Below, in pieces: positions 1 to 64,000 of a stretch of 64,000 nt of DNA (position 1 is its first letter; every line of letters starts with the position of its first letter). A model generated the notes under the pieces. The model worked only from the letters and a program-made list of their open reading frames with translations, ran no database searches and was not told where the DNA came from. The translations under genes and the position numbers were made by a program. Source of the DNA: Gemmatimonadota bacterium. GTDB taxonomy: Bacteria > Gemmatimonadota > Gemmatimonadetes > Longimicrobiales > Gaopeijiaceae. The DNA lies in NCBI GenBank assembly GCA_022827345.1, contig JAJDTB010000049.1:1-64000 (forward strand), given 5' to 3'.

Positions 1-115
1 ATTCACGTCCGACCTTCCCGCTTTCGCGGTACGGTCCAGCAGGGTCCAGTACAACGGCAGGAAACGCAGATCGTGCAGCCCTGTAAGACTTTACGTGACT
101 TCCTGCCGGGATTCA

Positions 116-235
116 GACCCTTACCAATCCGCCGAGGCGGCAGGCCTGGTGGCCGAGCGCGCAAGCCAGGTAGGAATCGGCACGCTGAGCTACCGGTCCT
201 TCAAGTCCATCCTCACGACCGGCTGCGACCAGACA
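116..235 (+). pseudogene. IS21-family transposase (IstA) C-terminal remnant
   Basis: This frame reads an alanine- and arginine-rich helix followed by LSYRSFKSILTTGCD. It closely resembles the end of IS21-family IstA transposases, where a run such as 'APSYRSVKSILKTGLDR' lies near the C-terminus. Nothing upstream in the frame matches the DDE domain, and the frame drifts into AT-rich non-coding sequence after the match. It looks like the scar of an old insertion cut by the window edge or by decay. The call rests on motif memory over about 40 residues. Confidence 0.45.
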
Positions 236-273
236 ATTGGGGAAACAATAATGCAATATGACCTTGACGTGTA

Positions 274-301
274 TATTGACATCAATACTGTTATATATTG
301 A
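274..301. promoter_or_regulatory. AT-rich dyad with three TATTGA half-sites
   Basis: TATTGA-CA-TCAATA (274-287) is a perfect 6-2-6 inverted repeat, and a third TATTGA follows at 296-301, 22 bases after the first. The stretch is strikingly AT-rich for this genome and contains a TTGACA hexamer at 276-281, with GATATT 18 bases beyond it. It lies upstream of the propeller pair at 599-3036, so it may be their promoter and operator. No regulator is identifiable. Confidence 0.35.
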
Positions 302-342
302 TATTTTCCCCTTGTGCTGGAAGGAGATCCTTTTCTCGGTGC

Positions 343-606
343 ATGGCGGGTTCATCTGTGATGGTCAGGATTCGGGAGGGTTCGGCGCCAACGATTGCGA
401 TCCGGCCACAAGAAACCGAAGCATTGGAGCAGGATGCCTTGGCTTCAGTAACTGCGGGCATTATGCTGAACGTCGATGGTCTGTTCTATTACGGAACACA
501 AGGCGGTCATCTAGTCCTGAGACGGAAATGTGATGGCAGCGCTGTTGGCCGCGTGGATATCGTCGAAGTCCAGATTCCGATGCGAGTGAGCATGGCCGGT
601 GGCTAG
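343..606 (+). CDS. hypothetical small protein upstream of propeller lipoproteins
   Basis: This would encode about 87 residues with no signal peptide and no recognised domain. The composition looks protein-like (a hydrophobic segment SVTAGIMLNVDGLFYYG, then a basic stretch). Its stop overlaps the GTG start of the next gene (GTGGCTAG), as in a translationally coupled pair. The start is uncertain: ATG 343 or ATG 361 are possible, and the AAGGAG at 321-326 is too far from both. It could be a remnant or chance frame. No function can be assigned. Confidence 0.35.
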   Translation: MAGSSVMVRIREGSAPTIAIRPQETEALEQDALASVTAGIMLNVDGLFYYGTQGGHLVLRRKCDGSAVGRVDIVEVQIPMRVSMAGG

Positions 607-1825
607 GCGAGGGCCCGCGCGATGGACCTACGCAGTCCTACCGCTTCTGGCTGCTTGCGATACCAGTTTCTACGAGATGTCCGATGTCGGCACCTGGATC
701 ACTGAGACGGACTTCGAAATCGGTGATGCCAGCGCAGGTGAGGCCGTCTTTTCGAGGGTAACGGATGTACGCGTCGCTTCAGATGGTGAGAGGGTCGTAG
801 TCCTGGAGTCGGGTTCGGCCCGCCTCACCGTCTGGGCGCTTGATGGATCTCTGGTCTTGGAAGCTGGACAAGCCGGTGAGGGTCCAGGAGATCTTCAAAA
901 CCCCAACAAGGTGGAGCTACACCCTGAGGGTTTGCTCGTCCGGGATTCGCGGCGGTTTACACTTTTTGGACACGATGGTGGTGTGCTGAGGACGGTGATT
1001 CCTCCACCATCCAACCTGAGTTTTCGAGGATTCCGACTTCAGCCCAAGGCACTGCTGGAGGACGACGGGCAACTCGCGGTGCCCCTTGTACCCGGGAGCG
1101 TTATCTCAGGATGGACGGGTGACGACCCAGTACAGGAGTGGCCTGTTTTTCTGCTGCGGCGAACTTCAGACCGTTGGACCATGGACGCTGTGGTCGTACT
1201 CGACCGACGAAACTCCGCTTTGAGTGTACGCCCAGCAGATGGATCCTTCGAATGGGGCTACCACGGACCACAACCCTACAGTGACTCCGACTGGGAGTTC
1301 TATGACTCACGGACGGGCAGCGTCGTTGTAGTCGAGCGAAACGGGGGCAACGGAGAGGCTCGGCTCGTTGAGGTGACGGCTTGGGCCGATACGATCTGGG
1401 ACAGGTCGGTGCAGTTTCCAATTATCCCAATCCCCGGCGAAAAAGCGGCAAGCTACGTGGCGGACCTGGCCGATCGGCTGGCAGCCAGATCAGTGTCGTC
1501 CGCGTCTCCGATCACCCGTCGCGAGGCTGTAGTTCTCCTTGAGGATGCCCTCTACTTGCCCGAGTTCTACCCGGCCGTTGATTACGTTGAGGGGATGTCC
1601 GACGGTGAGGTGTGGCTTCGGACCCACGAGGAGATAGATACTCTCCAGGTTTGGTACTCAGTACGTAGAGGCGACACCGAATCTCCACCCAGGAGAATCT
1701 TGTTGCCCCGGACCTTTTATCCGAATGATGTCTCCGCCAATCACGTATGGGGGATACGGTACGACAGTTTGGGTGTCAACTATGTCGTCGGGAGGCGGTT
1801 GGTCCGGGAGACATCAGGACGATAG
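599..1825 (+). CDS. six-bladed beta-propeller lipoprotein (paralogue 1)
   Basis: 408 residues. A short N-terminus with a lipobox ending at Cys20 (LLAAC) predicts a lipoprotein. The body has repeated VASDGERVVVLESGSARLTVWALDG-type blades, like the BF3164/6-bladed beta-propeller proteins common in Gemmatimonadota and Bacteroidota. These are extracytoplasmic and usually of unknown ligand. It ends HVWGIRYDSLGVNYVVGRRLV, a signature shared with the next gene, so the two are tandem paralogues. The GTG start overlaps the stop of the preceding small ORF. The GC content looks lower than that of the rest of the window, which may indicate acquisition. Confidence 0.7.
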   Translation: MARRGPARWTYAVLPLLAACDTSFYEMSDVGTWITETDFEIGDASAGEAVFSRVTDVRVASDGERVVVLESGSARLTVWALDGSLVLEAGQAGEGPGDLQNPNKVELHPEGLLVRDSRRFTLFGHDGGVLRTVIPPPSNLSFRGFRLQPKALLEDDGQLAVPLVPGSVISGWTGDDPVQEWPVFLLRRTSDRWTMDAVVVLDRRNSALSVRPADGSFEWGYHGPQPYSDSDWEFYDSRTGSVVVVERNGGNGEARLVEVTAWADTIWDRSVQFPIIPIPGEKAASYVADLADRLAARSVSSASPITRREAVVLLEDALYLPEFYPAVDYVEGMSDGEVWLRTHEEIDTLQVWYSVRRGDTESPPRRILLPRTFYPNDVSANHVWGIRYDSLGVNYVVGRRLVRETSGR

Positions 1826-1833
1826 AAGAGCAG

Positions 1834-3036
1834 ATGGTGTCAAGAAGCTTTGCAGTACCCCTGTTGTCCTTCGCACTTTGTCATTCGTTCCTCCTGGTAG
1901 CTGCAGGCGGTTTCGCCGCTGGCCAATCGTGGACCACGGAACCAGACTTTGCCATCGGTGGCGCCCCGGGCAGCGATACGTCTCTGTGGTTTGTTGTGGA
2001 TGTGAGTGTCGGCCCACAGGGCAAGGTCTACGTCGCCGAGTCCATGAGCGCGAGCCGGGTAACCGTTTGGGATCCGGTGGGCACACTCGAGCTGGAATTG
2101 GGTCGGTCCACGGTCGCCGGGGGATTCGGCCCTCCGACGGCAATCCAGCCGAATTCCCCCGGCTTCTGGGTAACGTATCGGGGATCCTTTGTACGGTACT
2201 CCCGTGATGGTCGCGTACTCGACACAGTCAGCCACCCACCCGCGCACGGTAGGGGATTCGATCGAGTCAACATGGTGGAAGACGGCTTGTTTCTTGCGGT
2301 GGGAAAGCGTCCTACTAATGTGGGGGTAGCGCCCGAGCACGCCGTTTGGGACTGGCCAGTCTTTGGCGTCCGCCGGGTGCAGAACCAATGGATCACAGAT
2401 ACGCTGACGATCCTCAATGCGTCCCGCTCAGTGTATGGTGTCAGTCGGGATGACGGCAGCCGCTTGATCCCGAGCATGTTCTACACCTCTCAACCGTTCG
2501 CGGATCAAGATCTTGTCTACGCTACCCCGCGTGGCGATCGCGTGGGGATTGCCTTGCGAAATGGTGCCCCGGGTGAAGTTCAACTGGCCGAGTTGTCGGT
2601 ATCGGGTGACACGGTGTGGACGAGGCGGGTCTCACTGCCACCGCAGCCACTCGGTGCGGAGCTGGTGCGCGCCACTCTGGATGATATCACTCGCAGGGTG
2701 CTGGCAAGGTGGGATCCAGGCCGACACGTGTCCGAAGAGATCTTGCGGGAGCGAGTTGCGGCTGCGTTGTATGTGCCGGAGCATCTTCCCGTAGTCACAT
2801 CGGTCGTCCCGGCAGGTTCCGGCGAGATGTGGCTGCGAAGCTCCGAAGCCAGTGATTCGCTCGTGGCGTGGTATACGTTCGCTAGAGACGACGACCCTGA
2901 TTCAACGCCGCGGCGGGTTCTGCTGCCGCATTGGTTCCGGGTCAGGGACGCAACGACCACGCACGTATGGGGGACGCGGATGGATTCTCGCGGGGCGGGT
3001 CAGGTGCTTGGCAGGAGATTGGTCTCGCCTCCCTGA
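1834..3036 (+). CDS. six-bladed beta-propeller secreted protein (paralogue 2)
   Basis: 400 residues. ATG 1834 was chosen because it lies 8 bases after the stop of the upstream paralogue and follows an AGAAGAG ribosome site. An upstream in-frame ATG would run through that gene. A signal peptide (hydrophobic LLSFALCHSFLLVAAGG, then FAAGQS) predicts export, and there is no lipobox cysteine. The order of blades and the C-terminal HVWGTRMDSRGAGQVLGRRLV match paralogue 1. The pair probably arose by tandem duplication and is co-transcribed. The ligand and role are unknown. Confidence 0.7.
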   Translation: MVSRSFAVPLLSFALCHSFLLVAAGGFAAGQSWTTEPDFAIGGAPGSDTSLWFVVDVSVGPQGKVYVAESMSASRVTVWDPVGTLELELGRSTVAGGFGPPTAIQPNSPGFWVTYRGSFVRYSRDGRVLDTVSHPPAHGRGFDRVNMVEDGLFLAVGKRPTNVGVAPEHAVWDWPVFGVRRVQNQWITDTLTILNASRSVYGVSRDDGSRLIPSMFYTSQPFADQDLVYATPRGDRVGIALRNGAPGEVQLAELSVSGDTVWTRRVSLPPQPLGAELVRATLDDITRRVLARWDPGRHVSEEILRERVAAALYVPEHLPVVTSVVPAGSGEMWLRSSEASDSLVAWYTFARDDDPDSTPRRVLLPHWFRVRDATTTHVWGTRMDSRGAGQVLGRRLVSPP

Positions 3037-3067
3037 GCAAACCTGAGTAGAGGCGCTCTCGACCTGC

Positions 3068-4966
3068 CTAGAACGGCAGCCCCTCACTCACCGCGATCTC
3101 CGCATCGCGGGCATCGATGAACAGCGACGGCGGCAGCGTCCCGTTCCAGTCCCGCAGCACCGCCCTGAGCTTCCCGCTGCCCCGCTCGGTGACCATCGCC
3201 ATTGGACGGGAGCCGAACCGCTCCAGGGCGTGCGATCCTTCAGGCCCCCAGAGCTCGACCCGATCGAGCGCACCGTCCCGCTCCGGATCGAAGGGCACCG
3301 CGAAGACGAAGTTGCCGCCCCCGTACTCCAGTGGACGCATGGCGAAGCTGAGCGAGAAGCGGCGCTCGCCGGCCGGGCCCAGGCCCTCCAGACGGTAGGG
3401 GCCGTCCGAGGTGGGCAGCGTGACGGGCGCGTCCACCATGAACGCGGGATCGAGGACGAGCTCGCCGCCGACCGCCCTGCCCCACAGCAGCAACGTCTTC
3501 TCGCCGGTGGCCCGGGTGTAGGTGCCCCCGCTCCGGGTCACCGGGCCCGCCAGCCAGTCGGTGCCTGGTGCGCTCGCCTCGGCAGGGGCGTCCGCTCCGA
3601 CAGGGGCATCGCCCCGCGCACTGCCCATTACAAGCGCCTCCCGGTAGAGGCGGAAGCCCATCGCCCGCGCGAAGTGATAGTCGCTGATCCACCGCGGTTG
3701 GCAGTACCCCATCAAATCCTTGTAGAGGGTCGCGCTGACGACGTGCTCCCGCTCGAAGTCGTAGCCCCACGCGCCGATCGTGCCCCCGTCATGCGGATAG
3801 GCCCTGTCGACCGAGGTCGCTCCCCCGCACGGGGCATGGCGCAGGCCCATGTTGTGGCCGAGTTCATGGGCGAGGGTCCCCGGATCCGCCTTTCCTATGC
3901 TGGCGGGATAGCCGATCTGCCCGAGACCGTCCCAGATGGCGTCTTCGCCGAGCAACATGGCGCCGTAGTAGTACCCCCGCTCGCCCTCGCGGATGCGCAG
4001 GAAAACGAGTTCGCCCAGGAGTTCGCCCCACCCGCGACCGATGCTCAGGTCGGCCGTGGTCAGGAAGCCCTCGTGCCGGGTGACGGTGAAGTCCGAGATC
4101 GGCAGCAACGAGCGCACCATTGCAAGCTTGTCGCTCGTCGGCGTCACGTCCTCGACCCAGCGGTGGATGAGCCCCTTCGGGTCGGCCGCCACCTTGATCG
4201 GCACCACGGTCAGGTCGAGCCGGGGCACCGGGCGCACATCGAGGCGCACGCGTCCTGCCTCCGGAATGCGGAGCTGGCTCTCGGGCGTGGCGGGTACGAC
4301 GCCGTCCTTGTCGAGCCGGATCACGAGATCGGTCCCGGGCATGATCACCGAACCCGGGATTGTCGCATTGTACGAGAGCTCCAACTGGCTTTCGTCGACG
4401 GAAACGGGGAGCAGGCGGTATTCGGGATTGATGGCCAGCCCGTGGACCAGGGCGTCGCTGCGGAAGAAGAGCACTTCGACGCGCGGCTGGTAGTAGCTTC
4501 GCCGGTCACCCGTGACGAAGACGCGGAGGAGCGCGTCGCGGCCTTCGATGAGCGGCACCCCGCGCGCCCTGTTCTGGACTCCCTGGGTGATGTAGTAGTA
4601 GGGCGCCGTCAGCGTGAGCGAGGTCGGATTCACGCGCACGGGAGTGCGAGCCCGGAGGCCGGCGTACGAAGCCCTCACCTCGGTTTCGGCGTAGTCCAGG
4701 GCGCTCGCCGACCCGTCGGGCGAGATGTGCAGGGTGGCGGGATTCGCCGTCTCCCACTCCGGTTGCGTCCAGGAGGGAAGCGGCTCGATCGGCCTGTCGT
4801 CCTGGTCCAGTACGACTACCGAGTACTGCACGTTGTCGCCGACGGTGACCATCGTGTCGGCCGGCAATATGAGCAGGGACGTGGGGACGTTCGCGGGCTC
4901 GAACGTCAATTCGACGCAACCGCCCAGAATCAGGGCGGACGAGACCAGCAGCCCGGAGGATCTCAG
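3068..4966 (-). CDS. metzincin-like zinc metalloprotease lipoprotein (paralogue A)
   Basis: About 632 residues. The zinc motif HELGHNMGLRH (His367, Glu368, His371, His377 from the proposed start) has the HExxHxxxxxH form of metzincins and of M66 (StcE-like) peptidases, followed by a DLMGYC Met-turn. An Ig-like N-terminal region precedes it and a beta-rich domain follows. Cys17 in ILGGC predicts a lipoprotein. No ATG, GTG or TTG lies just before the signal sequence. A CTG at 4966 overlaps the upstream stop (CTGA) and is the best start, which is unusual. It is last in an operon with the small barrel-like protein and paralogue B. Confidence 0.72.
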   Translation of the reverse strand: MRSSGLLVSSALILGGCVELTFEPANVPTSLLILPADTMVTVGDNVQYSVVVLDQDDRPIEPLPSWTQPEWETANPATLHISPDGSASALDYAETEVRASYAGLRARTPVRVNPTSLTLTAPYYYITQGVQNRARGVPLIEGRDALLRVFVTGDRRSYYQPRVEVLFFRSDALVHGLAINPEYRLLPVSVDESQLELSYNATIPGSVIMPGTDLVIRLDKDGVVPATPESQLRIPEAGRVRLDVRPVPRLDLTVVPIKVAADPKGLIHRWVEDVTPTSDKLAMVRSLLPISDFTVTRHEGFLTTADLSIGRGWGELLGELVFLRIREGERGYYYGAMLLGEDAIWDGLGQIGYPASIGKADPGTLAHELGHNMGLRHAPCGGATSVDRAYPHDGGTIGAWGYDFEREHVVSATLYKDLMGYCQPRWISDYHFARAMGFRLYREALVMGSARGDAPVGADAPAEASAPGTDWLAGPVTRSGGTYTRATGEKTLLLWGRAVGGELVLDPAFMVDAPVTLPTSDGPYRLEGLGPAGERRFSLSFAMRPLEYGGGNFVFAVPFDPERDGALDRVELWGPEGSHALERFGSRPMAMVTERGSGKLRAVLRDWNGTLPPSLFIDARDAEIAVSEGLPF

Positions 4967-5517
4967 GGGCCACCCCCGCCGATAGCTAACCCGAAGCCGA
5001 GGTCCAGCGCCAGGGCGACCGCGTGATCCGAGCTGGATGCGGTGTTGGCGGAAAGCCACCTGTACGAGACGCCAGGCAGGAACCGCAACCGCCCGGCCCC
5101 GACGTTGAGGCCCGCGGCTGCGTGGACTCCGGCGCCCGCCTCGGGCACTTCGCCCTCGGTGCCTGCCCGCGTCGTCCCGAAGAGGACGCCCAGCCGCACC
5201 CATGGCAGACCGCCGGTCCATTCCGCGCCCAGCGCTCCGTGGTTCCCCACAACCGTGATGTCCTTGCCCGTGCAGAACCCTTCCTCACAGCCGAACGCTG
5301 TCCGGAAGAACCCGCCGAAAACCGCGACCGACGGCATCACCTGCCGCTTGACGATCACGTCGTAGGAAAGCAGCGGGGCTATGTCGAGCGCGGCGGCCGA
5401 GCCCTCGATGCTGCCCACCGTGAGTCCGCCGCGCACTTCGGCCTGGAACTGGGCCGCGGCGGAGCCGTGCATGAGAGCCAGACCGGCCAGGGCGGCCACA
5501 ACAACTCGAATCCTCAT
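4963..5517 (-). CDS. small outer-membrane beta-barrel-like protein
   Basis: 184 residues with a clear signal peptide (VVVAALAGLALMHGSAAAQ) and alternating glycine/aromatic beta-strand sequence to the end (FLPGVSYRWLS, DLGFGLAIGGGG). This resembles the OmpW or outer-membrane-protein beta-barrel fold. A Cys pair (CEEGFC) lies in a predicted loop. The ATG overlaps the stop of the upstream protease (ATGA), and its own stop overlaps the proposed CTG start of the downstream protease, so the three genes look translationally coupled. It might anchor or export the proteases; that is inference. Confidence 0.62.
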   Translation of the reverse strand: MRIRVVVAALAGLALMHGSAAAQFQAEVRGGLTVGSIEGSAAALDIAPLLSYDVIVKRQVMPSVAVFGGFFRTAFGCEEGFCTGKDITVVGNHGALGAEWTGGLPWVRLGVLFGTTRAGTEGEVPEAGAGVHAAAGLNVGAGRLRFLPGVSYRWLSANTASSSDHAVALALDLGFGLAIGGGGP

Positions 5518-7331
5518 CGTCCACCTCCCGGAAGGCCGTCGCTGACCATGATTTCGGTGTCGCCATCCACCAGGTTGAAGCCGCCGTTCCAGTCCCGCAG
5601 GATCGCCCGCACCTGGCCGCTGGCGCGGTTGGTGACGATCGCCATGGGGCTCTCGCTCGACGGTCCGAGCACGTATTCGCCCTCGGGGCCGGAGAGAACG
5701 ACGCGCGTGAGTGCTCCGTCGCGCTCGGGGTCGTAGGGCACGGCGAATAGGAAGTGTCCGCCGCCGAATTCGACCGGATCGGGGGTGAAGTCGAATGAGA
5801 AGTGGGCGCTCCCGTCCCCGGTGAAGCCCTCCAGACGGTACGGTCCGCCCGATTCGGGGAGTCTCGGGGTGCCTTCCATCAGGAACGCCGGTTCCAGCAG
5901 GAACTCGTCGTCGCCAACGCCACCCCAGAGCAGCAGCGTCGTCTCCGGAGGCGCCGAAGCGGCCGGCACCGTCCCGCCGAAGTCTTCCGTGGCGCGGCGA
6001 TGGGCGAGCGCCCTCTTGAACTGGTAGTCGCTGATCCAATCGGGGTCGCAGTACCCCATGATGTCCTTGTACTGCATGGGAGACACCAGCCGGGTGCGGT
6101 GGAGATCGTATCCCCATACACCGATGGAGCCGGCTTCGTGGGGGAAGTTCGGGTCCGGATTGGCGGGGGACGGCGACCCGCACAGTGCGTGGCGCAGGTT
6201 CATGTTGTGGCCCACTTCGTGGGTGAAGGTGCGGTCCGAGTCCACACCCACGCTTGCAGGTTGGGCGATGTACCCAAGTCCCCTGTACGGCGAACCCGGC
6301 GGCCGGATGACCGCGCCGTAGTAGTAGCCGACCTCGCCCTCCGCCCTCCACAACACCCGCATCTCTCGCAGAAACCTGTTCCAGCCACTGGGCTCGGTCA
6401 GGTCGGCCCTGGTGTAGAACGGCTCGTGCACGCGGACTTCCAGGTCGCCGATCGGCATGATCGTCCGCATGAAGCGCATGTTGCGGTGATCGGCGTCCAG
6501 ACCGTTGGTCCACAGGAAGATCCGCTCGTTGGGTGCGGATTCGATGAGTGTGGGCACGATGGTCTGGATATGGGTGGGCAGTTGCATGACGCCCAGGTCC
6601 ATCACGCCCTCCGCCGGGATTCGGGTTTCGCTGCCCGTGTCCAGCGGGACGATCCCGTCGGTGTCGAGTTCAACCACGAGCCCCAGTCCGGGCTGGATGA
6701 TCTCGCCCGGAATCGGGGTGTTGAAGGAGAGGTCGAGCCTGCCCTCCTCAACGGTCGACGGCAGGACATCCGACCCTGGCGTCATCAGCGCCGTGTGCAC
6801 GATCGCGCCGTCCCGATAGAGCGTCGCGCGCACGTTCGGCTGATAGAAGCTGGTCTCGTCCCCGGTGGCGAAGATGCGCAGCAGCGCGTCGCGCCCGGCG
6901 ATCACCGGAACCCCGTCGACCGCCGGGATCACCTGGTTGAGGTAGATCCGCGACGCGTGCAGCCTGATGTTGGCCGGGTTGATCCTCAGAGTGGTCCAGG
7001 CTTCCAGCCCGGCCGCCCGCGCGATGATCCGGAGGTCGCCGCCCCCGAGCGCCGCCACATCCCCGTCCGGCGCTATATCGATCACGTGAGGGTCGGGGGT
7101 CACCTCCCACGCGGCTGGTGCCCAGGACGGCGGGCCGCGCATCGTGTTCAAGTCCTTGTCCCGGACCACGAGATTGAGCCTGACCCGGTCACCCTCCGTT
7201 ATCAGCGTGTCGGCCGGGGTGATCTCCAGGAAGTGCGGGACCTGGTCGGGTTCAAGCGCCAGGTCGGCGCACCCGGACCACACGGGAACCCCGGCCAGTA
7301 GCGATACTAAACATATTTGTTTAGTGTTCAT
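5514..7331 (-). CDS. metzincin-like zinc metalloprotease lipoprotein (paralogue B)
   Basis: 605 residues. The lipobox ends at Cys21 (VWSGC). The catalytic motif HEVGHNMNLRH (His371, Glu372, His375, His381) and a later IMGYC Met-turn match metzincin-type peptidases; HEVGHN is also the form seen in the M66 family. It aligns along its length with paralogue A (shared ITPADTLITEGD-type N-terminus, GYYYGA, ISDYQF, VPYDPERDGAL). The protease is expected to act at the cell surface on protein substrates. It is first of a coupled three-gene set, and a 20-base palindrome overlaps its first codons. Confidence 0.75.
   Translation of the reverse strand: MNTKQICLVSLLAGVPVWSGCADLALEPDQVPHFLEITPADTLITEGDRVRLNLVVRDKDLNTMRGPPSWAPAAWEVTPDPHVIDIAPDGDVAALGGGDLRIIARAAGLEAWTTLRINPANIRLHASRIYLNQVIPAVDGVPVIAGRDALLRIFATGDETSFYQPNVRATLYRDGAIVHTALMTPGSDVLPSTVEEGRLDLSFNTPIPGEIIQPGLGLVVELDTDGIVPLDTGSETRIPAEGVMDLGVMQLPTHIQTIVPTLIESAPNERIFLWTNGLDADHRNMRFMRTIMPIGDLEVRVHEPFYTRADLTEPSGWNRFLREMRVLWRAEGEVGYYYGAVIRPPGSPYRGLGYIAQPASVGVDSDRTFTHEVGHNMNLRHALCGSPSPANPDPNFPHEAGSIGVWGYDLHRTRLVSPMQYKDIMGYCDPDWISDYQFKRALAHRRATEDFGGTVPAASAPPETTLLLWGGVGDDEFLLEPAFLMEGTPRLPESGGPYRLEGFTGDGSAHFSFDFTPDPVEFGGGHFLFAVPYDPERDGALTRVVLSGPEGEYVLGPSSESPMAIVTNRASGQVRAILRDWNGGFNLVDGDTEIMVSDGLPGGGR
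7306..7325. promoter_or_regulatory. 20-bp palindrome over the 5' end of metalloprotease B
   Basis: The bases ACTAAACA-TATT-TGTTTAGT form perfect 8-base arms with a 4-base centre, and lie just inside the coding start (ATG at 7331-7329, minus). It could be a repressor operator or an RNA hairpin that hides the start. The AT content stands out from the GC-rich surroundings. Confidence 0.4.
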
Positions 7332-7358
7332 AACCTTGTCCTGCCCTTCGGGCGCGTG

Positions 7359-8046
7359 TCAATACACCCGAATCTTGATATTGCGGTACCAGACCGGATC
7401 GCCGTGGTCCTGGAGGCCGATATGCCCCTGGCGGGCCATTCCGTATCCGGGCCACTCCGAGAATTTGGTACTCATGACCGTTCGGCGCCAATCGTCGGTC
7501 CACAATTCGTATTCCAACAGCCTTGTGCCGTTCATCCAGTGCTCTACCCGGGCGCCGCGGACAATGATCCGGGTGCGGTTCCACTCTCCGACCGGACGGG
7601 TGACATCCTCGGCCGGGGCGTGCAGCGCGTAGTTGGATCCGGCCGACGTTTCGGGGTTGGCGCCGTCCGCGTGACGTTCGTTGTCGAGGATCTGGTACTC
7701 GGGCCCGGTCCAGTAGGGCGCCCGCTCGGCTTCCGTCGCCCGGTAGAAGATGCCGCTGTTGCCTCCCTCCGCGACCTTCCATTCCAGCGAGAGTTCGAAG
7801 TCCTCGTACTGGTCGGCGGTCATCAGGTCCCCGTCGCCGCCGCCCGGCGTGAAGGTCAGCGCGCCGTCCCGCACCGACCATCCGCCGGGGACGTCGTCGC
7901 GCCGGTAGCCGCGCCAGCCGTCCAGGGTGCCGTCGAAGAGGAGTTTCCAGCCTGCTGCTTCCTCATCGGCTGTCAACCGGTTTGCCTGAGGCTCCTGGGC
8001 CGCGGCCATCATCGGCACCAGCCAGATCGCCGCGGCGCACACCGCG

Positions 8047-8069
<23 letters not shown>
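7359..8069 (-). CDS. DUF1080 family secreted hydrolase (3-keto-disaccharide hydrolase type)
   Basis: 236 residues. The start at ATG 8069 gives a signal peptide ([13 protein letters not shown]); a longer reading would run far into the upstream gene. The DUF1080 hallmarks are present: [51 protein letters not shown] and GHIGLQDHG. This is a concanavalin-like fold, and characterised members cleave 3-keto-glycosides. It overlaps the upstream isomerase by 23 bases and sits downstream of Gfo/Idh/MocA and isomerase genes, which fits oxidative glycoside degradation. It should act in the periplasm. Confidence 0.82.
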
Positions 8070-9059
<990 letters not shown>

Positions 9060-9063
<4 letters not shown>

Positions 9064-10253
9064 GCGGGGACCTCCACCGCGCGGCCGGCGGCGGCCATCT
9101 CCACCCAGGCTTCCCGCGAAGCCGAGGCGAGCACTCCGTCGATGAAGCGCATTCCGGCCAGCCCGTCCGCGTGGTCGGGGAAGTCGCGATCGAGAGGGTC
9201 GCCCTCATCCCCCGCAATCCTCGCCCCGATCACCCGCCCCGCATTGCGATAGATGTTCGCGAAGGCCTCGATGAAGCCCTCCGGATGCCCGGGCGGCAGG
9301 CGTGTTGCGTGTCGGGCCGCCTCGCACAGGTAGGCGTTGCCGCGGGTCAAGCGGTGGCGGGGCGCATCGGCGTGCAGCACATCGAGGTGGTTCGGCTCCT
9401 CCTGCCGCCACACCAGTCCCGCACGTTCGCCGTAGACCCGCAGCGTCAGCCCGTTCTCCTCGCCCGCCGACACCTGGCTCGCGTAGCAGACACCACGCGC
9501 GCCGCCCGCGAAGCGCACCAGGATCGCCGCGTCGTCCTCCATCGCGCGCCCCGGCACCAGCGACGCGAGTTCGGCGAAGACGGCTTCGATCTCGAGCCCC
9601 GTGACGTAGCGCACGAGGTTGTGCACGTGCGACCCGATGTCGCCCATCGCCGACGTTGGCCCCGCCTGCGACGGATCCTGGCGCCACGACGCCTGCTTGT
9701 GGCCGCCCTCTTCGAGGCGGGTCGAGAGCCAGCCCTGCGGATACTCGGCCACGACCTTGCGCAGCTCGCCCAGCGCGCCCGACCGCACCAGGTGGCGCGC
9801 CTCCTTGACCATGGGGTAGCCGGTATAGTTATGCGTGAGCGCGAATACGAGGCCGGTGCGCTCCACCGCGCCGCAGAGATCCTCGGCATCGGCCACCGTG
9901 GTCGTCATGGGCTTGTCGCAGACGACGTGGATGCCGGCGTCCAGGAAGGCCGTCGCGACCGGGTGGTGCAGGTGGTTGGGGGTGACGATCGACACCGCGT
10001 CGATGCGGCGGTTCGCGTCCAGCGCGGCCTCCGCGGCGGCCATCTCGCCGAAGGAACCGTAGACGCGCCGCGCGTCCAGGCCCAGTTCGCGCCCCTGCGC
10101 CCGGGAACGGTCCGGGTGCGATGCGAAGGCGCCCGCGACAAGCTCCCACTCGCCGTCCAGCGCCGCGGCCATCCGATGCACCGCCCCGATGAAGGCACCG
10201 GGCCCGCCGCCGACCATGCCGTACCGGAGCTTCCGGCCCAGGTGGGGGTTCAT
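9060..10253 (-). CDS. Gfo/Idh/MocA family NAD(P)-dependent oxidoreductase
   Basis: 397 residues. ATG 10253 ([17 protein letters not shown]) was chosen because the Rossmann fold starts at once with [12 protein letters not shown]; upstream sequence is arginine-rich read-through. Characteristic motifs are [30 protein letters not shown] with its conserved lysine, [10 protein letters not shown] and [10 protein letters not shown]. The family oxidises or reduces sugar hydroxyls, for example glycosides to 3-keto-glycosides. It lies 16 bases after the MFS transporter and is coupled to the downstream isomerase, pointing to one catabolic unit. Confidence 0.88.
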
Positions 10254-10269
10254 GCCGCGCGCGCCGCGT

Positions 10270-11763
10270 CTACGACAGCCGCTCCGCCCGGTATCCGCCG
10301 CGGCGCCGCTCCCGCACATACAGCGTCCCGAAGACGACGATCAGCACGCTGCTGAACGGGACCAGCGACCGGAACGACACAAGGCCCCCGTGGTTTTCCG
10401 CCGGGTTGAGGATCTCCTGGGCGCGCTCCACCGTCGGCGAGGTCGAACCGGACCCGATCAGCGCACGGAGCGCGTTGGCCGTCTCGACCGGCGGCAGCGA
10501 GTCGTTCTCCCTCACGTACTCGAGCACCCCGACGACCACCTCCTGCGCCGCCCGCAGGTCGTCTCCCGCGGGACCCGGCGTCCGCAGCGACTCCGAATCG
10601 AGCGCGCCCGCACCTTCAACCAACACCAGGTAGGTGCTGCTCTCCACGAGCAGGGGGTGCGCCTCGCGATCCGCGATCTCACCCATCCACGGCGCTGTAA
10701 CGAGCCCGACCGTGGCCATCCCCACCGTCCCCATCAACCCCAGTCCCAGCGCGCCGCTCTTCGGAATCTGCTCCGAAATGAAGCCGAGCATCGTCGGCCA
10801 CATGTAGCAGACGCCCACCGCAAACACCGTCGCGGCCGCCACGGCAACCCCCACGGATCCCCCACCGCTCAGCCAGAGCAGCCCCACCGCCGAAATCACC
10901 GCGGAGGCGAGCAGGATCCCCGTCGGCGACAACCGGTGCACGACCGGCCCGGCCCAGAACCGCATCACCGCCATGATCCCGTTGATGTACACGAGCACCA
11001 GGATGCCGGCCATTCCGCCAGCCTCCAGCACCGCGGGCAGCCAGCGGTTCGGCCCGAGTTCGATCGACGCGGTAACGGTCGTGCAGACGAGTATCACCAG
11101 CATCAGCGGCGTGCTGAACGTGGCCCGGAACATCTCGCCCATCGAGACCCCCGAGCGCACCCCTTCCGTCCGCGGAAACCGCTGCCCCAGCAGCAGGAAC
11201 CCGTATGCCACCGTCGGGATCAGAATCAGCACCAGCTTGAGCTGCCACGAAGTCAGCCCCGCTTGGTCCAGCCCATAGGCCGCCAGCCCACCCAGGACGA
11301 TCCCGCCGGGAAACCAGACGTGGAACCGATTCAGCTTCGCCGTCTTGTCGTCCGGAAAGAGCGTCGCCACCAGCGGATTGCACGCCGCTTCGACCAGCCC
11401 GTTGGCCATCGCGATCACCAGCGCCCCCGCAAACAGCGTCGCGAACCCGCCGGCGAAGATCATCACCAGCGTGCCCCCCAGGTGGCAGGCGAAGGCCATC
11501 CGCAGCAGCGTGCGCATCCCGAGCGTGTCGCACAGAGGCGCGAAGACCACCTGCGAGAGCGCGAATCCCCACAGCGCCGCTCCGCCGATCCATCCGACTT
11601 GCGCGTTCGTCAGCACGAATTCGCCCTTCAGCGCAAACATGACCGCGCCCACCGTCGCAAAGGCCACGGAAGTCGCGATGAGCGCAACGCAGCTGCCCAG
11701 GAAGAGTCGGTCGGGGTTGAGGGCGGCGTCTTCGGCGCGGGCCGCGGCGGTCGGTTCGTTCAT
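10270..11763 (-). CDS. MFS transporter with C-terminal soluble insertion
   Basis: 497 residues with about twelve hydrophobic helices, for example VGWIGGAALWGFALSQVVFAPLCD and FHVWFPGGIVLGGLAAYG, of the sugar-type major facilitator superfamily. An insertion of about 90 hydrophilic residues (from the HPLLVESSTYLVLVEG region to NHGGLVSF) separates the last two helices, which is not typical. It sits between a TIM-barrel isomerase and a Gfo/Idh/MocA oxidoreductase, so it probably imports the sugar or glycoside handled by them. The substrate cannot be read from the sequence. Confidence 0.85.
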   Translation of the reverse strand: MNEPTAAARAEDAALNPDRLFLGSCVALIATSVAFATVGAVMFALKGEFVLTNAQVGWIGGAALWGFALSQVVFAPLCDTLGMRTLLRMAFACHLGGTLVMIFAGGFATLFAGALVIAMANGLVEAACNPLVATLFPDDKTAKLNRFHVWFPGGIVLGGLAAYGLDQAGLTSWQLKLVLILIPTVAYGFLLLGQRFPRTEGVRSGVSMGEMFRATFSTPLMLVILVCTTVTASIELGPNRWLPAVLEAGGMAGILVLVYINGIMAVMRFWAGPVVHRLSPTGILLASAVISAVGLLWLSGGGSVGVAVAAATVFAVGVCYMWPTMLGFISEQIPKSGALGLGLMGTVGMATVGLVTAPWMGEIADREAHPLLVESSTYLVLVEGAGALDSESLRTPGPAGDDLRAAQEVVVGVLEYVRENDSLPPVETANALRALIGSGSTSPTVERAQEILNPAENHGGLVSFRSLVPFSSVLIVVFGTLYVRERRRGGYRAERLS

Positions 11764-11800
11764 GCGCGTTTCCTTGCTCGGCTGCGGGTGATGGTCGGCG

Positions 11801-12727
11801 TCAGGTCGCGGACAGATAACGGTAACTGGCCTGGATGGACGCGAGCGGATCGCCCGGCTGGTCGTGCTCCACGAAGTAGTGGCGCAGCCCCGCGTGCTCC
11901 GAGTGCGCGAAGATCCCGGCCCAGTCGATCACGCCCGCGCCCACGTCGACCATCTCCCCGCCGGCGCCCAGGCCCTTGACGTGACAGAGCGGGAATCGCC
12001 CCGGGTAGGCCTCGAAGAGAGCAAGCGCATCGACGCCGCCGACCGCCGACCAGTGCAGGTCGATCTCGAGGTCGACGAGCGCCGGATCGAGGTTGTCGAC
12101 CAGGACCGTATAGCCGGTCGGCCCGGCAGGATCGTCGCCCACGATCTCGAACTCGAAGGCGTGGTTGTGATAGCCGATCCGGAGGCCGGCGGATGCGGCG
12201 GCCGCCCCGGCTTCGTTCAGGATGCCGGCCACCTCGCGGTAGCCGTCGGCGGTGCGCAGCGACTCGGGGAGCGACGGTACCACCAGCCACCCGTGTCCGA
12301 TCGCCTGCGCCGATGCAATGGACGCGTCGAGTGCGTCGCCCTGCACCAGGTCGAGCCCGACATGGGTGGCCGGCGCGGTGAGGCCGTTGGCTTCGAGCAT
12401 GCCGCGGATCTCGTCCGGCGGGTGGTCGAAGTACCCGGCGAACTCCACCTCGCGGTAGCCGATGGCGGCCACGGCGGCGAGCGTCCCGGCGACGTCGTCG
12501 GCCATGAGCGAGCGCACGGTGTAGAGCTGCACGCCGATGCGGTCGAGGGGCGGGTTGAGGGTGGGCCGCCCGCCGTCGGCTTCCCCGGCAGCTGCGTTCC
12601 CTGTTCCGTCCGGCCCGGCCCCGACCTCGGCCGCCTCTCCCGTCTCGGCTCCCTCGCCCGCGCACCCCACCAGCATCCCGGCACCGGCGGCGAGTCCCGC
12701 CGCCTGAAGGAACTGCTTCCTGTCCAT
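11801..12727 (-). CDS. exported sugar phosphate isomerase/epimerase-like lipoprotein
   Basis: 308 residues. It begins MDRKQFLQAAGLAAGAGML with Cys25 in LVGC, suggesting export as a lipoprotein, then an acidic, low-complexity linker to about residue 52. The TIM barrel follows: IGVQLYTVRSLM, IGYREVEFAGYF, IGYHNHAFEFE, DLEIDLHWSAVGG, PLCHVKG and HYFVEHDQPGDP, which carry the metal ligands. It is first of the glycoside set. An exported member of this family, with the DUF1080 protein, suggests that part of the pathway runs in the periplasm. ATG 12727 follows GAAGGAGC-like purines. Confidence 0.82.
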   Translation of the reverse strand: MDRKQFLQAAGLAAGAGMLVGCAGEGAETGEAAEVGAGPDGTGNAAAGEADGGRPTLNPPLDRIGVQLYTVRSLMADDVAGTLAAVAAIGYREVEFAGYFDHPPDEIRGMLEANGLTAPATHVGLDLVQGDALDASIASAQAIGHGWLVVPSLPESLRTADGYREVAGILNEAGAAAASAGLRIGYHNHAFEFEIVGDDPAGPTGYTVLVDNLDPALVDLEIDLHWSAVGGVDALALFEAYPGRFPLCHVKGLGAGGEMVDVGAGVIDWAGIFAHSEHAGLRHYFVEHDQPGDPLASIQASYRYLSAT

Positions 12728-12870
12728 GACTCCGCTCCTTGAAATCGTGCGGCTACAAGATGCGGCACGGGGGCGGGTGTCGCCAATGGGGGGCATTTCA
12801 CACCAGCATGGCGGCAGCACGGAGGGATCGCCGGGCCGGCGCGCTTTGGAACCGAGAGGCTCCGTTGGGA

Positions 12871-13962
12871 CTACGGGTCCGGGGAAACGAGCACCGACAG
12901 CCTCGGAAACGGGTCTCGATACCGCACCGCGATGCGGTTCCCGCGACCCGCCATTACAACGCCGGCGAATTCGTCTCGGCGCGTCTGCGCACCTGTTTTC
13001 AGATCGAGCAGGGCGAATAGTCCATTCACTTCCGCTTCCTGCCCGCGAGGCACGTGAACCTCGATCGACAGTGCCAGGTGAGTACCCAGGGCCACACCCG
13101 CGCCCGCCACGCTGTGACCGAGGTTGAACTCCGGGTCGAGGTCGGTCCTGACCGCACCGCCTGCTGCAGGAAGGACCAGAAGCTTCACGAAGTCGGGCAG
13201 ATGCGCATGCCACGCGAGCGCTCCATCGGGATGGTAGGCCCGAACCCATCCGAGGCGCGACGGCACGTGAATGATGTGGTTCGACACCTGGGAGCAAATG
13301 AGTCGCCCGCTCTGCGCCTGATCTCGCAAGTCCCATGCGATGGACTCCGGGACACCCCTCACCACCTCGGCTGCATGGTCACTCGCCGGGAACGAGCGGA
13401 GCACGGTTCCCTGCCCATCGACTTCGTGAACGGCAAGACCTTTATGTCCGCCCAGAATGAAGATCCTGCCCTGCATCGAGCAACCGTCCGAGGGCCAGAA
13501 CGGGAGCGTGAATCGCCCCCACTCGGCGTACGCAGTCCTCTCGTCGCGAGCGAAGAGCTGGATCGTTCGGGCACTGCGGTTGAGCACGGCGAGCGTGTCG
13601 TCGGTGATGCGAATGAGTGCGCTGGGACCGAGAAGCTCGTCAGGTCCCGGGCCCCTCCCGCCCAACGTGAAGGCGTGACGCCCCCGCTCGTCGAAGCCGA
13701 TGACCCGTGCAGCGAGGTCGTCGAGGATCACGACGCCTCCGGCCTCCGCGAGCAAAGCCCTCCTGATGTCCCCGAAAACCTCTTCTTCGGGGGTCTCGAG
13801 CGCTCCGACCTGGGCGACCTCGTTCCAGTCGCCGACGAACGGCCCTGGCGGCTGTACGGGCTGGGGAGTCTCGCATGCCGCGACGAGGATGCCGACCAGG
13901 CCCGTGTACAAAGCGGATCGGACAGCGCGGGGAACGGAGCGAGTGCTCTTTCTGCTACACAT
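12871..13962 (-). CDS. six-bladed beta-propeller lipoprotein
   Basis: 363 residues. The signal sequence ends in LVAAC (Cys30), so it should be a lipoprotein. Propeller blades are visible: VVILDDLAARVIGFDERGRHAFTLGGRGPGPDEL, a hallmark 'GxGPGE/DL' blade, and IIHVPSRLGWVRAYHPDG. It is related in fold but not closely to the pair at 599-3036. A good promoter lies upstream at 14023-14052. Such proteins are frequent in Gemmatimonadota, and their ligands are unknown. It stands alone between the sugar set and the hydroxyproline set. Confidence 0.72.
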   Translation of the reverse strand: MCSRKSTRSVPRAVRSALYTGLVGILVAACETPQPVQPPGPFVGDWNEVAQVGALETPEEEVFGDIRRALLAEAGGVVILDDLAARVIGFDERGRHAFTLGGRGPGPDELLGPSALIRITDDTLAVLNRSARTIQLFARDERTAYAEWGRFTLPFWPSDGCSMQGRIFILGGHKGLAVHEVDGQGTVLRSFPASDHAAEVVRGVPESIAWDLRDQAQSGRLICSQVSNHIIHVPSRLGWVRAYHPDGALAWHAHLPDFVKLLVLPAAGGAVRTDLDPEFNLGHSVAGAGVALGTHLALSIEVHVPRGQEAEVNGLFALLDLKTGAQTRRDEFAGVVMAGRGNRIAVRYRDPFPRLSVLVSPDP

Positions 13963-14022
13963 TTGTCATTCGGGGCAAGAGGCGGCGACGGGATGGCGTT
14001 CACGCGCAGTTTCCCGTTCGGC

Positions 14023-14052
14023 ACCCTAGTGCGTTCCGCAAACCCGTGTCAA
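14023..14052 (-). promoter_or_regulatory. sigma-70-type promoter for the propeller lipoprotein
   Basis: On the minus strand TTGACA (14052-14047) is followed after 18 bases by TAGGGT (14028-14023), about 60 bases before the start at 13962. The same architecture, TTGACC-N18-TAGGCT, occurs at 26816-26845, supporting a local housekeeping consensus. Confidence 0.55.
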
Positions 14053-14072
14053 GCGGTCACTTTGTGGGCAGG

Positions 14073-15083
14073 TCACCGCACCGTGAATCCTCCCGCCAGC
14101 CGATCCCCCTCTTCGGCCCGGAACCGCGCCTCGCCGGTGTAGTGGGCCTCGCCTCCCACCAGAACCGTCACGGCGTCGTGATCGCCCACCCGCGTCTCCT
14201 CGACGATGCAGCCCGTGAAGACCGCGCCGGTCACGCTCGAGAAGCGCCGCTCGTCACCCACCCCCGCCAGCCCCCGTGCCTGCTGGATGGCCATGCGGGC
14301 GGTGACGCCGCTTCCCGTGGGGCTGCGGTCGACCTGGCGGTCGGCGAAGACACACACGTTGGCGCTGGGACGGTCGTCGCCCCACCCGCCGTCGGTGAGG
14401 ATGGTGCCGTAGAGGAAGGCCAGGTCCTCGTGACCTGGATGATCCAGCTCAAGCTGCGCCTTGGCCGCGCAGGTGACCGCCCAGGCGGCGTCCACGAGTG
14501 ACCGGGCGGACGAGGTGCGCACGTCGAGGCCGAAGCGCGCCGCCGGCACGAAGGCGTAGAACGCGCCGCCGTAGCCGATGTCGACCTCGACCGTGCCCGC
14601 GCCCTCAACCTCGACCTTGGCGTCGAGCAGCGGGGCGAAGGCGCCCACGCTCTCGAAGTGCACCAGCCCCGCGTGGCCGTCCCGCACCTGGACGTGCGCG
14701 GTGACGAGGCCGCAGGGGCATTGGACGCCCACCGTGGTTCGCGGCTCGACCGCTGGGATCAGGCCCGTGTCCACCGCCCAGCGCGACACCGCGATCGTGG
14801 CATGGCCGCACATGGTCGAGTAGCCCTCGTTGTGGCAGAAGAGCACGGCCAGATCGGCGTCGGGGTGGTCGGGCTCCACCGGGATCACCCCGTACATGTC
14901 GTTGTGGCCGCGCGGCTCGTGCATCAGGAAGCAGCGCAGGTGGTCGAGGTGCTCGCGCGCGTATCGCCGCTTGTCGAGGATGGTGGCGCCCAGGATCGGC
15001 GGATAGCCCGAGGTGATGATCCGGACGGGCTCCCCACCGGTGTGCATCTCGCAGGTGTGCAGTTCGGGGATCTGGAGCTTCAT
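14073..15083 (-). CDS. trans-3-hydroxy-L-proline dehydratase (proline racemase family)
   Basis: 336 residues of the proline racemase fold. The first catalytic site is STMCGHA with Cys92. The second site reads RSPTGSG with Thr256, where racemases and 4-hydroxyproline epimerases have Cys. That Cys/Thr pair is the known marker of trans-3-hydroxy-L-proline dehydratase, which makes delta-1-pyrroline-2-carboxylate. Other family motifs are HTGGEPVRI and PRGHNDMYG. It is cytoplasmic. It lies downstream of a Na+/solute symporter and an Ntn-hydrolase, consistent with uptake and breakdown of hydroxyproline peptides. Confidence 0.85.
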   Translation of the reverse strand: MKLQIPELHTCEMHTGGEPVRIITSGYPPILGATILDKRRYAREHLDHLRCFLMHEPRGHNDMYGVIPVEPDHPDADLAVLFCHNEGYSTMCGHATIAVSRWAVDTGLIPAVEPRTTVGVQCPCGLVTAHVQVRDGHAGLVHFESVGAFAPLLDAKVEVEGAGTVEVDIGYGGAFYAFVPAARFGLDVRTSSARSLVDAAWAVTCAAKAQLELDHPGHEDLAFLYGTILTDGGWGDDRPSANVCVFADRQVDRSPTGSGVTARMAIQQARGLAGVGDERRFSSVTGAVFTGCIVEETRVGDHDAVTVLVGGEAHYTGEARFRAEEGDRLAGGFTVR

Positions 15084-15117
15084 GGCTTCGTGCCCGGGAT
15101 GAGATTCGTCATGCTAG

Positions 15118-15156
15118 TGTAAACTTAATGCTACATTCTGTCATGTCTGCTTTACA
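15118..15156. promoter_or_regulatory. AT-rich region upstream of the hydroxyproline dehydratase
   Basis: TGTAAA (15118-15123) and TTTACA (15151-15156) are inverted 27 bases apart, enclosing ACATTCTGTCATGT. It is the only AT-rich spot between the symporter and the dehydratase and may hold a promoter or operator. The dyad is imperfect, so this is weak. Confidence 0.25.
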
Positions 15157-16538
15157 TTGATGATTCGCCGGGCCGCGAAGAAGACCCCATAGGCCGCTCC
15201 AGCCGACAGCAGCCCCCACGCGGGCGGCACCATCCAGCCCGTACCATCCCACACGGCGCGCGCCACGAGCAGGGTGACGACCCCGGCCGCGGCCGCCGCC
15301 AGCGCTTCGCCCGCACCGGGGCGCCGCGAGTGCAGGCCCGCCACCACCGGCACGAAGAGGCTGACGCCCAGCAGCGAATAGAAGATCGTCAGCGACGCCA
15401 CCACGCCGGGCAGCACGATCGCCAGCAGGATCCCCGCGCCGCCGCCCACGACCGCCGCGCCGCGCGCCACCTTGAGCACCTGGCGGTCCGTGGCCCGGGG
15501 ATTGACGAAGCGCCGGTACAGGTCCTTCGACAGCGACGTCGACAGCATGAAGAGGATCGCGTCCGCCGAACTGATCTCGGCCGACAGCACCGCCGCCAGC
15601 CCCAGCAAGCCGACCCACGCCGGCACTCCCTGCGTGAGGATGACCGGCAACGCCGTCTCGGGGTTCTCCAGGCCGGGCGCAACCGCCCGCGCGACCATCC
15701 CCAGCGCAGGCGGCATGAATGCGAAGAGCATCAGCGCGACACCGCACGCCGCGACGCCGAGGCGGACCGTGCGTTCGTCCCGTGCGCCGAAGGTCTTCTG
15801 CAGGATTCCGGGCGAGACGATGAAGGCGGGCGCGAGCAGAATCAGGTACATCCACCCGGAGTCGCCGTTGCTCATGAAGTCCATGTGCCCGGGGATGGTG
15901 CGCGCGCCTTCCAGCACGGCGTCAAAGCCGCCCGCACCGTCGAAAGCCAGCGGCACGGCGATCAGGAAGCCGCATACCAGCACGACCAGCTGCACCAGGT
16001 TGACCCAGGCCGAGCTCAGCAGCCCGCCGGCGACGAAGTACACGGTCATCACCGCGCCGCCGGCGACCGCACCGAGCCAGCGGGGCGCTCCCGCGACCTC
16101 TTGGAGGATCCACGCCATCGCGATGAGCTGGGCCGCGAGGATCGCCAGCGTGCCGAGCCAGAGGAGTGCGGCCATCGCCGCCCGGACCGACGGGCCGTAG
16201 CGGTGCTCCAGGTAATCGCCGACGGTGAGGAGGGAGTGATCGCGCGCGATGCGCCACAACCTCGGGCCGAGCCAGAAGGCGAGCACCAGGGTGCCGACGC
16301 CGGCCGACCCCACCCACCACCACGCCGCGAGGCCGTTCCGGTAGCCGAGGCTCGCCGCGCCCACGGTGGACCCCGCGCCGATGTTGGCCGCGAGGAGCGT
16401 GGCGAAGAGGAGCCCGGGTCCGAGCCGGCGCCCCGCGACGAAGAAGTCGCCGGTGCCGGAGACGCGGCGACCGATCGCGAGGCCGACCGCCGTGATGAGG
16501 ACGACGTAGACGAGGAGGCCGAGAAGGGTCGGGTTCAT
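15141..16538 (-). CDS. sodium:solute symporter (SSS family)
   Basis: 465 residues with about thirteen helices. It starts LLVYVVLITAVGLAIGRR and DFFVAGRRLGPGLLFATLLAANIGAGSTVG, the classic SSS N-terminus. EISSADAILFMLSTSLSKDLYR carries the residues that bind Na+ in helix 8 of this family. The ATG overlaps the stop of the upstream Ntn-hydrolase (ATGA), and the hydroxyproline dehydratase follows. From this context it probably imports proline, hydroxyproline or a small peptide, but the family also moves sugars and vitamins. Confidence 0.87.
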   Translation of the reverse strand: MNPTLLGLLVYVVLITAVGLAIGRRVSGTGDFFVAGRRLGPGLLFATLLAANIGAGSTVGAASLGYRNGLAAWWWVGSAGVGTLVLAFWLGPRLWRIARDHSLLTVGDYLEHRYGPSVRAAMAALLWLGTLAILAAQLIAMAWILQEVAGAPRWLGAVAGGAVMTVYFVAGGLLSSAWVNLVQLVVLVCGFLIAVPLAFDGAGGFDAVLEGARTIPGHMDFMSNGDSGWMYLILLAPAFIVSPGILQKTFGARDERTVRLGVAACGVALMLFAFMPPALGMVARAVAPGLENPETALPVILTQGVPAWVGLLGLAAVLSAEISSADAILFMLSTSLSKDLYRRFVNPRATDRQVLKVARGAAVVGGGAGILLAIVLPGVVASLTIFYSLLGVSLFVPVVAGLHSRRPGAGEALAAAAAGVVTLLVARAVWDGTGWMVPPAWGLLSAGAAYGVFFAARRIINVKQT

Positions 16539-17698
16539 GCGCCGGGGCCGGTGGGGTCACTGCCCAGGTCGGTGCGATGGCCATCGGTGCGCGGTTCTCC
16601 GGCCGGTCCCGGGTCCCCGGCCGGTCCCAGGTCCCGCAGCCCGGGCAGGTCCCTCACCGCCGGGATCGACGGGAGGCCGGTGGCGGCGCGCACCGCCTGC
16701 AGGATCGCGTCGGCCATGGCCTCGGCCGCGAGGGCGCCGACCTGGCTGGTGCTGAAGCCGTCGGCGAGGCTGCCGGTGGCGAGCGAGAAGATCGTGTCGC
16801 CGTCGCCGGGGGTGTGGCTGGGCACGATCGCGCGGGCGAAGCCGTCGTGGGCCATCTGCGCGACCTTGGTGGCCTCGGCCTGGGTCAGGAGCGCGTTCGT
16901 GGCCACGAGGCCGATGGTGGTGTTCTCGCCCGGCGGCGGTGAGGGCACTTCGCCGCGGAGGATGCGCCGGGCGTCCAGGAACTCGCCGCCCGCGCCGAGC
17001 GCGCCCGCCACGACCTGTCCGGTGGCGGGATCGATGATGTCGCCGACGGAGTTGACCACGACGATCGCGCCGACCACGAGGCCGCTCGCGAGGGTGATCG
17101 AGGCCGTGCCGACGCCGCCCTTCATGGCGCTGGCGCCTCGCCCCATCTTACCCACCGTGGCGCCGGCGCCCGCGCCCACGCTCCCCTCCGCGACGAGGCC
17201 GTTGGAGGCGCCGGTGGCGGCTTCGTAACCGCAGTCGGGGCCGGGCCGCACGCCGCCCGCGACGCGCAGGTCGAAGATGATCGCGCCCGGCACGATCGGG
17301 ACGACGAGGCCGCCCCCCACGCGGTAGCCCTCGCCCCGCTCTTCCAGGTAGCGCATGACCCCGTGCCGCGTGGCAAGGCCGAAGGCGCTCCCGCCCGAAA
17401 GGACGACGGCGTTGACATCCTGCACCGTGTTGACCGGGTCGAGGAGGTCGGTCTCGACGGTGCCGGGTGCGCCGCCTCGCACGTCCACGCCACCGACGGC
17501 GCCCCCATCGGCGATGATCACCGTGCAGCCCGTGGGGTTGTCCGGATAGGTGAACTGTCCGACGCGGATCCCGGGAACGGCCGTGATCGCCCCTGCCGGG
17601 TTGTCCTCTCCGCCTCCGACTTCCTGGGCAGCAGCCGGAATCGGCGCCAGGAGAAAACCGGCCAGTGCCGCGGCCCGGATTGTTGTCTTGCCGGCCAT
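16535..17698 (-). CDS. P1 family Ntn-hydrolase (NylC/DmpA-like aminopeptidase)
   Basis: 387 residues with a signal peptide (AALAGFLLAPIPAAAQ). The family core is clear: GITAVPGIRVGQFT-like start, NAVVLSGGSAFGLA, TGASNGLVAEG, and the self-cleavage site ENTTIGLVATNA. By analogy with NylC the chain should cut before Thr260, which becomes the N-terminal nucleophile; DmpA uses Ser here. Members cleave N-terminal residues from peptides or amide oligomers. A proline-rich tail follows residue 350. The ATG at 17698 was chosen for the signal peptide. It is coupled to the symporter. Confidence 0.83.
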   Translation of the reverse strand: MAGKTTIRAAALAGFLLAPIPAAAQEVGGGEDNPAGAITAVPGIRVGQFTYPDNPTGCTVIIADGGAVGGVDVRGGAPGTVETDLLDPVNTVQDVNAVVLSGGSAFGLATRHGVMRYLEERGEGYRVGGGLVVPIVPGAIIFDLRVAGGVRPGPDCGYEAATGASNGLVAEGSVGAGAGATVGKMGRGASAMKGGVGTASITLASGLVVGAIVVVNSVGDIIDPATGQVVAGALGAGGEFLDARRILRGEVPSPPPGENTTIGLVATNALLTQAEATKVAQMAHDGFARAIVPSHTPGDGDTIFSLATGSLADGFSTSQVGALAAEAMADAILQAVRAATGLPSIPAVRDLPGLRDLGPAGDPGPAGEPRTDGHRTDLGSDPTGPGA

Positions 17699-17829
17699 GG
17701 TTCCTCCGCTGTCGTCTTGTTGTCGGCTGGCGCTCGGTTGCCACAGGGGTTGTCCACCGGCTGCCGGGCAACCCCGCACCCGCATCGTCGCTCCAAAGTG
17801 GGTACGGACGGCAGCCTGCGGCAATGACC

Positions 17830-17948
17830 GGCCAATCTGGCACTCCGGGCGGCAGAATCCGAAGCCCGGGTTCGGCCAGATTGGCAGGAAAGCCAAATGC
17901 AATCGGCCAACGGACGGCGGATGTCGGAGGGCGACCGGCCAATCTGGC
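17830..17948. promoter_or_regulatory. three GGCCAATCTGGC-type enhancer-like repeats
   Basis: GGCCAATCTGGC occurs at 17830-17841 and 17937-17948, and its inverse GCCAGATTGGC at 17875-17885. They lie 9 to 130 bases upstream of a sigma-54 promoter. Conserved repeats in both orientations are what one expects of binding sites for an NtrC-type activator. The nearest copy is unusually close to the promoter. The activator gene is not in the window. Confidence 0.6.
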
Positions 17949-17956
17949 AGGTTTGT

Positions 17957-17972
17957 TGGCACGATTATTGCT
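17957..17972 (+). promoter_or_regulatory. sigma-54 promoter (-24/-12)
   Basis: TGGCAC (17957-17962), five bases, then TTGCT (17968-17972) matches the sigma-54 consensus TGGCAC-N5-TTGCW exactly. Transcription would start near 17983, leaving a leader of about 47 bases before the 83-residue gene at 18030. Confidence 0.8.
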
Positions 17973-18029
17973 GCGGACAAAAGGCCATGATGCGCCAGCG
18001 GGGGCGCACAACGCCAGGGGGAGGGAAAA

Positions 18030-18281
18030 ATGACGAGGCTACACTTGAGGAAACGACTGAACTGGCGAATTTCTGCACTGGGCCTGGTCCTGTCCATGGG
18101 ACTGATTTTCGGCGCCAGCGGGATTATCCGGCTCAACGCGGCGGAAAAGGAGCATCCCGCCGTCGATGTCGAAGAGGTTTCCGAGCCAGCGTCTCAGCAG
18201 GGTGAGTCCTTCGCGGCACCACCCGTTGTCCCCTCAGAAGGACACCGGGGAGTCAAAAGGAACTTCCAGGAACTCCTGTAG
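18030..18281 (+). CDS. 83-residue membrane-anchored or secreted protein under sigma-54 control
   Basis: No family is recognised. The first 13 residues are basic (RLHLRKRLNWR), residues 14-33 are hydrophobic, and LNAA-EKEH could be a signal cleavage site near residue 38. The remaining 45 or so residues are acidic and polar, ending VKRNFQELL. The start is well supported by a GGGGGAGGG ribosome site. It stands alone, with a sigma-54 promoter and three enhancer-like repeats upstream, so expression is probably switched on strongly by a specific signal. It may be a small structural or signalling peptide; that is conjecture. Confidence 0.65.
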   Translation: MTRLHLRKRLNWRISALGLVLSMGLIFGASGIIRLNAAEKEHPAVDVEEVSEPASQQGESFAAPPVVPSEGHRGVKRNFQELL

Positions 18282-18369
18282 GCGCTCGCCGCCCCGGCTG
18301 AACGGGGGCATGGAACCGGACACCGGCTGCGGCCATTTGGAGTAGATTTCCGTCACTCGCCGCACCGCA

Positions 18370-19233
18370 GTGCCCGTTCACGACCGCCGCGACATGCTCG
18401 ATCTATTCAGACGTTTCGCCGGCCGTTTCACGCTCACCGCCCTGCTCGTAGTCCTTGAAGCCGCCGGCTGGGTGCTCTTCCCGCTGGTAATCGGGCGGGC
18501 CATCGACAGCGTTCTCGCCGAGTCCGCCCGGGGCCTCTACGAACTCGCCGGTCTCGGCATCCTCGCCATGGGGATCGCGGTCCTGCGCCGTCTCGTCGAC
18601 AGCCGCGCCTACGCCCGCATCTACACGACGCTCGGCGAGGAAATGGTGGCCAAGGACGCCGGGAGCACCACCTCGGCGAAGACCGCGCGTCTGGGAATGC
18701 TCAAGGAGGTCGTGGAGTTCTTCGAGAACTCGCTGCCGGAACTCATCATCAGCACGCTCGGGCTCGTGGGCACGGTTCTGATCCTGTCCACCCTCAACAT
18801 CTCGATCTTCTTCGGCTGCCTCGTTGTCATGGCGGCCACCGTCACCCTGTACGCGCTCACCGGCAGGCTCACCACACGCTACAACGAGGGGCTGAACGAC
18901 GAGCACGAGCGGCGCGTGGACATCGTCGACTCCGGCAACCCCGGCCGCGTCGCGCGCCACCTCCGCGCCACGATGCGCTGGAACATCCGTCTCTCAGACC
19001 TCGAGGCGGCCAACTTCGGGATCAACTGGGTGTTCATGATCGTGCTGATCGTCTTCTCGGTCCGCGCTGCCGTGGAGCGGACGGTCGACTACGGCACCGT
19101 CTTTGCCATCGTCATGTACGTCTTCCAGTTCATGGAATCGATGATGATGCTCCCCTTCCACTTCCAGCAGTGGCTTCGCCTGCGCGAAATATCGGGGAGG
19201 CTTGCGGCGGTGGGGACGTCCGGGGACGACTAG
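18370..19233 (+). CDS. ABC-transporter-like six-helix membrane protein without ATPase domain
   Basis: 287 residues. The sequence has about six transmembrane helices and the shape of an ABC exporter membrane domain (start RFAGRFTLTALLVVLEAAGWVLFPL; ARIYTTLGEEMVAKD as in the first coupling segment). It stops before any Walker A, signature or Walker B motif, and no ATPase gene is adjacent. Stand-alone proteins of this type form a known family. Its function is unclear. The GTG at 18370 or the ATG at 18394 could be the start. The 3' end overlaps the convergent M20 gene by 4 bases. Confidence 0.72.
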   Translation: MPVHDRRDMLDLFRRFAGRFTLTALLVVLEAAGWVLFPLVIGRAIDSVLAESARGLYELAGLGILAMGIAVLRRLVDSRAYARIYTTLGEEMVAKDAGSTTSAKTARLGMLKEVVEFFENSLPELIISTLGLVGTVLILSTLNISIFFGCLVVMAATVTLYALTGRLTTRYNEGLNDEHERRVDIVDSGNPGRVARHLRATMRWNIRLSDLEAANFGINWVFMIVLIVFSVRAAVERTVDYGTVFAIVMYVFQFMESMMMLPFHFQQWLRLREISGRLAAVGTSGDD

Positions 19234-20711
19234 CCGCCGGACCCCCGATTCGGCAGCGGCACCGCCTGCCCTTCCGGGATCGGCGACCGGTAGGGAACCC
19301 CGCCCGTCATCGCGGCGTGGGCCTCCCTGGCGCGCTGCAGCAGATCCGCGTCCAGGATCAGCTCGGCGCCCATCAGCGCGAGCGCCTTCGCAGCCACCTG
19401 CGCCCCCTTCACCGCGCCCGGCGTGCCGTGAGACGCGCTGGTCGCCCACGAATGCCACGGGACGTGCTCGGCCGCCGTGGTCACGCTGAACTCGACGGTC
19501 GGGGTGATGTAGCTCACCTCGGCAACATCGGACGAACCGCCGCCCGCCGGCGCCGGCTTTTCGGGGAGTGCGTCGATGGTGTCGCGCAGCCCCGACTGTT
19601 CCACCTCCAGGAAGGCCTGGAGCTCGCGGGCGAACCGCTGATCCTCCTCGCTGAACTGCGGGGGCCCCACGCGCTCCAGATTCGCCTGCATCGCCTCCTG
19701 GAGCGGTCGGATCAGGGTGTAGGTGTGGACCCCGGTGATGAGGAAGACTTCGTGCTCGGTTCGCGTCATCTGCGCGGCGCCGGCGGCGATGTCGAGGATC
19801 CACCCGTAGTTCTCCTCGACGGCGGCACGCGTGGTGTCGCGCACGTAGTACCACGCGCGTGCGTATTCCGGCACCACGTTCGGGGCCTCACCGGCGTTGG
19901 GGATCACGTAGTGAACGCGGGCGCTCGGCTCGATGTGCTCGCGCATCATGTTCACGCCGTGGTTCATGAGTTCGACCGCGTCGAGCGCGCTGCGGCCGTT
20001 CCAGGGGTCGGCGGCGCCGTGCGCGGCCTGGCCCCGGAAGCTGACCTCGAAGTTGTTGAGCGCCTGGGCGATCGTGTTGCTCACAGCCGTCCTCTGCCCG
20101 GGATGCCACACGATCGACGCGTCGAGATCGTCGAAGAGTCCGTCGCGGGCCATGTACACCTTGCCGACCACGGTCTCCTCGGCGGGGGTGCCGTAGAGGC
20201 GGACGGTGCCCGTGGTCCCGTGCTCGTCCATCATGCGCTTGATGGCGATCGCGGACGCCACCGAGGCGGCGCCGAAGAGGTTGTGGCCGCAGCCCTGGCC
20301 GTGGATGTGCCCGTCGTCGCGGCCGGTGCGGCGCGGCTCGACGGCGTTGCCGATGTTGGGTAGGGCGTCGTATTCGGCGAGGACGCCCAGGATCGGCCGG
20401 CCCGAGCCCCAGGATGCTACGAAAGCGGTGGGCATGCCTGCGACTCCGGTCTCGACCGTGAAGCCCTCCCGCTCGAGCAGCTGCGCGAGATAGGCGGAGG
20501 ACTGATGCTCCTCGAGGGCGATCTCCGAGAAGTCCCAGAGCTCCATCGACATCTCGGCGACCAGACCGTCGAGGGCGGCGGCGTGGGCGAGGGCGGACTC
20601 CTTCCCCTCTTCGACGGACTGGGCCGCGAGGGGGATGGTGAAGGCGGCGATGCCGGCGAAGGTGAGGGCCGTGGCGGTCAGGATCGATCGATGGCTGGGT
20701 CGGTGTGTCAT
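19230..20711 (-). CDS. M20 family amidohydrolase (AbgB/carboxypeptidase-like), exported
   Basis: 493 residues. ATG 20711 gives a signal peptide (TATALTFAGIAAFTIPLAAQS). The metal site is HGQGCGHNLFGAA with the following PAEETVVGKV glutamates; STVEFSVTT-type and WHSWATSASHG motifs match AbgB-type members, which hydrolyse p-aminobenzoyl-glutamate or related acyl amino acids. The dimerisation insert is near FRGQAAHGAADPWNGRSALDA. It should act in the periplasm on N-acyl amino acids. It has its own promoter region shared with the divergent NHL-hydrolase gene; a TAGAAT hexamer lies at 20796-20791. Confidence 0.85.
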   Translation of the reverse strand: MTHRPSHRSILTATALTFAGIAAFTIPLAAQSVEEGKESALAHAAALDGLVAEMSMELWDFSEIALEEHQSSAYLAQLLEREGFTVETGVAGMPTAFVASWGSGRPILGVLAEYDALPNIGNAVEPRRTGRDDGHIHGQGCGHNLFGAASVASAIAIKRMMDEHGTTGTVRLYGTPAEETVVGKVYMARDGLFDDLDASIVWHPGQRTAVSNTIAQALNNFEVSFRGQAAHGAADPWNGRSALDAVELMNHGVNMMREHIEPSARVHYVIPNAGEAPNVVPEYARAWYYVRDTTRAAVEENYGWILDIAAGAAQMTRTEHEVFLITGVHTYTLIRPLQEAMQANLERVGPPQFSEEDQRFARELQAFLEVEQSGLRDTIDALPEKPAPAGGGSSDVAEVSYITPTVEFSVTTAAEHVPWHSWATSASHGTPGAVKGAQVAAKALALMGAELILDADLLQRAREAHAAMTGGVPYRSPIPEGQAVPLPNRGSGG

Positions 20712-20921
20712 GGCGCGGTTCGCTGAGGTGTGGCAGTCCGTCGATGAGGCCCGCGCGGGGTTTGTCCGCAGGCTCATGTCCCATCCCGACATTCTAGCGT
20801 CCCACGGGATCTCCGCGGAACCGGATGCGCTCGCCCCGGGCCGGTTCGATCATGTACCTTGCCACCGCTCCGGTACCGCGCCGACCGTGCCGAACCGAAC
20901 CGCAAACTCGACGGAGGACCC

Positions 20922-23483
20922 ATGACTAGCTCCCTCAAGCGCCTGCCGCTGATCGCGGCGGTCCTGCTTCTCGCCGCTGCCTGCTCGACCGATCCGGCGG
21001 GTTCCGGCGGCGACGCCGGCACGACCGACGGCCCCCCGACCTTCGCGGTCGACCCCTCCTGGCCGCAGCAGCTGCCAAACGACTGGATCCTGGGGTCGAT
21101 CACGTCCGTCTTCGTCGACGACCGGGATCATGTCTGGATCACGCACCTGCCGGAAACGCTGACGCCCGAGGAGATCGCCGCGGTGCAGGATCCGCCCCTC
21201 GGAGAGTGCTGCGTACCCGCGCCCGTCGTCATCGAGTTGGACACGGAGGGGAACGTGGTTCAGGGGTGGGGCGATCCCGCCACCCAGGATGTGTCGGAGT
21301 ATCCGCGCAACTCCCATGGGCTCTTCATCGACCACAACGGGTTCGTGTGGATCGGGACCTTCCGCCATCACCGCGTCATGAAGTTCACCCGCTCGGGCGA
21401 GCACCTGATGACGCTCGGCGCCTACGACGAGAACGGCGGCAGCGCGGATACCAGCCTGCTGGGCGGACCGGCCGGGATGTGGGTCGATCCCGAGACCAAC
21501 GAAGTCTTCGTGGCGGACGGCTACCGAAACCGGCGCGTCATCGTCTTCGACGCCGACACGGGTGCATACCTGCGGCACTGGGGCGCGTACGGCGAGCCCC
21601 CCGACGACGAAGCCGAGTACGACTACGCCGGCCGCACGGACACCCTCTTTCCGCCGCCTCAGTTCTCGACCGTGCACGGGCTCGTCGGCTCCAACGACGG
21701 CTTGATCTACGTGGCCGACCGGCGCGGCAACCGCATCCAGACCTTCCTGCGCGACGGCACGTTCGTGGCCGAGAAGACCATCGCGCCGCTGACCCGGGCA
21801 TCCGGGTCCGCCTTCGTGCTGGCGATGTCACCGGACGCCGGGCAGCGGTGGCTCTACCTGGCCGACGGAACCAACCACAAGGTGTGGATCCTGGAGCGAT
21901 CCAGCATGGAGGTGATGGGCGAATTCGGGCGCGGGGGCCGCCAGGCGGGCCAGTTCATCCGGCCGCACGGGATGGATGTCGATTCGCACGGCAACATCTA
22001 TGTGGGCGAGGCGTCGACGGGCCGCCGGGTGCAGAAGTTCGTGGTGTCGGGGGGTGGGGGTGCGATGGGCGCGGGGGATGCGGGTGCGGATGCCGGTGAG
22101 GGTGACGCGGCCGATGACGCCGCAAATGCCGGCAGCGCCATGACGGCGCAGAGTGGCGAGGCCGCACAGGCCGACTACGAGTACGACGCCAACTGCGCGG
22201 CCTGGCCTGCCGTGACGGGTCCGCACACCGTTGGCACGGTCGATTTCGAGGTCACCGATCACCTGCGCAGTTCCCAATACGCGCCTGCTCCGACCGCCTC
22301 CCGCCGCATCTTCGTCCGAGCCTGGTATCCGGCCGCGGGCACCGGAGGGTCCGAGGCGCGGCGGTACTTCACCGAGACGGAGGCAATGGTCCTTCCCGGT
22401 GCGCTCCTGGTTCCGATGCAACAGCCGCCGGACGCCTTCCGCGGATGCGCATCCCTCGCCACGAACAGCTACACCGACGCCGCACCTGCCGGGGGCAGCT
22501 TTCCGGTGATCGGCTTCAATCACGGGTATACGTCGTATCCGGCGCAGCAGTCCGCGCTCTTCGAGCACCTCGCGGCGAACGGATACGTCGTGCTGTCGGT
22601 GGGGCATCCCTACGAATCGGGAGGGATCGTCTACCCGAACGGTGACGCCGTGACGATGTCGCCGCGCATCATGGACGATCTGATGCGCTACGCCGCCAAC
22701 ACGGGGAGCATGACGGTCCACTACCCCCCGAGTCTGGCCGCCGCGCTGGGGGCTTTTCCGGAGTACATCAGCGCACTCAGGACGACTTCTCTGGGACAGC
22801 TCGCCCAGGTCTGGCAGTCGGATGTGCAGTTCGTGCTGGATCGGCTTGAGGCGAAGGACGTGCCCCCCGCCGCGGCGGGCGTGGCGGACGCGATCGACCA
22901 TGGAAGCCGCGGCTATATGGGGATGTCGTACGGGGGCTACATCGCGGCCATGCTTGCCCAGGGCGACCGCCGCGCGAAAGCGGCGATCAACCTCGACGGC
23001 GGATACTGGACCGGCGAACTGATCGACGCCGACGTGCGCACCCCCTTCCTCATGCTCAACTCCGACCCGACCGCGGTCATGTCGACCCTGCCGGAAGAGT
23101 TCAACGTCTACCGCGGCGACTTCGGGCCCGGCGCCCCGACCGCGGGGGATCTGGCATACGAGCGGCTGGCCACGGCCGGGCTTCGGGACGACGTCCACAG
23201 GATCATGATTCCGGGCATCCAGCACGTCGCCATCAGCGACTTCCCCGAGATCCTGGCGGAGCCCACGGCGGCCATGCTGCTGGGCGAACCCGGCATTGTG
23301 TCGCAGCTCACCGCTATCCAGAACGACCTGGTGCTCGGCTTCCTCGACCGGTATGTGAAGGGGGTCGGGTCGGACTACCCGGGCGAGGTGCTGACGCGGT
23401 ATCCCGAGCTGATGGTGCGCGATCGCGACGACATTCGCCGGCAGGCAAAGGCGCTGGGCCTGGGAGGGTCGGGCGGCAGCTGA
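20922..23483 (+). CDS. NHL-repeat propeller fused to alpha/beta-hydrolase, lipoprotein
   Basis: 853 residues. Signal and lipobox (LLLAAAC) come first, then an NHL/peptidylglycine-lyase-like beta-propeller to about residue 385 (repeats such as HGLFIDHNGFVWIGTFRHHRVMKF are visible). A Gly/Ala/Asp linker of about 35 residues follows. The C-terminal half is an alpha/beta-hydrolase of the PAF-acetylhydrolase/dienelactone-hydrolase type with Ser669 (GMSYGGY), Asp692 (INLDGG) and His768 (IQHVAIS). ATG 20922 follows GGAGGA. The two halves are usually separate proteins. The substrate is unknown, perhaps an ester or lipid at the cell surface. Confidence 0.8.
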   Translation: MTSSLKRLPLIAAVLLLAAACSTDPAGSGGDAGTTDGPPTFAVDPSWPQQLPNDWILGSITSVFVDDRDHVWITHLPETLTPEEIAAVQDPPLGECCVPAPVVIELDTEGNVVQGWGDPATQDVSEYPRNSHGLFIDHNGFVWIGTFRHHRVMKFTRSGEHLMTLGAYDENGGSADTSLLGGPAGMWVDPETNEVFVADGYRNRRVIVFDADTGAYLRHWGAYGEPPDDEAEYDYAGRTDTLFPPPQFSTVHGLVGSNDGLIYVADRRGNRIQTFLRDGTFVAEKTIAPLTRASGSAFVLAMSPDAGQRWLYLADGTNHKVWILERSSMEVMGEFGRGGRQAGQFIRPHGMDVDSHGNIYVGEASTGRRVQKFVVSGGGGAMGAGDAGADAGEGDAADDAANAGSAMTAQSGEAAQADYEYDANCAAWPAVTGPHTVGTVDFEVTDHLRSSQYAPAPTASRRIFVRAWYPAAGTGGSEARRYFTETEAMVLPGALLVPMQQPPDAFRGCASLATNSYTDAAPAGGSFPVIGFNHGYTSYPAQQSALFEHLAANGYVVLSVGHPYESGGIVYPNGDAVTMSPRIMDDLMRYAANTGSMTVHYPPSLAAALGAFPEYISALRTTSLGQLAQVWQSDVQFVLDRLEAKDVPPAAAGVADAIDHGSRGYMGMSYGGYIAAMLAQGDRRAKAAINLDGGYWTGELIDADVRTPFLMLNSDPTAVMSTLPEEFNVYRGDFGPGAPTAGDLAYERLATAGLRDDVHRIMIPGIQHVAISDFPEILAEPTAAMLLGEPGIVSQLTAIQNDLVLGFLDRYVKGVGSDYPGEVLTRYPELMVRDRDDIRRQAKALGLGGSGGS

Positions 23484-23492
23484 CTGTATGGT

Positions 23493-23515
23493 AAACATTA
23501 CGTTTTGTAATGTTT
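23493..23515. promoter_or_regulatory. 23-bp palindrome upstream of the BNR propeller gene
   Basis: AAACATTAC-GTTTT-GTAATGTTT has perfect 9-base arms. It lies between the stop of the hydrolase fusion (23483) and the ATG at 23566. It may be an operator; the lack of a T-run after the arms and of GC in the stem argues against a terminator. Confidence 0.5.
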
Positions 23516-23565
23516 TCATGACATTTCGGATACTTGAGCAAACATCAACTCCAGGACACGAATCC

Positions 23566-26500
23566 ATGCACCTCTCATCCCGTCTCATTCGAGCGGTCCC
23601 GCTGGTTGCGGCCTTCGCGGCCGTCCCGGCTTTCGCGCTTGTCCCGACCCTCGCGGCGGGCGCGGCCCTCACGGCGGCAGCCGCCGTAACCCCCGCTACC
23701 ACCTCCGCCCAGCAATTCGACACCCTCGCCTTCAAGGACCTGCGGTACCGCATGGCGGGTCCGTATCGCGGCGGGCGCTCGACGGCGGCGACCGGCTTCG
23801 CGAACGACCCCGACCGCTGGCTGATGGGCACGACCGGCGGCGGCGTGTGGGAATCGGACGACAACGGGGTGACATGGCGCAACATCTCCGACGGGTACTT
23901 CGGAGGCTCGATCGGCGCCGTCAGGGTCGCCGATTCGGACCAGAACGTGATCTACGTCGGCGAAGGGTCGATGGACATCCGTGGGAACACGTCGGCCGGG
24001 CGGGGCGCATGGAAGTCGATGGACGCCGGGCGGAGCTGGTCCTTCATCGGACTGCGCGAGGCCGGGCAGATCGGCCGCATCGAGGTGCATCCACGGGACC
24101 ACGACCTGGTCTATGCGGCAGCGCTGGGCCATCCCTTCGGGAAGAACCCCGAACGGGGGATATTCCGCTCGGCCGACGGCGGCAGCACCTGGGAGCACGT
24201 CCTCTCCCTCAACGACTCCACCGGAGCGTCCGATCTCACCATGGACATGACCAATCCGCGCATCCTGTACGCGGGGATGTGGCGGGGCGAGCGCAAGCCA
24301 TGGGCGCTGATTTCGGGAGCCGAGGAGGGCGGCGTCTACAAGACCACGGACGGCGGCGACAGCTGGACGAAGCTGGGCGGCGGGCTGCCCGAGGGGCTGG
24401 TGGGCAAGGTCGGGGTAAGCGTCTCTCCTGCCGACCCCGACCGTGTCTGGGCGATCGTCGAGGCCGAGCCTGACGGGGGCGTCTACCGCTCCGACGACGG
24501 GGGCGAGACCTGGACCCGCACGAACTCCGACAACAACCTGCGGCAGCGCGCCTGGTACTACACGCACGTGCAGGCGGATCCCGTCGATCCGAACACGGTG
24601 TACGCACTCAACACCAGCATGTACCGCTCGGTCGACGGGGGGACGACCTTCGAGGTGATTCCCGTGCCCCACGGCGATGTGCACGACCTGTGGATCCACC
24701 CTGACGACGCCAGCCGCATGGTCGTAGCGAACGACGGGGGCGCCCAGGTGAGCGTCAACGGCGGGGAAACCTGGTCGACCTACTTCAACCAGCCCACGGC
24801 CGAACTCTACGATGTGATCGTCGACAACGCGTTCCCCTACCGGCTTTACGGCGCCCAGCAGGACAACACCACGATCTCGGTGACAGCCTGGTCGGACGTC
24901 AACACCCTTTACCCCAAGCAGCACTGGCTGAACATCGGCGGCTGCGAAACCGGGCCGATCGCGCTCCATCCCGACCGGCCGCACATCGTGTATGCAGGGT
25001 GCTACGGCGGGGTGATGGACCGCTATGATCTGCAGTCGGGGCAGCGGCGCAACATCATGCTCTATCCACAGCTGCAGCTCGGGATGGCGGCGAAGGATCT
25101 GCGGCACCGCTTCCAGTGGGTGTCGCCGATGCTGGTCAGCCAGCACGACCCGCGGGTGATCTATCACGGGTCGCAACACGTCAACCGGTCCCGCGACGAA
25201 GGGGTCAATTGGGAGACGATCAGCCCGGACCTGACCACCGACAACCCCGCACACCAGGAGCAGTCGGGCGGGCCGATCAATGCGGACGTGACCGGGGTGG
25301 AGATCTACAACGTCGTCTTCTCGCTTGCGGAATCGCCGTTCGATGCCGACGAGATCTGGGCGGGGAGCGACGACGGGCGGGTGCATGTGACCCGCGACGG
25401 GGGCGTCACGTGGACCGACGTTACGCCCGCGGCGATGCCGGAACTGGGAACGGTGGACGAGATCGAACTGTCGACGCACCAGGCCGGGCGGGCGTATCTG
25501 GCGGTCCAGCGCTACCGGATGGACGACTTCGAACCGTACGTCTTCCGCACCGACGACTTCGGCGCGACCTGGACGCTGAACACCACCGGAATCCCGAGCG
25601 ATCACCCGGTCCGCACCGTGCGGGAGGATCCTGTACGCAGCGGACTCGTCTTCGCCGGGACCGAGTACGGCGTCTTCGTCTCGTTCGACGCCGGCGGCTC
25701 GTGGCAGAGCTTCCAGCGCAACCTTCCCGAGACGCCGGTGACCGGGATGCGCGTGGCGCACGACGACCTGATCATCTCGACGCAGGGGCGGTCATTCTGG
25801 ATCCTGGACGACATCAGTCCGCTGCGCGAGATGGAGGCGGCGGTGACTGCGGGCACCCATCTCTTTGCGCCTCGGGACGCCCGCCGGCTGACGAACGTGG
25901 GAGCCGCCGGTCTGTCGGAGCTCAACCCCGAGCCGCAGCCTGCCGGCGCCCTGATCCACTACTACCTCGCGGAGGAGCCGGACGAGGACATCCGCGTCGA
26001 GGTGGTGGACGCGGGCGGCGAGGTGGTGCGGGTGTTCGCCTCGGACTCTGCGGCGGCGGCAGAGGCGGACGGCGAGCAGATCACCAGGGCCGCGGGGCTG
26101 AACCGGATCGCCTGGACCGTTTCCTACCCGGGACCGGAGCTGCCCGAGGGCGCGGTCGCGTGGGGGTACACGGGCGGGGTGACCGCGCCGCCGGGTGAGT
26201 ATTCGGTGCGGCTTGCCGTGGGCGAAACCATGCTCGAACGCGGCTTCACGCTACTCCCCGATCCACGGATCCCCGAGGTGACCGTCGCGAGCTACCAGGA
26301 GCAGTTCCGGGTGGCGATGCTGGCGCGGGACTCGATCAACTCGATCACGGCCGCCATCGATGACCTCGCGGCGATCCGGGAGCAGGTCGAAGCGGTGCTG
26401 GAGCGCGCCCGCGCGGCGGGCCGGGACGCCGAACTGCAACCGCTCGCCGACACGCTGGCGGACAAGTCGACCGCGGTCACCGAGGAGCTGATGCAGACGA

Positions 26501-26793
26501 AGAACCAGTCCGGCCAGGATCCGATTCGCTTCGCCCCCCGCCTCGACAACCAGTGGATCGAGCTGTACGGGCGCGTGACGGGCACGGACGGCTACATCTC
26601 CGGGGGCGCCGAAGGGGCGCCGCACTCGGGCACGCTCGAACGGCTCGAAGTGCTGCTTGAGGAGTGGGAGGTGGTGCGCGTGCAGTACACCGATCTGCTG
26701 GAGAACGAGCTGCGCCGCTTCAACGAGGCGGTGGAGTTGATGGGGCTGCCATCCGTGGTGCTGCCGCCGAGGCAGGGGCGGCTGGTGAGCTGA
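23566..26793 (+). CDS. large secreted BNR/VPS10-type beta-propeller (glycosyl-hydrolase-like)
   Basis: 1075 residues. ATG 23566 gives a long Ala-rich signal sequence ending TTSAQQ. An upstream in-frame ATG at 23488 would run through the palindrome. BNR/Asp-box repeats abound (S-x-D-G-G-x-T-W: SADGGSTWEH, TTDGGDSWTK, SDDGGETWTR, SVNGGETWS, TRDGGVTWTD), forming two propellers in about residues 40-780. A FlgD-like Ig segment and a helical C-terminus follow. These WD40/YVTN/BNR-like proteins are abundant in Gemmatimonadota and are called sialidase-like, but they lack proven activity. Confidence 0.8.
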   Translation: MHLSSRLIRAVPLVAAFAAVPAFALVPTLAAGAALTAAAAVTPATTSAQQFDTLAFKDLRYRMAGPYRGGRSTAATGFANDPDRWLMGTTGGGVWESDDNGVTWRNISDGYFGGSIGAVRVADSDQNVIYVGEGSMDIRGNTSAGRGAWKSMDAGRSWSFIGLREAGQIGRIEVHPRDHDLVYAAALGHPFGKNPERGIFRSADGGSTWEHVLSLNDSTGASDLTMDMTNPRILYAGMWRGERKPWALISGAEEGGVYKTTDGGDSWTKLGGGLPEGLVGKVGVSVSPADPDRVWAIVEAEPDGGVYRSDDGGETWTRTNSDNNLRQRAWYYTHVQADPVDPNTVYALNTSMYRSVDGGTTFEVIPVPHGDVHDLWIHPDDASRMVVANDGGAQVSVNGGETWSTYFNQPTAELYDVIVDNAFPYRLYGAQQDNTTISVTAWSDVNTLYPKQHWLNIGGCETGPIALHPDRPHIVYAGCYGGVMDRYDLQSGQRRNIMLYPQLQLGMAAKDLRHRFQWVSPMLVSQHDPRVIYHGSQHVNRSRDEGVNWETISPDLTTDNPAHQEQSGGPINADVTGVEIYNVVFSLAESPFDADEIWAGSDDGRVHVTRDGGVTWTDVTPAAMPELGTVDEIELSTHQAGRAYLAVQRYRMDDFEPYVFRTDDFGATWTLNTTGIPSDHPVRTVREDPVRSGLVFAGTEYGVFVSFDAGGSWQSFQRNLPETPVTGMRVAHDDLIISTQGRSFWILDDISPLREMEAAVTAGTHLFAPRDARRLTNVGAAGLSELNPEPQPAGALIHYYLAEEPDEDIRVEVVDAGGEVVRVFASDSAAAAEADGEQITRAAGLNRIAWTVSYPGPELPEGAVAWGYTGGVTAPPGEYSVRLAVGETMLERGFTLLPDPRIPEVTVASYQEQFRVAMLARDSINSITAAIDDLAAIREQVEAVLERARAAGRDAELQPLADTLADKSTAVTEELMQTKNQSGQDPIRFAPRLDNQWIELYGRVTGTDGYISGGAEGAPHSGTLERLEVLLEEWEVVRVQYTDLLENELRRFNEAVELMGLPSVVLPPRQGRLVS

Positions 26794-26815
26794 TGGGGGC
26801 GATGATGGGGCGCGG

Positions 26816-26845
26816 TTGACCCGGGTCGGGCGTTTCCGGTAGGCT
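26816..26845 (+). promoter_or_regulatory. sigma-70-type promoter for the beta-flower/HEPN pair
   Basis: TTGACC (26816-26821) and TAGGCT (26840-26845) are 18 bases apart, with the gene starting 32 bases further on. It matches the form of the 14052-14023 promoter. Confidence 0.55.
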
Positions 26846-26877
26846 TGGGATCACGGTCGTCTCGATGGAGGAGAGTG

Positions 26878-27216
26878 ATGGGGTCACGCTCGGCCAACAC
26901 CGCTGTTCAATACCTCTACAGCTCTGCCGGTCGATGGATCGCCTTTCGCCAGGGAAAGTACGTTTTCGACACCGAAGGCACCAGGGTTGGATGGCTTCCC
27001 TGGGACGATGGTCAGGTGGTTGACATCGATGGACACTACCTCGGGACCATCTATCCGGGTGACCGGCTCTACCGGGCACTGACACTGCGGAACCGGGGTT
27101 ATCCGGGCTATCCGGGCTATCCGGGCCGTCCTGGCTATCCTGGCTATCCCGGGTTCCCGGGTCGCTCGCCACTTCCTCCGGCCGCGGTGGACCTACAGGA
27201 GCTCGGCCACGGGTGA
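26878..27216 (+). CDS. beta-flower-like domain with collagen-like G-x-P tail
   Basis: 112 residues. ATG 26878 follows GGAGGAGAG. Residues 10-66 contain short two-strand repeats (GRWIAFRQGKYVF, GTRVGWLPWDDG, DIDGHYLGTIYPG) like the 'four-fold beta-flower' proteins. Residues 74-96 are seven G-x-P triplets (GYP, GRP, GFP), a collagen-like tract encoded by a degenerate nine-base repeat at 27097-27165. No signal peptide is seen. The stop overlaps the GTG of the HEPN-like gene (GTGA), so the two are coupled. The function is unknown; it could be an antitoxin or scaffold partner. Confidence 0.7.
   Translation: MGSRSANTAVQYLYSSAGRWIAFRQGKYVFDTEGTRVGWLPWDDGQVVDIDGHYLGTIYPGDRLYRALTLRNRGYPGYPGYPGRPGYPGYPGFPGRSPLPPAAVDLQELGHG
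27097..27165 (+). repeat. in-gene nine-base repeats encoding G-x-P triplets
   Basis: Tandem ggntatccg-type units encode GYP/GRP/GFP. Such tracts can expand or contract in 9-base steps without breaking the frame. Confidence 0.8.
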
Positions 27217-27920
27217 AGGAACGCGCATTCGAAGGTTACCCCGTAGGCCCCTATCACTCCTGCTGCAGCGAAGCAGTTTCGATTCTCAAGAGTGCCCACG
27301 ACACTGCCGCCTATCTGGCGGATATCTTTGAATATGTCGGGATGCAAGTCGATCCGACTCCCGAAGGTCAGCAAATTGCGGTCCACGATGAGGATCTGCT
27401 TCGAGCGATGCTGACATTTGCAAGTTCCGGCCTCGACGCGATGATCAAGCAGCTCATACGCGACGCGCTACCGGATGTCATCAACCTGCACGACGGTGCA
27501 CAGGAGCGTTTCCGGCAGTTCGTTGAGAAGCGGTTGCAACGTGGTCGGGAACCGGATTACTCGTTCGTTGCCGGTGTGATTGCGGATGCCGATCCTCGGC
27601 GGCGTCTCGTGGGTGATCTGGTGAAACGGCTCACTTCACGGAGCCTTCAGTCCGTGGATGAAGTTCTGCGCGTCGGGTCTTGCTTCGACATTCCGTCCGA
27701 CGCCCTGATACCTGAGCCCTATTCCACCAGGAGAATCTTCTCGGCTCGCAATCAGATAGTCCATGAGATGGACATTGATTTTGCGCAACCAAACAGGAAC
27801 CGACGGTCGCGAGAGTATTCCGATATGGAAGCTCACACGCAGGAACTGTTCGGGGTTGCCATTCGGTTTCTTACGGAAGTTGACGCCCGACTGGAACACG
27901 ATATTGGTCCACCTGACTAG
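27213..27920 (+). CDS. HEPN-domain-like protein
   Basis: 235 residues, mostly helical. SARNQIVHEMD near the C-terminus contains Arg179-Asn-(x3)-His184, the Rx4-6H motif with Asn after Arg that marks HEPN nucleases and toxins. The preceding helices (ASSGLDAMIKQLIRDAL; RRRLVGDLVKRLTSRSL) fit a helical bundle. The GTG overlaps the stop of the beta-flower gene. GC content is clearly lower than in the flanks, suggesting transfer. It could be an RNase toxin or abortive-infection protein, or a non-catalytic HEPN; the sequence alone cannot say. Confidence 0.6.
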   Translation: MKERAFEGYPVGPYHSCCSEAVSILKSAHDTAAYLADIFEYVGMQVDPTPEGQQIAVHDEDLLRAMLTFASSGLDAMIKQLIRDALPDVINLHDGAQERFRQFVEKRLQRGREPDYSFVAGVIADADPRRRLVGDLVKRLTSRSLQSVDEVLRVGSCFDIPSDALIPEPYSTRRIFSARNQIVHEMDIDFAQPNRNRRSREYSDMEAHTQELFGVAIRFLTEVDARLEHDIGPPD

Positions 27921-28023
27921 CCATGCATCTCATCTGGAACGCTACGCGTCCAAGTGACGTACATTTCGTTATGCCGGCGGCCTGCGGTCGAAACCGTGAT
28001 GAGCCTATCGCTTGGAGTCGTTG

Positions 28024-28410
28024 ATGGGATTCAAGGATCAGTTCAGACGCTACGTCCCGGACCAGCACAAGCGCTGCGCCGCGATCATTCACGGCGCTTC
28101 GGCTGCGTCCGGGGCGGCGGCGGCGGGCGCCATCATTCCCGGCTCCGATTCCGTCGCGATCATGCCGGTACAGGTCGCCATGATCACCGCGCTGGCCGAC
28201 GAGTTCGATGTCCCCTGGACCGACTCGGCCATTCGCGCGGCGCTCTACGCTTCGCTTGGCAGAATCGTGGGCAAGGGAGGTGCCGGCCTGTTGCTCCGGT
28301 GGATTCCCGGATACGGCAACGTCGTTCGAGCGGCCGTGGCCGCCAGCGTGACCGAGGCGCTGGGGTGGGCGGTCGTGAAGAAACTGCGGACCGACGGCAG
28401 GCTGACCTGA
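28024..28410 (+). CDS. DUF697/YcjF-like membrane-associated protein
   Basis: 128 residues. ATG 28024 has GGAG seven bases upstream. Two hydrophobic segments are present, with IIPGSDSVAIMPVQVAMITALADEF and then LLLRWIPGYGNVVRAAVAASVTEALGWAV. The 'P-G-x-D/S-x-x-x-x-x-P-x-Q-x-x-M' plus 'IPG...A...T.ALG' pattern matches DUF697, a domain often attached to or beside dynamin- or Era-like GTPases. No GTPase is in the window. Its link to the HEPN pair 100 bases upstream is only positional. Confidence 0.6.
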   Translation: MGFKDQFRRYVPDQHKRCAAIIHGASAASGAAAAGAIIPGSDSVAIMPVQVAMITALADEFDVPWTDSAIRAALYASLGRIVGKGGAGLLLRWIPGYGNVVRAAVAASVTEALGWAVVKKLRTDGRLT

Positions 28411-29471
28411 CCGTTCCCAGGGGCGGACGGGACGGACTCACTCAGCGGCTCGCCTCTCTCGGGCTTGCCGTGCTCCTCGCCTGCGGCGATTCCGCTGCGC
28501 CGTCGCCGCCGGACCTCGAGCCCGACGACATCGACCGCTGCCCCGAGCCGGGGCCGGGCATCGAAATCGGGGGGTTTGTCGGCACGGGCGCCGACACCCA
28601 CCGGATACCGCACCGGCGTCTGGTGCTGATGGGGGGAGGGCGGGAGGAGGATGCAGCCGCGAGGATGTTCGTCGAGGCGGCGGTCTCCGGAGACATCGTG
28701 GTCCTGCGCACCAGCGGCTCTTTGACGAGCTATCCGGAGTACTTCATCGGCGCCCTGGCCAGCTTCACGCCCGCGACGGTGATCACGGTTCGCACCAGCA
28801 ACCCCGAGTCGGGTGCGGATCCCGCCGTGCTCTGCCGGGTCGGACGGGCCGAAGCGGTGTGGCTCGCCGGCGGCGATCAGTGGAACTATCTGGGGCGCTG
28901 GCCGTCCGAGCTGCACGACTCCCTCGCCGCAGTCGCCGAGCGGGACGCCACGGTGGGCGGAACCAGCGCGGGCGCGGTATCGCTGGGGGAGGGGGCCTTC
29001 GACGCGGAGCATGGGACCGTGACCTCGGAGGACGCCCTGGCCAACCCGATGCGCCGCGAGGTCAGCCTGGCCAATCCCGTGTTCGCGCAGCCCGAGCTGG
29101 AGGGGATTCTGGTCGACAGTCATTTCATGGACCGCCGGCGCGAGGGCCGGCTCCTCGTCTTCCTTGCGCGCTTTCTGGCGCATCGCGGCGAAGGCCCCGT
29201 TGTCGGCATCGGAATGGACGAAGGCACCGCGCTCACGATCGAGGCGGGCGACTACCAGGTCACATCCCGTGGCAGCGGAGCGGTGTGGATGTACGAGGTC
29301 GGCGGCCCCGCGCGGCTCATGCCCGGTGTCCCGCTCACCCTCGACGGGATACGGCGGGTGCGACTGCCGGCCGGCAGGGCCGGACGCTGGCCATTCTCGT
29401 TCGACGCGACCGGCAGCGTGGAGGTCATGCATGTCGACAGCGGGGTGGTGGGCATCGGACCGCGGAGGTAG
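28365..29471 (+). CDS. cyanophycinase-like peptidase (S51), lipoprotein
   Basis: About 368 residues. The hydrolase core has GGTSAGAVSLGEG with the catalytic Ser, VWLAGGDQWNYL, VDSHFMDRRREGRL and GIGMDEGTALTIE, all typical of S51 cyanophycinases, which cut beta-Asp-Arg or other isoaspartyl dipeptides. LAVLLACGD is a lipobox, so it should sit in the periplasm. The start is uncertain: GTG 28365, with GAGG upstream, overlaps the previous gene by 46 bases, and no ATG lies nearer the lipobox. Confidence 0.8.
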   Translation: MGGREETADRRQADLTVPRGGRDGLTQRLASLGLAVLLACGDSAAPSPPDLEPDDIDRCPEPGPGIEIGGFVGTGADTHRIPHRRLVLMGGGREEDAAARMFVEAAVSGDIVVLRTSGSLTSYPEYFIGALASFTPATVITVRTSNPESGADPAVLCRVGRAEAVWLAGGDQWNYLGRWPSELHDSLAAVAERDATVGGTSAGAVSLGEGAFDAEHGTVTSEDALANPMRREVSLANPVFAQPELEGILVDSHFMDRRREGRLLVFLARFLAHRGEGPVVGIGMDEGTALTIEAGDYQVTSRGSGAVWMYEVGGPARLMPGVPLTLDGIRRVRLPAGRAGRWPFSFDATGSVEVMHVDSGVVGIGPRR

Positions 29472-29484
29472 CGCTGCGCTCGGG

Positions 29485-29500
29485 CTCGCCCCGGGGCGAG
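29485..29500. terminator. possible bidirectional hairpin between convergent genes
   Basis: CTCGCCCC-GGGGCGAG is a perfect 16-base palindrome between the stops of the cyanophycinase and the S9 peptidase. It could fold at both transcript ends; there is no T-run. Confidence 0.3.
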
Positions 29501-29513
29501 GGTCAATCCACCG

Positions 29514-31631
29514 TCACTCCGACGCCGGCCGCCGCGACAGCCACTGTTCCCACCACTCCAGCTGCACCCAGGTGCGGTGGACCGTCCGCCATGGCGTCCA
29601 ACCGCCATGGTAGGAATCCGGGTAGCGGACGAACTTCGCGGGCACCTGCTGTTTCCGCAGCGCGACGTACATCTGTTCGGCCTCCTCGACCGGTACGCGG
29701 TGGTCGGTCTCCCCGTGCACGAACATCGTGGGCGTGGTGACTCCCTTCGCGTAGATGATCGGCGAGGAGCGCATCAGGTTTTCGAGGCCGCGCTCCTCCC
29801 ACGGCGGGCCGAAGAACTCGCTCTCTTTGGTGCGGGGGATGTCGGCGACGCCGTAGTCGCTCACCCAGTTCGAGATCGACGCGCCTGCGATCGCCGCCGC
29901 GAAGCGGTCCGTCTGAGTGATCACCCAGTTGGTGAGGTAGCCGCCGTACGAGTACCCGGTCACACCCATCCGGGCCGTGTCGATGTCGTAATTGGCGATG
30001 GCGTGGTCGACGCCGGCCATCACGTCGTCGTAGTCGTTGAATCCCCAGCCGCCCCAGGTTCCCCAGCGGAAGTCCTCGCCGTAGCCGGTCGAGGCGCGTG
30101 GGTTGGTATAGAGGACCATGTAGCCCCGCGCGGCGAGGAGCTGGCGGTCGAAGGAGAAGTCGTTGCCGTAGGCGCCGTGGGGGCCGCCGTGCATGACGAG
30201 GATCATGGGCATTTCCGCGCCGGACGCGGCGTCGTAGCCGAGGGCGGGGAGCATCCAGCCCTCGACCTCGGTGCCATCCTCGCTCCGGAAGAGGAGGCGG
30301 TCGGGAGACGACAGGTCGACCTCGGCCAGCAGCGCGTCGTTGACGTTGCTGATGCGCCGCTCGTCCGCGCCGGACGCCCGCGCGACCCAGATGTCGGCCG
30401 GGCGCGTCGGGTCGGTGATGGTGAGAGCCATGCGGGAGAAGTCGGCCGAGAAGGAGAACCCGCCCAGTCGCCGGCCGCCTTCGGTGATCTGCTCGACGGC
30501 GCCGCCGCCCGCGGGAACGCGGAAGAGGTGGGAGTTCCCGGTGACGCTCGCGGAGAAGTAGACATGGTCGCCGTCGGGTGCCCAGGTCGGGCCGCCGGGG
30601 ATGAAATCCCAGTCCTCTGTGAGGTTGCGATCGCGCGATCCCGTTCCCGCGTCGAAGACGAAGAGCTCGGAAGACGCCCCCCGGTCGCGCGCTTCGCGGA
30701 TGATGACGTCGAGGCCCTCGTTGCCGCGCGCCACGATTTCGGTGCCGTCGGGGGACCATTCCGGGCCGGAGTAGTTGTACTCGTCGTCGGTCAGCCGGGT
30801 GACCGTGCCGTCGACGGTGACCGTCCAGAGGTCGGAGCGCTCGTAGCTGTGTTCGTCTCGCTGGTGGGCGTCGGCGGTGAAGGCGATGCGGGTGCCGTCG
30901 GAGCTCCACGCCAGGCCGGAAGCGTCGAAGCCGAGCTCGGTAAGCTGGCGGGGCTCGCCGCCCTCGGCCGGGAGCAGGAAGATCTCACGCGGAGGCGTCG
31001 CCCAGGGATCGCGCGGATCCGGAAGGTAGCCGCGGCGGTCGAAGCGGTAGTTCATCCAGTCGTAGGCGCGTCCGTCGAAGCGCTCGGCGGTGCGTCGCTC
31101 GAAGTCGGAGTCGTAGGTGACTTCGGGGCGGGTGCCGGCCGGGCGAACCGAGCGCGTGAATACGATCCAGCGACCGTCCGGACTGAAAGTCGGGGAGCCG
31201 TCCAGTCCCTCGATCTGGAATGCCTCCCCCGAGGTGCCGTCCATGCGCAGGAACCAGGGGCCGCCGGTGGTCTCCCCGGTGGGGGCCGGGCGTCTCGACG
31301 AGAAGTACAGGTGCCCGCCGTCCGGGGTCCAGGCCGGGCTGGAGGCGCTGAAGCTCGGGCTGGTCAGACGCGTCGGCTCGCCCGACCCGTCCGCGTTGGA
31401 GAGCCAGACTTCGCTGTGGCGGCGGTTCTCATCCTCCAGAACCGACGTGACCACGAATGCCACGCGCGAACCGTCCGGAGAGAGCGCCGGGCTGCCCACA
31501 CTCTTCAGGCGGTAGTAGTCCTCAAGCTCGAGCGGCCGGCGGGCCTGGGCGGTTAGACCGGCAGGGAGGAGGGACGTGCCGATGAGGAGGGCGGCGAGAC
31601 CTGTCAGGAAGGAATGTCGATGAGCGAACAT
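29514..31631 (-). CDS. S9 family peptidase (prolyl oligopeptidase/acylaminoacyl-peptidase type)
   Basis: 705 residues. ATG 31631 gives a signal peptide (FLTGLAALLIGTSLLPAGLTAQA). A WD40/PD40 propeller (SPDGSRVAFV, TPDGGHLYFSS, SPDGRWIVFT, SSDGTRIAFT) fills about residues 35-430. The C-terminal alpha/beta-hydrolase has LVMHGGPHGAYG, catalytic Ser in GYSYGGY, Asp in HGETDHRVP and His in SYHGG. It hydrolyses short peptides, probably in the periplasm. It is divergent from a second S9 peptidase with 128 bases between. Confidence 0.9.
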   Translation of the reverse strand: MFAHRHSFLTGLAALLIGTSLLPAGLTAQARRPLELEDYYRLKSVGSPALSPDGSRVAFVVTSVLEDENRRHSEVWLSNADGSGEPTRLTSPSFSASSPAWTPDGGHLYFSSRRPAPTGETTGGPWFLRMDGTSGEAFQIEGLDGSPTFSPDGRWIVFTRSVRPAGTRPEVTYDSDFERRTAERFDGRAYDWMNYRFDRRGYLPDPRDPWATPPREIFLLPAEGGEPRQLTELGFDASGLAWSSDGTRIAFTADAHQRDEHSYERSDLWTVTVDGTVTRLTDDEYNYSGPEWSPDGTEIVARGNEGLDVIIREARDRGASSELFVFDAGTGSRDRNLTEDWDFIPGGPTWAPDGDHVYFSASVTGNSHLFRVPAGGGAVEQITEGGRRLGGFSFSADFSRMALTITDPTRPADIWVARASGADERRISNVNDALLAEVDLSSPDRLLFRSEDGTEVEGWMLPALGYDAASGAEMPMILVMHGGPHGAYGNDFSFDRQLLAARGYMVLYTNPRASTGYGEDFRWGTWGGWGFNDYDDVMAGVDHAIANYDIDTARMGVTGYSYGGYLTNWVITQTDRFAAAIAGASISNWVSDYGVADIPRTKESEFFGPPWEERGLENLMRSSPIIYAKGVTTPTMFVHGETDHRVPVEEAEQMYVALRKQQVPAKFVRYPDSYHGGWTPWRTVHRTWVQLEWWEQWLSRRPASE

Positions 31632-31759
31632 CGTAACTGCGCTCCATTCGAAGGATGGACGGTCGATGACGGCAAACGGCCTTGCGGGACAAGCTGGTGC
31701 ACGGCGGGCCCAGGCGCCATGCTGATACCCACGGACCACAGTTCAATTCGGAGGTGATC

Positions 31760-33835
31760 ATGACTCGCTGTACCGCACCCCGTCACGCCCCCCTGGTCAA
31801 CCCATTGGTCATCGCGCGGCTGACCCTGGCCATGGCAAGCCTGTCACTTCTCGGCGCCACGACCGGAATCAGCGCTCAGCAGGGCCGCCGCCCGATGACC
31901 GTCGACGACGTCCTGGCAATGCGCACGCCATCGGGCGTCGCGGTGAGCCCGGATGGTTCCTGGGTCGCCTTTGTCGTGACGGAACGCGACATGGAGGCGG
32001 ACCGCATGGTCAGCGACGTCTGGGCCGTCCCCAGCGATGGTGGCCCCGCGGATGCGCGCCGCCTCACCACTGCCGAGGGCACGGACAATTCGCCCGTCTG
32101 GCATCCCGGCGGTGAATGGCTGGGTTTCGCATCCGACCGGGGCGAGCAGCGCCAGGTGTTCGGGATTCGCCCCGACGGGGGTGAGGCCTGGCCGGTGACC
32201 TCGCACGCGACGGATGTGGGCGCCTTCGCCTTTTCTCCCGACGGGGCGCGGATCGCCTTTGTGGCCGCGGCTACAAAATCGGAGGCCGACCAGGAGCTGG
32301 AGGAGCTCCGGGGACGTCCGGTGGTGCAGGATTCGGCATATGCAGACGAGTGGATGCATGTCTACGTGGCCGAGATTTCGGGCGGCGGGTCGGCTGGCGA
32401 AGCCGTGCGCTGGAGCCCGGACGGCCTGCATGCGGAGAATGTCGTGTGGTCGCCCGATTCGCGGTCGGTGGCGTTCGGCGCGCGTCCGTCGCCTGTCCTG
32501 CGCACGCGCTACAGCGGAGCCACCTACGTACAGGCCGGACCGGACGGCGAGGCGCGGCAGGTGACCGAGATCGAGGGGGCCGACGGCCCGGTGGGATGGG
32601 ATGAGCGGAGCGGCCTGGTCGTCGCCGCGTCGGGCCAGGTGCTGGGCACCTTCAACCGGCGGCTGTGGAGTGTGGCCGCCTCGGACGACGCCGGCGCCCG
32701 GGATCCGGTCCCGCTCACGGCTGACCTGGACGAGAACGCCACCCTGGTGCGAGTCAGTGAGTCCGGGTTGCTGGTGAGCGCGAGCCACCGTACCGGAAGC
32801 GCCCTGTACCGCATTCCTGTGTCGGACGGGATGGCCGCGGGACCGCCGGTCGCGGTGACCGATGGTGGGCGCTTCTTCGGCGCCTTCTCGGCATCCCGCG
32901 ACGGCACCCTGGTCGCCTTCACGGCCGAAAACGGTACCACCCCACCCGATGTGTACGTTTCCGGCACCGGCTCGTTCCTCCCCACCCGGCTCACCGATCT
33001 GAACCCGCAGACCGCCGAGCTGGCGCTGGGGTCCCAGCGCGTCGAGCGTTGGCGCTCCAGGGCGGACGGCGAGGAGATCGAGGGCGTGCTGACGCTCCCC
33101 GTCGGCTACGAAGCAGGCGATCAGGTCCCCCTCGTGCTGGTCATCCACGGCGGGCCGTCGGGCGTCTCGTCCGATCGCTTCCACGGCACGCGGGGCGCCT
33201 ATCCGGTGCAGGTCTACGCCGGCATGGGCTTCGCCGTCCTTCAGCCCAATTACCGCGGGTCGACCGGCTACGGCGAGCGCTTCCGGGGTCTGAACCGCGG
33301 CGACATCTCGGGGCGCGACTGGGTCGACGTGGACTCCGGCGTCGACGCGATGATCGACCTCGGGATCGCCGACCCGGCCCGGCTGGCAGTGAGCGGCTGG
33401 AGCTTCGGGGGCCATCACACCTATTGGGGCATCACCCGAACGGACCGCTTCAAGGCAGCCAGCGCCGGTGCGGGCGCCAACGACCTGATCTCGATGTACT
33501 CCCAGACCGATCTGCCCGAGTTCTACCACACCTATCTCGGGCCGAAGCCGTGGGAGGACTGGGAGCTGTACGAGGAGCGCTCGGCGTACCGCTACGTCGA
33601 CCGGGTGACCACGCCGCTCCTGATCCAGGTGGGAGAGAACGACGAGCGGGTTCCGGCCGAGCAGAGCATCCAGTTCTTCGAGGCCATCCGGGCGATCGGG
33701 AAGGCGCCCACGCAGCTGGTCATCTACCCGGGCCAACCGCACGGGGTCGTCTCGCCGCGGCTGCAGCGCGACCTCATGACCCGCAATGTGGAGTGGCTGC
33801 GCCGGTGGGTGCTGGAGGGGCGGGAGGCCTCCTGA
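31760..33835 (+). CDS. S9 family peptidase (dipeptidyl-peptidase/acylaminoacyl type)
   Basis: 691 residues. ATG 31760 follows GGAGGTG and gives a signal peptide (LTLAMASLSLLGATTGISAQQG). PD40 blades (SPDGSWVAFVV, SPDGARIAFV, SPDSRSVAFG) form a propeller to about residue 440. The hydrolase domain carries VIHGGPSGVSS, Ser in GWSFGGH, Asp in GENDERVP and His in GQPHGV. It is divergent from the S9 peptidase at 29514-31631; the two differ clearly in sequence, so they probably have different substrates. It is exported. Confidence 0.9.
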   Translation: MTRCTAPRHAPLVNPLVIARLTLAMASLSLLGATTGISAQQGRRPMTVDDVLAMRTPSGVAVSPDGSWVAFVVTERDMEADRMVSDVWAVPSDGGPADARRLTTAEGTDNSPVWHPGGEWLGFASDRGEQRQVFGIRPDGGEAWPVTSHATDVGAFAFSPDGARIAFVAAATKSEADQELEELRGRPVVQDSAYADEWMHVYVAEISGGGSAGEAVRWSPDGLHAENVVWSPDSRSVAFGARPSPVLRTRYSGATYVQAGPDGEARQVTEIEGADGPVGWDERSGLVVAASGQVLGTFNRRLWSVAASDDAGARDPVPLTADLDENATLVRVSESGLLVSASHRTGSALYRIPVSDGMAAGPPVAVTDGGRFFGAFSASRDGTLVAFTAENGTTPPDVYVSGTGSFLPTRLTDLNPQTAELALGSQRVERWRSRADGEEIEGVLTLPVGYEAGDQVPLVLVIHGGPSGVSSDRFHGTRGAYPVQVYAGMGFAVLQPNYRGSTGYGERFRGLNRGDISGRDWVDVDSGVDAMIDLGIADPARLAVSGWSFGGHHTYWGITRTDRFKAASAGAGANDLISMYSQTDLPEFYHTYLGPKPWEDWELYEERSAYRYVDRVTTPLLIQVGENDERVPAEQSIQFFEAIRAIGKAPTQLVIYPGQPHGVVSPRLQRDLMTRNVEWLRRWVLEGREAS

Positions 33836-33836
33836 A

Positions 33837-35225
33837 CTAGATGCTCACCTCGATGCTCCGCCACGCGCCCTGCCGGAACCGGACCATGCTGAGCAGGCAC
33901 CGGGTGACGTGTCCGAGAAGTATCGCCAGCCAGATGTGGTAGGCTTCGAGTCCCACCGTCTCCTGGAATAGCCAGCACAGCGCAAGCGGCAATGCGAGCT
34001 GCGAGATCAGCGAGATGTAGAGCGGGCCGCGGGTGTCCCCCGTGCCCTGCAGACCCCCGGTGTGGGCCAGCGCGACGGCGACGAAGATGCCGGACACGCT
34101 GAGGAAGGCGAGCAGCTGGACCCCCAGAGCCGTCACAAGCGGATCCTCCATCCCGAAGACGCCGAGAAGGACCCTGGGAAGGAGCAGGAAGAGGAGGCCG
34201 ACGCCTCCGGCCACGGCCACGCTGATCTTCGATGCCGCGTGCACGCCCTGGACCGTGCGCTCCGGCTTGCCCGCGCCCAGATTCTGGCCGGCCACCGCGG
34301 CCGTGGCTCCCATCAGCCCCACCGACGTCCACGTCACCAGCGAGAAGAGCTGCGTGTACCCGACCGAATAGGCCGCCTGCGCCTCCGCGCTGCTCGCCAG
34401 CGACCCGACGAAGCGCAGCAGAATCACCCCGCCGATGTTCATGGCCACGCCCTGGAGCCCGGCGGGCAGACCGAACCGGAAAAGCTGGCGGATGACGGTG
34501 AAATCGGGACGCCAGCTCATGCCGCGGTGAATGTGGATCACCCATTTGCCGCCGAAGAGCTTGACCGCGGCCACTACGGCCAGGGTCGCGCCGGCAGTCA
34601 CCGTCCCCATCGCCGCGCCCAGCGTGCCGAACGACGGGATCGGCCCCAGGCCGCGGATCAGAATCGCACTGATGGTCACGTTCAGCAGCGTCAGCCAGAT
34701 GCCGAGCCTGAGCGGCGTCCTCGCGTCCCCCGCCGACCGCAGCGCGCCGCCGAGCATGAAGAACACCATCATGCCGAAGTTGAAGACGAACATGGTGCGG
34801 ATGTACGGCAGCGCCTCGGCGGCCACCTCCCGGGTTGCGTTGACGAGCCCGAGGAGCGTCGGCGCCAGCAAGTAGCCGGTCGGAGCCAGGATCCCGACCG
34901 CCACCACCAGCGCCGTCAGGAACGCCTGATACACCGAACGGTTGACCTTTTCCTGCTCGTTGGCGCCCGCGAACCGCGCCACGAGCACCCCCATCCCGGT
35001 AAAGAGCGATCCGATGAAGACCTGCACGACCAGGAAGATCTGCCACGACACGCCGATGGCCGCGTTGCCGGTGTACCCGACGTAGTGGCCCACCATGATG
35101 TGATCGACGAGCCCCTGGAGACCGCCGATGACGTTCTGCAACATCGTCGGCCAGGCGAGCTTCCACACCGCCAGCCCGATCGGCCCCTCGACGATCGACC
35201 GGTCGAAGCCCTTGCCGCGGGACAC
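33837..35225 (-). CDS. MATE family multidrug/cation exporter
   Basis: 462 residues with about twelve helices in two MATE halves. LAWPTMLQNVIGGLQGLVDHIMVGHYVGYTGNAAIGV is the characteristic first helix pair, and GLMGATAAVAGQNLGAGKPERT the matching start of the second half. Such proteins export cationic drugs or metabolites with Na+ or H+. The start is a GTG (35225), 20 bases downstream of a small membrane protein transcribed the same way. Its stop almost touches the convergent S9 peptidase stop, leaving no room for a terminator. Confidence 0.88.
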   Translation of the reverse strand: MSRGKGFDRSIVEGPIGLAVWKLAWPTMLQNVIGGLQGLVDHIMVGHYVGYTGNAAIGVSWQIFLVVQVFIGSLFTGMGVLVARFAGANEQEKVNRSVYQAFLTALVVAVGILAPTGYLLAPTLLGLVNATREVAAEALPYIRTMFVFNFGMMVFFMLGGALRSAGDARTPLRLGIWLTLLNVTISAILIRGLGPIPSFGTLGAAMGTVTAGATLAVVAAVKLFGGKWVIHIHRGMSWRPDFTVIRQLFRFGLPAGLQGVAMNIGGVILLRFVGSLASSAEAQAAYSVGYTQLFSLVTWTSVGLMGATAAVAGQNLGAGKPERTVQGVHAASKISVAVAGGVGLLFLLLPRVLLGVFGMEDPLVTALGVQLLAFLSVSGIFVAVALAHTGGLQGTGDTRGPLYISLISQLALPLALCWLFQETVGLEAYHIWLAILLGHVTRCLLSMVRFRQGAWRSIEVSI

Positions 35226-35245
35226 CGGTCCCCGGCGGGCGGGGT

Positions 35246-35719
35246 CTACGCGTTGGCCGATCGGTCCATCCGGGAACCGAGGATCGCCCCCGCCACCCCC
35301 AGCAACGGGATCAGCCAGGTCAGCCAGACCGGCTGCTGCGCCGTCGACATCGCCTCGAACATCCCGACGTCATCGGGACGCGGCCCGGGATCCGCATCGG
35401 CGACCCCCTCGAGGCCCGTCATCTCCAGGTTGCCCATCGCGACAACAACACCCAGGACCACGACAATCGCGATGAGAAACCGCACCCCCCACGGACCGTC
35501 CGCGATCTTCGAACAGACCAGCCCGCCCGCGATGGCCGCCAGCAAGGCGATCGCGATCGATCCCAGAGACCAGCTCCATGACACCTCCCAGCTCCCCGGC
35601 CGGAATGCGCCGTCGGCGCCGAGCACCGCCCAGGCGACAAAGTTGAATACGGTAACAACCACGGCCATGGTCAGCCAACCAAGGACCGCCGCCCCGATGT
35701 TTCTGGCGAGAGATTGCAT
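35246..35719 (-). CDS. hypothetical four-helix membrane protein
   Basis: 157 residues. ATG 35719 follows AAGGAGCGACA. Four hydrophobic segments are visible: VLGWLTMAVVVTVFNFVAW, SLGSIAIALLAAIAGGLVCS, VRFLIAIVVVLGVVVAMG and VWLTWLIPLLGVAGAILGSR, with a short acidic loop between the third and fourth. No family is recognised. It lies just upstream of the MATE gene and may be co-transcribed with it. Confidence 0.65.
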   Translation of the reverse strand: MQSLARNIGAAVLGWLTMAVVVTVFNFVAWAVLGADGAFRPGSWEVSWSWSLGSIAIALLAAIAGGLVCSKIADGPWGVRFLIAIVVVLGVVVAMGNLEMTGLEGVADADPGPRPDDVGMFEAMSTAQQPVWLTWLIPLLGVAGAILGSRMDRSANA

Positions 35720-35747
35720 TGTCGCTCCTTCGTGTTGGGGGATGGGC

Positions 35748-35776
35748 ACGGTAAGTTGGACGGGGTTTGACGGCAA
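35748..35776 (-). promoter_or_regulatory. candidate promoter for the membrane protein-MATE unit
   Basis: On the minus strand TTGCCG (35776-35771) and TACCGT (35753-35748) are 17 bases apart, 29 bases upstream of the start at 35719. Confidence 0.35.
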
Positions 35777-35811
35777 CCGGGTTTCACAATCGAATCGCGC
35801 AGGGGTTGGCA

Positions 35812-36615
35812 ATGGCTGAGACGGACAGGGGTGGCAACGGACAGTCGGCGGTCGTGGAGCTGTCCATCGATATCGAGGCGAGCGCCGGAACGGTGTGGAC
35901 GATGCTGTCGACGCCGGAGGGTTTTTCCGCGCTCATGCAGGGGCAGGTCACCTTCGAGGCGGCCCCGGGCAGCCCGTTTCGGGCCGAATTCCCCAGCTTC
36001 GGCGTGGTCACCAGCGGCGAAATCGTCAGCTTCGACGGCGATGCCCTCCGCATGGCACTCACCTGGGGCTCCGAGCTGGGCCCCCAGACCGCCGACCTCC
36101 CCGCAGGGTCCACGCTGGTGGAATTCCATGTGGAAGGCACGGACGCCGGCTGCCGCGTCGACCTCCGCCACAGCGGCTTCCCCTCCGCACAACTGGCCGC
36201 CGAGCACGACGGGGGCTGGCGCTTCCACCTCGGACGCCTCGCCCTCGACGCCAACCGCATGGACCTCGGCGCGGGGCTGAAGCGCACTCTGCCGGGCTGG
36301 TTCGAAGCCTGGAACGACCCGGACGCGGACACCCGCCTCGCCACGCTGCGAACCTGCTGCGCCGACGACGTCGAGTTCCAGGACGAGTGGGCCGTCGCGC
36401 GCGGGGTCGAGCGTCTCAACGTGCACATCACCAACTGCCACCACTTCATGCCCGGCTGGAAGATCGAGCCCACCGGCGACCTGCGCATCTGCCGCGGCGA
36501 GGCGATGGTGGGATGGCGCTCCGAGGGCCCCGGCGGCGAACACGAGGGGCACAATCACGTGCGCGCCACCTGCGACGGCACGATTCTGCGGGTGGCGGGG
36601 TTCCAGGCGGGCTAG
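35812..36615 (+). CDS. SRPBCC (AHSA1-like) domain fused to SnoaL/NTF2-like domain
   Basis: 267 residues. ATG 35812 was chosen for the start of the SRPBCC strand (VVELSIDIEASAGTVWTMLSTPEGFSALM). Residues 1-160 look like an AHSA1/SRPBCC ligand-binding domain. Residues 165-267 (LPGWFEAWNDPDADTRLATL, CCADDVEFQDEWAVARGVERL) look like an NTF2/SnoaL cone, a fold common in isomerases and in plain binding proteins. No signal peptide is seen. The fusion is uncommon and its ligand cannot be inferred. Confidence 0.7.
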   Translation: MAETDRGGNGQSAVVELSIDIEASAGTVWTMLSTPEGFSALMQGQVTFEAAPGSPFRAEFPSFGVVTSGEIVSFDGDALRMALTWGSELGPQTADLPAGSTLVEFHVEGTDAGCRVDLRHSGFPSAQLAAEHDGGWRFHLGRLALDANRMDLGAGLKRTLPGWFEAWNDPDADTRLATLRTCCADDVEFQDEWAVARGVERLNVHITNCHHFMPGWKIEPTGDLRICRGEAMVGWRSEGPGGEHEGHNHVRATCDGTILRVAGFQAG

Positions 36616-36661
36616 CGCCGGGACGCGGATCCTCGCGCGCGGCCCTGGCTCAGCCGCAACG

Positions 36662-36684
36662 GGCCGGACCCCGGGCGTCCGGCC
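36662..36684. terminator. GC-rich hairpin between convergent genes
   Basis: GGCCGGAC-CCCGGGC-GTCCGGCC has a perfect 8-bp stem and a 7-base loop. It lies between the SRPBCC and amidase stops, so it could end transcripts from both sides. There is no U-tract. Confidence 0.4.
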
Positions 36685-36696
36685 AAGCGCACTCCG

Positions 36697-38337
36697 TCAG
36701 CCGAGCGTCTCCGCGAACGTCGGAGCCGCGCGGTGGTTCGTCGCCTGCTCGTACGCGTAGGCGATCCGCAGCAGCACCGGCTCGCTCCACCGACGCCCGA
36801 AGAAGGACACGCCGGCCGGGAGCCCTGACACGAACCCCATCGGCACGGTGATGTCGGGATACCCGGCGATCGCCGCCGGCCCCGCGCTCGATCCGCCGCC
36901 GAGGGAATCGCCGAGGATGTGGTCGGTCTTCCAGGCCAGGCCCCGCGTCGGCGCCACGATCGCATCGAGGTCGTGCTCGTCCATGAGCCGGTCGATGCCG
37001 TCCTCGCGGTTGCCCCGCTGGATCGCGCGCACCGCATCCAGATACGCCTGGTCGGTCAGCGGGCCCCGCGCCTCCGACGCGATCAGCCGTTGCTGGCCGA
37101 AGTGCGGCATCTCCAGGTCGGCGTTGCGCTCGTTGAACTCGATGACTTCGGCCAGCGTCTTCACCGGCGCGTCGGGACCGAGGCTCGCCAGGTAGGCGTT
37201 CAGGTTCGCCTTGAACTCGTACTCGAGCACCAGCAGCGGCGCCTCGTCGTTCCAGGCCGCGTTGGGCAGGTTCGCCGGATCGACGAGCACCGCGCCGGCT
37301 TCGGCCATGGCCGCGACCGCCTCGTCGAAGAGCGCCAGCACCTCGGGCGAGAAACCGGGGAAGCTTCGCGCGATCCCGAGCCGCGCCCCCTGCAGCCCGC
37401 CGGCGTCGAGGAACTGCGTGTAGTCGGCGTGCTGGTTCCCCTCGCTGGCCGCCGTCGCCGCATCGCGGGGGTCGACGCCCGTCACAGGCCCCAGCAGCAC
37501 CGCCGCATCGCGCACCGTGCGGCACATCGGCCCCGCCGTGTCCTGGGAGTGCGAGATGGGGATGACCCCCGACCGGCTCCACAGCCCCACCGTCGGCTTG
37601 ATCCCCACGACTCCGTTGGTGGAGGAGGGACACATGATCGACCCGCCGGTCTCGGTCCCGATGGTCAGCGCGGACAGGTTGGCCGAAGCCGCCACCCCCG
37701 AGCCGGAGCTTGACCCGCACGGGTTGCGGTCGAGCGCATACGGGTTCACGCACTGTCCGCCCCGGGCGCTCCACCCGCTCGTCGCCCGTTCGCCGCGGAA
37801 GTACGCCCACTCGCTCATGTTGAGCTTGGCCAGGATGATCGCGCCCGCTTCGCGCAGCCGCTGCGCGATGAACGAGTCCTGCGGCGGGATCGACCCCTCG
37901 AGCGCAAGCGACCCCGCCGTCGTCGTCATCCGGTCGTGCGTGTCGATATTGTCCTTGAGCGCGACCGGGATGCCGTGCAGGGGGCCGCGCGGACCGCTCG
38001 CCTGGCGCTCCTCGTCGAGCTGACCGGCGATGTCCAGCGCCTCCGGATTGGTCTCGATGACCGAGCGCAGCTCCGGTCCCTGACCGTCGATCGCCGCGAT
38101 CCGGTCCAGGTAGAGCTGCGTGATCGACCGCGCCGTGCGCTCGCCCGATTCCATCGCCGCCTGCAATTCCGCGACGGTGACCTCGTCGAGTTCGAAGGGC
38201 GGCACTCCGCCGGCACCACTCGCGGCTCCCTCCCCACCCGCGCCCTGCGGCGCGTCGGGGGCACACGCGGCGGTGCCCAAAGCGGCGGCCGCACCCCCTG
38301 CGATGGAGGTTCCAATGAAACGGCGGCGGTCGATCAT
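36697..38337 (-). CDS. amidase signature family enzyme, exported
   Basis: 546 residues. The N-terminus MIDRRRFIGTSIAGG has a twin-arginine motif and a Cys in TAAC, so it is probably Tat-exported and lipidated. The amidase signature is present: ALKDNIDTHD with the catalytic Lys, CGSSSGSGVAAS with the cis-Ser, and TIGTETGGSIMCPS with the nucleophile Ser. It hydrolyses carboxylic amides, perhaps peptide-like or aryl amides. An operator-like inverted repeat lies 18 bases upstream of its start. Confidence 0.9.
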   Translation of the reverse strand: MIDRRRFIGTSIAGGAAAALGTAACAPDAPQGAGGEGAASGAGGVPPFELDEVTVAELQAAMESGERTARSITQLYLDRIAAIDGQGPELRSVIETNPEALDIAGQLDEERQASGPRGPLHGIPVALKDNIDTHDRMTTTAGSLALEGSIPPQDSFIAQRLREAGAIILAKLNMSEWAYFRGERATSGWSARGGQCVNPYALDRNPCGSSSGSGVAASANLSALTIGTETGGSIMCPSSTNGVVGIKPTVGLWSRSGVIPISHSQDTAGPMCRTVRDAAVLLGPVTGVDPRDAATAASEGNQHADYTQFLDAGGLQGARLGIARSFPGFSPEVLALFDEAVAAMAEAGAVLVDPANLPNAAWNDEAPLLVLEYEFKANLNAYLASLGPDAPVKTLAEVIEFNERNADLEMPHFGQQRLIASEARGPLTDQAYLDAVRAIQRGNREDGIDRLMDEHDLDAIVAPTRGLAWKTDHILGDSLGGGSSAGPAAIAGYPDITVPMGFVSGLPAGVSFFGRRWSEPVLLRIAYAYEQATNHRAAPTFAETLG

Positions 38338-38354
38338 GTTGTCCTCCAGGTCAG

Positions 38355-38390
38355 TTTGTTCGCCAAATCAGGGTCGAATTGGCGGACAAA
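38355..38390. promoter_or_regulatory. 12-bp-armed inverted repeat upstream of the amidase
   Basis: TTTGTTCGCCAA (38355-38366) and TTGGCGGACAAA (38379-38390) match in 11 of 12 positions as inverted arms, separated by 12 bases. The centre-to-centre spacing of about two helical turns suits a dimeric repressor or activator. No regulator gene is adjacent. Confidence 0.5.
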
Positions 38391-38416
38391 TCACCGATTC
38401 CGGGCTCGGGCCCGCG

Positions 38417-39370
38417 TTATCCGGCTTGCGGAAGCGCGTCGACGTACTCGATCATCCGCTGCTGCTCGTCCTCGTCGGGCAGGCGCCCGAGGCCCGCGCC
38501 CAGATTGTCGATCATGTGCTCGGCCCTGCTCGTGGCCGGGGTCACGCACGTCACCGCCGGGTGCGCCGCAGCGAACTTGATGAAGAACTGCGCCCAGCTG
38601 TTCGCGCCGAAATCGCTGGCCCAGGCCGGCACCTCGCGGTCGCCCACGCGCGACCACAGGCGCGTCCGGCCGAAGGGCACGTAGACCAGCACGCCGATCC
38701 CCAGCTCCTGCGCCAGCGGCAGGACCTCGTCGGCGGCGTCGGTGTTGTCCACCGCGTAGTCCACGCCGATGAAATCGAGCGGATAGTCGCGCATGGCCTG
38801 CATCAGCCCCGCGTACTGGGGCCCGCGCGGCGTGAGCGTCGTGCCGATGTAGCGAATGCGGCCCTCGGCCTTCAGCTCCTCGATGATGGGCATCTGGACA
38901 GCCATGTCCCCCAGGTTGTGCACCTGCATCAGCTCCATCTCGTCGACGCCGAAGTACTCGAAGGAACGCTCGATCTGCGCCCGCGCCGCCGCCGGATCCG
39001 CTCCGCCGCCGCGCCGGGCCACGTTGACCTTGGTCGCCCAGAAGATGCGGTCCGTGATCCCCAGCTCGGTCGCGAGCCTCCCCGCGACCTCTTCCGACGA
39101 ACCGTAGCTGGGCGCCGTGTCGAAGACCGTACCCCCGTTGTCGACCAATGCCCTCAACACCGCGGCCAGCGCGCTCGTGTCGTCGCCGCGCGCCACGCGC
39201 GAAAACGTCGCGGAACTCCCCAGCCCCACGATCGGCAGCTGCTCGTCCGTGCCCGGAATCGTCCGGGTCATCATCTCCTGCCTGCTCAGGGCCCGCAGGA
39301 TGTCCGGGTTCAGGGTCAGGGCCGCGCCGGCGGCCGCAGAGGTACGAAGCCAGTCTCGTCTTGTCAGCAT
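38417..39370 (-). CDS. aldo/keto reductase, Tat-exported
   Basis: 317 residues. The N-terminus MLTRRDWLRTSAAAGAALT is a twin-arginine signal. The family core is clear: IVGLGSSATF, GTVFDTAPSYGSSEEVAG with Asp and Tyr of the catalytic tetrad, IFWATKVNV with Lys, and LMQVHNLGDM with His in the expected place. AKRs reduce carbonyls with NADPH; exported members occur in Gemmatimonadota and Bacteroidota, and their cofactor supply in the periplasm is unclear. Its ribosome site is GGGAGGAATCGC. It is separated from the amidase by about 80 bases, which hold the inverted repeat. Confidence 0.88.
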   Translation of the reverse strand: MLTRRDWLRTSAAAGAALTLNPDILRALSRQEMMTRTIPGTDEQLPIVGLGSSATFSRVARGDDTSALAAVLRALVDNGGTVFDTAPSYGSSEEVAGRLATELGITDRIFWATKVNVARRGGGADPAAARAQIERSFEYFGVDEMELMQVHNLGDMAVQMPIIEELKAEGRIRYIGTTLTPRGPQYAGLMQAMRDYPLDFIGVDYAVDNTDAADEVLPLAQELGIGVLVYVPFGRTRLWSRVGDREVPAWASDFGANSWAQFFIKFAAAHPAVTCVTPATSRAEHMIDNLGAGLGRLPDEDEQQRMIEYVDALPQAG

Positions 39371-39480
39371 TGCGATTCCTCCCTCGCAGGTAATGCGCCG
39401 GACAGGCTGATCCGGCAGGTTGTCAAGGTCGTTTGCGGTCAGGCGTGCCGCCAGTCCCAAGGACAGGAAGGAGACCGTTT

Positions 39481-40488
39481 GTGTTGGCCCAACGCCTCGA
39501 AAAGCAGGCGCCGATCGAAACGCGGCCCCTTCGCGCGTGCGACGTTCCGCGCCCGGAGCCGGGCCCCGGCGAGATCCGGATCCGCGTGACCGCGTGCGGC
39601 GTCTGCCGTACGGACCTGCATGTGATCGAAGGGGATCTGAGGGCGGCCAACCTGCCGCTGGTCCCCGGTCACCAGGTGGTGGGCGTTGTGGATGCACTCG
39701 GCGCTGGCGTGAGCCGGTACCGGCCGGGAGACCGTGTCGGCATCGCCTGGCTGCGCGGCACATGCGGGACGTGCGGACACTGCGCGGCGGGGCGGGAGAA
39801 CCTGTGCGGGGGGTCGGTCTACACGGGCTACCATCGCGACGGCGGCTATGCCGAGGCGGCGGTGGTGCGCGAGGACTTCGCGTACCGGATCCCGGCGTCG
39901 TTCGAGGACGCGGAGGCCGCGCCGCTGCTCTGCGGGGGGATCATCGGCTACCGAGCGCTGGCGCGCGCCGAGGTGCCGCCTGGGGGACGGTTGCTGTTGG
40001 TGGGGTTCGGGTCGTCGGCGCATGTGGTGCTCCAGATCGCGCGCCACCGGGGGCATGAGGTCTTCGTCTCCACGCGGGGGCCGGGGCACCAGGCGCTGGC
40101 GCGTGGGATGGGGGCGGCGTGGGTGGGTGGGCCGGGCGATGCGCTGCCCGCGAGGGTGAATTCCGCGATCGTGTTCGCACCGGCGGGCGAGACCGTGCCC
40201 GCAGCGCTGGAGGCGGTGGGGCCGGGGGGGACGGTGGCTCTCGCCGGGATCCACATGAGCGCGATCCCGCCACTCGACTACGAGAAGCACCTGTTTCACG
40301 AGAAGCGGCTGCAAAGCGTCGAGGCCAACACCCGGGAGGACGGGCGGGGGCTGCTGGCGGTGGCGGCGGAGATACCGATCCGGCCAAAAGTCACGCGGTT
40401 TGGGCTGGCCGAGGCGAATGAGGCGTTGACTGCGTTGAAGGCGGGAAGGATCGACGGGTCGGGGGTGTTGGTGGTGGGCGGGGGTTAG
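39481..40488 (+). CDS. zinc-dependent alcohol dehydrogenase
   Basis: 335 residues. GTG 39481 was chosen because AAGGAG lies 8 bases upstream. Catalytic zinc ligands are Cys in TACGVCRTDLH and His in VPGHQVVGVV. A four-cysteine structural zinc site follows: CGTCGHCAAGRENLC. The nucleotide fold is LLLVGFGSSAHVVLQIARH. The long form of the family has both zincs, as here. It oxidises primary alcohols or reduces aldehydes in the cytoplasm. Its stop overlaps the convergent HigA stop by 4 bases. Confidence 0.88.
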   Translation: MLAQRLEKQAPIETRPLRACDVPRPEPGPGEIRIRVTACGVCRTDLHVIEGDLRAANLPLVPGHQVVGVVDALGAGVSRYRPGDRVGIAWLRGTCGTCGHCAAGRENLCGGSVYTGYHRDGGYAEAAVVREDFAYRIPASFEDAEAAPLLCGGIIGYRALARAEVPPGGRLLLVGFGSSAHVVLQIARHRGHEVFVSTRGPGHQALARGMGAAWVGGPGDALPARVNSAIVFAPAGETVPAALEAVGPGGTVALAGIHMSAIPPLDYEKHLFHEKRLQSVEANTREDGRGLLAVAAEIPIRPKVTRFGLAEANEALTALKAGRIDGSGVLVVGGG

Positions 40489-40844
40489 GCGGTCGGCGCG
40501 GCGTGGGGTTCGATCTCGCGTTCAATCCGGTGTCGTGACGGCTCTGCACGCTCAAGGTCGTAGAGAACCTGCAGACGAATCCAGAATTCGGCCGTGGTGC
40601 CGAAATACCGCGCCAGACGCAGCGCCGTGTCGGTCGTGACCCTTCGCCGTTCGAGTACAATGTCATTGAGGCGCGGTCTTGGAATCCTCAGCGCCTGGGC
40701 TACCCGGTAGACGCTCAGTCCCAGGGGATTCAGGAACTCGTCTCGCAGGATTTCTCCGGGGTGGATGGGCGGTAGCCGACCGCGTGCGGTCACGTCGGAG
40801 AAGTCCACCTCCCCCCGGTCGACTCTTTTTCTCGTTATGGTCAT
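40485..40844 (-). CDS. higA: HigA-family antitoxin (XRE HTH)
   Basis: 119 residues. IHPGEILRDEFLNPLGLSVYRVAQALRIPRPRLNDIVLERRRVT is the signature of HigA/VapI-type antitoxins, and RYFGTTAEFWIRLQVLYDL the usual tail. It represses its own operon and neutralises HigB, which normally lies just upstream. Here only the end of a HigB frame remains at that place, so this is an orphan antitoxin. Confidence 0.85.
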   Translation of the reverse strand: MTITRKRVDRGEVDFSDVTARGRLPPIHPGEILRDEFLNPLGLSVYRVAQALRIPRPRLNDIVLERRRVTTDTALRLARYFGTTAEFWIRLQVLYDLERAEPSRHRIEREIEPHAAPTA

Positions 40845-40856
40845 GTCGGACCTCGT

Positions 40857-40910
40857 TCAGTGGTAGTCGGCGAGCTCCACGTCCCCTAACGTAACGACGG
40901 ACGGTACGTA
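40857..40910 (-). pseudogene. higB: remnant of HigB toxin C-terminus
   Basis: Seventeen codons ending DVELADYH-stop lie 13 bases before the HigA start. 'VE(L/I)xDYH' at the end is typical of HigB toxins. Upstream in the frame a TGA stop occurs at once, and no other part of HigB is found. I read it as a toxin deleted down to its tail. Confidence 0.5.
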
Positions 40911-41013
40911 TCAGCAGCTCCGGTGTCGGGGATCCCGGGTCGTGACTTTTGCTTCACCTGCCCGTCCATTCCTCGACCGTCCACGGCGGGTACGCAAGGC
41001 GGATCCCGAAGTG

Positions 41014-41053
41014 TGGACGAATCCTCAAGCGAGGGTTATACTGTGTGACACAG
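41014..41053 (+). promoter_or_regulatory. vapBC promoter with palindromic operator
   Basis: TGGACG (41014-41019) and TATACT (41037-41042) are 17 bases apart. CTGTGT-G-ACACAG (41041-41053) is a perfect palindrome overlapping the likely transcription start, well placed for autorepression by VapB-VapC. Confidence 0.55.
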
Positions 41054-41072
41054 AAACTGTGAGACTGTATCC

Positions 41073-41402
41073 ATGCGAAACATCACCGTAGCCGTTGACG
41101 AGGAAACCCATCGCAGCGCCCGTATCCGCGCGGCGGAACTGGACACGTCGGTGTCGGCGCTGGTGCGGGAGTTCCTGCGGCGTCTCGCACCCCCCGACCG
41201 GCGGCGCGAGAGACTGGAGCCTCAAACACCTGAGTCCGTGCTTGAGCGCAGGCGCAGGTTGTTCAACGAGGTCTTCGCCGACTTCGACGCTCGCGGCGTT
41301 GGGCTGCGTATGGCCGACAACCTGCCACGAGCGGCGCTTCACGACCGTTCGGCCGTCCGGCCCGAAGCGAATCGGCCAGCTCGCTCCGACACCGACGGCT
41401 GA
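41073..41402 (+). CDS. vapB: ribbon-helix-helix antitoxin, VapB-type
   Basis: 109 residues. The N-terminal strand MRNITVAVDEETHRSARIRAAELDTSVSALVREFLRRL is a ribbon-helix-helix DNA-binding fold. The rest (RRRLFNEVFADFDARGVG) probably wraps the toxin. It is followed after 9 bases by the PIN toxin gene. It should bind the palindrome at 41041-41053. Confidence 0.82.
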   Translation: MRNITVAVDEETHRSARIRAAELDTSVSALVREFLRRLAPPDRRRERLEPQTPESVLERRRRLFNEVFADFDARGVGLRMADNLPRAALHDRSAVRPEANRPARSDTDG

Positions 41403-41411
41403 TCAACCAGG

Positions 41412-41816
41412 GTGCGCTTCGTCGATACGAACGTGCTGCTCTATGCGGCGAGCCTCCTCCCTGAAGAAGAGTCCAAGCGTCTTCGCGCGCGGGAACTGCT
41501 CGCGGAGCCGGATCTCGCCGTCTCGGTGCAGGTTCTGCAGGAATTCTACCACCAGGCAACCCGCGCCACCCGACCCGGCCGACTCTCCGACGACGACGCT
41601 CTGCGCTTCCTCGAGCCGGTGTTGGAGATGCGGGTCCAGGCCGTTACGCTCGGCGTGTTCAGGGATGCCGTTTCGATCCGCCGCCGCTTCGGTCTTTCCT
41701 ATTGGGATGCGGCGATTCTCGCCGCTGCCCGGACTCTCGGCTGCGACGCCGTCTACTCCGAGGACATGAGTTCGGAGCAGGACTACGGCGGGATTCGAGT
41801 CGTCAACCCCTTTTGA
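41412..41816 (+). CDS. vapC: PIN-domain toxin, VapC-type ribonuclease
   Basis: 134 residues. The start is a GTG 9 bases after VapB. PIN acidic residues are seen in FVDTNVLLYA, LQEFYHQAT, LSYWDAAILAAA and YSEDMSSEQDYGG. These coordinate the Mg2+ or Mn2+ needed to cut RNA. VapC toxins usually cleave tRNA or rRNA and are held inactive by VapB. The module appears intact. Confidence 0.88.
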   Translation: MRFVDTNVLLYAASLLPEEESKRLRARELLAEPDLAVSVQVLQEFYHQATRATRPGRLSDDDALRFLEPVLEMRVQAVTLGVFRDAVSIRRRFGLSYWDAAILAAARTLGCDAVYSEDMSSEQDYGGIRVVNPF

Positions 41817-41828
41817 ACATCCGTCAGG

Positions 41829-42821
41829 TCAGGAGTTGACCATCACCACCACTTTGCCGTCAGCCAGCCCCGACTCCAGCAACTCGTGCGCAGCCGCCGT
41901 GCCGGAGAGGGGGAACAGCTTGGCGATGCGGACGTCCAGACGCAGCGAGCTCAACCAGCGCGTGAGGTCTTCGATCGCTGCCTGACGAGCAGCCGACGGC
42001 AACAGATACCCCTGCACGAAGTGGATCCGCAGGTCCTTGAAGGCGAGGGGGTAGTACGACAGCGGAAGCTCCGGCCCCGATGTCGACGAATAGGAAGCAA
42101 CCGTGCCGTTCGGCCGCAGCACCTCGACGTCGGTCTCGATGTTGGACGCGAGGTCGACCTCGATCACGCGATCGACCCCCTCGCCACCGGTCAGCTCCCT
42201 CACCCGCTCCACCACATCATCCCGGCGATAGTCCACCACATGGCGCGCCCCGCCCCCCACCGCCACCGCCCCCTTCGCGGCGCCGCTCACCGTCGCGATC
42301 ACCTCGGCCCCGCTCAGCGCCGCGATCTGCACGGCCATGTGCCCCACCGCCCCCGCCCCACCCTGCACCAGCACGCGCTTCCCGCGCACCGGCCCGTCCC
42401 CCAACACGGCATAGTGCGCGGTGCACCCGGGGACGCCCAACCCGGCTCCGATCGACCACGGCACCCCATCCGGCAACCTCACCGCCTGCCCATCCGGCAC
42501 CACCACAAACTCGGCCGCCGTCCCGAACGGCCGCCCCCCGCCCTGCGCATTCCACACCCACACCCTCTCGCCGATCCGCCCCGCGTCGACCCCCTCCCCC
42601 ACCGCCTCCACCGTCCCGGCACCATCCGAGTGCGGAATGACCCGCGGATGCGCCATCTCCATCCCGATCCACCCGCCCCGCTTCTTGGTGTCGGAGGGAT
42701 TGACGCCCGACGCCGCGACGCGGACCCGCACCTCCCCCGGCCCGGGCCCGGGCGTCTCCACCTCCCCGGACCGCAGCACGTCGCGGGCCGACCCCGTCGA
42801 TTCGTACCAGACGGCCTTCAT
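41829..42821 (-). CDS. NADPH:quinone reductase-like medium-chain dehydrogenase
   Basis: 330 residues. ATG 42821 (MKAVWYESTG) is the usual family start; GTG 42833 would add four residues. The sequence has VAASGVNPSDTKKRGG, VIPHSDGAGTVEAVG and VLVQGGAGAVGHMAVQIAALSGAEVIAT, the zinc-free quinone oxidoreductase pattern with its nucleotide site. It lacks the four-cysteine lobe of zinc alcohol dehydrogenases. It reduces quinones or enals with NADPH in the cytoplasm. It is the last gene of a minus-strand group. Confidence 0.88.
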   Translation of the reverse strand: MKAVWYESTGSARDVLRSGEVETPGPGPGEVRVRVAASGVNPSDTKKRGGWIGMEMAHPRVIPHSDGAGTVEAVGEGVDAGRIGERVWVWNAQGGGRPFGTAAEFVVVPDGQAVRLPDGVPWSIGAGLGVPGCTAHYAVLGDGPVRGKRVLVQGGAGAVGHMAVQIAALSGAEVIATVSGAAKGAVAVGGGARHVVDYRRDDVVERVRELTGGEGVDRVIEVDLASNIETDVEVLRPNGTVASYSSTSGPELPLSYYPLAFKDLRIHFVQGYLLPSAARQAAIEDLTRWLSSLRLDVRIAKLFPLSGTAAAHELLESGLADGKVVVMVNS

Positions 42822-42843
42822 GCTGTCGGGCACGAGCGCTCGC

Positions 42844-44091
42844 TCACCCCGGAAACAGGCTCCGGTCGATCCCCGGGACGATCTTCAGCGCGTTCTCATA
42901 GTAGATCTTGCGCAGCACGTCGTCGGGGAGGCCCAGGCCGTACATCTGCCAGAAGGCGTGGTAGCGGCGGTAGTAGTTGAAGTAGTCGTCCTCGGTCTCG
43001 AAGACGCGGAAGTAGGTGTGGAACTCCTCCTGGTTGTAGGAGTCCTTGCCCATCAGCACGCGGTCCTGGTACTCGATCAGCCACTCGCGCGCGAATCGCG
43101 GCTGCCGCCCGAGTTCGTAGATGACCGCGCCCAGGCCGACGTACATGTTCGGGATCTCGTCGAGGAGGTTGCCGAGGCGCTCGAGGTCGTGGCCGAGCCA
43201 GCCGAGGTGCGCGGCGATGAAGTTCGTGTTCGGGTGGTTGCGGAAGAGATTGTGCTGCTCGCCGATGATCTGCTCGAAGGGCGGAAACTGGTCGGGAGGC
43301 CGGATCCGCCGCGGCCGCAGCCGCAGTTCGAGCCAGCGCTCGTTGAAGCGGTCGTGGGGCTGCCAGAACTCGGCCGGGTCCGCGGAGTGGATGAGCACCG
43401 GAATCCCCAGCTCGCCGGCCTTGTCCCACAGCGGGGCCAGACGCGGATCGTCGACCGGGATCCGGTTGCCGTCCGTGTCCCGGTCGGCCATGCCGAGGCC
43501 CTTGAAGATCTTCAGCCCCGCGGCGCCGTTCCCCACGTCGGCTTCCAGCTGCGCGGCGGCCTCCTCACCCCAGCCGGGTTCGCCGACGCCGAAGAAGTTG
43601 GTGTTGGCGAAGAAGACGAAGCGCGACGGGTGCCGCGCGGTCATGTTCTCGAGCCCTTCAGCGAGCGAGAAGCCGCTGCCGCCGGAGAGGTTCACCATCA
43701 CCGCCATGTTGAGTTCGTCCATCTCGGTCACCAGGCGGTCCACGTCGGCGGCCGACATTCCCCTGCCGCGCTGATGGCCGTGAATGTCGACGAACGGAAA
43801 GCGCGCGCGGGTGAGCGGATTCTCCGGGACGACCAGGGTGTTGCGCGGCTCGTAGTCGACGATGGTGACGTCCTGGGCGGCGAGGGGCGTGGTGACGGGA
43901 GCCGCGAGGGCGAGTGAGGTGGCCGCGAGGAGCGCGGTGACGGCGAACCGCGCGGCGGTGAGGTCGGCGGCCGCGTGCCGCGCGGTGGCCGCGAGAAGGA
44001 GGGCGGCTCCCGCAGGCGCGCCTGCATGGCTGCGAGGCCGGTGGCGTGGCCGGGGGGCGGTGTCGGAGAACATCGGGCTCGTTTCCTCCAT
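42844..44091 (-). CDS. ACMSD-like amidohydrolase, exported
   Basis: 415 residues. The long N-terminus is Ala/Arg-rich and ends in a signal-like stretch (VTALLAATSLALAAPVTTPLAAQD). FVDIHGHQRGRG carries the HxH metal site; GLKIFKGLG, LIHSADPAEFW and AAHLGWLG follow in the order of the metal-dependent TIM-barrel amidohydrolase_2 family. Members decarboxylate or hydrolyse aromatic acids. The ATG overlaps the stop of the methyltransferase (ATGA). Substrate unknown. Confidence 0.83.
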   Translation of the reverse strand: MEETSPMFSDTAPRPRHRPRSHAGAPAGAALLLAATARHAAADLTAARFAVTALLAATSLALAAPVTTPLAAQDVTIVDYEPRNTLVVPENPLTRARFPFVDIHGHQRGRGMSAADVDRLVTEMDELNMAVMVNLSGGSGFSLAEGLENMTARHPSRFVFFANTNFFGVGEPGWGEEAAAQLEADVGNGAAGLKIFKGLGMADRDTDGNRIPVDDPRLAPLWDKAGELGIPVLIHSADPAEFWQPHDRFNERWLELRLRPRRIRPPDQFPPFEQIIGEQHNLFRNHPNTNFIAAHLGWLGHDLERLGNLLDEIPNMYVGLGAVIYELGRQPRFAREWLIEYQDRVLMGKDSYNQEEFHTYFRVFETEDDYFNYYRRYHAFWQMYGLGLPDDVLRKIYYENALKIVPGIDRSLFPG

Positions 44092-45014
44092 CAGCTGCGG
44101 CGGATGGTCATCAGCAGGTAGCGTTTGGTCTCTTTGAAGACGGCGGGGTCGATGACGGCGGTGCCGCGGAGGGCGGCGTCGCGCGCGCGTTCGATCACGG
44201 TTTCAAGAACGTAATGGAGTGCAGGGGCCTTTGCGCCCAGCTTGCCGCGCGCGAAGTCGAGGGCGGGCAGGCCGAGGCGGGTCGCGAGGAGGTGGGCGAA
44301 GGCGAGGGTCGGCAGCACGCCCGCGGTGATGTCGCGCTCGGTGGCGACCTCGAAGCCGGCGTTGGCGAGGCGGTGGCGGAAGTCGTCGAGTTGCCAGCCT
44401 GAGCGCTCTCCGCCGGTTGCGATGCGGAAGTAGTCGGCGACGATCCAGGTGCCGCCGGGGGCGAGAATCCGGCTCATGACCGGCAGAACCTGGCGCGGGT
44501 CCTGGTACTGGATCGATTCGGCGTGGATGACGGTGCCGAAACGGCCTTCGTTTTCGCGCACGGGCATGTCTTCGAAGCGGCTGGCGAGGACCGGGATGCC
44601 TGGGTATGCGCGGCGGATGTGCTCCACCTGCGTGCGGTCGGGGGTGAGGCCGGTCACGTCGTGGCCGGCAGCGGCGAGAAGGCCCAGCATGCCGCCCATA
44701 CCGGAGCCGACGTCGAGGATGGGCGCGTCGGGGTTCCCGATCAGGTCGAGCAGCAGTTCGGCGTAGCGGTGCTGGGCGCGGTAGAGCGCACCGAAGCTGA
44801 TCTCTTCGGCGGGCGTGTCGGGTTCGTCGAAGTAGCCGTAGTGCAGGAAGTCGCCCGGGAGCATGCGGCTGTAGAGGCTGAGCTGGGCGTCCGCATGCTC
44901 GGTCGGGACGCGGCGTTGACGCCGGAGACGCCGGATCCAGCGGGCGACGTGATGCGGCAGCAGCGCCCGCCCCACGATTTGCCGGAAGATCCAGGAGCCC
45001 TTGGGTCTGCCCAT
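44091..45014 (-). CDS. SAM-dependent methyltransferase (class I)
   Basis: 307 residues. ATG 45014 starts MGRPKGSWIFRQIVG; upstream sequence is arginine-rich read-through. The SAM motif I is ILDVGSGMGGMLGLLA, with VTGLTPDRTQVEHIRRAYP as motif II and TVIHAESIQYQDPRQVLPVM further on. LHYGYFDEPDTPAEEISFGALYRAQHRYAELLLDL is typical of the cyclopropane-synthase/sterol-methyltransferase-like group. The stop overlaps the amidohydrolase start. It probably methylates a small molecule or lipid. Confidence 0.83.
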   Translation of the reverse strand: MGRPKGSWIFRQIVGRALLPHHVARWIRRLRRQRRVPTEHADAQLSLYSRMLPGDFLHYGYFDEPDTPAEEISFGALYRAQHRYAELLLDLIGNPDAPILDVGSGMGGMLGLLAAAGHDVTGLTPDRTQVEHIRRAYPGIPVLASRFEDMPVRENEGRFGTVIHAESIQYQDPRQVLPVMSRILAPGGTWIVADYFRIATGGERSGWQLDDFRHRLANAGFEVATERDITAGVLPTLAFAHLLATRLGLPALDFARGKLGAKAPALHYVLETVIERARDAALRGTAVIDPAVFKETKRYLLMTIRRS

Positions 45015-45073
45015 GATGTCTCTGTGCTCGCTTCCCTGCGCTCGATGCGGGCGGTGTCGCGGCGGCGGCCCGG

Positions 45074-46795
45074 TCAGCCTTGGGCGGCTGCCGCGACCCC
45101 GCTCGCCCTGCCCCGTCGCCTCGGATCGGCGACCCCTTCGAGCCGCCCGTCCTCCAGCCAATGCACCGCGTGAATCGACCCCATGTTCGCATCGCGGGGG
45201 CTTACCGGGAACAGCGCGTGGCCCCGTGCCTCAAGCTCGGCGATGGCCTCGTCGCCGAAGTCCCCCTCGATCTCGGCGGACGCGATCCCGGGGTGCGGGT
45301 GCCCGAACCGTGGGGCGTGCACCACTTGGCCCCCGTCCATCCCGTACTCGACGAAATTGGCGGCGCCCTGAAGGAGGCACTCCATGAGGGAGCGGCTCGG
45401 CGTCGCCATGACGAGCGCGGGCCGTCCGTCGCGGTAGAGCCAGAGCTGCGTCGAGAAGCCCACCGGCAGGTTCGTGTACTTGCGCAGGTAGGTGGCGCGA
45501 TTCATCACGACGCCATCGACATTGATTCCGGTGCCAAACGGCTCGGAAGAGCTGGAATGGGTCCCGGCCGCGACGTTGCCTTCGGCGTCGACGATCACGT
45601 TGCCGCAGGTGGCAGCGGCGAATCCGATGAACGGGCGCGGCGGGTTGTTCCGGATGTCCTGCCAGACGCGGCGCGCGTTGTCGGGCGAGATGAAGTCGTC
45701 CTGGTTGTCGGGGGTGATGTCGGCGCCGCGCAGCCACAGCTCCTGCGCGACCCGGATCTGGGTGTGGAGAGCCTCGACGCTCTCGGCGGGTGGCCCCATC
45801 GAGCGCAGATCGGCGGCCTCGAAGACCTGGAGGCCGAGCTGGAAGAGGAGGCCGCTCGAGGGCGCGATCTCGTAGCCGCGGTAGGGTGCGCCACCCGCGT
45901 CGCTGGACTTCCAGGGCGGCGACACGAAGCCCTGCATGGCGGCGAGGTCGTTCAGCGTGATGCCGCCGCCGCGCAGCGCGACCCCGTCGACGAGCTTTCG
46001 CGCGAAGGGGCCCGTGTAGAAGTAGTCGCCGCCTTCGTCGCGCAGGCGGGTCATGGTGGCGGCGAGCTCGGGGAGGTGGACGGTGTCGCCGACGCCGAGG
46101 AGGTAGCCGTCGCGGAACCAGTTATCGCGGCCGGGGCCTGCGAAGCGCCCCACCATCTTGCGGGCGTGGTGCACGTATCCCCACAGGATGTGGTCGATGA
46201 CGAAACCGTTCTCGGCGAACGCGATGGCCGGCTCCCAGAGGTCCTGCCAGGGGAGCCGCCCGTAGGCCGCATGGGCCGCCTCGAGACCGCGGACGTAGCC
46301 GGGCACCATCGCGCCGAAGCCGGTCCAGGAACGCGCCTCGTCGTAGGGCTCGCTGGCGGGGGCACCGCTGGGGAAGGCGAAGGCGCCGCCGGCGGTGGAG
46401 AGCTCGCCGCTGGCCGCGTCGAAGCAGGTGACGCCGAAGCCGCCGCCCAGGGTGGTCATGGTGGGTTCGAGGACGCACTGGACCAGCGCGGCCGTGATAT
46501 AGGCGTCGGCCGCCGTGCCGCCGCGTTCCAGCGCCCAGAGGGCGGCCTCGGTGGCGTAGGGGTGATCGGTGGTGGCCATCGGGGCCGGGCCAACCGCGCG
46601 GATGTGGGCGGGGATGGGTTGGGGCGGCTTGAGGTCGACGCGGGACATGGCGGCCCAGTCGCGTTCGCCGGGGGTGGTGGTGCGGCCGGGGAAGTCGGCG
46701 GTGGCGGGGTTGAGCGACGAGCCGCTCTCTGCGCACGCGATCCCACCTGCCACTCCTGCCGCCACTGACGATTTGAGAAACGAGCGGCGATCCAT
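45074..46795 (-). CDS. gamma-glutamyltransferase-family hydrolase, Tat-exported
   Basis: 573 residues. MDRRSFLKSSVAAGVAGGIAC has a twin-arginine motif and possible lipobox Cys. GGT features are TTLGGGFGVTCFD, EPYDEARSWTGFGAMVPGYV, LAAMQGF and the nucleophile region AATCGNVIVDAEGNVAAGTHS, with Thr where GGTs have TTH. EPFGTGINVDGVVMN matches the oxyanion loop. The family cleaves glutathione or gamma-glutamyl peptides after self-processing. The Thr-Cys pair in place of Thr-Thr is unusual, so activity may differ. Confidence 0.82.
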   Translation of the reverse strand: MDRRSFLKSSVAAGVAGGIACAESGSSLNPATADFPGRTTTPGERDWAAMSRVDLKPPQPIPAHIRAVGPAPMATTDHPYATEAALWALERGGTAADAYITAALVQCVLEPTMTTLGGGFGVTCFDAASGELSTAGGAFAFPSGAPASEPYDEARSWTGFGAMVPGYVRGLEAAHAAYGRLPWQDLWEPAIAFAENGFVIDHILWGYVHHARKMVGRFAGPGRDNWFRDGYLLGVGDTVHLPELAATMTRLRDEGGDYFYTGPFARKLVDGVALRGGGITLNDLAAMQGFVSPPWKSSDAGGAPYRGYEIAPSSGLLFQLGLQVFEAADLRSMGPPAESVEALHTQIRVAQELWLRGADITPDNQDDFISPDNARRVWQDIRNNPPRPFIGFAAATCGNVIVDAEGNVAAGTHSSSSEPFGTGINVDGVVMNRATYLRKYTNLPVGFSTQLWLYRDGRPALVMATPSRSLMECLLQGAANFVEYGMDGGQVVHAPRFGHPHPGIASAEIEGDFGDEAIAELEARGHALFPVSPRDANMGSIHAVHWLEDGRLEGVADPRRRGRASGVAAAAQG

Positions 46796-46818
46796 GGTGC
46801 AGCTCCCGGGTTGCGGCG

Positions 46819-47154
46819 CTATCTGATGGCGAGGGTGCGAAAAAGTGCGTTCTTCACTGGTTCATGGTCCACCGGTGCCAGACTGCCCAGCTTGCGAACG
46901 ACCAACGCGCGATCGAGGGTGAACAGCTTGAAGCGAACCTTGCAGGGAACGCCCAGGTTCGCGATCCGCCACTCACGGATTGCCACATCGCCGGGCCATT
47001 CACGGGTAGTCGCGGTAATCATGGCCAGCACCAGTTGCTGGTGCCAATTGTTGAACCGCGCCGAGGACACTACCAGTGCGGGTCGACGCTTCGAGGCCTG
47101 GCGGTCGGTGAATGGAAAGGGCACGACCACCACATCGAACGGCTCACAGGTCAC
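46819..47154 (-). CDS. mazF: MazF/PemK-family endoribonuclease toxin
   Basis: 111 residues. DVVVVPFPFTDRQASKRRPALVVSS is the typical start of MazF/PemK toxins, and the later PCKVRFKLFTLDRALV fits the RNA-cutting beta-barrel. It is encoded 11 bases inside the end of the AbrB-type antitoxin gene, the usual coupling for such pairs. It should cut mRNA at short motifs when the antitoxin is lost. Confidence 0.83.
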   Translation of the reverse strand: MTCEPFDVVVVPFPFTDRQASKRRPALVVSSARFNNWHQQLVLAMITATTREWPGDVAIREWRIANLGVPCKVRFKLFTLDRALVVRKLGSLAPVDHEPVKNALFRTLAIR

Positions 47155-47368
47155 GCCATGCTTCCTCGTCCTCGGGCTCGGACCATTCGTTCATGACTCC
47201 GGACAGACCTTCCAGATACCCGTCGGCACTCCGTTGCACCTTCGTCACCAGAAGGTGCTCGCCCCGGAGATCGAAGGCGATCACGTCGCCTTCACGCAGG
47301 TTGGCTGCCTCCCGTATTCGTTTGGGTATCGTCGTCTGTCCCCGCGCTGTGATTCTTGAGAATTCCAT
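47144..47368 (-). CDS. AbrB/MazE-type antitoxin
   Basis: 74 residues. FSRITARGQTTIPKRIREAANLREGDVIAF is the swapped-hairpin AbrB DNA-binding fold. The acidic tail (MNEWSEPEDEEAWRDL) is the part that normally blocks the toxin. It precedes and overlaps the MazF-type toxin. An operator-like palindrome lies 21 bases upstream. Confidence 0.85.
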   Translation of the reverse strand: MEFSRITARGQTTIPKRIREAANLREGDVIAFDLRGEHLLVTKVQRSADGYLEGLSGVMNEWSEPEDEEAWRDL

Positions 47369-47388
47369 GGTTTTCTGATTTCTCCGTA

Positions 47389-47406
47389 ATTCTGATTCAT
47401 CAGAAT
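47389..47406. promoter_or_regulatory. palindromic operator of the mazEF-type module
   Basis: ATTCTGA-TTCA-TCAGAAT is a perfect 7-base-armed palindrome. A smaller one, ATTCT-TG-AGAAT, lies over the first codons at 47352-47363. Both suit self-repression by the AbrB-type antitoxin. Confidence 0.5.
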
Positions 47407-47450
47407 CTACGATGATTCCATGACCGGAGCAATGGTCTCGCCGCAGACCA

Positions 47451-48557
47451 TCACCGTCTCCCCCCGATCACCAGCGGCCGCTCCGGCACATACCTGACCA
47501 TCCGCATCCGGTTGATCTCGCCCGCGTAGATGTTGCCGTCGAAATCCACGCCCAGGAACTCGATCCCTGGGCCCACGTTCACGTCGTGCTGGGGGATGAA
47601 GTAGGTGACCCAGGCCTGTTCGGTCTTGAGGTCGCCGATGCGGATGCCCTTCTCCCAGCCGAAGTTGCTGCGCCAGGGGTCGGGCGGGCCGGTGCGCAGG
47701 TCGCCGGAGAGGCCGTCGCCGGCGTAGAGGATGTCGTTGGGATCGATGAAGAGGCCGCTGGGCTTGCCGTACTGGGTCCAGATGTAGAGGAGGTCCCCTT
47801 CCGGGTTGAAGACCTGGATGCGGCTGTTGCCGCGGTCGGCGACGTAGACGCGGCCGCGGGAGTCGATCTTGATGTCGTGGGGATCGCTGAAGCGGGCGGG
47901 CTCGCGGCTCTCCGAACCGACGCCGCCGCCGACCGCGCGGATGAAGGTGCCGTCGCTGGCGAGGCGGACGATGCGGTTGTTGCCGCCACGGTGCCCGTCG
48001 GCGATCCAGATGTCCCCGTTCGATGCGACCGCTACGCCCGACGGCCCGTTGAAGTGCGTCTCGTCGTCGCCGTGCACGCCGGCCTCGCCGATCGTCATCA
48101 CGATTTCGCCGTCGCGGGTGAGCTTGAAGATCTGGTGGCCCATCCCCATTGACTCGCCGAGCGCGGCGCGGGCATCCCCGTGTGCGCCCCCCTCCGTAAC
48201 CCACAGGTAGCCTTCGTGGTCGAGGGCGAAGCCGTGCGGGAAGGCGAAGAGGCCGCCGCCGTAACTGTCGACCATGTTGCCGTCGAGGTCGAACTTGAGG
48301 ATCGGGTCGATGTCCGTGCCGGCGCACTGGTTCGCGCCGCAGCGGTCGAGGATCCACAGGTGCTCGCCGTCGGGGTCGGGTATCACGCCGCTCACGATGC
48401 CGAGGGTGCGGCCTTCGGGGAGCTGCTCCCAGCCGAGGGTGGCGCGGAAGGGGTTGCCGGAGGTGGTCTGGCCCTGCAGCGCGTCGGTCGAAGGTCCGGC
48501 AAGCAGCAGGGTCAGGGCGAGTGTAACGATCGGAGCGGGCTGGTGTAGCTTGTACAT
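47451..48557 (-). CDS. NHL-repeat secreted propeller
   Basis: 368 residues. ATG 48557 gives a signal peptide (VTLALTLLLAGPSTDALQGQ). NHL blades are evident: FPHGFALDHEGYLWVTEG, NGPSGVAVASNGDIWIADGH, DPHDIKIDSRGRVYVADRGNSRIQVF and LGVDFDGNIYAGEI. These extracytoplasmic propellers bind proteins or small ligands; members of the peptidylglycine alpha-hydroxyglycine lyase type have similar repeats. It is divergent from the quinoprotein-like gene. Confidence 0.8.
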   Translation of the reverse strand: MYKLHQPAPIVTLALTLLLAGPSTDALQGQTTSGNPFRATLGWEQLPEGRTLGIVSGVIPDPDGEHLWILDRCGANQCAGTDIDPILKFDLDGNMVDSYGGGLFAFPHGFALDHEGYLWVTEGGAHGDARAALGESMGMGHQIFKLTRDGEIVMTIGEAGVHGDDETHFNGPSGVAVASNGDIWIADGHRGGNNRIVRLASDGTFIRAVGGGVGSESREPARFSDPHDIKIDSRGRVYVADRGNSRIQVFNPEGDLLYIWTQYGKPSGLFIDPNDILYAGDGLSGDLRTGPPDPWRSNFGWEKGIRIGDLKTEQAWVTYFIPQHDVNVGPGIEFLGVDFDGNIYAGEINRMRMVRYVPERPLVIGGRR

Positions 48558-48690
48558 GGTGGCGGGCTCGTGGCTTGGTCGCGCGGGCGACCTTGATTCG
48601 TCGGGTTCCCAAGGGGAATGTACATGTGTGGCCCCTGCCGGCACGCACCGCGCCTGCCATGCGACCGCGCGGGCACAGGACGGAGGTATC

Positions 48691-49998
48691 ATGGACAAGC
48701 AATCCCCGGGCCCCGGATTCGCAATCCCGCTCGCCGCCGCGCTGCTCGCCTTTCTGGCCGCCTGCGGCACGGATGAACCCGCTCAGCCGCAGGTCCCCAC
48801 CGAAGTCCCGGTCGATCCCCGGTGCGAGGCGACGATTACCGTCCCGGACGGATTCTGCGCCCGCGTCTTCCATCCGGGCGTGGGGCCGGCGCGCCACCTG
48901 GCGGTCGCCGACAACGGCGACGTCTTCGTCGCCCTCCGCAACCGCGGCGGCCAGGCGGGCGGCGTTGTCGCGCTCCGCGACGCCAACGGCGATGACGAAG
49001 CCGAACAGATGCAGCGCTGGGGCGATCAGGGCGGCAGCGGCATCGCGCTCGGGGATGGTGTCCTCTACTTCGCGACCAACAGTTCGGTGCTCCGCTACAC
49101 GCTGCCGGCCGGTTCCCTTACCCCGTCCGGCTCGCCGGAGACGATCGTCGAACGGCTGCCGTTCGACCGCAATCACGCCAGCAAGAGCATCGCGCTGGAT
49201 CCGGATGGGTCCATCTTCGTCGGCATCGGCTCCCCGTCCAACGCCTGCCAGACGATTCCGCGCACGGCCGGCAGCCCCGGCAAGGACCCCTGCGGCGAGC
49301 TCACTCTGCGCGCCGGAATCTGGCGGTTCGCGACCGACCGTACGGGGCAGAGGCAGTCCGACGGCGAGCGCTTCTCGACCGGGGTCCGCAATGCGGGGGC
49401 GATCGCGCTGCACCCCGTCACCTCCGAGCTGTACGCCGTCATCCACGGCCGCGACCAGCTGCGCGAACTCTGGCCCGCGTTCTACTCCGACGTCGACGGC
49501 TCCGAAAAGCCCTCCGAGGAGTTCGCGCTCATCGAGGAGGGTTCCGATTTCGGCTGGCCCTACTGCTACCACGACCCCAGCAACAACACCAAGGTGCTCG
49601 CGCCCGAGTACGGCGGCGACGGAGTGGAGGTCGGGCGGTGCGCCGACATGGACATGCCCGCGATCGGCCTGCCCGCGCACTGGGCCCCGAACGCGCTCGC
49701 GATCGTTTCGGGCGGCACCGCGTATCCCGAGCCCTATCGCAACGGCGCGTTCGTCGCGTTTCACGGCTCGTGGAACCGGTCGCCCCTTCAGGCCGGGTAC
49801 AACGTCGTGTGGATCCCGTTCGAGGGGAACCGGCCCGCGGGCGACTGGTCGGTGTTCGCGGACGGATTCTCCGGAGGCGAGATCTCGGCTTCGATCCAGG
49901 CCGACTTCCGGCCAACGGGTGTCGCTGTCGGCCCGGACGGCTCGGTCTACGTAAGCGACTCGTTGAGAGGGCGAATCTGGAAGATCGTGGCGGATTGA
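48691..49998 (+). CDS. PQQ-type sugar (sorbosone) dehydrogenase-like lipoprotein
   Basis: 435 residues. ATG 48691 follows GGAGG. The lipobox is FLAAC. Beta-propeller motifs match soluble glucose/sorbosone dehydrogenases: GPARHLAVADNGDVFVALRN, ASKSIALDPDGSIFVGIGSPSNAC, ELWPAFYSDVDG, SDFGWPYCYHD, FHGSWNR and RPTGVAVGPDGSVYVSDS. These enzymes oxidise sugars with PQQ in the periplasm; the presence of cofactor is inferred. A histidine kinase starts 4 bases after its stop, in one operon. Confidence 0.83.
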   Translation: MDKQSPGPGFAIPLAAALLAFLAACGTDEPAQPQVPTEVPVDPRCEATITVPDGFCARVFHPGVGPARHLAVADNGDVFVALRNRGGQAGGVVALRDANGDDEAEQMQRWGDQGGSGIALGDGVLYFATNSSVLRYTLPAGSLTPSGSPETIVERLPFDRNHASKSIALDPDGSIFVGIGSPSNACQTIPRTAGSPGKDPCGELTLRAGIWRFATDRTGQRQSDGERFSTGVRNAGAIALHPVTSELYAVIHGRDQLRELWPAFYSDVDGSEKPSEEFALIEEGSDFGWPYCYHDPSNNTKVLAPEYGGDGVEVGRCADMDMPAIGLPAHWAPNALAIVSGGTAYPEPYRNGAFVAFHGSWNRSPLQAGYNVVWIPFEGNRPAGDWSVFADGFSGGEISASIQADFRPTGVAVGPDGSVYVSDSLRGRIWKIVAD

Positions 49999-50001
49999 CC
50001 T

Positions 50002-51408
50002 GTGTTGTCGCTTGACGAACCGGACTACGCGTCCAGCGGCGCGAGCGAGGAGCCGCCCCTTCCGCGTTTCAGCATTCGCCGCAAGGGCACTCAGATCAAT
50101 CTGGGCCTTCTCCTGCTCATCGCGCTGGGCATTACCAGCCTCGTAGTCGGCAACCGTTCCTTCAACGACATCGAGACCGCGGTGTCGCGGGACATCGAGG
50201 GGCTCGTCCAATCGGAAGGGCTTGCGGGCCAGCGCGCGGAGGGGCTGATGGACCGGACTGCCGCGGCGCTGGCGAACGGGCGGATGTGGTCGCGCGCCAT
50301 GGGAATCGGCTTCGTGGCGCTGGCGATCTTCCTCACCACCGTCCTGATTCTGCTCGGCATGCGGCTGATTACCATCGAACTCTGGATCCGCCGCATGGGC
50401 GCGGGCGACCTGGAATACAAGCCGACCATACGAGGCAAGGACGAAGTCACCGAAACCGCGCGCTCGGTCGAGGAACTCAGGCAGCGTTCCATCAAGGCGC
50501 TGCAGCTGGACCTGGTGAAGAAGCTCTCCGAAGGACTGAAGGAGAAGAACGAGGAACTCGAGCAATTGGTCGACGAGCTCCAGCGGCGTCAGGAGCAGAT
50601 CATCATGCGCCGCAAGCTGGTCGAACTCGGCGAGCTGACGGCGGGGGTCGCGCACGAGATCCGCAACCCGCTGAACTTCATGAAGAACTTCTCCGAGGCT
50701 TCGCGGGAGCTGCTGGAGGAGCTCGAACAGGTCCTCGACGAGTCCGCCGATCGGCTGGAAGGGGACGATCGGGCGGAGATCGACGAGCTGACGCGCCATC
50801 TGGGCGTGAATCTGACGCGGATCCTGGAACACGGGGACCGGGTCGAGCGCATTGTCCGGGACATGGTGCAGATCGGTCGCGGCGGCGGCGAGCTACAGTG
50901 GGTGACGATAAACGACCTTCTCGCCAAGCAGGCGTCGCTGGCCTATCAGAGCGTCCGGGCCCAGAACCGCAAATTCCAGGTGGACATCAGGCACGAATTC
51001 GATCCGGACGTGGGCCGCGCGCGGGTGGTGGCCGAGGACCTGAGCCGGGTGTTCATCAATGTGATGCAGAACGCCTGCTACTGGACGGCCGAAAAGATGC
51101 AGGCGGCGAATGGCGGCGAGGGCGGCTACGTCCCCACGGTCTGGCTCAAGACCCGGCGCCGGGGCGACGAGATCGAGATCCGGATCCGCGACAACGGCAA
51201 CGGCATCGCCAGGGACGTAATCGACAAGGTCTTCAACCCGTTCTTCACGACCAAGCCCACGGACAAGGGAACGGGACTGGGGCTGAGTCTGTCGCACGAT
51301 ATCGTCCGGCAGCACGGCGGCTCGATCAGTCCCCTTTCGGAGCCCGGAGAGTTCACCGAGATGATCATTACGATTCCCGCCGATTCGGAAAACGCGGCGG
51401 TAGCTTAG
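50002..51408 (+). CDS. sensor histidine kinase (HAMP, HisKA, HATPase)
   Basis: 468 residues. Two helices (residues 32-50 and 101-125) flank a short outer loop, followed by a HAMP segment, then a coiled coil (DLVKKLSEGLKEKNEELEQLVDELQRRQEQ). The phospho-acceptor is His218 in AHEIRNPLN. The ATPase domain has NVMQNACYW, DNGNGIA and GTGLGLSLS. The GTG start lies 4 bases after the quinoprotein-like gene, so the two are made together. No response regulator gene is in the window. It may sense something linked to sugar oxidation. Confidence 0.87.
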   Translation: MLSLDEPDYASSGASEEPPLPRFSIRRKGTQINLGLLLLIALGITSLVVGNRSFNDIETAVSRDIEGLVQSEGLAGQRAEGLMDRTAAALANGRMWSRAMGIGFVALAIFLTTVLILLGMRLITIELWIRRMGAGDLEYKPTIRGKDEVTETARSVEELRQRSIKALQLDLVKKLSEGLKEKNEELEQLVDELQRRQEQIIMRRKLVELGELTAGVAHEIRNPLNFMKNFSEASRELLEELEQVLDESADRLEGDDRAEIDELTRHLGVNLTRILEHGDRVERIVRDMVQIGRGGGELQWVTINDLLAKQASLAYQSVRAQNRKFQVDIRHEFDPDVGRARVVAEDLSRVFINVMQNACYWTAEKMQAANGGEGGYVPTVWLKTRRRGDEIEIRIRDNGNGIARDVIDKVFNPFFTTKPTDKGTGLGLSLSHDIVRQHGGSISPLSEPGEFTEMIITIPADSENAAVA

Positions 51409-51410
51409 GC

Positions 51411-52517
51411 TCAGGAACTGGGTGCCCGGCCGAACATCCTGTTCAATGCTGCTCCCTCCGCCTCGCACACCCCGCGCTCCGTAACCAACCCCGTCACCAG
51501 CCGCCTCGGCGTCACATCGAAGGCATAGTTCGCGGCGCGGGTACCCTCCGGCACGACCCTCACGCTCCTCTCCACCCCGTCCTCGTCCACCCCCCACACG
51601 CGCGTCACCTCGTCCGGGTCACGCTGCTCGATCGGGATGCCGGCGCCGTCCTCGATCGACCAGTCGATGCTCGGCGACGGGGCTGCGACGTAGAACGGCA
51701 CCCCGTTGTCGCGCGCGGCGAGGGCGAGGGGATAGGTGCCGACCTTGTTCGCTACGTCGCCGCCCGCCGTGGTGCGGTCGGTCCCCACGATCACGAGGTC
51801 GACCCTGCCGCGGCTCAGCAGGTGCCCGGCCGCGCCGTCCGAAACTAGCGTGTGCGGCACGCCGTGTTGGCCGAGTTCCCAGGCGGTGAGGCCGGCGCCC
51901 TGAAAGCGGGGGCGGGTTTCGCGCACCCAGACGTGGACGGACAGGCCCTGGTCGTGGGCGAGGTACATGGGGGCGGTGGCGGTCCCCCAGTCGACGGTCG
52001 CGAGCCAGCCGGCGTTGCAATGCGTCATGACGTTGAGTTCGCGGCTGGTGCCGCCCTTGCCCGCCCTGCTCGCGATCTCCCGGAAGATCCGGAGCCCGTG
52101 TTCGCCGATGGTGCGGTTGCGGCGTACATCGTCCTCGCAGAGTTGGGCGGCGAAGTCGTACGCCGCGGCTGCGCGCTCGCTTGGGGGCGACGGGCGAAGA
52201 AGTGCCGCTGCCGCGTCGAGGGCCCACCTGAGGTTGACGGCGGTGGGCCGGGTCGAGGCCAGCAGAGCGATTGCCTCCTCGAGGGAGGCGTCCGACGGAT
52301 CGGTGCGCATGGCCAGCGCCACGCCGTAGGCCGCTGTCGCGCCGATCAGGGGTGCGCCCCGTACGACCATGTCGCGGATCGCGCGCGCGGCGTCGGCGGT
52401 CGAGTCGAGCCGGATCGTCTCGAAGCGGTGCGGGAGGAGGGTCTGGTCGATGACGCGGACCTCTGTGCCGTCACCCTCGGTGAAGATCGCGCGGTAGGGG
52501 ACGCCGGCGACCTTCAT
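51411..52517 (-). CDS. mtnA: methylthioribose-1-phosphate isomerase
   Basis: 368 residues. ATG 52517 (MKVAGVPYRA). The family motifs are MVVRGAPLIGATAAYG, THCNAGWLAT with catalytic Cys167, and VGTDRTTAGGDVANKVGTY with catalytic Asp247. It converts 5-methylthioribose-1-phosphate to 5-methylthioribulose-1-phosphate in methylthioadenosine salvage. Its start overlaps the stop of the cupin (ATGA), and a RuBisCO-like gene precedes that, so the three genes form one operon. Confidence 0.93.
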   Translation of the reverse strand: MKVAGVPYRAIFTEGDGTEVRVIDQTLLPHRFETIRLDSTADAARAIRDMVVRGAPLIGATAAYGVALAMRTDPSDASLEEAIALLASTRPTAVNLRWALDAAAALLRPSPPSERAAAAYDFAAQLCEDDVRRNRTIGEHGLRIFREIASRAGKGGTSRELNVMTHCNAGWLATVDWGTATAPMYLAHDQGLSVHVWVRETRPRFQGAGLTAWELGQHGVPHTLVSDGAAGHLLSRGRVDLVIVGTDRTTAGGDVANKVGTYPLALAARDNGVPFYVAAPSPSIDWSIEDGAGIPIEQRDPDEVTRVWGVDEDGVERSVRVVPEGTRAANYAFDVTPRRLVTGLVTERGVCEAEGAALNRMFGRAPSS

Positions 52518-52954
52518 CGCGCCGTGCTCCCCGAGTCGTCCTCTTCGACTACGACTGGGCGATCGCGATCCCGATCGACGATGCAAAGGAAGCCGAACGC
52601 CTCCGCACTGTCGGCCGCGAACCGGTGCACGTCGTGTGGCGCGACGTAGACGACATCGAAGGGGCCGACCTCCTCGACGGTTTCGCCCAGGCGGACCGTC
52701 CCCCGCCCCTTGAGCACCACGACCGCGTGAGGGTGCTCGTGCCGTTCCAGCGACGAATACCCGCCAGGCGCCAGTTCGAAGTAGCGGAGTTCGAAGTCGA
52801 GGGCGGCGCCCGGTCCCTCCGCGGCCGCGCCGAGCAGCGCGTGACGCGTGGCGCCCAGGAAACAGCCGGGGCTTTCGCCTTCCTCCTTGTAGCGGGCGGG
52901 TTGGACTCCCGTCCAGCCGGCCGCGGCGCTGCGAATGACGAACGACCCGGTCAC
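52514..52954 (-). CDS. cupin protein (candidate methylthioxylulose-5-P methylsulfurylase)
   Basis: 146 residues. The start is a GTG overlapping the RLP stop (GTGA). The cupin motifs are RHEHPHAVVVLKGRG (two His) and GPFDVVYVAPHDVHRF. An upstream part (GCFLGATRHALLGAAAEGP) has a Cys and His of possible functional interest. In Rhodospirillum rubrum a cupin next to the RLP turns 1-methylthioxylulose-5-phosphate into 1-deoxyxylulose-5-phosphate with release of methanethiol. Position beside an RLP and mtnA suggests the same role here. Other roles, such as acireductone dioxygenase, fit less well. Confidence 0.7.
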   Translation of the reverse strand: MTGSFVIRSAAAGWTGVQPARYKEEGESPGCFLGATRHALLGAAAEGPGAALDFELRYFELAPGGYSSLERHEHPHAVVVLKGRGTVRLGETVEEVGPFDVVYVAPHDVHRFAADSAEAFGFLCIVDRDRDRPVVVEEDDSGSTAR

Positions 52955-53691
52955 GGGCTCGCGTTCGCAGCGCGCGCAGCAGCCGCCACCAGCCGGCGCG
53001 CGGCGCCTTCCAGGTCTTTCTGCATCAGCAAACTCCCGCCGATCAGCAACAGGGTGTCCGGCCCGTAGCGCGCGGCTGTGCCCGCTACAGCGTCGATCTT
53101 CATGCCTCCGGCGGGCGTTGGCAACGCCGGACGCATCGGTCCGGGCGCAGTGGGCTGGTCGTTTGGGCCGTGGTCGTCCTTTATGACGTCCACGCGCGCA
53201 CGTGCGAAGGTGGCCGCGAGTCGGGCCAACTCGGTTGGAGACAGGCCAAGCGGCTTGATCGCGGCACCGACAAGGGGTCGTCCAGTAGCGCCGGTCAGCG
53301 CCCGGATGCCGCCGATGCCGAGGCGCGGCCCGGGGAGCGCGAACAGGATCTCGTCCGGCAGCGTGAGGTCCACCACGCGAACACCATTCATGAGCGCGAC
53401 GTTGCCGTACACGACGTTGAGGATCTGGGTGAGTTCGGTCCCGGTGGATGCGAGCGGGTAGGCGATACCGGCATGGAAGTGGGGCGTTGCGTGCCGATTC
53501 GGAGCCGACCGTGGTTGGTCCCATCCCATCCCGGTCGCGGGCTCGACGGATTCCAACCGCCCGAGCATCCGCGCTTCGAGCGCCTCGCCGCCCACTCCCG
53601 GCGGGACTTCGACGGTTTGCTCGCGGGCGATGGCGCGTGCGAGCTTCAGCGCGGCGCCAGACAATCGATAAGTGACCTGGAGTTCCACCAT
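52951..53691 (-). CDS. RuBisCO-like protein with internal deletion
   Basis: 246 residues, far shorter than the usual 400 or so. The N-terminal domain is present (VTYRLSGAALKLARAIAREQTVEVP; AYPLASTGTELTQILNVVYGN). The barrel begins with GAAIKPLGLSPTEL (Lys146) and DVIKDDHG (Lys171), equivalent to the RuBisCO metal-site region. The chain then jumps from PNDQPTAPG (about residue 184) straight to RPALPTPAGGM and LLLIGGSLL, the last barrel strands. The missing part would hold the equivalents of His294, His327 and Lys334. It is in frame and coupled to the cupin. The ATG at 53691 overlaps the opposite-strand HicB start. Confidence 0.7.
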   Translation of the reverse strand: MVELQVTYRLSGAALKLARAIAREQTVEVPPGVGGEALEARMLGRLESVEPATGMGWDQPRSAPNRHATPHFHAGIAYPLASTGTELTQILNVVYGNVALMNGVRVVDLTLPDEILFALPGPRLGIGGIRALTGATGRPLVGAAIKPLGLSPTELARLAATFARARVDVIKDDHGPNDQPTAPGPMRPALPTPAGGMKIDAVAGTAARYGPDTLLLIGGSLLMQKDLEGAARRLVAAAARAANASP

Positions 53692-53881
53692 GATCGAATA
53701 CAAGGGCTACACGGGAGTTTTCGAATACGATGAAGAGTACCGGTTCTTCGCCGGACACGTTGTGAACGCTCGCGACGGGATCAATTTCGAGGGCCGGTCG
53801 TTGGCCGAGCTGGAGAAATCGATGCGAACCGCTATCGACGACTATCTGGAGTACTGCGCGGAAACCGCTCGGGAGCTGTAG
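53690..53881 (+). CDS. HicB-type antitoxin, N-terminal part only
   Basis: 63 residues. IEYKGYTGVFEYDEEYRFFAGHVVNARDGINFEGRSLAELEKSMRTAIDDYLEYC is the degenerate-RNase-H half of HicB antitoxins. The usual C-terminal ribbon-helix-helix domain is absent, and no HicA toxin is nearby. Its ribosome site GGAG is inside the RLP gene. It is either a stand-alone short HicB or a decayed antitoxin. Confidence 0.6.
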   Translation: MIEYKGYTGVFEYDEEYRFFAGHVVNARDGINFEGRSLAELEKSMRTAIDDYLEYCAETAREL

Positions 53882-53892
53882 GGACGGCAGCG

Positions 53893-54156
53893 ATGTTGGA
53901 ACACCTGCTCGAGTTCGCCGCTTTGGTCGGCATCTACCTGTGGTTCGACAAACTGGGCGTTTGGGCCGCTTTGCGCCGCCTCCTCCTGACCGGAGTTTGG
54001 GAGACTCCCAAACAACTGGCCCCGCCCCCTACCGACCCTCCCGCACAAAGTACGGCTTCGGCGCCGGACTCGGATCCGGCCACACCCGCGACGCATCCTC
54101 GCCGGAATACACCACGCCGCCCTTCATCACAAGGCGAACCGCCGCCGCGTTGCTGA
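53893..54156 (+). CDS. possible small membrane protein
   Basis: Up to 87 residues. The first 38 or so are convincing as a membrane segment (LLEFAALVGIYLWFDKLG); the rest is proline-rich and overlaps the end of the convergent amidohydrolase gene by 128 bases. It starts 11 bases after the HicB stop. It may be real with a disordered tail, or a chance frame. No family is known to me. Confidence 0.3.
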   Translation: MLEHLLEFAALVGIYLWFDKLGVWAALRRLLLTGVWETPKQLAPPPTDPPAQSTASAPDSDPATPATHPRRNTPRRPSSQGEPPPRC

Positions 54157-57100
54157 TGTCCTCCAGCGGGTTCGCGTCGAGCACCACGAGGTCTGCCAGC
54201 TTGCCCACCTCCAGCGACCCGATCCGGGCGTCGAGGCCGTGCTGCTCGGCGCCGCGGATCGTCGCGATCTCCAGGATCTGCTCAGGCGGGAAGCCGCCCC
54301 CTGCGAACAGTTCCAGTTCCCAGTGGGTGCCCAGTCCGACCATCTGGCCGTGCGCGCCCAGGTGCATCGACGTGCCGGCGTCGTAGAGCTTCCGCAACTC
54401 GCTCGCCATCTCCCAGGCGTACATGTCGTCGGGCCAGAGGTGGGTCGTGCGGCGGATGCGCATGAGCGACATGGGGTCGATGAAGTTGGCCAGCTTGGGG
54501 TCTTCCCAGAGCTTGCTCGCCTGGTGGAACCAGCCCTCGCCCATGGGGCCGTTGTAGACGACGACGAGCGTGGGGGTCATGCCCGCCTCGGTCCCACGCC
54601 AGAACCGGACGACATCGTCGTGGAAGGGGGCGAGGCCCATGGAGTGCTCGATCGTGGTGACTCCGTCCAGGATCTGGGTGAGGTTCATCTGCGGGTCGGA
54701 GGATGACTCGGAGAGGACGTTGAGGCCCATTTCGCGGGCGGCGGTGGCCACCAGGTGGCGGCGCTTGCGCGTCGCCTGGGCGTAGTCCTTCACCGCGATC
54801 GCGCCGTGGTCGAGGTTCCAGCGCACCTGTTCGCGGGCGTCGTCGAGGGTCTCGATGGGCCGGTACATGCGCAGCCGGCCGCCGTGCCTGCGGCCGTAGA
54901 TGATGGACCCCGTGGTGAAGAAGCGGGGACCGGTCATTCTGCCCGATCGGACCATGTCGGTGACCCATCCGTCGCGGTATTCGTTGCCGTAGACCTCGAC
55001 CATGGTGGTGACGCCGTACGCGACGGGACCGCTGAGGTACCCCGGCGCCTGCTCGATGACGTGCAGCGACGAGTGCTCGATGTGAGGATGGGCGTGCGCG
55101 TCGATCAGGCCGGGGATGATGGTGGTGCCGGCCACGTCGAAGACCTGGGCGCCGCCGGGGACCGCGACGTCCCGCCCGACCGCGACGATGCGGCCGTCAC
55201 GAGCGACGATCGTCGCGTTGTCGAGGACCTCTCGCGCAGGATTCATCGTGACCACACGGGCGCCGGTCAGTGCGACGGTGCCGGCCGCGCGGGCGACGTC
55301 GTACTCGATCCCCAACTCCGTGCGCCGGGCCTCGGAACCTGCCTCTGCGCCCGCCAGGATGGCCTCGACGGACTTCTCGTAGAAGCCGCTGCCACGGGTC
55401 CAGGCCAGGGTACTGCCATCCGGGGACCAGGTGAGATAGCCGCCGTCGTTGGCGTCGACCCGCCAGGTGCGGCCCTGCTGCTCGAACGGGGACACGGTGA
55501 TGGGCGAATCGGTCGGATCGAAGGGGGTGATGAAAGAGCGGTGGTACTCGCGCAGCGCGATCCACTCGAGGTCGGGAGAGGGGACCGCGGCGACGGAATG
55601 AGGGAAGCGGTAGAGGGTGCGGCTGCCCGTGCCGTCCCTGGCGATATTCTTTAGCACAAGAATACCGTCTTCCCATGTCGTGTAGTATATCGTTTGGCCG
55701 TCCGGACTGAAGACGATGTTCGGCGGGATCTTGCCTGCGATGTTGGCGTATTCGAGCGGCTGGCCGGCGATGTCGGTGAGGCGGTCTTCGCCGTCCGGGC
55801 CGCGGACCACCAGCTCGAAGTGGACCTGGTTGGAGAGCCAGAGGCCGCGCTGGAGGCCGCCGGTGCCGCGGACGAAGGCGATCTCGGTGCCGTAGGGGGA
55901 GAGCGCGAGGCTGCCGTACTGGGAGGCGACGGTGGTGAGCTGGTCGGTGGCGGCGCGAGAGGTTGATTCGGTGGTCGGGCTGTCCAGGCGGTGCACCGAG
56001 CCCAGCGCGTCGTCGGTCCACGAGGCGAAGTAGAGGGCGCCGGTGTTCGGATCGACCACGGGGCTGGTCTCGTGGGCGGCGGAACGGGTGAGGTTGCGTG
56101 TCCCGTTTGCGTCGTGCAGCCAAAGGTCGCCAAGGGACTCGGAGATGATCCCATGCGACGTTCGCTGACCCCATCGGTGGGTGCGGGTGCGGTCGTTCTC
56201 CTCGGGGATCTCGGTAGTGAAGCGGATGGTTTCGGACATCTGCCGGCGCACCGGAGCGCTGAAGGGGACCGGTTGGACGTCGCCGGTGGTGTCGACGCGG
56301 ACGAGGCCGCCCTGGTGGCCGATCAGGATGGCGCTGCCGTCGGGATACCAGGCCAGGTTCGGGTAGGGGCCGTATGCGGAGCGGGAGTCCTGGCGGTCGC
56401 GGTCGAGGCCGGTCAGGAGGATGCGCTCCTCGCGCGTTGCCGTTTCCATGAGGATGAGGACGGTGCCCTGCATGGCGCGGTGGAGGTAGGCGAGGTGGGC
56501 GCCGTCGGGCGAGGGCGTCGGCTGGAAGGCGCCGCCGGGGCGTTCGATGACGACCTGTGTGGCCCCGGTGGATTCGTCGTAGGACTCGATGCGGGCGCCG
56601 CCGGGGGGAATCACGTAGGGGTTGAAGCCGAAGGGATAGGGGGCCCGGTTGAGGTGCTCGAAGAGGAAGCGGCCGGTGCCGGGGAGCGGGCGGGCGCCGT
56701 TGACCGGGCCGTTGCCGGTGATCAACGATGCCATGCCGCCGTCGAGATCGAGGGCGACCAGCTGGCTTGGGACGCCGTCTCCGCCCGCGCTCGCAAGGAT
56801 GCCGTCGCCGTCGGCCGACCATGAGGGGCGGTGCAGATTGACGTCGGTCCAGTCGGAGACCTGGCTGACTTCACCCGAGGCGCGATCGAGGACCCAGATC
56901 TGGTGACTGCCGCTGCGGTCCGACGAGAAGGCGATCCGGCGTCCGTCCGGACTGTAGCGGGGTGAGAGGTTCCAGGAGCGTCCCGAGGTGAGTGCGACGG
57001 CGTCGTCACCCGCGACCGGCATCTCGTAGATGGTGCCGAGGAGGTCGAAGGCGATCGTGGCGCCGTCGGGCGCGATGTCAACGCTCATCCAGGTGCCCTC

Positions 57101-57262
57101 AGTGGCGTCGAAGGCTAGTTCGCGGACGGGGCCGGTGTGTGTCTCGACGGTCCAGGCGGGTTGCTGGGCCTGGGTGGGAGAGCCCATGACGATTGCCGCG
57201 CAGGCGGACGTCAGGGCTGACACCACCTGGAAGCGAGGCGGGGTCATTTGCAGGTGTTGCAT
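54029..57262 (-). CDS. PD40/WD40-amidohydrolase fusion, secreted
   Basis: 1077 residues. ATG 57262 has AAGGAG nine bases upstream and gives a signal peptide (VVSALTSACAAIVMGSPTQAQ). A TolB-like PD40 propeller (SPDGRRIAFSSDRSG, TPSPDGAHLAYL, SPDGQTIYYTT, SPDGSTLAWT) fills about residues 30-650. The amidohydrolase domain follows: LIDAHAHPHIEH with the HxH metal site, KDYAQATRKRRH, TIEHSMGLAPF and LGAHGQMVGLGTHWEL, ending GSLEVGKLADLVVLDANPLED. It hydrolyses amide or ester bonds outside the cytoplasm. The substrate is unknown. Confidence 0.87.
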   Translation of the reverse strand: MQHLQMTPPRFQVVSALTSACAAIVMGSPTQAQQPAWTVETHTGPVRELAFDATEGTWMSVDIAPDGATIAFDLLGTIYEMPVAGDDAVALTSGRSWNLSPRYSPDGRRIAFSSDRSGSHQIWVLDRASGEVSQVSDWTDVNLHRPSWSADGDGILASAGGDGVPSQLVALDLDGGMASLITGNGPVNGARPLPGTGRFLFEHLNRAPYPFGFNPYVIPPGGARIESYDESTGATQVVIERPGGAFQPTPSPDGAHLAYLHRAMQGTVLILMETATREERILLTGLDRDRQDSRSAYGPYPNLAWYPDGSAILIGHQGGLVRVDTTGDVQPVPFSAPVRRQMSETIRFTTEIPEENDRTRTHRWGQRTSHGIISESLGDLWLHDANGTRNLTRSAAHETSPVVDPNTGALYFASWTDDALGSVHRLDSPTTESTSRAATDQLTTVASQYGSLALSPYGTEIAFVRGTGGLQRGLWLSNQVHFELVVRGPDGEDRLTDIAGQPLEYANIAGKIPPNIVFSPDGQTIYYTTWEDGILVLKNIARDGTGSRTLYRFPHSVAAVPSPDLEWIALREYHRSFITPFDPTDSPITVSPFEQQGRTWRVDANDGGYLTWSPDGSTLAWTRGSGFYEKSVEAILAGAEAGSEARRTELGIEYDVARAAGTVALTGARVVTMNPAREVLDNATIVARDGRIVAVGRDVAVPGGAQVFDVAGTTIIPGLIDAHAHPHIEHSSLHVIEQAPGYLSGPVAYGVTTMVEVYGNEYRDGWVTDMVRSGRMTGPRFFTTGSIIYGRRHGGRLRMYRPIETLDDAREQVRWNLDHGAIAVKDYAQATRKRRHLVATAAREMGLNVLSESSSDPQMNLTQILDGVTTIEHSMGLAPFHDDVVRFWRGTEAGMTPTLVVVYNGPMGEGWFHQASKLWEDPKLANFIDPMSLMRIRRTTHLWPDDMYAWEMASELRKLYDAGTSMHLGAHGQMVGLGTHWELELFAGGGFPPEQILEIATIRGAEQHGLDARIGSLEVGKLADLVVLDANPLEDISNAAAVRLVMKGGVVYSGEDASRVWPDPSPAPKPYFVREGR

Positions 57263-57524
57263 GAGGCTTACTCCTTGCGGGCGCTCCTGGTGCCGGATCA
57301 GCCGGGTGAGCGACGCGACCGGGCTGTCACCCAAAGTATGGTCGTCGCTTGACGTATGACGAGGGGACCAGGGAACTGCGAATGCATCTCTGGCACACAT
57401 CCGGGCCGACCCGATAACCACAGGCGAAAACAGGCCGTGGCTGCAACGGACTACCCCCTCTCATCCGCTATCGAGGAGCTACGGCGAAGTCGGTTTCATA
57501 CGCGGGAGCCCAGCCAGCCGACAC

Positions 57525-57866
57525 TCAGGATCGTTCCGCGATCAACCGCCTCAACCGCGCCATCGCGGCGGGTCCGTCGGCAACTGTATCGTCCGCTACG
57601 TCCTGAAGGGCCGTATCCACCAGACGACCAAAATGCTGCTTGGCCCGGTTCAATAGCTCTGGAGGGACTCTCTGCGTTTCTGCCTCGTCGAGCCCTTCGT
57701 AGATCCACTTCTCAAGTAGCCGTCGGTGCTCTGCCTCTTCCAGCAGCCGCAGTCCTTGCCGCACTACTTCGCTGGCTGTGCGGTAGCGTCCGGCCGAGAC
57801 CATGCTCTCTACGAAAGCGTCCTGGTACGGCGGCAGCGAGATGTTTCGAGTCTGTCGGTTTGCCAT
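57525..57866 (-). CDS. ParD-family antitoxin, orphan
   Basis: 113 residues. NISLPPYQDAFVESMVSAGRYRTASEVVRQGLRLLEEAEHRR is the typical ParD/CopG ribbon-helix-helix. ParE would normally follow in the next bases; the region 57263-57524 contains none that I can see. The C-terminal half (PPELLNRAKQHFGRLVDTAL) is longer than usual and may be a separate helix. A TTGACA lies at 57900-57895, which would make the mRNA nearly leaderless. Confidence 0.75.
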   Translation of the reverse strand: MANRQTRNISLPPYQDAFVESMVSAGRYRTASEVVRQGLRLLEEAEHRRLLEKWIYEGLDEAETQRVPPELLNRAKQHFGRLVDTALQDVADDTVADGPAAMARLRRLIAERS

Positions 57867-57949
57867 CGGTCAAGATGGTCTCCACGGATTGGTGTGTCAA
57901 TATTCGCCACACTCATGCTCCGCAGTCGGAACCCCAACTGCAAGTTACC

Positions 57950-59413
57950 CTACTCGAAGAACACCTCCTGCACCTCACGCGGCGGTCGCGCTGTCGCCAG
58001 ACTCACCACCACGAGCAGCACCAGCGACACCGCCGGCCCCACCAGCGCCGGCCACAGCCCGGCGATCCAGTTGTCGAACGACCCGTGCTCCAGGTAGCCC
58101 AGCCAGTACCACACCACACACGTCGCGGCCCCGCCGATCATCGCGGTCAGGGCGCCTGCGCGCGTCGCCCGCGGCCACCACATCCCGAGCAGCAGCGGGA
58201 AGGTGAACGCCGACGCCAGCAGGCTGAAGGACATGGTCACGATGAACAGAATCGTTGCCGGCGGGTCGATCGCGACCGTCATCGCAAGCGCCCCGATTGC
58301 CAGTGTCGTCCAGCGCGCGAGCTTCACGCCCCGCTCCTGCGATACTTCGCTCTTCGCCAACGGCACATACAGGTTTTCCACCACCAGCGAACTCGCCAGG
58401 AGCAGCACCGAGTCGATCGTCGACATCGTGGCGCCGAGCACAGCCGCGACGAGGATCCCGCCGAAGAGCGGATGCAGGAGCAGTTGCACCAGCGTGGGCA
58501 GGGCCAGGTCGGTCTGCTGCAGGTCCGGCAGCAGCACCCCGGAAGCGATCGCGATCAGCGTCGAGCCGATGAAGATGAAGGACGAAAAGCTGATCGAGAA
58601 CACGAGCGCGCGCCGCAGCGTCCCCCGGTCCTTCGGGATAAGGAAGCGCGTGACCGCCGCGGGCGCCCCGCCGATCTGGAAGAACCCCCAGACCAGGAAT
58701 GACGACACCACCCACATCGCCGGCATCTCGCCCAGAAACCCGATCCCGCCCGGGTTGATCTCGGCGTAGCGCAGGTGCATCTCGGAGAAACCGCCCGCCG
58801 CATTCATCGCCACCGGCGCAAGCACCGCGAAGCCGACGATCATGATCGAGCCCTGGATCAGGTCGGTCCAGGCGACCGCGTGCATCCCTCCGATCACGGT
58901 GTACAGAATTACTATGCCACCGAAGACGACGAGCCCCAGCAGGTACGGCATCCCGAGGAGCACTTCGAAGAGGTTGCCCGCCGCCTTCAGCTGCGCCGCG
59001 ATGAGTGGAATGAACGCCATCAGCATCAGCAGGGTCGCGGTCAGCCCCACGGCCCTGCCCGGATAGCGCGCCTGGAAGACATCGACGATCGTCGTGCAGC
59101 GCACCCGCGACGCCAGGCGCCGCAGCCGCTCGCCCAGCAGGATGTAGGTGAACCAGGCCGCCGCCGCCGAGGACACGCCCGCCGGCGCAAAGTTGTAGCC
59201 CAGCTCGCGCTCCGTGCCGACGGCGCCCATGTACGAGCTGCCGCTCATCTGCGTGGCGGAGTAGGAGAAGCCGAGGGTCGCCGGGCCGAGATCGCCGCGC
59301 GCGAGGAAGAACTCCTGCCTCGAACGGTTGCGTCGGTTGAACCAGATCCCGAGCCCCATCAGGCATGAGAAGTAGAAGATGAGGATGACGGTGTACAGGG
59401 CCGCTGTCGACAT
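57950..59413 (-). CDS. sodium:solute symporter (SSS family)
   Basis: 487 residues with about thirteen helices. FFLARGDLGPATLGFSYSATQMSGSSYMGAVG is the SSS first-repeat signature, and ILVAAVLGATMSTIDSVLLLASSLVVENLY has the Ser/Thr residues of the Na+ site. It follows a small membrane protein (15 bases) and a membrane dipeptidase in one operon, like other transporters that carry a small partner. It probably imports amino acids or dipeptides produced by the dipeptidase; pantothenate- and proline-type substrates are possible. Confidence 0.88.
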   Translation of the reverse strand: MSTAALYTVILIFYFSCLMGLGIWFNRRNRSRQEFFLARGDLGPATLGFSYSATQMSGSSYMGAVGTERELGYNFAPAGVSSAAAAWFTYILLGERLRRLASRVRCTTIVDVFQARYPGRAVGLTATLLMLMAFIPLIAAQLKAAGNLFEVLLGMPYLLGLVVFGGIVILYTVIGGMHAVAWTDLIQGSIMIVGFAVLAPVAMNAAGGFSEMHLRYAEINPGGIGFLGEMPAMWVVSSFLVWGFFQIGGAPAAVTRFLIPKDRGTLRRALVFSISFSSFIFIGSTLIAIASGVLLPDLQQTDLALPTLVQLLLHPLFGGILVAAVLGATMSTIDSVLLLASSLVVENLYVPLAKSEVSQERGVKLARWTTLAIGALAMTVAIDPPATILFIVTMSFSLLASAFTFPLLLGMWWPRATRAGALTAMIGGAATCVVWYWLGYLEHGSFDNWIAGLWPALVGPAVSLVLLVVVSLATARPPREVQEVFFE

Positions 59414-59428
59414 GATCTCGTGCGCTCC

Positions 59429-59626
59429 TCAGCGACCCGTGCGGGCGTGAAAGATGGCCGCGCCGATCACATACCCATATCCCCCATATAACACAACCCA
59501 TACTCCCCAGTCGAGATTGCCTGGGCCAGCTGGCCAGTCCGCCAGCAGCCCGATGCTCCCGCCCACCAGGAAAACCGCCATCAGGATCATCGAGACGATC
59601 GGGACGCGGGTCTTGCTCTCGCTCAC
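59429..59626 (-). CDS. small two-helix membrane protein of the symporter operon
   Basis: 65 residues. Two hydrophobic segments, VSMILMAVFLVGGSIGLLA and WVVLYGGYGYVIGAAIF, and little else. GTG 59626 was chosen because AAGGAGGT lies six bases upstream and the codon overlaps the dipeptidase stop (GTGA). It is placed like the small subunits that accompany some SSS symporters and may help fold or regulate the transporter. Confidence 0.7.
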   Translation of the reverse strand: MSESKTRVPIVSMILMAVFLVGGSIGLLADWPAGPGNLDWGVWVVLYGGYGYVIGAAIFHARTGR

Positions 59627-60840
59627 TGCCACACCTCCTTCAGCACCCGCATGATGTTCTCCCCCATCACCTTGGCGATGTCCTCGTCGCTGTACCCAGC
59701 CCTGACCAGCCAGCGCGGGATGTTCTTCGACCCCTCGGTCGGGTTCTCGACGCCGCGCACATAGTCCACCGGGATGTGCTCGGGGGCGTCACCGGTCCCC
59801 GCGTCCTGGGTCTCGTCAATGGAGAGCGCCGCGGCGTACACGTTGTGCAGGCCGACGTGATCGCCGTACAGCGTATCCGGCCCGAAGGCGACGTGGTCGA
59901 TGCCGACCAGGTCCTTCACGTACTCGAAGTGGTCCATGAAGGACTCGATGCCGTGGCGGCGGTGCCGGGGCGAGACGGTGGTGTGCGGTGCGGCCTCGAT
60001 CCCGATCACGCCGCCCTTGTCGGCCACCGCGCGAATCACGTTGTCGGGCGCCAGGCGCTTGATGTTCCATAGCCCGCGGGCGCCGGTGTGGGTAAGGAAG
60101 ATGGGGTGCCGGCTGTGCTCAACCGTGTCGAGCGTGGTCTGGTCGCTGGCGTGAGCGCAGTCGATCGCGAGGCCGACCTCGTTCATCCTGCGCACCGCCT
60201 TGCGGCCGAACGAGGTCAGGCCGCCATCGCGCGTCTCCTTGAGGCCGGTGCCCAGCGCGTTGGACTCGCTGTAGGTGATGCCCAGCACCCGCAGCCCGAA
60301 TCCGTACATGATCTCGATGCGGTCGAGCTCGTTCTCGATCATCGCCGCACCCTCCTGGGCGCCGATCAGCGCGATGCGGCCCTCGCGGTGCGCCCGGTAG
60401 ATGTCGTCCACCCGCTCGCACCTGATGATGAAATCCTGGTGCGCCAGGTCGCAGTAGCGCATCCCCATGTCGTAGATGATGTCGTCCCACTTCCACCCGT
60501 TCTTCGACGTGATGCAGGCCGCGCCATCGAGAAAGTTGTCGAAGACGCAGTCCCACCAGGAGTCGGCGAGCGCCTCGTAGGCGGTGTGCACGCGGCCCTC
60601 GGAGTCGTAGGCGCGGATCTGGTCGGCGCGGGCCGGCATGAGATGCGGGTGCTCGTGCAGCGAAATCATCAGGATGCGGTCGACGAGGTCCGTGACGCGG
60701 GCTTCCTCGGCGGGGGTCAGCGGCACGAGGTACGGCTCGAAGAGCGACTCGCCCTCGATGAGGTCGTATTCGGTGAAGTCGCGGTTGGTCTTCACATACT
60801 CGTACGACTTGTAGCCCGAGTAGTTGTGGGTGAGTGGCAA
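59623..60840 (-). CDS. membrane dipeptidase (M19 family)
   Basis: About 405 residues. The M19 pattern is visible: ILMISLHEHPHLMP as the first metal region, GRIALIGAQEGAAMIENELDRI with the bridging Glu, AIDCAHASDQTTLD, PIFLTHTGARGLWN with His, and GIDHVAFGPDTLYG with Asp. Its first metal motif departs from the usual DGHND. The start is probably TTG 60840, with GGAG eight bases upstream; GTG 60915 is an alternative. It is coupled to a small membrane protein and an SSS symporter. Confidence 0.83.
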   Translation of the reverse strand: MPLTHNYSGYKSYEYVKTNRDFTEYDLIEGESLFEPYLVPLTPAEEARVTDLVDRILMISLHEHPHLMPARADQIRAYDSEGRVHTAYEALADSWWDCVFDNFLDGAACITSKNGWKWDDIIYDMGMRYCDLAHQDFIIRCERVDDIYRAHREGRIALIGAQEGAAMIENELDRIEIMYGFGLRVLGITYSESNALGTGLKETRDGGLTSFGRKAVRRMNEVGLAIDCAHASDQTTLDTVEHSRHPIFLTHTGARGLWNIKRLAPDNVIRAVADKGGVIGIEAAPHTTVSPRHRRHGIESFMDHFEYVKDLVGIDHVAFGPDTLYGDHVGLHNVYAAALSIDETQDAGTGDAPEHIPVDYVRGVENPTEGSKNIPRWLVRAGYSDEDIAKVMGENIMRVLKEVWQ

Positions 60841-61008
60841 GGGGCCGGCTCCGGCTGGGGTGTCGGGGGACGGTGGATGGACCCGCCCAATAGACGGCGC
60901 GAGCGCGGAGGCCACAACCTGGGGCGCGCGCAGGTCGTCCCGCCGCTGCGCCCCGATTACCTTTCCGGTGATGTCCGCGTCTCTCGTGATGCCCCCGCGC
61001 CGCATGCA

Positions 61009-61836
61009 ATGATCGATCTGCTCACCACCTACAAACCCTTCGCGGCCGCCGCCGCACTCGGCGTCATGTGGCTGATCGAGGGGCTCATTCCCATGTTCGA
61101 GGGACGCCGCGAGCGGGCCCGGCACGATGCGTCGAACATCGTCCTGGGTGTGCTCAACGCGGTGGTGGCGGCCTTCATCTTCGCCGGCGCCACCCTGGTC
61201 GCGACCGAATGGGCCCGCGCCAACTCCTTCGGCGTCCTGCACTGGCTCGGCGTCGAGGGCGCGTGGGCGTTCGCGCTCGGATTCGTCCTCTTCGACATGT
61301 GGCAGTACCTCTGGCACCGCCTGAACCACCAGGTCCCCCTCCTGTGGCGCTTCCACGCGGTGCACCACGCGGACCGCGAACTCAGCGCCAGTTCGGGGCT
61401 GCGCTTCCACACTGGCGAAATCGTGCTGTCGTCGATCGCGCGGCTCGCGGTGCTGCCGCTGCTCGGCATGACGGTCGGCCAGGTGCTGGTCTACGAGGCC
61501 GTGCTGCTTCCCGTCATCCTCTTCCATCACGGCAACGTGGGCGTTCCCCGCCGGGCGGACCGGTGGCTGCGCTGGCTCATCGTCACGCCGTGGATGCACT
61601 GGGTGCATCATTCGGACTACCAGCCGGAGACCGACTCGAACTACTCCAGCGTGTTCTCGTTCTGGGACCGGATCTTCGGCAGTTTCCGGCTGGTCGCCGA
61701 TCCGCGCGCGCTGACGCTGGGGCTGGAGGACGTGGAGCGGCGGCGGGAGTGGGCCACGCTGCCGGGCATGGTGGCCATGCCGTTCCGGCAGCGGAGGGGC
61801 CGGCGGCGGGATTCGGCCGATGGTGCGGGGCGCTGA
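61009..61836 (+). CDS. sterol desaturase/fatty acid hydroxylase family protein
   Basis: 275 residues, with four or more helices. The di-iron histidine boxes are present: HRLNH, HAVHH, HHGN and HWVHHSDYQPETDSNYS. The family uses O2 to hydroxylate or desaturate lipids at the membrane. ATG 61009 begins MIDLLTTYKPFAA. It is divergent from the dipeptidase. ThrB follows after 1 base, although the functions are unrelated. Confidence 0.88.
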   Translation: MIDLLTTYKPFAAAAALGVMWLIEGLIPMFEGRRERARHDASNIVLGVLNAVVAAFIFAGATLVATEWARANSFGVLHWLGVEGAWAFALGFVLFDMWQYLWHRLNHQVPLLWRFHAVHHADRELSASSGLRFHTGEIVLSSIARLAVLPLLGMTVGQVLVYEAVLLPVILFHHGNVGVPRRADRWLRWLIVTPWMHWVHHSDYQPETDSNYSSVFSFWDRIFGSFRLVADPRALTLGLEDVERRREWATLPGMVAMPFRQRRGRRRDSADGAGR

Positions 61837-61837
61837 C

Positions 61838-62797
61838 ATGTCTCAAAGGGACACCCCCGCCCGCTTCGTCCGCGTCTTCGCCCCCGCCTCGGTCTCCAAT
61901 CTCGGGTGCGGCTTCGATGTCTTCGGCATGGCGCTGGAGCGCCCCGGCGACGAGGTCGTGGTGCGCGCCGCGAGCGGCACCGGGATCGTCTCGGTGACAG
62001 TCACCGGGGACGCCGGACGCGTCCCCACCGACCCCGCACGCAACGCGGCCGCGCTGGCCGTCGAAGGCGTGCTCGCCAGGCTCGGATCGGCCGCGGGCGT
62101 CGCCATCGAGGTCCACAAGGGGATCCCGATGGCGTCGGGGCTGGGGGGCAGCGCGGCCAGCGCGGTCGCGGGCGCTGTGGCGGCCGACGCGCTGCTGGGC
62201 GGCAGGCTGGACCGCACGGCGCTGCTCGAGTGCGCCATGATCGGCGAGCGCAAGGGTTCCGGCGCCAATCACGCCGACAACGCGGCCCCGTCGCTGATCG
62301 GCGGCTTCGTGCTCGTCCTGCCGGGCACGCCTCCGCGGATGGTGCCGCTTTCGACCCCCGACGACCTCGTGGCCGCCGTCGCGCACCCCCACATGGAGGT
62401 CGAAACGCGACAGGCACGGGAGATCCTCAGCGACACCATCCCGCTCATGGCGGGCGTGCAGCAGTGGGGCAACGCGGCGGGGATGGTCGCCGGGCTGCTG
62501 CAGGGCGACTGGGAGCTGATCGCCCGCTGCATGTGCGATGCGGTGGCCGAGCCGGTGCGGGCGCGGCTGGTGCCCGGGTTCGAGCAGGTGAAGGCGGCCG
62601 CCCTGGACTCGGGCGCGGAGGCCGTCGGGCTGTCTGGTTCCGGGCCGTCGGTACTCGCGCTGTGCCGGGGGCGCCCGGCGGCCGGGCAGGTCGCCGCCGC
62701 CATGGCCAGGGCCTTCCGCGACGCCGCCGGCGTCGACTCGGACACCGTGATCTCGGGTGCCCACGCGGGCGGAGCGCGAATCCTGGAGATCGAGTGA
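61838..62797 (+). CDS. thrB: homoserine kinase (GHMP family)
   Basis: 319 residues. VFAPASVSNLGCGFDVFGMAL matches the ThrB start, and PMASGLGGSAASAVAGA is the GHMP ATP-binding loop. SGSGPSVLALC matches the third motif. It phosphorylates homoserine for threonine synthesis. ATG 61838 lies one base after the stop of the hydroxylase. ThrC follows by 13 bases. Confidence 0.92.
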   Translation: MSQRDTPARFVRVFAPASVSNLGCGFDVFGMALERPGDEVVVRAASGTGIVSVTVTGDAGRVPTDPARNAAALAVEGVLARLGSAAGVAIEVHKGIPMASGLGGSAASAVAGAVAADALLGGRLDRTALLECAMIGERKGSGANHADNAAPSLIGGFVLVLPGTPPRMVPLSTPDDLVAAVAHPHMEVETRQAREILSDTIPLMAGVQQWGNAAGMVAGLLQGDWELIARCMCDAVAEPVRARLVPGFEQVKAAALDSGAEAVGLSGSGPSVLALCRGRPAAGQVAAAMARAFRDAAGVDSDTVISGAHAGGARILEIE

Positions 62798-62810
62798 CCG
62801 CGCGATCCGC

Positions 62811-64000
62811 ATGCGGCTGATCAGCACGCGCGGCGACCGGGAGGGCGGCACCTGGACCTTCCGTGAAGCCCTCTTCCTCGGCCAGGCCCCGGACGGCGGA
62901 CTCTTCGTCCCGGCCTCCCTCCCACCCCTCCCAGACGCCGACCGCGTGGCCCTGCCCACCCTCACCTTCCCCCAGCGCGCCCTCGTCACCGCCCGCCACC
63001 TCCTCGGCACCGAGATCCCCGACGACGTCCTCCACACCATCATCCACGACGCCCTCGACTTCCCCGTCCCCATGCGCGAGATCGAGCCCGGCGCCCACGT
63101 CCTCGAGCTCTTCCACGGCCCCACCCACGCCTTCAAGGACATCGGCGCCCGCTTCATGGCTCGCGCGATGGCCGCGCTGCGCGACGATGCCGCGCCCCCG
63201 GTCACGATCCTCACCGCCACCTCCGGCGACACCGGCGGTGCCGTCGCCCACGCCTTCCACGGCCTTCCGGGCATCCGCATCGTCGTCCTCTACCCCCTCG
63301 GACGGGTCAGTCCCCGGCAGGAGGCGCAGTTCGCGGCGCTGGGCGGCAACGTTACCGCCGTCGCCGTCCGCGGTGCTTTCGACGACTGCCAGCGCCTCGC
63401 CCGCCAGGCCTTCGCCGACCGCGCCCTTCGCGCGCGAATCGCCCTCACCTCCGCCAACTCGATCAACATCGGCCGCCTCCTGCCGCAGACCTTCTACTAC
63501 ATCCACGCACTGACCGAACTCGCGCGGACGGCGCCGGACGCCGAGCTGGTGGTTTCGGTCCCTTCGGGGAACTTCGGCAACCTCACGGCGGGCCTGATCG
63601 CGCGTCGCGCGCTCGGAATGTCCCTCGTACGCTTCGTCGCCGCGACCAACGAGAACTCCGTCGTGCCGGAATACCTGGCCGGCCGCGGTTTCCACCCCCG
63701 CGCATCCGTCGAGACGATCTCGAGCGCGATGGATGTGGGGGACCCCAGCAACTTCCGGCGGATCGTGCACCTCTTCGGGGGTGACGGCGAGGGTCTCGCG
63801 CACGGCGGCCTCGATATGCCCGGCGGCGCACCCGCACCTGACCCGATCGCCGCCTCGCGGCTCCGCACCGTCCTCTCCGGCTCGTCCTGGACCGACCGCG
63901 AGACCCGCGACTGCATCCGCGGCCTGTGGCGGCGGCGGGGCATCGCCATCGACCCGCACACGGCCGTGGGCTTGCTCGGGTTGCAGCGCGAACTGCAGCG
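62811..64000 (+). CDS. thrC: threonine synthase, 3' end outside window
   Basis: The first 396 residues are present and the frame is open at the window end. GGLFVPASLPPL is the usual N-terminus, and FHGPTHAFKDIGARFM carries the PLP-binding Lys. TATSGDTGGAVAHAF, NSINIGRLLPQTFYY and VPSGNFGNLTAG are family motifs. It converts O-phosphohomoserine to threonine. It is in one unit with thrB. Confidence 0.93.
   Translation, partial: MRLISTRGDREGGTWTFREALFLGQAPDGGLFVPASLPPLPDADRVALPTLTFPQRALVTARHLLGTEIPDDVLHTIIHDALDFPVPMREIEPGAHVLELFHGPTHAFKDIGARFMARAMAALRDDAAPPVTILTATSGDTGGAVAHAFHGLPGIRIVVLYPLGRVSPRQEAQFAALGGNVTAVAVRGAFDDCQRLARQAFADRALRARIALTSANSINIGRLLPQTFYYIHALTELARTAPDAELVVSVPSGNFGNLTAGLIARRALGMSLVRFVAATNENSVVPEYLAGRGFHPRASVETISSAMDVGDPSNFRRIVHLFGGDGEGLAHGGLDMPGGAPAPDPIAASRLRTVLSGSSWTDRETRDCIRGLWRRRGIAIDPHTAVGLLGLQRELQ

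Follow-up and report, generated by a model that had tools for sequence, protein, structure and literature searches.

A conserved sigma-54 promoter box before the gene of a small, probably bitopic envelope protein in Gemmatimonadota

In the window, by which we mean the whole 64-kb stretch of DNA that was analysed, a short open reading frame preceded by a sigma-54-type promoter box lies between a divergently transcribed peptidase gene and the gene of an ABC-type membrane protein. The features of the locus are the following.

16535-17698, minus strand: divergent peptidase S58 gene (PF03576, E = 1.7e-45), boundary of the intergenic region; the same neighbour is found in most relatives
17746-17775, no strand assigned: dyad GGGGTTG-N16-CAACCCC, which includes the GCAACC of the window's genome; a candidate activator site from comparison with relatives
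17830-17841, plus strand: repeat copy 1, GGCCAATCTGGC, exact; retained only in genome G009
17875-17886, minus strand: repeat copy 2, TGCCAATCTGGC, with one mismatch, from a motif search and the comparison with G009
17937-17948, plus strand: repeat copy 3, GGCCAATCTGGC, exact; one arm is changed in G009
17957-17972, plus strand: putative sigma-54 promoter, -24/-12 box TGGCACGATTATTGCT, an exact match and near-invariant in the orthologous upstream regions
18017-18025, plus strand: Shine-Dalgarno sequence GGGGGAGGG, read in the sequence; a purine-rich site before the start is kept in the orthologues
18030-18281, plus strand: ORF of an 83-aa small protein, with orthologues in the genus, dN/dS values and a single-sequence AlphaFold2 model
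18370-19233, plus strand: gene of a stand-alone ABC transporter transmembrane protein without ATPase domain (PF13748 ABC_membrane_3, E = 4.8e-43); the true start is probably the ATG at 18394

The box TGGCAC-N5-TTGCT has the exact -24 GG and -12 GC core of the consensus TGGCAC-N5-TTGCW. It is the sole match in the window even if one mismatch is allowed, and the number of exact TGGCACN5TTGC matches expected by chance in the window is 0.11. The box stands before 21 orthologous genes (20 of the genus, one of another genus), with a distance of 69-87 nt between box start and start codon. When these 21 upstream regions were aligned by their boxes, the mean information was 1.54 bits per position in the box and 0.35 in the flanks. 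GGCA and TGC are invariant in 21/21 boxes, whereas the first T, the C that closes the -24 part and the T preceding TGC are each present in 20. The 40 bp adjoining the box have a median pairwise identity of 30%, and all 15 representatives with mutually diverged flanks retained the box. Three more genera in the family have weaker homologues of the small protein (E = 1.9e-7 to 4.7e-5), which stand behind TGGCACGATTCATGCA (-95), TGGCACGGTTCATGCA (-73) and TGGCACGCGCTGTGCC (-78). Box and ORF are kept together across the genus and in these three other genera, as a search of related genomes, proposed by an earlier sequence-only reading, showed. We take both promoter and ORF as real, because they are kept across the genus while the flanks have diverged. 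It must be noted that chance matches do exist, as shown by a TGGCACN5TTGCT match inside a coding gene of the same genome (L050). It is nevertheless very improbable that the box before the small gene is likewise without function and that the ORF has a different promoter or is no gene at all, since both box and reading frame are conserved in the genus despite diverged flanks. A search for a sigma-70-type promoter near the small gene found none, and the leader had no match in Rfam. The small gene is probably transcribed from the box at 17957-17972, with a predicted start near 17982.

Orthologues of the small gene were found in 20 of the 23 genomes of the genus and their pairwise dN/dS ranges from 0.06 to 0.62, thus the ORF is a real gene under purifying selection. 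The named records of close relatives are metagenome-assembled genomes of Gemmatimonadota, and on our reading of the isolate names the members of the genus are sponge-associated. The gene must be dispensable, since it is missing from three genomes of the genus that have RpoN. The encoded protein begins with a basic N-terminus and a single hydrophobic helix (about residues 13-35), followed by an acidic Pro/Ser-rich tail and a short C-terminal helix. The ribosome site and the protein features described in the sequence-only reading (basic N-terminus, single hydrophobic segment, acidic tail) were all confirmed. Its view that the 83-codon ORF encodes an undescribed exported or membrane protein also holds, as the protein is conserved and has no match in Pfam or NCBIfam. 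There was no credible relative among solved structures. A phage origin was rejected, as phage records gave no match. A scan of the genome contigs with the single small-protein sequence returned five loci. AlphaFold2 predicted a helix at residues 4-41 (pLDDT about 90 in residues 11-30), a low-confidence tail and a helix at 75-82; this model was made from a single sequence, with no alignment, and is weak evidence. The protein probably crosses the membrane once, with its N-terminus in the cytoplasm and its tail, about 45 residues long, outside. In genome G017 (L046, 9578-10170) the small gene is tandemly duplicated, with a sigma-54 box only before the first copy.

The orthologous locus mostly lies between the divergent peptidase S58 gene and downstream ABC and/or amidohydrolase genes. 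The ABC protein of the window (287 aa) scored 147.7 bits against PF13748, for which the curated cut-off is 27. No other domain, including an ATPase domain, was found in it above cut-off, and it had no relatives among solved structures. Its gene is directly downstream of the small gene in 15 genomes of the genus, and among the 23 genus genomes it shares the presence pattern of the small gene (20/20 with the small gene, 0/3 without). It is possible that the three genomes without both genes form one clade, therefore the co-occurrence may reflect few events. In five genomes the ABC gene lies at other places, without a consensus sigma-54 box there and without a second small gene of the 83-aa family upstream. 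This weakens the idea of an obligate operon; co-transcription with the ABC gene is not obligatory. In G071, a genome of another genus, an ABC-type gene apparently begins, as judged by eye, right after the stop codon of the small gene.

The tight co-occurrence with an ABC transmembrane gene is also what one could expect if the small protein were not anchored in the membrane at all, the product being instead a cleaved secreted peptide (a signal or a matrix component) exported with the help of the ABC-type protein. In many members the hydrophobic stretch is followed by Ala-Ala-(Glu/Gln), and in the outer part of the protein only the C-terminal GHP...L region recurs among the members compared; both observations would suit a processed peptide. 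On the other hand, the orthologues of G001, G004, G019 and G017 have no cleavage-like residues, the hydrophobic segment, at about 20 residues, is long, and the ABC protein, having no ATPase domain, is no evident peptide exporter. We consider a secreted peptide possible and clearly less probable than a membrane-anchored protein.

Upstream of the box the sequence-only reading had described three copies of GGCCAATCTGGC in both orientations and interpreted them as enhancers. Three roughly palindromic copies (GCCA-N3-TGGC) are indeed present within 120 bp upstream of the box, but only two are exact and the third has one mismatch. When the intergenic region was shuffled 300 times with its dinucleotides preserved, a three-copy family of 11-mers (at most one mismatch, both strands) arose in 2 shuffles, therefore the repeats exceed chance. 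The predicted transcription start is roughly 145 bp downstream of copy 1 and 100 bp downstream of copy 2, which is a usual enhancer distance. In spite of these properties it is unlikely that the copies are the activator's enhancer sites for the small-gene promoter. The end of copy 3 is separated from the -24 box by 8 bases, closer than a usual enhancer site, and the repeats are missing from all orthologous upstream regions except that of the near-identical G009, whose small protein is 99% identical to that of the window's genome (G000). In the comparison of these two genomes the repeat sites differ in 2/36 and the flanks in 24/286 (P = 0.75), thus there is no excess conservation of the repeats. 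Apart from the two in the window, the 4.79-Mb genome contains no exact copy. The further repeat arrays suggested by the sequence-only reading did not turn up as exact copies, so none stands before another sigma-54 promoter. That reading had named a failure of close relatives to conserve the repeats or the ORF as an observation that would speak against it, and here the outcome is divided: the ORF is kept, the repeats are not. The repeats appear to be a lineage-specific feature, which may have a role within the lineage; the comparison does not support them as a general enhancer.

Another upstream element recurs in the relatives. The hexamer GCAACC was found in 19 of the 21 upstream regions, as opposed to 2.7 expected from mononucleotide shuffles. 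Across the genus its upstream distance from the box is mostly 57-71 bp; in four genomes it directly adjoins the box, and in the window's genome it is at -189, a position which makes only a weak case for the dyad as a putative activator site in this genome. Since the compared sequences share ancestry, the recurrence of GCAACC as a candidate upstream element across the genus is a lead, not proof. The upstream regions of most relatives also contain AAGATAA, which probably serves the divergent peptidase S58 gene as its -10 element; it is missing in the window's genome and in G009.

The genome encodes the proteins that such a promoter needs. RpoN was found with E = 9.6e-60, and there are four full NtrC-type activators, each combining AAA+ and Fis-type HTH domains; a receiver domain is present in three of the activators. 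Together with the exact match and the conservation with the ORF, RpoN and the four activators bear out the sigma-54 promoter proposed in the sequence-only reading. None of the four activator genes lies at the small-gene locus; that one of them serves this locus is a guess. By the proposed mechanism an NtrC-type activator that responds to a signal, and is probably a two-component response regulator, would bind upstream, and, using ATP, would open the RNA polymerase held by sigma-54 at the box. Activation would lead to synthesis of the small bitopic envelope protein, which may cooperate with the stand-alone ABC-type membrane protein of the adjacent gene. Transcription from the box, the activator with its binding site, the topology and the partnership with the ABC protein are the parts of this scheme that we infer.

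It is instructive to compare the locus with known systems. In phage-shock operons (PspF, PspG) a sigma-54 promoter drives small inner-membrane proteins. The present locus differs from these in that none of the four activators reached the PspF cut-off and that the small protein belongs to no Pfam or NCBIfam family. In the PEP-CTERM regulon (PrsR/PrsK) a sigma-54 box and a putative activator motif precede many single genes of exported proteins, with 71 nt on average separating the end of the box from the start codon (Haft et al. 2006, PMC1569441). The small gene resembles these in having a box before the gene of an exported protein, at a distance which, it must be noted, was counted here from the start of the box. 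In contrast, the small protein has no PEP-CTERM domain and no second hydrophobic segment at its C-terminus, and the best activator score against the PrsR type (TIGR02915) was 389.3 bits, below the cut-off of 502.6, so that all four activators fall short of it. By these two features, the small-gene locus is not a PEP-CTERM system. More generally, sigma-54 promoters were reported to associate with genes of envelope components, lipoproteins and exopolysaccharides (Francke et al. 2011, PMC3162934), and the small-protein locus and its regulon fit this exterior theme. In that paper 'Gemmatimonad' occurs only in the title of a reference, and the two small protein families of the present work were not found described there. 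Among the publications found to name PF13748 no title indicated a paper on the function of the family, and no description of its pairing with a small protein under sigma-54 control turned up in these records. Gemmatimonadota promoters appeared in none of the titles or abstracts found on Gemmatimonadota and sigma-54 promoters.

In this lineage the small gene is part of a limited sigma-54 regulon that encodes exported and surface proteins. We assembled this regulon by searching the window's genome and the genus with a strict and a relaxed box pattern; these searches miss divergent boxes and also return chance matches inside genes. Its members are the LRELGI family, large repeat lipoproteins, small exported proteins rich in Cys, and a few further exported proteins. 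The sequence-only reading had seen in the enhancer control of so small a protein a sign of a dedicated response. Since the 83-aa protein is one member of the regulon, this view needs changing: sigma-54 control stands, as control of a small set of exported proteins and not of a single small protein.

LRELGI is an undescribed family of 55-60-residue single-helix proteins ending in LRELG[ILYF] (L185, L186-L207, L244-L290); the copy of the window's genome lies outside the window, on contig C32 at 197716-197892. The family is present in all 23 genomes of the genus and in 72 of 154 genomes of the order, spread over 20 genera. The 22 readable copies of the genus all have a sigma-54 box 77-114 nt upstream, and 21 of them apparently start with ATT, a rare start codon, behind a strong ribosome site. 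Outside the genus a significant box (P <= 0.05) was found before 28 of 47 LRELGI genes. The prediction that box-less LRELGI genes belong to genomes without rpoN was refuted: nearly all of these genomes have rpoN, thus the link between LRELGI and the box was lost or changed in them. The 83-aa and LRELGI families showed no homology to each other (hhalign probability 0.9%).

Taken as a whole, the reading of the locus as a sigma-54 promoter, an NtrC-type activator, a small bitopic envelope protein and a regulon of exported proteins is in our opinion likely to be correct. Far more tentatively, sigma-54 in this Gemmatimonadota family could serve largely a compact envelope regulon, consisting of the two undescribed single-helix families (the 83-aa protein and LRELGI) and the repeat lipoproteins, with the 83-aa protein acting together with its ATPase-less ABC partner in an envelope response. 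Gemmatimonadota are for the most part uncultured, and their gene regulation is little known. Here a sigma-54 box, readable from sequence comparison, offers a dependable handle on one regulon of the phylum, aimed at the cell surface of sponge-associated bacteria. The analysis also brought out two undescribed small protein families, one of them with a wide distribution across genera, and the role of small single-helix proteins as outputs of an enhancer-controlled envelope response is now directly testable.

The large lipoproteins of the regulon have carboxypeptidase-regulatory-like repeats and occur, several per genome, behind sigma-54-like boxes (L053, L073, L121, L123, L126, L129, L138, L142, L144 and L147; further loci are L150, L151, L155, L166-L168 and L182). 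The first 95 residues of a repeat lipoprotein scored just below the cut-off of PF13620. The lipoprotein genes are often at contig ends, as if the repeats broke the assembly. Small Cys-rich exported proteins, unassigned to a family, also stand behind sigma-54-like boxes (L130, L146, L171 and L173, in G012, G022 and G003).
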